Virus record (IMG/VR): IMGVR_UViG_3300020207_000173
Coordinates: 1-23,325 of that record
Source: a virus
Length of the DNA stretch: 23,325 bases
Direction: 5' to 3' (one strand)
Below the pieces are notes generated by a model, which saw only the letters and a list, made by a program, of their open reading frames with translations, did no database searches and was not told where the DNA came from. This document shows, piece after piece, positions 1-23,325 of the stretch (position 1 is its first letter; every line of letters starts with the position of its first letter). Position numbers and translations under genes: made by a program.

Positions 1-3000
1 GTAACTTAGTTCAGGGTCCAGTCTTTTTAGAACTTTATCTATCTTTTTCTGTATATCTTTTACTTGATTTACTATACCCTCTTTATTTACATTTTGTTTT
101 CCAGAATTAAAAGAATCCTTTAGCAAAGCGAGATCCAAATCATATTTTGCTAAATTTCTAAGATCTGTTTCGTTTAGCCCTTTTCTGGCACGATCCAAAT
201 ACCTTTCTTTTGTTATCAGGATGTCGTCTTTTAGTCTCCTTAACTCATCCACATCACCCAAAAGACTATATGCTGTAGGGTTATCTTTTAATCTTTTTTC
301 GATCTCTATATCATCATTTAATTGTGATTCATTCAGATCTAAAGCATCAAGCATGTTAGCAAATATGTATCTATCTTTTAGATCTCCCTCTGTTAGCATT
401 TGCTCAGAAACTCTATCAAGCATAATCTCTCTAGCAAAATCATTTCTCTTTCTGAGAGCGAAGTAGCTTATACCAGCAGAAGCTGCGGTTGATGCAATAG
501 CAACATCCTTCATAGCAGTAAAGTAATCGTCCCAGGAGTAATCTGTCAATCCATTTAAATCATCAATAAACATAGACGAAACAGCAATTAGATCTTCTTC
601 AAGAACTTCTCTTTTGGTTAGGGTAGTAAACTCTTGCATCGTGCCAGTAAATCCTTTTGCGTAAGACTTCACAATGTCCATTAATTCAGCATTAGATGCT
701 TTTTCAGCAAAAGGCTTGACCGCTTTATTTAAGCCTCTAAAATAATTATATGTGAAAGCTCTTGTAAATCCAAATTCTACACCAGCCTGGGCTAGCGCAA
801 GACCTCTTGCCTTGCTGTAAGACATGCCGCTATATCCAAGAAGACTCTTATCGACAAAACCATACATCTCTTTGGATTTTTCAGCTAATTCTGAAAACTC
901 TAAATTCTGATTCAATCTTTCTCCGTAAACAGAAAGGCCTGTAAGTGCCAATCCAGCAGTAGGATTTGCTAAAAATGCAAAAGTAATAGGAGCTGTCTCT
1001 CCAACCGTCTGTCCTAATGACAAAGCAAACTGTCTGAAGCTCTCTGGGTCTGATAATGGGGCTGAATCTTCTACATAAGAATCTCTGATTTTTTTGACCT
1101 CATTCCTCATGTATTTGAAAGGTTTTTTATACCTAGAGTCGAACCCTCTATGTATGCGCTCTCTATCCTCATCACTCAACCCACCATATTTCATTGCGCT
1201 TATACTGGCAAGACCCTCTGTAGCAATACCGACAAAGTCTAATAAAGCCGCAGGAACTTCGGTGGCAATATTTAGTGTTTCTCCAAGGATAGGATTCATA
1301 ACCATTTCAACATTATAACCAAAACGATCTCTTACAGAGTTAGGATCATATGTTTGTTTGTCCCAATACCTTGCATATTGTTCTGTAAGTTTTCTGGTTA
1401 TTTCCTGCATTGCTTCGCTACCAAAAAACAACTTAGACTCATCCATTACCATATCCAAATCACCACTATGATAAGCGTCTCTCATCGTTTCATCCCTAAG
1501 AACTTGTTTTGCATAGTTAAGTGAAGCAGGTCTACCATTTATAATTATAGAAGGTAATGTTATGTCTGCTGGATCAAGCAAGTTGCTCTGAATAAGCTGT
1601 CCTATCAAAACTTCTCCGTCTTCATTTGAATCAATAAAACTTTGTAAACCTCCGCTAAGATCTATCATCTTAACAACGCCTTGAGAAAATCTGTCAATTT
1701 GATTTTGTCTAGCATCTAATATTTTATATTGCTCGTCTATAGCATCTTGTATTACTTTGTATTCAGGATTTATCTTCTGGTTTTTAACAGGTCCTGCTAC
1801 CGTTCTAGACGTTAAATATGGGTCTGCAGAAAAAGAAGCTTCTTCTGAATACATTGGTATGTCTTTTCTTGCAGATAGCAATTCGTCAATCTTTGCATTT
1901 GCTCTGTTTACTTGATCATTACCTATCTTAATCAAATCGCCATGAAGACCCTCTATTGCAGAAACAGGATCTGTAGTGAACTGAGTATATCTCTGTGTCC
2001 ATGGCTCTTGATAAGCGCTTTTCATAAACATCTGAATCTGCTTTGCAGCGTTCTTATTTTTTATGTCATAAGACGAAGTATTAGGTCTTTTTAGTTGATT
2101 GAAACCAACGCCTATTCCTAAACCAACCCCTGCTGTTGTTGTAGCAACAACGTCTCCAATAGTTTGAGATAAATTTCTAGATAGCTTTATTGGTCCAGAC
2201 GAGACTTGCTCACCATCACTGGGTCTAGTGTAGGTGATTACAATCTGATCCTTCATGCCCATCCCAGCTTGACTAAATGTAAAATTTAAATCGCCATAAT
2301 CTTTTGTTAGCTTTACCTCTAACTCTTCTTCACTCAAATCGGATATGTAATCTGATGTGAGTTTGTTGAATAGCTCTTCGGTTGATAAAGATCTATAGCT
2401 ATCTCTGTACTGTGTTTCTTTTTCACTAGCTTTTATAGCGCCTATTGAAAATGCAGAAACATTTAATGCGTTCTCATATTCTTCAGGACTTATCTGAGCC
2501 ATGTTTATGCCGCTCTCGTAATAAGACTGTCCTCTTTTTAGAGATTTATCTTGTTTTTCTAAATCTTCTAAAAGTGGAAGTGAGGCGAACTCTTTGCTCA
2601 TTTCGACAGAAAACTGTTTCTTGAATTCATCAGGGTTATTTAAAAAATCTTCTCCACCCCTGTCCTTGAAGCTTTGCAAAAACAGAATGTCTTGATTTTT
2701 CTCTGAGAATAAGTCTTCTTCGGTGAGCCCTGACTTTTCCATCTTTTCCCTCATGGTGTCAGGCATATACTGGTATTTACCTACAGCACGATACCTACCA
2801 TTATCGTCTTTGTTTTCTTCTTGCCACTTTAAAACTTCTGAAATAGGCATGTCGACAAAGTTGTATCTCTCTTCTTTGTCATAATACCCTCTATATGCAT
2901 TAGGGTCGTTGTTAGATTCACCCTTAGCTACGAGATGGGAAAACTCTTTTAAGTAATCTTTGTTCTTATGAAATATTGAATCCGATGAAGATTCTTCTTG

Positions 3001-3288
3001 TTCCGAGTTGTATAGAAAATCCGTACGACCTGACAGAACACTTTCCGCAAGCTCTGCAGTGTTCGCAAAAGTCTTTTTTTTTTCGGATTCCTCTTCTTGC
3101 TGATCAGACACAGGCGCTTTGTTGAAATCAATACTTTCTATAAAACCACCCAGATCATCTGCGTTCTCGATGAAAAGAGATTTAGCCCTTGAATTATATT
3201 TTTCTAACAAAAGGCTTTTGTCAGCACTACTGAATTCATTAGGATTCTCAGCATAAAGCTCTCTTAACAATTTTTCGATTTCGTTCAT
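1..3288 (-). CDS. Giant internal virion protein with N-terminal muramidase/transglycosylase domain (3' end beyond window)
   Basis: An open frame of 1,096 codons runs from the ATG at 3288 to the left edge with no stop, so the C-terminus is missing. Residues about 115-215 read as a phage muramidase domain. They contain GESNND with the likely catalytic Glu124, then MPISEVL, then RYRAVGKYQYMPDTM (compare GRYQ-I/F-P-x-T in tailed-phage muramidases). The rest is mostly helical and charged, with glycine/alanine-rich hydrophobic stretches near residues 374-396, 675-698, 755-790 and 920-946 that could insert into membranes. It is last in a run of three probable internal proteins and starts one base after the preceding stop codon. 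A lytic domain on a very large protein parallels T7 gp16, which is ejected with the DNA and opens the peptidoglycan. The muramidase call is fairly strong. The ejection role is inferred. Confidence 0.72.
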   Translation of the reverse strand, partial: MNEIEKLLRELYAENPNEFSSADKSLLLEKYNSRAKSLFIENADDLGGFIESIDFNKAPVSDQQEEESEKKKTFANTAELAESVLSGRTDFLYNSEQEESSSDSIFHKNKDYLKEFSHLVAKGESNNDPNAYRGYYDKEERYNFVDMPISEVLKWQEENKDDNGRYRAVGKYQYMPDTMREKMEKSGLTEEDLFSEKNQDILFLQSFKDRGGEDFLNNPDEFKKQFSVEMSKEFASLPLLEDLEKQDKSLKRGQSYYESGINMAQISPEEYENALNVSAFSIGAIKASEKETQYRDSYRSLSTEELFNKLTSDYISDLSEEELEVKLTKDYGDLNFTFSQAGMGMKDQIVITYTRPSDGEQVSSGPIKLSRNLSQTIGDVVATTTAGVGLGIGVGFNQLKRPNTSSYDIKNKNAAKQIQMFMKSAYQEPWTQRYTQFTTDPVSAIEGLHGDLIKIGNDQVNRANAKIDELLSARKDIPMYSEEASFSADPYLTSRTVAGPVKNQKINPEYKVIQDAIDEQYKILDARQNQIDRFSQGVVKMIDLSGGLQSFIDSNEDGEVLIGQLIQSNLLDPADITLPSIIINGRPASLNYAKQVLRDETMRDAYHSGDLDMVMDESKLFFGSEAMQEITRKLTEQYARYWDKQTYDPNSVRDRFGYNVEMVMNPILGETLNIATEVPAALLDFVGIATEGLASISAMKYGGLSDEDRERIHRGFDSRYKKPFKYMRNEVKKIRDSYVEDSAPLSDPESFRQFALSLGQTVGETAPITFAFLANPTAGLALTGLSVYGERLNQNLEFSELAEKSKEMYGFVDKSLLGYSGMSYSKARGLALAQAGVEFGFTRAFTYNYFRGLNKAVKPFAEKASNAELMDIVKSYAKGFTGTMQEFTTLTKREVLEEDLIAVSSMFIDDLNGLTDYSWDDYFTAMKDVAIASTAASAGISYFALRKRNDFAREIMLDRVSEQMLTEGDLKDRYIFANMLDALDLNESQLNDDIEIEKRLKDNPTAYSLLGDVDELRRLKDDILITKERYLDRARKGLNETDLRNLAKYDLDLALLKDSFNSGKQNVNKEGIVNQVKDIQKKIDKVLKRLDPELSY

Positions 3289-3289
3289 C

Positions 3290-5251
3290 CTATTTTATAT
3301 TTAATGCCTTTATTAATATTCTTACTGGATCGTCTTTGAATGCCGCTCCTACTTCTTGTTTTGCTTGAGCCAGTCTTATTTGGAAATTCTTATCAGCTTT
3401 AATAAGTCGATTTGTTAAAGCTTGAACCTCAGCCTTATTAAGAGGCTTAGAAACAGACGACATAGTAGTCGATCTTTCAGAAACCAAACCAACCCCTCCT
3501 TGAGTAATAGCGCTTTGCTTCTGTGGCTGACCTGCTGCCAGGACCTGTGTTGATTGGTATTCAGCCTGACCAACGACTCTAATGCCCATTGGTATTTTTG
3601 TCACTCTGCTTGAATCGAATTCTGTTTCTCCTGGTTTAGGTGTATATCCATGTCTGTATGTGACAGTTATACCGCTAATGTTTTCCAGCTCTTGTCCTGT
3701 AGAATTAGTTTTAACAACCGCTTGCACATCAGCTTTAGAAAGGTTCAATCCTAAAGACATGTGAGATTGTTCCATAGTCTTGTCCCTGTAAATGTCTTCT
3801 AGGCTCTCTGGTCGTCTTTCTTCTCTTGGAGACAATACATTTATTTTTTTTGTATTGCCACTATCATCAGTAACGGTCTGTTCTCTTTCTACATAGTATA
3901 AATCAGGATTGGATTTCTTGAACTGTTGATTACTCATTACCTCATTTATGATTTCTTGATTAGATTTCGATTTAATTTCGTCAACCGATTGATTAAATCC
4001 TTTTATCTTGTCTTCAGGTGTCTGTGCTTCTGATGACATCAAAAATGCTTTAGTTCCTATCTGATGAAGCATTGCATAATCAACATTGCTCATTTTTTTG
4101 CCATACCCTGAAGGATCCAAACTATCTGAATCTTCTGCAGAAATAGATGATCTTTGAACGATGCCTCCAGCATCCCCATAGGTGCTTACTATTCCTAAAG
4201 ATCCTGATCCTCCACCTATAGTGCCTTTTCTAACTATCTGTGCATTTTTAGTTGTTTCAACTCCGAAAGTCTCATCTAGGTATTGAGAGAAACTATCTTT
4301 AACTTCTTTAAGCTTTCTAGCATCTTCCTCGTTGTTTTCTGGATCAAAAACTACAGATCCATTAGAAACCCTATATGTTTTTCCAGAACCACTTCCAGGT
4401 TCATACCCCATATGATCATGAAGATAAGAAACAATATCATGTTTACTCATTTCATTTACGAAAGTTTCTTTTAGTTTCTTGTAATTTTCTGGTGTATCTA
4501 CTATATGACCAGTTATTACTGCGGTTGCATTCGCATCATCTAAATCCAATAATTCAGGAGGAAGAAAGTCTTTGTTTTTATTTACAAATATATCTCTAAA
4601 CGTTTTTGCCTCATCAAGCTTGTTGAACATTGCAATGTCTTCTGGGCCACTAGAAACGAATTCTTTAATGTCTGTGGAAACCCAAACAGGATTGCCCTTT
4701 TCGTCTCTCTCACCTCTATCTATAACATAAGATCCGTCTTTTACAGAAATTGAGTTTACAGATCCTCTGCCCATTACCTTTCCTAGATTGTAGTCCAAAA
4801 TAGATAATTGAGCTCCAGAAACCTCGTCTCCTTTCTCTGCGATAGCATCTCTTGTATCTTTATAAAATTGTGGAAGTTTTGTGAACGATGCTGCAGACCC
4901 CATGCTTTTTGCTAATAGCTGATTATAATCATTAACAGTAAAGCCGTCTTTTCCTATTCTGCTTTTAGCTGAATAAATGTCTTCTCTAACTTTAGACATT
5001 AAATCTGCTGCTCCTCTATCAAAAAGCTCGTTTCCTGTTATTGGTGCGTCTGCAAGCTTTATAGCTTCATCAGTTCTTTCCAGAACCTGAGCATCTACAG
5101 ATCTTTTAACCTCTTCAATGTGCTTAACGCCATCAAGGTATAGTTTTCCAAATTCACCGAAATCTTCTTGTATCGGCCCCCCTGTGGTACTGTAGTCGAA
5201 TAGGTTTCTATTTCTATAAACCCCACCTAAACCTCTTCTGGAATTAGCCAT
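3290..5251 (-). CDS. Probable internal/cargo virion protein, 653 aa
   Basis: I do not recognise a named domain. The protein is hydrophilic, rich in Asp, Glu, Lys and Ser, and probably largely helical with beta segments. It has no signal peptide, membrane segment or cysteine-rich region. The N-terminus is basic and glycine-rich (MANSRRGLGG), and a Gly/Ser-rich loop (GGGSGSLG) lies near residue 348. It ends with TAG one base before the muramidase-bearing giant gene and starts three bases after the stop of the preceding gene, so the three are almost certainly co-transcribed. The order small, medium, giant with a muramidase resembles the T7 gp14-gp15-gp16 internal proteins and the cargo genes downstream of the muzzle in crAss-like phages. 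Its role as an ejected or internal protein rests on that position. Confidence 0.55.
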   Translation of the reverse strand: MANSRRGLGGVYRNRNLFDYSTTGGPIQEDFGEFGKLYLDGVKHIEEVKRSVDAQVLERTDEAIKLADAPITGNELFDRGAADLMSKVREDIYSAKSRIGKDGFTVNDYNQLLAKSMGSAASFTKLPQFYKDTRDAIAEKGDEVSGAQLSILDYNLGKVMGRGSVNSISVKDGSYVIDRGERDEKGNPVWVSTDIKEFVSSGPEDIAMFNKLDEAKTFRDIFVNKNKDFLPPELLDLDDANATAVITGHIVDTPENYKKLKETFVNEMSKHDIVSYLHDHMGYEPGSGSGKTYRVSNGSVVFDPENNEEDARKLKEVKDSFSQYLDETFGVETTKNAQIVRKGTIGGGSGSLGIVSTYGDAGGIVQRSSISAEDSDSLDPSGYGKKMSNVDYAMLHQIGTKAFLMSSEAQTPEDKIKGFNQSVDEIKSKSNQEIINEVMSNQQFKKSNPDLYYVEREQTVTDDSGNTKKINVLSPREERRPESLEDIYRDKTMEQSHMSLGLNLSKADVQAVVKTNSTGQELENISGITVTYRHGYTPKPGETEFDSSRVTKIPMGIRVVGQAEYQSTQVLAAGQPQKQSAITQGGVGLVSERSTTMSSVSKPLNKAEVQALTNRLIKADKNFQIRLAQAKQEVGAAFKDDPVRILIKALNIK

Positions 5252-5254
5252 TTA

Positions 5255-5890
5255 TTAACTTTTTTTCTTAAATATACTTCCTATTGCAGCACCTAACTTC
5301 GTCTCACCCTTAAAAGTTTGGCCGAGCTTTGTTTGGTTAAAAGGCTTTCTTTGTTTGCCTGCGCTTCCAGTTGTAGTTGCTGTTTGTTCTTCTTGTCCAA
5401 GACCCAAACCAAGTCCGATTTGAGAAAGATCTCCAATAGCACCATATATATCTTGTCTGGCTGCAGCCATGTCTTCGCTAGCTCCTGATATCTTAGCTGC
5501 TTTTTGCGCCATTTCAAAATCACCATAATCAGCTTCACGACCAGCGATATCCATATCTCTTCGATACATTCTTTGTTCTGCTTCTGCGCCTATCTCTGCC
5601 ATACCTGCAATACCTGCTTCAGCGACTTTTCCAAGACCTCCAATGACTGCTCTCGTGCCTGCTTGTCTCAAAGTGTCTTGCATTTCGGATCTCATCGCCT
5701 GGATATCTTCTCTTCGCTGCTCTAAGTCTTCTTGAGGAATTCCTTTTTCATAAGGATTTTGTGGCAGTGGAGCAACTTCAGCTTCCATCTGTTTTCTCAT
5801 TGCAAGCTTTCTTTGTTGAAAACCATCAACGAGCTTTCCCACACTTCCTGCGACAGCCATACCTGTACTAATTAATGTGAAAGGATCCAT
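5255..5890 (-). CDS. Small internal virion protein, 211 aa, T7 gp14-like in layout
   Basis: The N-terminus (MDPFTLISTGMAVAGSVGKL) is a hydrophobic Gly/Ala-rich segment that could insert into a membrane. Residues about 25-75 and 100-150 are charged amphipathic helices rich in Gln, Glu, Arg and Met. Between them lies a Gly/Ala-rich stretch (residues about 80-103), and a second small Gly-rich hydrophobic stretch follows near residues 153-166. The tail is basic and ends in KKKS. Small proteins of this composition, placed just before two larger internal proteins, are typical of podovirus ejection proteins such as T7 gp14. I see no catalytic motif. The start at 5890 follows a 30-base gap that holds a TAnnTTTG box and an AT-rich leader. 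Family identity is uncertain; a virion role is likely. Confidence 0.55.
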   Translation of the reverse strand: MDPFTLISTGMAVAGSVGKLVDGFQQRKLAMRKQMEAEVAPLPQNPYEKGIPQEDLEQRREDIQAMRSEMQDTLRQAGTRAVIGGLGKVAEAGIAGMAEIGAEAEQRMYRRDMDIAGREADYGDFEMAQKAAKISGASEDMAAARQDIYGAIGDLSQIGLGLGLGQEEQTATTTGSAGKQRKPFNQTKLGQTFKGETKLGAAIGSIFKKKS

Positions 5891-5906
5891 ACTAAATAAT
5901 TTTTAA

Positions 5907-5914
5907 CAAATATA
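5907..5914 (-). promoter_or_regulatory. TAnnTTTG box (Bacteroidota -7-like) before the internal-protein genes
   Basis: On the minus strand this reads TATATTTG, and 16 bases separate it from the ATG at 5890. The spacer contains TTAAAAATTATTTA, which also occurs directly before the capsid gene start. It matches the Bacteroidota -7 consensus TAnnTTTG. I see no clear -33 TTTG/TTG partner upstream. It could be a short-leader promoter or part of a start-site signal. Confidence 0.4.
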
Positions 5915-5920
5915 CAAAAT

Positions 5921-6670
5921 TTACAGGTTGCTCTTAGTAACCTCAGAGTCTACAGCATATAGCTCAATAGGCGATGTGCTTGAGTTTGTCATGGTGTACT
6001 TTGTGTAATACCCTCTAACTCCTTCCGACTCGGAGGTTTGATTTTTACCCAACATAATAAAATCACCTGAAACAGGCATAGACGATATATTTTTAATTGT
6101 TATCGAATTCAAATTAATACTTTCAACAACCCCAACAAGAGTCATATCCCCAATCTCTGATGTTTCCTCATTAACAGTTGCTTTGTAAATATTGTCCTCC
6201 ACGGATAATGTAGAGTCTGAAAAATCAGAAAAATTTATAGTGTCAGAGGAAACGCTTGTGCAAACTCCAATTCCTTGAAAAGTGAGCTTTTTCGTGTCTA
6301 CCTCATCGTTATTGTTTCTAACGTACGCATAATACATGTTTTCTCTTTTAACAAAAGATTCTTTTTTTATGTGTCCGCTTTCAATATCGCTGTCAACCAA
6401 AACATCCCAATTTTTACTGTTTCCTTCAGTCTTTACAGCCCTATACATTTTAACTTCAGAAGGCCCTTCGTTATTAACGAATTCAATCCTCGTGTCGTAA
6501 GATTCACCATAAAATGTATTTCTGTCATTATCATCTTTATGATGCACATATATTTGTCCATTTTTGAAAGTAAAATATTCATCATTAAGATTGTCTATCC
6601 ATTCTGGTTCATAAGAATAAAACGATGTCCATCCTTGTACCGATTTCTTATATGTTAATGTTTTAGCCAT
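5921..6670 (-). CDS. Structural module of the crAss-like muzzle/stabilization type, 249 aa
   Basis: Residues about 9-55 carry a pattern I associate with the distal part of large structural proteins of flavobacterial phages: VQGWTSFYSYEPEW, then NDEYFTFKNGQIYVHH, then RNTFYG. It continues with VKTEGNSKNWDVLVDSD and a stretch in which Tyr residues of MYYAYVRNN follow a charged segment. In relatives this region is, as far as I recall, part of one long protein. Here it is a stand-alone gene, while the 1,381-aa muzzle protein of the window lacks it. The second half (residues about 130-249) is beta-rich and serine/threonine-rich. It starts one base after the stop of the proline-rich virion gene, so translation is probably coupled. 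A role as a tail or muzzle component is likely; its exact position in the virion is unknown. Confidence 0.5.
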   Translation of the reverse strand: MAKTLTYKKSVQGWTSFYSYEPEWIDNLNDEYFTFKNGQIYVHHKDDNDRNTFYGESYDTRIEFVNNEGPSEVKMYRAVKTEGNSKNWDVLVDSDIESGHIKKESFVKRENMYYAYVRNNNDEVDTKKLTFQGIGVCTSVSSDTINFSDFSDSTLSVEDNIYKATVNEETSEIGDMTLVGVVESINLNSITIKNISSMPVSGDFIMLGKNQTSESEGVRGYYTKYTMTNSSTSPIELYAVDSEVTKSNL

Positions 6671-6671
6671 A

Positions 6672-7811
6672 TTATAATATTCTTACACTTAATGTAGCTG
6701 TACCGAATGCTCCTGAAGCACAGTCTAATGGTTCTAGCTGTAACTTGTAAATACCAACAGGTAACGTTATTGTTTTTGTTTCAATAGTTGGTCCAGATTG
6801 GTCTCTACCGTTAATAACATATGGAGGCCATCCGTAAGGGTTTGATGGGAATGACACATATTGTGTGTAAATACCTGCATTATTCAACAACAATCTACCT
6901 GTAGCATAAACGTATTCACCTGTCGTAACATCCACCTCTATTTTAACTTCAACTTCCCCTTCAGCTTCGACATTGAATATTCCTGTTTGATTTACGCTAT
7001 TTGAACAATTAACATTTATGGAAGTAGTTCCTGTAATTACCGCAGATTTATCTGGCACGACTGCTGGATCTGTACAGCACTCAGAACACTCACTATAAAT
7101 AGGAGTAGTTGAGTTTATAATAACGTTATGAGCTTGCTGAGGAGAAACTTGTTCCCTGACCTCCCAACAACAAGAACTATTTTCAGTCTTAACAACTTGA
7201 CCCTTGTTTAATTGTCTTGTTGTTCTCACTATTCTCCTTTCTTTGTTATTATAGCAATTTATCGTTTCGTAGTGATTTTTATTTATATCTACGTCTGAAA
7301 AACCATCTGCCCATTCTACAAACTCTACGTCTATTTCTGCTCCACTATTCAAGAAAGGCTCAGTAAGAGATTCCATTTCCCTATCTGTATCTGGATACAT
7401 TATTTTTGAAACCTTTTGACCAGTAGAACAGTCTGTAATCTGGAAATAAGATGTGCGAACAGGATCTCTATTAGTGATAAGATACACAGCACATTCTGTG
7501 TTAGCTACATCTAAGGTAACACAAGGATTACAAGTTGTCTGATCAGGTATAGGCTCTTCCTGTGGAACAAAAACAGGAACAGGTGTTGGTGAAGGTGATG
7601 GCGTCGGTGTAGGAGTAGTACCAGGCGCTGGAGCTGGTGTAGGAGCTGGCGTGGGCACATCGTACACATATAGAGGGCAAGACCTAGTATCTGTATAAGG
7701 CTCAATGTAATCTGGGTCAGAAGATTGATTTACCTTCGTTTCAGTTGTTGCCTTACCATTTATGTATTTTCTAAGTCTTGTAACAGTCTTTAGTCCAGTA
7801 GTCTCTGCCAT
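6672..7811 (-). CDS. Proline-rich, cysteine-rich virion surface protein, 379 aa
   Basis: Three parts are visible. Residues 1-50 are an N-terminal module shared with the 452-aa protein encoded at 12010-13368: MA-TG-VT-L-K-G-AT-TK-N, then DPDYI-P-DT-C. Residues 53-80 are a Pro/Thr/Ala/Ser linker of TPAPTPAP type. Residues about 91-270 hold many cysteines (CNPC near 94-97, CC at 214-215, CSECC at 242-246), which suggests a disulfide- or metal-stabilised domain. Residues about 270-379 are beta-rich and end in LSVRIL, like a jelly-roll receptor or carbohydrate-binding tip. I read it as a tail fibre or appendage with an N-terminal attachment module, a possibly modified linker and a distal head. It lies just downstream of the epimerase gene, behind its own TAnnTTTG box. 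No named family was recognised. Confidence 0.6.
   Translation of the reverse strand: MAETTGLKTVTRLRKYINGKATTETKVNQSSDPDYIEPYTDTRSCPLYVYDVPTPAPTPAPAPGTTPTPTPSPSPTPVPVFVPQEEPIPDQTTCNPCVTLDVANTECAVYLITNRDPVRTSYFQITDCSTGQKVSKIMYPDTDREMESLTEPFLNSGAEIDVEFVEWADGFSDVDINKNHYETINCYNNKERRIVRTTRQLNKGQVVKTENSSCCWEVREQVSPQQAHNVIINSTTPIYSECSECCTDPAVVPDKSAVITGTTSINVNCSNSVNQTGIFNVEAEGEVEVKIEVDVTTGEYVYATGRLLLNNAGIYTQYVSFPSNPYGWPPYVINGRDQSGPTIETKTITLPVGIYKLQLEPLDCASGAFGTATLSVRIL
7572..7655 (-). repeat. TPAPTPAP-type linker, 28 codons
   Basis: Residues 53-80 of the 379-aa protein are almost only Pro, Thr, Ala and Ser (PTPAPTPAPAPG, then TTPTPTPSPSPTPVPV). At DNA level this is a degenerate 6-base repeat, GGNGNN on the plus strand. 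It is a candidate substrate region for the prolyl 4-hydroxylase encoded at 10755-11984. Confidence 0.8.
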
Positions 7812-7826
7812 CTACAGAATTTTCTA

Positions 7827-7834
7827 CAAAGATA
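7827..7834 (-). promoter_or_regulatory. TAnnTTTG box before the 379-aa virion gene
   Basis: The minus strand reads TATCTTTG, and 15 bases separate it from the ATG at 7811. The box matches the Bacteroidota -7 element. The spacer contains GAAAATT, comparable to the AT-rich spacers of the three other boxes. No convincing -33 element is visible. It would let this structural gene be transcribed independently of the enzyme genes upstream. Confidence 0.4.
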
Positions 7835-7839
7835 GTAAA

Positions 7840-8841
7840 TTAACCAACCTGCTTTTTTATCCAATCATAGGTCAACTGTACTCCATCCTTTAATTGGTAC
7901 TGAGGTTTCCATCCTATCAACTCAGATATTAGTCTGTTGTCGGAGGATCTTCCTCTAACACCCAAAGGCCCATCTATATGTTTTATTTTTAACTTTTTTC
8001 CTGAAACGCTCATAACTGTATTTACAAGTCCATTGATGGTGACCATTTGCTCTGAACCAATATTAACAGGACCTAAATGCTTGTCTTGTCTCATGAAAGC
8101 AATTGTAGCGTCAATGGCATCGTCTATGTATAAGAATGATCTGGTTTGTTCGCCATCTCCCCATACTTCAACCACCTTGTCATTTTCAGCGACTTTTCTG
8201 CATATTGCGGCTGGTGCTTTTTCTTTCCCATCGTTCCAAGAACAATTTGGTCCATACACATTATGGTATCTAGCGATTCTTACATCTAGATTTTCGTTTC
8301 TGTTTGCAGATAAATAAAGTCTTTCTGAAAAAAGTTTTTCCCAACCATATTCTGAATCAGGATTTGCAGGGTAAGCACTATCTTCTTCCGTGATAGGATT
8401 ATCTGGATCAAGCTGGTTGTGCTCTGGATAAACACAAGCCGAACTAGAAAAAAATATTTTTTTGACGTTAAAAGAAACAGCGCTATCAACTACATTCAAA
8501 TTAATCTTTGATGAGTTAGACATAACCTGCAGGTCATTATCTCCAGAAAAAATGTATCCTGCTCCACCCATATCTGCTGCCAAATTGTATACCTCGTCAA
8601 ATGCGTTTTCACTATCATCTAACGACTTTTGATCTGGCGCATGCATGCATAAAGAAACAAAGGATGGATTTCTCAGGTCTACAGGAGCATATTCATCGCA
8701 TATTTCTTCTTTTTTGTGAAAGGAAGGCTCTTTTTTTATATCTGCAACTCTCACAAAACAACCCTCTTCTTTTAATCTTTTGGCCAAATGACCACCAACG
8801 AAGCCACCTCCCCCTAATACTAGTACCTTTTTTTTACTCAT
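7840..8841 (-). CDS. GDP-mannose 3,5-epimerase-like short-chain dehydrogenase
   Basis: This is an extended SDR with the Rossmann motif GGGGFVGGHL at residues 10-19. Its body follows plant and algal GDP-mannose 3,5-epimerase closely: YNLAADMGGAGYI, SSSACVYPE, PDSEYGWEKL, ARYHNVYGP, EKAPAAICRK, WGDGEQTRSF, PVNIGSEQMV and GVRGRSSDN. The four residues used by that enzyme are present: Cys136, Tyr165, Lys169 and Lys208. The known reaction converts GDP-D-mannose to GDP-L-galactose (with GDP-L-gulose) in the cytoplasm. At 333 aa it is near normal length. The start overlaps the upstream glycosyltransferase by 8 bases, so it is translated with it. The obvious role is to supply a GDP-L-sugar to the fucosyltransferase-like domain of that neighbour; this is inference. 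A related GDP-sugar epimerase specificity is the main alternative. Confidence 0.85.
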   Translation of the reverse strand: MSKKKVLVLGGGGFVGGHLAKRLKEEGCFVRVADIKKEPSFHKKEEICDEYAPVDLRNPSFVSLCMHAPDQKSLDDSENAFDEVYNLAADMGGAGYIFSGDNDLQVMSNSSKINLNVVDSAVSFNVKKIFFSSSACVYPEHNQLDPDNPITEEDSAYPANPDSEYGWEKLFSERLYLSANRNENLDVRIARYHNVYGPNCSWNDGKEKAPAAICRKVAENDKVVEVWGDGEQTRSFLYIDDAIDATIAFMRQDKHLGPVNIGSEQMVTINGLVNTVMSVSGKKLKIKHIDGPLGVRGRSSDNRLISELIGWKPQYQLKDGVQLTYDWIKKQVG

Positions 8842-10768
8842 TTTGATTCATTTTAATTTCAGTTTCTATTTCTGCGACCCACTGATCTACAGTTCTTTTT
8901 GTCTCCCTTGACTTAAATAAATGTAATGGATTTTTTATGTAATTATCCAATCTATTATCTTCATGCCACAAGGGTCTAAGCTTTTTGTCTCCTCTTTCTG
9001 TGTTGTCGTTGTAGTTATGCCAGACGTTAGCAAACTTAGGGACATAAAAATCATATCCTGCTATGTATGCTAAACAAGAGTATATTTCTTGATCTAAAAA
9101 CGGATTTATCAAAAGATCGTTATTATCATCGTATTTGATTACATCTACTATTTCTCCTCTTCCAAAAACATTAGAGCCTGACACATGAAAAGTTTTGCAG
9201 TATTTCTCACTCCTAGGCACGGTCCCTCTACTGTTAAAGAAAGGAAAAGCATTTTCTTTGAAATTTAATATTTTATTGCAATTAAGCCTATCGTGCTGTA
9301 TATAATCATTGTATTCCGAGTAATTTCTTACATCTGGGGGGAATCCAGTTAGAAAGCTGTTCTCTGGAGATTCATCTATTTGTTGTGCTATACCTATGTC
9401 CCAATTCCTGTAGAATCTACAATGGCTGTCAACCTGTAAGAATATTTCCTCTCCATTATATAGTTCGTTGTTAATTCTATTTCTAGCGTAACCAACACCT
9501 TTTGCTTCTTTATAATGACAGTATATTATTTTTACATCACTCATCAGTCTTAACCTATCCAACATCCACTCTTCATCTTGTAGCATTACACCAAAGACAA
9601 GTCTATTTGGAAAAGCAGCTTTCTCTCTTGCATCATCTATCGTTCTTATTAAATCTAAATCTCGATATGAGGCTATATTTATAAAGATCTTTCTGTCGTC
9701 TTTTTCAGGTGTCCAATAGTATTGAGATAAGTCGTGCCATGAAGATTGATTGTCTTTGTTCCAAGGTAAAACATCGTAAGCAGAATCAACAGAGTCATGA
9801 TTATTATATTCTAATATCCTGACGTTTTGATTTATTGACGCTCTATTTACATTTATGTAATCGCTAAAAGTGCTTAACCTGCTACCTAAAAACTCTTCTG
9901 CATTACTACATGTTATCATGTCTAGTGCTATTTCTCTAAGAGGGTCTGTTATTTCATACAAATCTGAAAAGAAATGCTTATTTTGTATGTTTAATGAGTC
10001 AAAAAAGCTTTTGTCTTTTTCATCTGTTGCTATATAAACTGGTTTATCATAGAAGTAATCTGGAAGAAATTCATTTATAGCACTTAAATCATATTCCATA
10101 TTAGGTCTATCTGATAAGAAATCACCCCTTCTTATGTGAAGTGCGTTGTAATTTCCCATCTTTTTCTTCGCTTCATTTGCATACCTGTATAGATCTTGGT
10201 TAAAACGAATACCTCTGATTATCTTATTTTTTATGTAGTTTCTTTTGTCTGGAGAAGATCCATATACTATGTAATAGAAATGACCAAACAGGTTTCTTGG
10301 AAAATGAATGAACTTAGCTTCAGAGTTTACAGAGAAAGGTTTTCTTCCTGCAGCAAACATTTCAAAATCTTCCTGATCTTCTATATTGTTATACACTACG
10401 AAATCCTTATCTGGAGGAGGCAACGGATGCAGTTCTTCGTATTTAGATGAGAAGGTTTTTATTTCTGCTATTTTATCTATGCCATTAAAATATCCTATCT
10501 TACTGTTTAGAGAAGCATATTCTTCTACATCGTGATAATCAACAGCGTTAAATGTTTCTAAGAAAGTGTCTTTTCTCCAAATACTAAATATATCTAGGTA
10601 TGAGTTCGTGTCATTCCAGTCGTTAATACCATTAAAATAAACCTTCGGTGGTATTATCAATGTTCTTCCTGTTATTTCTGATATAGCAATAGCTATCTCA
10701 AAAGACATTCTAACATTAGAATATCCTGCCCACCAAGGCTCAAAAGATATATACTTATTCTGCGACAT
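8834..10768 (-). CDS. Two-domain glycosyltransferase: O-fucosyltransferase-like domain fused to GT60 (hydroxyproline GlcNAc-transferase family) domain
   Basis: Residues about 5-320 resemble GDP-fucose-dependent protein O-fucosyltransferases. They have GYSNVRMSFEIAIAI at 15-29, RTLIIPP at 35-41, LHIRRGDF at 210-217 (the GDP-binding HxRRGD motif), VYIATDE at 244-250, and AEEFLGSRLSTFSDYI at 290-305. Residues about 358-615 resemble GT60, the family of the Skp1 hydroxyproline GlcNAc-transferase. They have IFINIASYRD at 361-370, AKGVGYARN at 422-430, LQVDSHCRF at 444-452 with a possible metal-binding Asp447, and DQEIYSCLAYIAGYDFYVP at 559-577 followed by WHNY at 583-586. No signal peptide or membrane anchor is visible, so it should act in the cytoplasm. 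Its start overlaps the prolyl hydroxylase gene by 14 bases and its end overlaps the epimerase gene by 8. Hydroxyproline-O-GlcNAc formation followed by addition of an L-sugar is the likely job. The domain families are well supported; acceptor and donor are inferred. Confidence 0.8.
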   Translation of the reverse strand: MSQNKYISFEPWWAGYSNVRMSFEIAIAISEITGRTLIIPPKVYFNGINDWNDTNSYLDIFSIWRKDTFLETFNAVDYHDVEEYASLNSKIGYFNGIDKIAEIKTFSSKYEELHPLPPPDKDFVVYNNIEDQEDFEMFAAGRKPFSVNSEAKFIHFPRNLFGHFYYIVYGSSPDKRNYIKNKIIRGIRFNQDLYRYANEAKKKMGNYNALHIRRGDFLSDRPNMEYDLSAINEFLPDYFYDKPVYIATDEKDKSFFDSLNIQNKHFFSDLYEITDPLREIALDMITCSNAEEFLGSRLSTFSDYINVNRASINQNVRILEYNNHDSVDSAYDVLPWNKDNQSSWHDLSQYYWTPEKDDRKIFINIASYRDLDLIRTIDDAREKAAFPNRLVFGVMLQDEEWMLDRLRLMSDVKIIYCHYKEAKGVGYARNRINNELYNGEEIFLQVDSHCRFYRNWDIGIAQQIDESPENSFLTGFPPDVRNYSEYNDYIQHDRLNCNKILNFKENAFPFFNSRGTVPRSEKYCKTFHVSGSNVFGRGEIVDVIKYDDNNDLLINPFLDQEIYSCLAYIAGYDFYVPKFANVWHNYNDNTERGDKKLRPLWHEDNRLDNYIKNPLHLFKSRETKRTVDQWVAEIETEIKMNQNE

Positions 10769-11984
10769 ACTGCCAGTCGCTTAGCTTATAATGAACGAAC
10801 ATATTTCTAAAGTATGTTCCTGCAAATAAATAATTCCTTGCGTGTTCACAAGCTGCTGACTCATATAAAATCATTTCCCCTACTTCAGCGTACACTTGAT
10901 TCCATGCTCCGTTGTGAGATTGTATGTCTAATGGCCAATCATCGGCAAACTCCCTGTTTTTGCATCCACATTTTAAGTCTTTGTCTACGATAATAATAGA
11001 AGATATGTGATGCGTTGCTATTCTATCCTTATGCGCAACTAGACCAGCTCCTCTTAAATAAGATCTAATACCGTAAATAAATGAAGGCTCTAGTTTTGTT
11101 CTTGCAAACTCTTCGTGCAAAGGCAACAACATCTGATGAAGTCTATCTCTTTTTTCATACACCTGTCCCACATCTAAAAGCTCGCTTGTCTTTCCTGTTC
11201 CAGGGATTATACTTTCTTTGCCTTCAAAAACCTCCTCTCTTGCGGTAGGCTTCACATCTTCATACATCTCTTGTATTAAAGCCCACGCATCATCTGGCAC
11301 TTTTACAACTTTAAAGCCTGTCTCATGAAATTTAGGTATGTTGTCGTGATTACTAAAAACCTTTTTCAAGTCTGTTGATTTTGGCCTTCTGTTATGATGT
11401 TCTGTCGCTAGCCTTACATCTTCAGATCCATTCCATTCGTTCTCTCTCCACCAAGATGTAATTATGTATTTTGTTCCAGACACAACATCTGTACCTTCAT
11501 GAAGAGTATCGTGTTGAGGAATACCGTTCTTTGTGTTTTCCCAAAAAACAGCCTTACCTGTCTTAGGCTCTACTGTTTTATCTAAACTTGGAAAGTTAGT
11601 GCCACCTCCTTCAAAATCATCGTTAAGATAAATCATCATTGTGTATGTTCTGTTTCCAGAGCTAAGACAATGATTTGTGTAAGAATCGCCTGTAAAATAA
11701 TCGTGATGCTGTCTAAAGAATTGACCAGCTTCATATTTTTGACCCTGTATAGGCTCTCCTTTGCTTAAGTCTTGCTGTAAAAAAGACGCTATACGTCCCT
11801 TTACTTCAATAGTCAGACTATCATTAACATCAAGGTTCGATGTGTATGATGTTCTGGATGAGTCAGTTTTTGATGCTTGTGATCCAGATCCAGCTACAGA
11901 AGATCTTACATTGTTTGCTTCAATGTTTGATATAAGCTGATCACATTCTTCTTTCGTTAGAAAGTTCTCTATTTCTGTTATCAT
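10755..11984 (-). CDS. Two-domain 2-oxoglutarate/Fe(II) dioxygenase, prolyl 4-hydroxylase type
   Basis: The first domain (residues 1-185) is a prolyl 4-hydroxylase fold. It has RTS at 44-46, the iron motif H93-x-D95 in YEAGQFFRQHHDYF, MMIYLNDDFEGGGTNFP at 116-132, the distal His162 in LHEGTDVVSGTKY, and Lys172 placed to bind 2-oxoglutarate. The second domain (about 215-405) looks like another dioxygenase. It has YGIRSYLRGAGLVAHKD with H318-x-D320, then VGEMILYESAACEH with His381, then FRNMFVHY; Lys is replaced at the +10 position, with Arg393 nearby. Known prolyl 4-hydroxylases convert proline to 4-hydroxyproline with O2 and 2-oxoglutarate. The length is about twice that of a single-domain enzyme. 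It heads a three-gene overlapping run with two sugar enzymes and sits just after a gene encoding long TPAPTPAP linkers. Those linkers are the likely substrate. Acting on another protein is possible. Confidence 0.82.
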   Translation of the reverse strand: MITEIENFLTKEECDQLISNIEANNVRSSVAGSGSQASKTDSSRTSYTSNLDVNDSLTIEVKGRIASFLQQDLSKGEPIQGQKYEAGQFFRQHHDYFTGDSYTNHCLSSGNRTYTMMIYLNDDFEGGGTNFPSLDKTVEPKTGKAVFWENTKNGIPQHDTLHEGTDVVSGTKYIITSWWRENEWNGSEDVRLATEHHNRRPKSTDLKKVFSNHDNIPKFHETGFKVVKVPDDAWALIQEMYEDVKPTAREEVFEGKESIIPGTGKTSELLDVGQVYEKRDRLHQMLLPLHEEFARTKLEPSFIYGIRSYLRGAGLVAHKDRIATHHISSIIIVDKDLKCGCKNREFADDWPLDIQSHNGAWNQVYAEVGEMILYESAACEHARNYLFAGTYFRNMFVHYKLSDWQYVAE

Positions 11985-12009
11985 TGTATTTATATTTAAT
12001 TATATTCAT

Positions 12010-13368
12010 TTAAAATCCACCATTTGCCGCAACACAACCTGAGCAATCATTAAATTCTGAAACCCAAGACAATGTTGGAGTATTATTAGATGGCTGCATT
12101 AAAGTGTAACACTCTCCATCACTAGCTAATACTATATCTCCTGTCACGATTGAACCTGTGCTATCCCATGCAAGATACTGATTATTTTGTCCATTTCCTC
12201 CTGCACAAGGTTGCAATTCCCAAGAAGCATATGAAACTGGAGCTGGTGTAGGTGCTACAGTAGGCGCAGGAGTTGTTTGTGAATTAAGACACTCACTACA
12301 AGAATCAAACTCTTGATCTACAGTTTGAGTGGGAACTCCATTTGCTTGGTATGAATCTATTGTATAACAAATACCATTAGACGCTAAAATTACAACTCCT
12401 ACATCTAAATTAGCATCATACGCTATTTGCTGATTGGCAGTTCCTCCGCTACACAGACCTAGATTCCAAACAGGTGTTTGTGAAACTGGAGCAGGAGTTG
12501 GAGCAGGTGTTGCACAAGAACTGAAAGTAAACACAAATCCATTAGGTCCTACTTGGAAAGAGTTTCCTCCACCATATTGGTCCGTAAAGTATGTATTTCC
12601 TCCGTTATATAATGTTGTTAATGCGGCATCTAAATATAAAGCGTGCCCATTATTGTATGTTTGTTGAACAGAAGTATCTCCGTGAGAGTTGTATACTGTT
12701 ACAGGAGCTCCAGTCGAAGAACAAGCTAAAGCAGAGCTGGACCATCCTTGCAATGGATTTGTTCCGCTCGAAGTATTGGCGTATATAGTAAATGAAGCTA
12801 CTGCAGGCGCAGGAGCAGGTGTAGGTGAAGGTGTAGTAGGCGCTGGTGTAGTCGTTGGAGCTGGTGTTGTAGGAGCTGGTGACGGTGATGGTGTTGTAGG
12901 TGCTGGCGTTGGAGCTGGCGTAGGGGCTACGCAACTAAAAGTTGAAATCACAGTGCCATTAGATATTTCTATTCCAGATCCACTTGCGAGTATATAATGA
13001 CCATCTGCATAATCAGATAAGCCTTGATTGTCTTGATAAACAGAATTACTTACACCTGGATAGCTGCCTGATCCATTATGATAAGCTGTAGTATATCCTC
13101 CAGAATGCGCACATGCTTGGACTCCATCTGTGTAACCCTGATCTGAAATAGCAAATGATGGGTATGAGAATACTGGAGCTGGTGTAGTCGTTGGAGCTGG
13201 TGTAGGAGCAGGAGTTACAGGGTCTGCACTTACAACACATTTAGCCGTGTCTTGAAAGGGAGGGATGTAATCTGGGTCTCCTTTTGAGTTAGGTTTTGTG
13301 TCTAAAGTAGCAATTCCGTCTACTAGCTTTTTTAGCTCTGTAACTACAACTATACCAGTATTAGCCAT
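12010..13368 (-). CDS. Modular virion protein: four cysteine-bearing domains joined by TPAPTPAP linkers, 452 aa
   Basis: Residues 1-49 form the N-terminal module shared with the 379-aa protein (DPDYIPPFQDT at 31-41). Then come linkers at 50-66, 148-189, 286-299 and 366-378, alternating with four small domains. Domains 1 (67-147) and 2 (190-285) share a layout: AC, a central VY, an NGH/DGH turn, and a terminal FSC/FSSC. Domains 3 (300-365) and 4 (379-450) are clear duplicates: C-GG, NQ, A-Y/W-D, VILAS/IVLAS, CYT, and EF-CS-C at the end. The Pro linkers should be extended and hold the domains apart like beads. I interpret it as a tail fibre or surface appendage. It lies between a glycosyltransferase and the prolyl hydroxylase operon and behind its own TAnnTTTG box. 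The function of the small domains is unknown; glycan or host-surface binding is only a guess. Confidence 0.6.
   Translation of the reverse strand: MANTGIVVVTELKKLVDGIATLDTKPNSKGDPDYIPPFQDTAKCVVSADPVTPAPTPAPTTTPAPVFSYPSFAISDQGYTDGVQACAHSGGYTTAYHNGSGSYPGVSNSVYQDNQGLSDYADGHYILASGSGIEISNGTVISTFSCVAPTPAPTPAPTTPSPSPAPTTPAPTTTPAPTTPSPTPAPAPAVASFTIYANTSSGTNPLQGWSSSALACSSTGAPVTVYNSHGDTSVQQTYNNGHALYLDAALTTLYNGGNTYFTDQYGGGNSFQVGPNGFVFTFSSCATPAPTPAPVSQTPVWNLGLCSGGTANQQIAYDANLDVGVVILASNGICYTIDSYQANGVPTQTVDQEFDSCSECLNSQTTPAPTVAPTPAPVSYASWELQPCAGGNGQNNQYLAWDSTGSIVTGDIVLASDGECYTLMQPSNNTPTLSWVSEFNDCSGCVAANGGF
12235..12273 (-). repeat. TPAPTVAPTPAP linker, 13 codons
   Basis: Residues 366-378 of the 452-aa protein join its third and fourth small domains. 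The codons follow the same GGNGNN-type DNA pattern as the longer linkers. Confidence 0.75.
12472..12513 (-). repeat. TPAPTPAP linker, 14 codons
   Basis: Residues 286-299 of the 452-aa protein (ATPAPTPAPVSQTP region) join its second and third small domains. The DNA contains GGAGCAGGTGT, which also occurs in the other linkers. Confidence 0.75.
12802..12927 (-). repeat. Longest Pro/Thr/Ala/Ser linker of the 452-aa protein, 42 codons
   Basis: Residues 148-189 consist only of Pro, Thr, Ala and Ser apart from the terminal residue, as TPAPTPAPTTPSPSPAPTTP and variants. Plus-strand DNA is a run of GGNGNN units. It offers about 20 prolines, many in Thr-Pro or Ser-Pro context. Confidence 0.85.
13171..13221 (-). 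repeat. TPAPTPAPTTTPAP linker after the shared N-terminal module
   Basis: Residues 50-66 of the 452-aa protein separate the shared N-terminal module from the first small domain. They occupy the same place as the linker in the 379-aa protein (residues 53-80). Confidence 0.75.
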
Positions 13369-13384
13369 TAAAAATAATTTTACA

Positions 13385-13392
13385 CAAAGTTA
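13385..13392 (-). promoter_or_regulatory. TAnnTTTG box before the 452-aa virion gene
   Basis: The minus strand reads TAACTTTG, and 16 bases separate it from the ATG at 13368. The spacer is TGTAAAATTATTTTTA, very similar to the spacer in front of 5890. It fits the Bacteroidota -7 consensus but no -33 element is obvious. The box abuts the stop codon of the upstream glycosyltransferase gene. Confidence 0.4.
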
Positions 13393-14310
13393 CTAATTTT
13401 TGAGACTCGCTTCTTTTAGTAAGCCATAGTATTGATAGGAGCATTTTTTTTCATCTAGCTTCAAATCTGAAGCAAACGGATCGTTATGTATGTAAGCTCC
13501 TTTGTAGAACATTCCTGTGTGTGAGGAGGTAACACCAGCGTTGTGATATATAGAACAATGATCCCATCTTTTTATAGGATCTGTTGCCCAACAAAAGTCC
13601 ATATCTGGATGTATTCTTGTCTCTATACCCCTCATCCAAGCCATCCATAATGTAGCCCACATTTCGGCAGTCCAAACCTGTAACATGTGATAGTTAGGGT
13701 CTGCTTTCTTTTTAGCCTTCTCATATACATTTGTCATCTTGTAAAGCTTAACGCCCATACTGTAACAGTCGTACCAGAATTTTGCGTCTACATTTTTGAC
13801 AATATATTGCGCTCCTCCAGAATTATCTTCATTTTTCTTGACAGTATCTTCATCAATGCCTGTTGTAATGAGCATAGTTTCTAAGGTATCCCTACCCTTA
13901 GACATAATATAATTATATCCTAAGTAGCTTTTAGTGTCGCTTAGATACCAGATATCGTCATTACATAAATGATCTAGACTAGGATTTTTAGTAAAAGCGA
14001 TATCAGAATCATGAAAAAAAACGGAATCATTTCTCGTTTCAGGAAATTGCTCATAGTATCTAAATAACAAATAATGTTTTATGCTTGGTATGTAAGACTT
14101 ATCAGGCCTACCATCTTTATACCTGTGTATAGATATACCAGGGTACTTGCCTTCTAAATGTGAAAACCATTGTTTAGGTTGGTTGGGTAAAACAGATGCC
14201 AATATATGAACATCTCTCATTTCTATGCCTGCTTTTTGAAAAGAATAAAGCATGACATCTAGTTGCCAAGAGAAATAATGATTCTCTGGTTGAGCACATA
14301 TATATTTCAT
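13393..14310 (-). CDS. GT-A-type glycosyltransferase with DSD motif, 305 aa; possibly related to hydroxyproline-rich glycoprotein transferases
   Basis: The N-terminus NHYFSWQLDVMLYSFQKAGI (residues 10-29) and the segment FFHDSDIAF with the metal-binding D101-x-D103 mark a GT-A glycosyltransferase. A later stretch, EMWATLWMAWMRGIETRIHP (about 215-235), and a histidine- and aspartate-bearing end, YHNAG...YIHNDPF, complete the core. The W-Q...SF-K-G pattern and the layout remind me of plant and algal enzymes that act on Hyp-rich glycoproteins, namely peptidyl-serine galactosyltransferase and hydroxyproline arabinosyltransferase. That resemblance is weak and from memory. There is no signal peptide. 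It lies 10 bases downstream of the muzzle gene and directly upstream of the 452-aa proline-rich protein, away from the other enzymes by one gene. Modification of Ser/Thr/Hyp in the virion linkers is the likely task. The glycosyltransferase call is reasonable; its specificity is unknown. Confidence 0.62.
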   Translation of the reverse strand: MKYICAQPENHYFSWQLDVMLYSFQKAGIEMRDVHILASVLPNQPKQWFSHLEGKYPGISIHRYKDGRPDKSYIPSIKHYLLFRYYEQFPETRNDSVFFHDSDIAFTKNPSLDHLCNDDIWYLSDTKSYLGYNYIMSKGRDTLETMLITTGIDEDTVKKNEDNSGGAQYIVKNVDAKFWYDCYSMGVKLYKMTNVYEKAKKKADPNYHMLQVWTAEMWATLWMAWMRGIETRIHPDMDFCWATDPIKRWDHCSIYHNAGVTSSHTGMFYKGAYIHNDPFASDLKLDEKKCSYQYYGLLKEASLKN

Positions 14311-14320
14311 TTTAATTCAA

Positions 14321-17300
14321 TTAACTACAAGGCGTACACATTGAAGAGAAGCTCGATCCACTCCAGTAACTATACTCATTATTCTTGGTATAGTATCCTG
14401 TTGATGCATAACCACTTGTATCTCCTGTGTAACAAGCACTAGCGACTTGATATACTTTAGACGAACTACACCAGTTAGAATTATCAGTATAAACAACTAC
14501 GTAACTTCCTTCACAAACGCTAGTTGAACTATAGTACACCCCATGAGCATAACAAGGTGCGTTAGTAGGCGTTGGAGCTGTTGGCGCTGGAGTAGTTGGT
14601 GCTGGCGTTGGTGACGGTGCTGGCGTTTCTGTTGGCGCTGGTGTTGTCGGTGCAGGAGTTGTAGGTGCAGGTGTAGCACATGTTGTATCAACTCCGACAG
14701 TACAAGTTATAGTTGTTCCTGAGTTAGTCCAATATGGGTCGCTTACATAGAAAGATGCACTAACACTTGCAGTTCCGCTATTTGGCGTAGCACTAGTTGG
14801 ACTATAAGAAACTAATGTTTGATCGCTAAATCTAGCTGATACATCAATTGCTCCTGAATTACAATCAAAGCTAGTTACAAACCAATATGAACCATGAGTA
14901 CCACAACTGTATGTACTACAATTAGTTGTACATACTGGTGGTGGGTTTGTTGGTGTAGGAGCAACAGGAACTGGTGCATTAGTAGGTGTTGGAGCTACAG
15001 GTGGTGGTGATGTAGGCGCAGGGGTCGGATTAGGAGATGCTGCTGTTGGCGCTGGAGTTGTTGGAGCAGGGGTTGGAGCTGGTGTAGGCGCTACAGTAGG
15101 AGCAGGAGTTGGAATTGGAACGACCGCTTGTTCACAATAATACTTGTTTACAACCCAAGAAACATTACCTTTCTCACAATAGTAATCATCTTCTCTCCAC
15201 TCAATAACAGGGTCTTTTACATTTATTACATATAAATCATTATAAGGATCATATCCTCCAATAACCTGAGAGTTAGCTGTGTCTCCAACATTTTCTCTGA
15301 ACCAGTCCTTCATTCCATATTCAGAAATCTCTTCTAAACCATTACTATCCAGTCTAACAACAGTTCCTCTCTTACTGTCTGTGAAAAATATGTCATTATA
15401 CCATTTAGCAAAAGAAGATGGCGATTTTGATATTCCATATTCTCCTATATAAGGAACTTGTGTTCCTAATACATCTTCGGTTGAACCAACATTTCCAGTT
15501 CCGTCTGCATTATATAAAACAGACTTTTCGAACATAATTTTACTAACCTTGTTCTCTTGGAAAACAATCAGGTCTGTATCTCTTGAAGATATTTTTTCAA
15601 TAGACCCATATTTATCATCTATATCCCTAAAGTTAGATAAAGACAAATTAAATTCGTTAAGTCCATTGTAATTTGTAGATTGCTCATATCGACCACCATA
15701 TGTTAATGAGGCTATTCTCTTATTTTGACGATAGCCTTCGTAGCTAATCAAAGGTCTTGCATTGTGCAACAATTCTTTTGCGTTAAAAGCATCTTTGTAC
15801 TTATAACTTTCTATGGGTCCACCCCAAGTAAATGCGTTGAAGAAATCTAAAGTAACTAAAGCTGCTCTTCCTTCTGCTTGATCTCTATCTCCATTTGAGC
15901 CCTTATGATATCCTTGCTCCGTTATATCATATGTTTCTCCTATTTCATGAAAAGTATCATCATTTAATACTTTAGGCTTTGTTTCAAAAACAAGTAGAGA
16001 ATCTCCTCTATCCTTCAGAACCATATTCCAGCTAGCCTCACAAAATACATTTGCCGACAAACCGTCAAGTATGCCTCCAAGCCAAGTGTGATCTCCTGAT
16101 CCAATAAGATCTGCTAATCCTGCGTCTTGTGAATTTTGAGAATCTATGATCATGCACAAGGGGTCAGATGCGTTGTTTGTCACCTGAAAAGTTCTCCCTA
16201 ATTCAGTTCCTGTATCTGTGACAACACCTCTTCTCCATTTAATCTTAGATTCAGGAATCTTTATGGTCATTTCTTCCTTCATCTGCTCATGCCAAAACTC
16301 CTCTATGTTTGGATAATATTTGCTTGAAAGAATGCTGGACGAAAATATATTAAAATAATCCGATCTTCTTTCATTGAAAGTCAATCTCAACGTACTTCCT
16401 GGACCAACCTCTCTGTTATCTTCTGGGCCCACTAATACAACTTGAGCAAACTTTTCTTCATCGTATGAGGTTATTGGGTTTCTAGCATTTACAGTCCATC
16501 TTTCACCTAAAGAATGACCTGTAGATGCGTTAAATGAAATTCCAAGTCCATCTTGAAGCGAGTAACTTTGATTCATCAAAAGATTCTCTGTCCATGGTCC
16601 TGTTCCATTTTCATCGGTTACCCTCCATTTAAAAGTATCAGTCGTTCCAATTGAATCAACCTCAATTTCGAATCTTTGATCCGTAGATCCACTAGGTGTT
16701 CCTGTAATAGACATGTCGTTCAAAGATGAGCCTGCAACCTGATAATAAAAAGGCCCTTCAAAATATCTTACTGTCTGTTCGTTTGTGATCCTATTGCTAA
16801 GCTGACCTGTTTTTCTTCTTGAGTTGTCCTCGTCTCTACTTGTTTTCTTAAAATAACCTGCATCACTAATGCTATATCCTGAAGGCTTTAACTTCATATA
16901 GGTTCCCTCTTCCTGCAAAATTTCACCTATACCAGCAGATCCTGAAGTATCAAGAAAGTTTCTATCTTTTTGTCCAAACTCTAGAACTTTTGTTTCTACA
17001 TAATTATCTTTTTTCCCTGATGTATCAGATTTTACAACAAGAAAATCACCTTCTTTAAACTTATCCAAATCAGCCTTCTCTACCTTAACCCAAGCAAAAT
17101 CAGAGTCAGTAAAAAATATTACAGGAGTTACTGTTTCATACTGGCTTTCATTTTCTTTTAAGAATAATCTATAATGCTTTGCCCATTTAGGTGCAATATT
17201 TTTTATTGTTAATTGAAGTTTATTTTTTCTATCAGAATATCCAACTGGTATTTTTACAGCATTATTTTCGCAAGTCATTACCGTAGACATTCTTCCATAT

Positions 17301-18466
17301 TCATCGAGGTAAACAATGCCTGCCTCATAACTTCGGTTACTCTTTATTGTTCTAGTTGGGTTAGAGAAAGGAACAAACGTAGAGAGGTGGTTCAAAGTGA
17401 AATCGAAGTTTATCTCTTCATTATTCACGTCAACCATATCGTAGTTTTCCGTGTAGTTTGCGTAAATGAGCCTATTTCCAATAATATCTTGTGTTTCGGC
17501 TTTTAATGGGACATTGTCAAATAGCCTAGTGCTTTCGTCAGAAGGAAGCACAGTATATATCTTGCTGTTTTTAAATGAAAAAGTATAGTCTGAGTTATCT
17601 GACAACTTTAACTTGCTTTTTTTAAAATTTTCTATCAAAAATATTCTTGACGAATCAGACTCTCTAAAACACAAATCAATCGAAACAACATTAGAGCCTC
17701 CTGTCTCAAAAGTTACATTTGCTTGATTGTATTGGTTTTTCATTGACTCATTAGTAGCCTCATCATAGTTGTAGAAAAACTCTCTTGCATCAAATGCATA
17801 TTCACTGAAAGGCCCAAGGCTACTAACCTCGCCATCAAGATATTTGTATCTGTAAGCAAACTGTATAAATTTATCAGTCAAGAAATTCTCTTCACTGTTT
17901 CCAGTATTCACCAATTCAATCTCAGGCTGCCTTATGGGAGGTTTTACGATAACATTTATGTCGTCTTGTGTAAATCCGTTTTCAGAGTAAGTTTTTGCTC
18001 TTTGTATATTTATTTTTCTAGGTGGATTAAAGCCATCTGTCCAAAACAAAAAGTCCCTATCATTATCAGTGTCGTTAAGTATGTTTGCACTGTGTATTTT
18101 ATTAAACCTTTGAAAATTTAGTACATTTTCACCTTCAGGTCTAGTGTCTGATAAAACAAAAGAGCTTGTTCCAGAAACATTATCGTATTCGCAAATATAA
18201 GAAGCAGAGGAAGTAACAACAAACCAATAAATTCTATTGTTTGCGTCATCTGCTATAGAACCTATAGTTTCTGGATTACTTCCTGAATAAGACAACAGTT
18301 GTCCAGCTAATCTGTTTGATTTAGCATTTTTTAAAACGCCTGTATCAGCATCTACAACGCTAGAAACCAAAACATTTTCAGCATGAATATACTCGTCATT
18401 TTTTAACAAGCGTTCATCCGCATCTTTATTCATGCGACCAGAAAGGAATACGTTTTGTAGCTTCAT
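14321..18466 (-). CDS. Muzzle/stabilization protein (crAss-like) with a proline- and cysteine-rich C-terminal extension, 1,381 aa
   Basis: The first 1,115 or so residues match the large muzzle or stabilization protein of crAss-like podoviruses, which forms the distal tail opening. Recognisable parts are MKLQNVFLSGRMNKDADERL at the start, then GSIADDANNRIYWFV, then the FIQFAYRYKYLDGEVSSLGP region, then GNRLIYANYTENYD. The last 265 residues are extra: a 61-residue Pro/Thr/Ala linker (1117-1177), a small domain with paired cysteines (CTTNCSTYSC, 1178-1264), a second linker (1265-1304), and a final Cys/Tyr/Ser-rich domain ending in MCTPCS. The start overlaps the upstream stop codon by one base (TAATG). 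The extension should project from the tail tip, where host recognition takes place, and carries the same linker type as the two fibre-like proteins. The core call is fairly secure. The role of the extension is inferred. Confidence 0.75.
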   Translation of the reverse strand: MKLQNVFLSGRMNKDADERLLKNDEYIHAENVLVSSVVDADTGVLKNAKSNRLAGQLLSYSGSNPETIGSIADDANNRIYWFVVTSSASYICEYDNVSGTSSFVLSDTRPEGENVLNFQRFNKIHSANILNDTDNDRDFLFWTDGFNPPRKINIQRAKTYSENGFTQDDINVIVKPPIRQPEIELVNTGNSEENFLTDKFIQFAYRYKYLDGEVSSLGPFSEYAFDAREFFYNYDEATNESMKNQYNQANVTFETGGSNVVSIDLCFRESDSSRIFLIENFKKSKLKLSDNSDYTFSFKNSKIYTVLPSDESTRLFDNVPLKAETQDIIGNRLIYANYTENYDMVDVNNEEINFDFTLNHLSTFVPFSNPTRTIKSNRSYEAGIVYLDEYGRMSTVMTCENNAVKIPVGYSDRKNKLQLTIKNIAPKWAKHYRLFLKENESQYETVTPVIFFTDSDFAWVKVEKADLDKFKEGDFLVVKSDTSGKKDNYVETKVLEFGQKDRNFLDTSGSAGIGEILQEEGTYMKLKPSGYSISDAGYFKKTSRDEDNSRRKTGQLSNRITNEQTVRYFEGPFYYQVAGSSLNDMSITGTPSGSTDQRFEIEVDSIGTTDTFKWRVTDENGTGPWTENLLMNQSYSLQDGLGISFNASTGHSLGERWTVNARNPITSYDEEKFAQVVLVGPEDNREVGPGSTLRLTFNERRSDYFNIFSSSILSSKYYPNIEEFWHEQMKEEMTIKIPESKIKWRRGVVTDTGTELGRTFQVTNNASDPLCMIIDSQNSQDAGLADLIGSGDHTWLGGILDGLSANVFCEASWNMVLKDRGDSLLVFETKPKVLNDDTFHEIGETYDITEQGYHKGSNGDRDQAEGRAALVTLDFFNAFTWGGPIESYKYKDAFNAKELLHNARPLISYEGYRQNKRIASLTYGGRYEQSTNYNGLNEFNLSLSNFRDIDDKYGSIEKISSRDTDLIVFQENKVSKIMFEKSVLYNADGTGNVGSTEDVLGTQVPYIGEYGISKSPSSFAKWYNDIFFTDSKRGTVVRLDSNGLEEISEYGMKDWFRENVGDTANSQVIGGYDPYNDLYVINVKDPVIEWREDDYYCEKGNVSWVVNKYYCEQAVVPIPTPAPTVAPTPAPTPAPTTPAPTAASPNPTPAPTSPPPVAPTPTNAPVPVAPTPTNPPPVCTTNCSTYSCGTHGSYWFVTSFDCNSGAIDVSARFSDQTLVSYSPTSATPNSGTASVSASFYVSDPYWTNSGTTITCTVGVDTTCATPAPTTPAPTTPAPTETPAPSPTPAPTTPAPTAPTPTNAPCYAHGVYYSSTSVCEGSYVVVYTDNSNWCSSSKVYQVASACYTGDTSGYASTGYYTKNNEYSYWSGSSFSSMCTPCS
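14555..14674 (-). repeat. Second Pro-rich linker of the muzzle extension, 40 codons
   Basis: Residues 1265-1304 are TPAPTTPAPTTPAPTETPAP and related units, ending in TPTNAP before the final cysteine domain. The only residues other than Pro, Thr, Ala and Ser are one Glu and one Asn. Confidence 0.85.
14936..15118 (-). repeat. First Pro-rich linker of the muzzle extension, 61 codons
   Basis: Residues 1117-1177 begin PIPTPAPTVAPTPAPTPAP and end with two TPTN units and PPP. This is the longest such linker in the window. Two APTPTN units and SPPP give it an extensin-like look. Confidence 0.85.
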
Positions 18467-19317
18467 TACTTAATCCACTTGTTTCTACCTTTCAGGCTTT
18501 GTACAAGGTCATCTAAATTAATATTCATCAATCTAATTTTTGCATTTCTGAGTTTTGCGCTAGCTTCTTTTTTTGCTCTTCTAACAATATACTCTTGAAC
18601 GCCATATTTTCTATCTAAAACTTGTGCCTGAATATAGCTATAAATAAAATCTTCAGCAAGTTTATGTACTCTCAATGTTGCATCGTCATTTGTAAACATA
18701 CCATCAGATATATATTGTATGATGACTAAGTCGCCATCTTGTAAATGTGAGCTAAATCTGATGTATCCTGATTTTTTTTCTACAATGTATGTTCCGTTCT
18801 TGTTTGCGCTAGATGTATCCATTCCAAATCTACCGCCTGTGTGTTCAGCTTCTAAGGTGTCATAATCAATAGAGTCCTGCTTACTAATGTAAGACCTTTG
18901 CTCTGCCAGGGAGTCTGCTTCTTGCAAATCTCCATCTTGATTAAAAATAAAGTTTCCGTTTTCATCTTGCAGATAACCCTTAGCTTGAGACATGTTTTTA
19001 TTTTGAGTTAGCGGATGCAATCTACCACTATCATCAACCCAAGACACCTTTGTTAATTGCACAAAATCTTCTGGCATAACAACTCTTAGTGTTTCAGATA
19101 ATTCTACCTCGATGCTTTCCTCTAACTTGAGAGCGCTATAATTAAGCTCTTGTAAGGCTCTTTTTGCATGATGCACAACCTGATAACGCTGCACATCATT
19201 AACGATTTTATCGTCCCCAACATTCATTAACATGAAGTTGTTCACTATATCTTTTAGCAGAACATATTGATATTCTCCATGTCTCGCTACGTCATCGTAA
19301 TATTGTTGTGAGCTCAT
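18466..19317 (-). CDS. crAss-like ring/tail-tubular protein, 283 aa
   Basis: Helical N-terminus with RYQVVHHAKRALQELNYSAL at about 44-63. It is followed by a beta segment, VELSETLRVVMPEDFVQLTK (about 71-90), and SWVDDSGRLHPL. This layout is what I recall for the connector-ring or tail-tubular proteins of crAss-like phages, functionally comparable to T7 gp11 and P22 gp4. The C-terminus is again helical and basic (RRAKKEASAKLRNAKIRL). It starts three bases after the stop of the other ring protein, and its stop overlaps the muzzle gene start (TAATG), so the three neck and tail genes are translated as a block. Family assignment comes from remembered patterns. Confidence 0.65.
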   Translation of the reverse strand: MSSQQYYDDVARHGEYQYVLLKDIVNNFMLMNVGDDKIVNDVQRYQVVHHAKRALQELNYSALKLEESIEVELSETLRVVMPEDFVQLTKVSWVDDSGRLHPLTQNKNMSQAKGYLQDENGNFIFNQDGDLQEADSLAEQRSYISKQDSIDYDTLEAEHTGGRFGMDTSSANKNGTYIVEKKSGYIRFSSHLQDGDLVIIQYISDGMFTNDDATLRVHKLAEDFIYSYIQAQVLDRKYGVQEYIVRRAKKEASAKLRNAKIRLMNINLDDLVQSLKGRNKWIK

Positions 19318-19320
19318 TTA

Positions 19321-20013
19321 TTATGTAAGATTTTCTTTTTCGTACTCCGTTTTGTCTTGTCCCTCTGCCACAGAAACTACGTCTTCTGCTCTGATTGTAA
19401 CACCAGCATATCTTAATATCTTAACTATCAGTTGAGTTTCCTCTTCTGGGTGTAACTCAAAGTCCTGGAAATCTGATGCAGTTGGATTATAAATAGGATC
19501 ACCATTTGGGTTGCTTAAATAAGTCCATTTGGGTGTTAATGGGGTTCTGTAGTAAACCAAATCAACATAGGCATCATATGGAGATACTTCGATATTTTCT
19601 CCGAACCTTGTGTATACTTTATATGTTTCTGAAGGAGATGATAGGTTCGCTTGATTTAAAAAGTAAAACTCAGTCTTATCAACTTCCTCTACAACAGCAT
19701 CTCCACACAAAACAGTGTTGATCATGTATAAATCACTAGGTAATGTCAACTGATTATTTCCTGCTGCACTTAGAGATACTTTTTCTGTAAATATATCTAG
19801 CTTGTGTGATATGTCTTTTACCTCATCAGTTGCCCCTCTAGACCCTCTTCTATTATTCTTAGCCATCACAGCTTTTCTATAGTTGTCAAAGTACTCCTGA
19901 TAGATTTCTAACTGTGCTGATTTTGCAAATAGATTAAATTCGCTAGGTGAGATATACCCACTATTATCCTTGTCTATGATAGATAATACTGTATTTCTAA
20001 CGCTGTTAATCAT
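19321..20013 (-). CDS. crAss-like ring protein with an EF-hand-type calcium loop, 230 aa
   Basis: The protein follows a second ring-protein pattern seen in crAss-like phages: an N-terminal helix pair, the beta core LTLPSDLYMINTVL (about 88-103), a VDLVYYRTPLTPKWTY segment (about 149-164), and SDFQDFELHPEEETQLIVKI (about 178-198) leading to a C-terminal helix. Residues 14-25 form a textbook 12-residue EF-hand loop: Asp14, Asp16, Ser18, Gly19, Ile21 and Glu25. A single loop could bind calcium or simply be a structural turn. The gene opens the neck/tail block just behind a terminator and a TAnnTTTG box. A neck or connector location is likely; which ring it forms cannot be told. Confidence 0.62.
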   Translation of the reverse strand: MINSVRNTVLSIIDKDNSGYISPSEFNLFAKSAQLEIYQEYFDNYRKAVMAKNNRRGSRGATDEVKDISHKLDIFTEKVSLSAAGNNQLTLPSDLYMINTVLCGDAVVEEVDKTEFYFLNQANLSSPSETYKVYTRFGENIEVSPYDAYVDLVYYRTPLTPKWTYLSNPNGDPIYNPTASDFQDFELHPEEETQLIVKILRYAGVTIRAEDVVSVAEGQDKTEYEKENLT

Positions 20014-20027
20014 CTCTTATTTTTAAG

Positions 20028-20035
20028 CAAATTTA
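20028..20035 (-). promoter_or_regulatory. TAnnTTTG box before the neck/tail genes
   Basis: The minus strand reads TAAATTTG, and 14 bases separate it from the ATG at 20013. It lies directly downstream of a terminator, where transcription would have to restart. It fits the Bacteroidota -7 consensus; no clear -33 box is seen in the U-tract and hairpin upstream. Confidence 0.48.
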
Positions 20036-20037
20036 CG

Positions 20038-20070
20038 AAAAAAAGAAACCCCTCTTTTATGGAGGGGTTC
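20038..20070 (-). terminator. Rho-independent terminator after the 256-aa gene
   Basis: On the minus strand the stem AACCCCTC pairs with GAGGGGTT across a 7-base loop and is followed by seven Ts (20038-20044). It works only in the minus direction, because no T-run follows it on the plus strand. Confidence 0.85.
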
Positions 20071-20093
20071 TGTATAAGACGTTGAAGTAAGAT

Positions 20094-20864
20094 TTATATC
20101 TTCTTCACAATCGCTTCCATTAAGTCCATCCCTTCGTCCGTCTTAAAGTAAGATGCTAAGGCTGCAATCGGATTATCTCCAAATGTAACAGTCAACACCT
20201 TTTGCTCTGACTTGTCATTCCAAACAACAGTTCTGTTGTCGTCTTTAACTCGCAATATGCCGTTGTCTACGGCTCTTATAGCTAGATTTCTAAGCTTGAT
20301 ATCTGGATCATTCGCATAATCAAGAAATTCTCTAGGATTAGTTCTAGCGTACTGTATCATGTCTCTTTTTAATTCCGAAGAAGTAAGTTTGGATACGTCT
20401 GCTCTAAAAACTATTCTACCTATTGCCTCTAAGTCTTCTATAGGCATTTCTCTTGCAGTTAACTGAGCATCTAAGACATACTCTTCAAAATCTAATTCTT
20501 CTTGAGCATCACGATGTGGATCCCACTCTTCATATTCCACCCCATTATCAGGATGGTAGATGCTTAGAAATTTCTGTAAGTTCACATTGTTTGCTGGAAC
20601 AGTTAACATACCATTTTCAAACTCAATAGGTGATGGTATCACATATCCATCCTGTTCATCCATGAAAGGAGTAATACTGTTTGTTGCGTAACGCAAAGGT
20701 CTATAGTTTTGTCCATCAAACCACTGTAATGGTTTGTTTCCACTATGTGAAGATCTAAGTAAATATGTAATTGGGCTTTTGTTTCCTAACAGAATATATC
20801 TTCTGTCTTTCATAACCCATTCTTCTTTTTTAGCACTAGGACGTGCTTTTGTAGTATTTGCCAT
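20094..20864 (-). CDS. Conserved protein of unknown function next to the capsid gene, 256 aa
   Basis: I recognise the type but not a function. The N-terminal half contains RRYILLGNKSPITYLLRSSH, then LQWFDGQNYRPLRYATN, then FMDEQDGYVIPSPIEFENG and FLSIYHPDNG. I associate that series with proteins coded near the capsid gene in Bacteroidota phages. Residues about 110-155 are acidic and helical, and the C-terminal part is helical with a short beta segment (VLTVTFGDNP). There are no cysteines, membrane segments or catalytic motifs. The gene is transcriptionally isolated, with a terminator on each side, so it depends on read-through from the capsid gene or a promoter I cannot see. An auxiliary capsid or head-completion role is plausible from position; a regulatory protein is possible. 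Confidence 0.5.
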   Translation of the reverse strand: MANTTKARPSAKKEEWVMKDRRYILLGNKSPITYLLRSSHSGNKPLQWFDGQNYRPLRYATNSITPFMDEQDGYVIPSPIEFENGMLTVPANNVNLQKFLSIYHPDNGVEYEEWDPHRDAQEELDFEEYVLDAQLTAREMPIEDLEAIGRIVFRADVSKLTSSELKRDMIQYARTNPREFLDYANDPDIKLRNLAIRAVDNGILRVKDDNRTVVWNDKSEQKVLTVTFGDNPIAALASYFKTDEGMDLMEAIVKKI

Positions 20865-20882
20865 TTTATTTTATTTTATTTT
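20863..20882 (-). repeat. Four tandem AAAAT units in the leader of the 256-aa gene
   Basis: On the plus strand ATTTT is repeated four times; on the minus strand this is AAAAT repeated up to and into the ATG. AT-only leaders of this kind stand in for Shine-Dalgarno sequences in Bacteroidota and may help initiation. The run is short and could vary in length. Confidence 0.6.
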
Positions 20883-20890
20883 ATTAGATT

Positions 20891-20929
20891 AAAAAAAGGG
20901 AAGTGTAGCCAAATGACTACACTTTCCCT
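20891..20929 (-). terminator. Rho-independent terminator after the major capsid gene
   Basis: On the minus strand AGGGAAAGTGTAG pairs with CTACACTTCCCT (12 pairs with one bulged base) around an 8-base loop and runs into seven Ts (20891-20897). It ends transcription 9 bases after the capsid stop codon. Confidence 0.88.
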
Positions 20930-20937
20930 AATAAATA

Positions 20938-22290
20938 TTACTTCAATAATACGAAGTTATTTGCTCCCATAACACAAAGTGCACGCTCTGATAAGAAGTG
21001 TACTTGCATTGCATCAAGGTCGCTTGTGCTAGCTCCACCAGCAGAACCTAAAGTCCAAGTTTTATACTTGCGATCTTCAGCTTCAGACTTGCGGTAACGT
21101 ACGTGTAAGAAAGGACGTTTTGCGTTCTTACCTAACACTTGATCGTAGATAGTAGTAGTACCAGCAGGAACTAATACACCATCGATATCGTCAATAGCAC
21201 CACGAGTAGTAGCATCATTTAAGTATTTCCAGTCAGACTTATAGAAGTCATATCCGATGTTGAATCCAGAGAATCCAAGCTCTAAAGCCATATCTTTGTC
21301 GTTGTCAAACAATCCGAAAGATGCTGCACCAGCAGTTCCATAAGTGTTAAGACCTGCAAGCATGTTGTCAATCTCGAAAGATTTGTCACGGCTAACAAAA
21401 AGAACGTTCTCTTGAATAGCACCTTGCTTGTCTAATACTTTTACAATGTTCTCTACATCTGATTTACCAGCGATAGATCCAGTAGCAATATTACCTCTTG
21501 ACTCGATAGCAGAGAATAAACCTTCTGTACCTTTATATCCTGCAGTTTCAGCAGCAGAACCAGATGCAGCAGTTTCTCCTTCTACCATAGAAGTTTCTAG
21601 GTAATCTTCAAAACGTAAACGAGTTTCGTGCTCAGACTTCAAATACCATAGATATCCAGTAGCTCCGTTTTCAGTAGTTACTTCAATCCATCCGATTTGA
21701 GCCATGTCAGAACCAGCAACTTCGTATTTGTCTTTGATAATAATTGGGCTATTTTCAAAGATATCTACGTTAGCTTCTAGAGATCCTTCCATTCCTCCAG
21801 TTCCTTTTTTGAATTCAGAACCGTAAGCATAGATAGTTAATCCTGTTGTACCAGTTAAACCAGCACCAGTAAGTGTAGCACCACCATAAGCAGCGACAGT
21901 AAAGTCAGCTCCGTTAGCGTCTACAGATGTAATAAGAGCCTTTGCTGTGTTAGTTCCATCAGAAATGATTACTGTTTGGTTAGCACGGAAAGGGTGAGAA
22001 GCTGAGGTGATAGTTTCACCAGAACGAGAAGCAGCTTTTACGATTAGGTGTAAACGACCTTGCTCTGTCCATTTGATAAGGTCAGAGTTTGAAGGAAGTT
22101 CAGCACCTACTAAACGTAAGAAAGATGCAATCGAACGGTTTCCATAACGCTCAAATTCTTTTTCATAAAGATCAGGGAGATACTGATTTAAAAAATCAAA
22201 ATCTGTGATGTAGTTAGTTGATAACACCGACTTAGTTGGAGCAGGTGTAATCGGTACTCCAGCAGGAGTAGGTGACATTGTTACAGCCAT
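20938..22290 (-). CDS. Major capsid protein, crAss-like HK97-fold type, 450 aa
   Basis: Length, position after a scaffold-like gene and the strong terminator behind it all fit a major capsid protein. The C-terminus SERALCVMGANNFVLL, the segment LHVRYRKSEAEDRKYKTWTL before it, and the N-terminal FLNQYLPDLYEKEFERYGNR resemble crAss-like capsid proteins. Residues about 95-150 are a Thr/Gly/Ala-rich inserted stretch (RANQTVIISDGTNTAKALI and following) that could be an extra surface domain. The N-terminus is odd: residues 6-19 read SPTPAGVPITPAPT, a short version of the Pro-rich linkers in the tail proteins. Codon choice appears more GC-ending than in neighbouring genes, as expected for a very highly expressed gene. 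No Shine-Dalgarno is present; the leader is TTAAAAATTATTTAAA. Confidence 0.8.
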   Translation of the reverse strand: MAVTMSPTPAGVPITPAPTKSVLSTNYITDFDFLNQYLPDLYEKEFERYGNRSIASFLRLVGAELPSNSDLIKWTEQGRLHLIVKAASRSGETITSASHPFRANQTVIISDGTNTAKALITSVDANGADFTVAAYGGATLTGAGLTGTTGLTIYAYGSEFKKGTGGMEGSLEANVDIFENSPIIIKDKYEVAGSDMAQIGWIEVTTENGATGYLWYLKSEHETRLRFEDYLETSMVEGETAASGSAAETAGYKGTEGLFSAIESRGNIATGSIAGKSDVENIVKVLDKQGAIQENVLFVSRDKSFEIDNMLAGLNTYGTAGAASFGLFDNDKDMALELGFSGFNIGYDFYKSDWKYLNDATTRGAIDDIDGVLVPAGTTTIYDQVLGKNAKRPFLHVRYRKSEAEDRKYKTWTLGSAGGASTSDLDAMQVHFLSERALCVMGANNFVLLK

Positions 22291-22311
22291 TTTAAATAAT
22301 TTTTAAGGTTT

Positions 22312-23325
22312 TTAACTTCTTTTTCTAATTTTCAATCTAGAACCAGCATCTTCAGTTACAGCCCTGAATTTAGTTGCCCCATCACTGCCAGTAACTACGT
22401 TTTGTTTTACAGACATGTCAATGTTTTTTGTCTCTTTTACTAGACCATTAACAGCATCTGCAGTTCCCAAATCGTAGAAATACTTGGCGAATGCATCAGG
22501 ATTGTTTGCTACAGTCATCGCTTTATGATAACCCACAGCATCACTAACTTCACCTTTTTCATTCAAGAAACCTCCTACGAAGTTTGCTATGTTTGAGTTT
22601 CGGCTTTTTACGGACTCTTTATCCTTTAGTTTGTAAACCTGTTTCTTTTCTCCTAAGTCAAACTCGAAACCTTCGATTTGATTGAAAAGTTCATCGGTTT
22701 TGTTTTTGAAAACCTCAGCTCTCTGTTTCACTAAAGAATCCTGCTTTTCCTGGTTCTGCTTATATTCGCTATAAAAGTTAAAAGCTTCTTTATACTGTTC
22801 AGGTACGTTGGCTTCACTTGACTCAAGTGGCTTGTAGTATTTCTCCTTCTGAGTAGAAAAATGCTCTTTAGCTTTATACAACTCTTCTTTTAATGCAAGT
22901 TTTTTGTCTCGCTTCGAATCTTCACTATCATCATCATCAGACAAAAAATGTTTTCCAATGTGATAAGATATGTCTTCATCGTCAAAATGTGGCTTGTTTT
23001 CTTTAATGTATGATTTTAATAAATCTAATTCAGACATACTATCGTAGTCTTTGCTTAAATTCATATAATCAGACAAGCCTCTTCCTGTCTCTTTTTGATA
23101 CTTTAAAAAGGCTTCCACATCTTCTGTAAGCTCGATTTTATCTTCTTGCTTATCGTTATTTGAAAGAACGTCATCTAGATTCAGATCATACTTGCTTAGG
23201 TATTCTCTAACTCTATCTTCATCTGAAACCTCAACGGTTTCTTGTTTTTCTTCTTGAACAGGCTCTTGTACTTCTTCTTGCACCTGTTCTTGTGCTTGTT
23301 CTTGTACCTGTTCTTGTACAGGTTC
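22312..23325 (-). CDS. Probable capsid scaffolding protein (5' end beyond window)
   Basis: The frame is open to the right edge, so the true start lies outside. A GTG at 23283 is in frame but lies inside a repeat that continues upstream (EPVQEQVQEQAQEQVQEE), so I do not take it as the start. The visible 337 residues are highly charged and mostly helical: an acidic N-terminal part with Asp/Glu runs (DDEDISYHIGKHFLSDDDDS), a long central coiled-coil-like stretch rich in Lys, Glu and Gln, and a basic end (SRLKIRKRS). It has no cysteines or membrane segments. An acidic coiled-coil protein ending in a basic tail immediately upstream of the capsid gene is the classic picture of a scaffold. No specific family was recognised. 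Confidence 0.6.
   Translation of the reverse strand, partial: EPVQEQVQEQAQEQVQEEVQEPVQEEKQETVEVSDEDRVREYLSKYDLNLDDVLSNNDKQEDKIELTEDVEAFLKYQKETGRGLSDYMNLSKDYDSMSELDLLKSYIKENKPHFDDEDISYHIGKHFLSDDDDSEDSKRDKKLALKEELYKAKEHFSTQKEKYYKPLESSEANVPEQYKEAFNFYSEYKQNQEKQDSLVKQRAEVFKNKTDELFNQIEGFEFDLGEKKQVYKLKDKESVKSRNSNIANFVGGFLNEKGEVSDAVGYHKAMTVANNPDAFAKYFYDLGTADAVNGLVKETKNIDMSVKQNVVTGSDGATKFRAVTEDAGSRLKIRKRS

Follow-up and report, generated by a model that had tools for sequence, protein, structure and literature searches.

A Pro-rich accessory arm on a crassvirus-type muzzle protein, encoded beside a predicted prolyl 4-hydroxylase and glycosyltransferases

Results

The window, the whole stretch of 23,325 nucleotides of viral DNA analyzed here, encodes on one strand a 1381-aa protein and, downstream of it, a set of putative protein-modifying enzymes, two further Pro-rich proteins and a detached domain (Table 1). 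We identified the 1381-aa protein as a muzzle of the crassvirus type (PF25731/PF25729): its crAss_MUZ profile match lies above the curated cut-off (E 9.6e-17, 60.8 bits versus 27), it matches phrog_14478 (E 9e-253), and its predicted fold matches the muzzle of phicrAss001 (7qok_A, E 2e-16). PDB searches by sequence with the muzzle or the muzzle profile gave no match, whereas the fold search did find 7qok. The muzzle model has a mean pLDDT of 69, with low confidence for residues 1061-1115.

Table 1. Features of the window, in order of coordinates.
Feature	Coordinates	Strand	Residues or length	Basis or remark
Detached muzzle C-terminal domain	5921..6670	-	249 aa	crAss_MUZ_C (PF25729) 1.7e-11, 44.8 bits
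Pro-rich protein	6672..7811	-	379 aa	N-terminal ~60 aa common with 452-aa protein
GDP-mannose 3,5-epimerase	7840..8841	-	333 aa	GME 2c59
Fusion, O-FucT-like + GT60 GlcNAc-transferase-like	8834..10768	-	644 aa	PF10250 5e-15; PF11397 6.5e-27
Double-domain 2OG-Fe(II) oxygenase	10755..11984	-		N-terminal domain P4H-like; PF13640 3.8e-16
Pro-rich adhesin-like protein	12010..13368	-	452 aa	
Putative glycosyltransferase	13393..14310	-	305 aa	HDSD motif; phrog_4417
Muzzle ORF	14321-18466	-	1381 aa	
Cys domain D2	14324..14554	-	1305-1381	
Pro/Thr/Ala linker 2	14555..14674	-	1265-1304	about 41 aa, 16 Pro
Cys domain D1	14675..14932	-	1179-1264	
Pro/Thr/Ala linker 1	14933..15118	-	1117-1178	27 Pro/62 aa
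Lineage-specific junction	15119..15214	-	1085-1116	common only to extension-bearing relatives L010-L019
Muzzle core	15215..18466	-	1-1084	crAss_MUZ, phrog_14478, isolate homology limit, 7qok_A fold

The homology of the muzzle to 87 isolate records, from phages infecting Flavobacteriia, ends at residue 1083-1085. The contigs related to the window are metagenomic, and the best muzzle segments of the extension-bearing relatives (L010-L019) are 53-81% identical to those of the window muzzle. Residues 1115-1381 contain 17.6% Pro and 18.4% Thr, as opposed to 2.9% Pro in the core, and none of 2000 shuffles of the protein reached the observed clustering of Pro. The original prediction of an addition of about 265 residues past the core, made of two Pro/Thr/Ala linkers and two Cys domains, held in coordinates and counts, position 15118 corresponding to residue 1117. 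Its label "extensin-like" has to be dropped: read directly, the linkers contain a single SPPP and no SPPPP, the motif that is repeated in plant extensins. Their dispersed TPAP pattern is closer to the arabinogalactan-protein type.

Both Cys domains contain six Cys. For D1, phmmer found relatives in L010 and otherwise solely in contigs identical to the window, and there was no Pfam match. The AlphaFold model of D2 has a pLDDT of 94; a fold search with D2 gave no PDB match, and the model reached TM 0.70-0.78 to parts of uncharacterised phage proteins. D2 had been likened to domains 1 and 2 of the 452-aa protein. We found no significant profile similarity between them (hhalign E 0.2 and 0.08), and D2 is a different module family. 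D2 has relatives in about 13 further loci, where they mostly form the final module of a Pro-rich ORF lying immediately upstream of the oxygenase, and the last domain of the nearest relative (L010) differs from D2. Furthermore, domains 2 and 3 of the 452-aa protein were found within the muzzle extensions of L011 and L048, and its domain 2 also inside those of L012 and L014. Such a pattern is what one would expect if surface-exposed modules were exchanged.

Such Pro tracts are confined to four proteins on a 64.8-kb contig of this phage: the muzzle, the 452-aa and 379-aa proteins, and a fourth one located more than 30 kb away. The fourth (L264/L265, contig positions 17833-20514) has the same TPAP/TVAP linkers and adjoins a tail-fibre-like gene. 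The ORF leaving the right end of the window (22312-23325) begins with a short acidic repeat (QEQVQEPVQEE-like).

The extension is accompanied by a split of the muzzle gene, a feature absent from the original prediction. In the window, the C-domain has its own gene, which lies 7.6 kb downstream of the muzzle stop and is separated from it by six genes. Core and C-domain share one ORF in phi38:1, Panino, Gundel, the elemo phage and loci L023, L025, L027, L028 and L033; they are fused in most isolates lacking the cassette, whereas every cassette locus showing both parts has them split. The muzzle of the isolate phi19:3 is split too; its 499-aa Pro-poor extension bears an Ig/cadherin-like domain, and the stretch read contains no enzymes. 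Split muzzles carrying Pro-poor extensions were common among enzyme-less relatives in the muzzle-anchored scan, which makes the junction a general hotspot for insertions. An extension at this junction is thus not unusual as such, and only the Pro-rich flavour is special and tied to the cassette.

Comparison with related muzzles confirmed that the extension is an accessory addition, homology of the isolates stopping at about residue 1084, and ruled out that the same extension is a universal muzzle feature; the Pro-rich type is not universal in cassette-less phages. The proposed tie to the enzymes therefore stood for the Pro-rich type but not for extensions generally, as phi19:3 illustrates. The extension had also been placed at the tail opening, where other phages mount fibres. 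It does sit on the muzzle, but the fibres of phicrAss001 attach to hubs that surround the tail barrel (R1/R2) rather than to the muzzle (PMC10172136), so that the muzzle is not simply the usual place of fibre attachment.

By its HxD...H...K motif and its family similarity, the oxygenase is of the prolyl 4-hydroxylase (P4H) type, and activity on peptidyl-proline is predicted. Its N-terminal domain matches the bacterial P4H 5iax (7e-25), and the active-site residues H93xD95, H162 and K172 are conserved in all 46 representatives having those columns. In the second domain, H318 and H381 are kept in 47/47. A GTDB scan for a cellular source of the two-domain enzyme returned only ten matches, mostly from Sphingomonadaceae at 38-46% identity. 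Nearly all of them cover the first domain alone, and the scan revealed no close cellular source.

The fusion protein downstream of the oxygenase scores above the cut-offs of both its families, protein O-fucosyltransferase (PF10250, 56.3 bits versus 31.5) and GT60 of the Gnt1 type (PF11397, 95.3 bits versus 21), and the DSH motif of the latter is conserved in the alignment. The GT60-like domain is predicted to transfer GlcNAc to hydroxyproline or Thr; the O-FucT-like domain had only a weak PDB match, to POFUT2 (E 0.009). Related loci encode O-FucT and GT60 separately or have the FucT joined to a carbamoyltransferase. The epimerase is closest to GME (2c59, E 2e-85, versus 8e-24 for GDP-fucose synthase, the next family). 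At L074:2024-4435, an 803-aa protein with GT60 and galactosyltransferase family 7 domains lies just upstream of the oxygenase.

Where GT60 and FucT are both absent, a gene of about 277 aa with a remote match to the family of plant hydroxyproline O-arabinosyltransferases (HPAT) often follows the oxygenase. Such HPAT-like genes replace GT60/FucT in 14 oxygenase loci; 8/20 members match PF23452, remotely (best 1.1e-7), and the L090 member scores 25.2 bits versus the cut-off of 23.9. The 305-aa transferase of the window was also considered as an HPAT and rejected: one of ten family members matched at 0.0036, the window protein itself gave none, the profile comparison reached E 0.27, and the weak signal was lost with more members; moreover, the family occurs without P4H. 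This uncharacterised family follows muzzles in phages without P4H, and in L246, L252 and L254 it follows muzzles with non-Pro extensions. An alignment of the gene adjoining the muzzle, used as a scan query, held no conserved stretch.

Pro tracts and the oxygenase occur together. Of the muzzle-anchored loci that extend 3 kb or more downstream, those with the oxygenase had a Pro tract (at least 10 Pro in 30 residues) in 12/12 cases versus 1/31 for those without (uncorrected p 8e-10), eleven of the twelve being the window phage and its close relatives and one coming from the broader scan. In the oxygenase-anchored search (47 representatives, <90% identity), the ORF just upstream of the oxygenase was Pro-rich in 34 of the 43 testable cases versus 27 of 319 control genes (p 6e-23, a value that ignores relatedness). 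These associations are not phylogenetically independent: in a tree built from 67 muzzles, the oxygenase and the Pro tract vary in concert, with four changes and about three origins, and the independent pairs, about 3:0, are too few to be significant alone. A FucT, GT60 or HPAT-like transferase lies near the oxygenase in 33/41 representatives, as opposed to 0/26 oxygenase-less muzzle loci, and the remaining 8/41 have none of the three types. Outside the muzzle lineage, L132 and L134 encode Ig-type tail proteins with Pro/Glu tracts, followed immediately by O-FucT and an oxygenase.

We found no Pro-rich ORF in the oxygenase loci L067, L107, L074 and L097. Collagen-like repeats were sought as an alternative target in oxygenase loci without Pro tracts and can be ruled out there, as none were found. 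At L067:4463-9666 and L107:3462-8926, a tail fibre with an S74 intramolecular chaperone immediately precedes the two-domain oxygenase, which is accompanied by O-FucT and GT60, and no Pro-rich tract is present.

Discussion

We consider it probable, albeit by no means assured, that the window encodes a phage system that would hydroxylate and glycosylate the linkers of tail adhesins, carried here on an accessory modular arm of the muzzle. A gene break between muzzle core and C-domain would have left the C-domain as its own gene, and the core would have acquired Pro/Thr/Ala linkers together with small Cys domains as its new C-terminus, a modular adhesin arm. The adjacent oxygenase would hydroxylate linker prolines, after which the neighbouring glycosyltransferases, here the O-FucT/GT60 fusion supplied by the epimerase with GDP-L-galactose or a related sugar, would place sugars on hydroxyproline or Thr. 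A GT60 member of T. cruzi acts on Thr, and by analogy the GT60-like domain of the window may do so as well. The resulting spacers would be stiff, resistant to proteases and coated with sugar, and would bring the Cys domains from the tail end to the host surface. The sequences themselves show the gene split, the accessory character of the extension, the domain exchange, the enzyme families with their conserved active sites and the co-occurrence; we infer the substrate, the sugars, the order of the steps, the surface position at the tail end and the adhesion.

The linkers could instead be plain flexible Pro/Thr spacers, with the oxygenase and transferases acting on host surface polysaccharide, DNA or host proteins and lying here only by virtue of a cargo hotspot. 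The many non-Pro extensions at the junction, the occurrence of the 305-aa transferase after P4H-less muzzles and the P4H loci without a Pro-rich ORF would all fit. However, the oxygenase accompanies the Pro-rich type and not other extensions, is in most cases the next gene after the Pro-rich ORF, and is paired with Pro-rich proteins again in unrelated phages, so that we regard this explanation as unlikely, though one that deserves some weight. An ordinary adhesin tail, functionally unrelated to the enzymes, seems to us a very unlikely reading of the extension: the split, enzyme-less muzzle of phi19:3 with its Ig/cadherin-like arm is a precedent, but the co-occurrence of oxygenase, glycosyltransferases and Pro tracts (12/12 versus 1/31, 34/43 versus 27/319, 33/41) argues against it.

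Alternatively, the prolines might be hydroxylated without being glycosylated, which would stiffen the linkers, while Thr/Ser or other virion proteins would receive the sugars. The P4H loci without any of the three transferase types point in this direction, as does the inclusion of a T. cruzi polypeptide GlcNAc-transferase in GT60 (PMC6939170). What speaks against it is the replacement of GT60/FucT by HPAT-like genes, the named relatives of which act on hydroxyproline, and we judge hydroxylation alone to be rather improbable.

Beyond this locus, it is quite conceivable, though we would stop short of calling it probable, that tailed phages possess a hydroxyproline O-glycosylation of their own for tail adhesins, consisting of the conserved two-domain oxygenase and interchangeable transferases (HPAT-like, GT60, or O-FucT with or without carbamoyltransferase). 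To our knowledge, hydroxyproline O-glycosylation has so far been known from eukaryotes only. If the glycosylation reading is true, bacterial viruses have it as well, and the muzzle junction is a natural swap site for surface-exposed modules. A virus survey of the Baltic Sea counts prolyl 4-hydroxylase with the most abundant auxiliary metabolic genes in the water column and states that its use by viruses "remains cryptic" (PMC9301287). The gene order described here offers a specific use, namely the modification of Pro-rich tail-adhesin linkers together with an adjoining partner transferase.

Comparison with known systems

The muzzle gp44 of phicrAss001 (PDB 7qok) shares with the window muzzle the core fold and the position in the structural gene order. 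Unlike gp44, the window core ends at about residue 1115, with the C-domain on its own gene and a Pro-rich adhesin-like extension. In phi19:3 (Baltivirus), gp120 and gp121 resemble the window in that an accessory extension splits the muzzle from the C-domain at the same junction; in contrast to the window, the extension is Pro-poor and Ig/cadherin-like, the C-domain starts 4 nt downstream, and there is no enzyme cassette.

Among viruses, PBCV-1 likewise encodes a prolyl 4-hydroxylase with proposed virion substrates, but it is an algal virus. We know of no transferase cassette linked to this enzyme. One analysis, cited in PMC7019647, reportedly found no hydroxyproline in PBCV-1 virions. For mycobacteriophages, the abstracts suggest that phage-encoded transferases glycosylate virion proteins (PMC11256854) and do not mention hydroxyproline. 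Our literature search found no full text that combines hydroxyproline O-arabinosyltransferase with phage. In the Synechococcus phage S-SCSM1 (L034, L234, L235), the stretches read contain about ten annotated 2OG oxygenases. An O-FucT lies between two of its oxygenases, together with a carbamoyltransferase, GMD, GDP-fucose synthase and GME, and two of its virion proteins have strong Pro tracts, a count that covers this cyanophage alone. By its gene content, S-SCSM1 is a possible independent case of the same chemistry.

Plant hydroxyproline-rich glycoproteins (extensins and arabinogalactan proteins) also bear Pro/Thr/Ala tracts, and HPAT-like genes lie beside P4H in related phage loci. Unlike the plant system, the window has no SPPPP motifs and no recognised HPAT-like gene. 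The Skp1 pathway of Dictyostelium and Toxoplasma (PhyA, Gnt1/GT60, PgtA) likewise brings together a P4H-type oxygenase, a GT60-type transferase and a fucosyltransferase, and in Skp1 P4H acts before the GT60 enzyme Gnt1 modifies the hydroxyproline (PMC6939170). Skp1 carries one modified Pro and resides in the cytosol, whereas the window has long Pro tracts on a virion protein, and the fucosyltransferase of the Skp1 pathway belongs to GT74 whereas that of the window belongs to PF10250. The Skp1 pathway is the closest working model for the cassette of the window.
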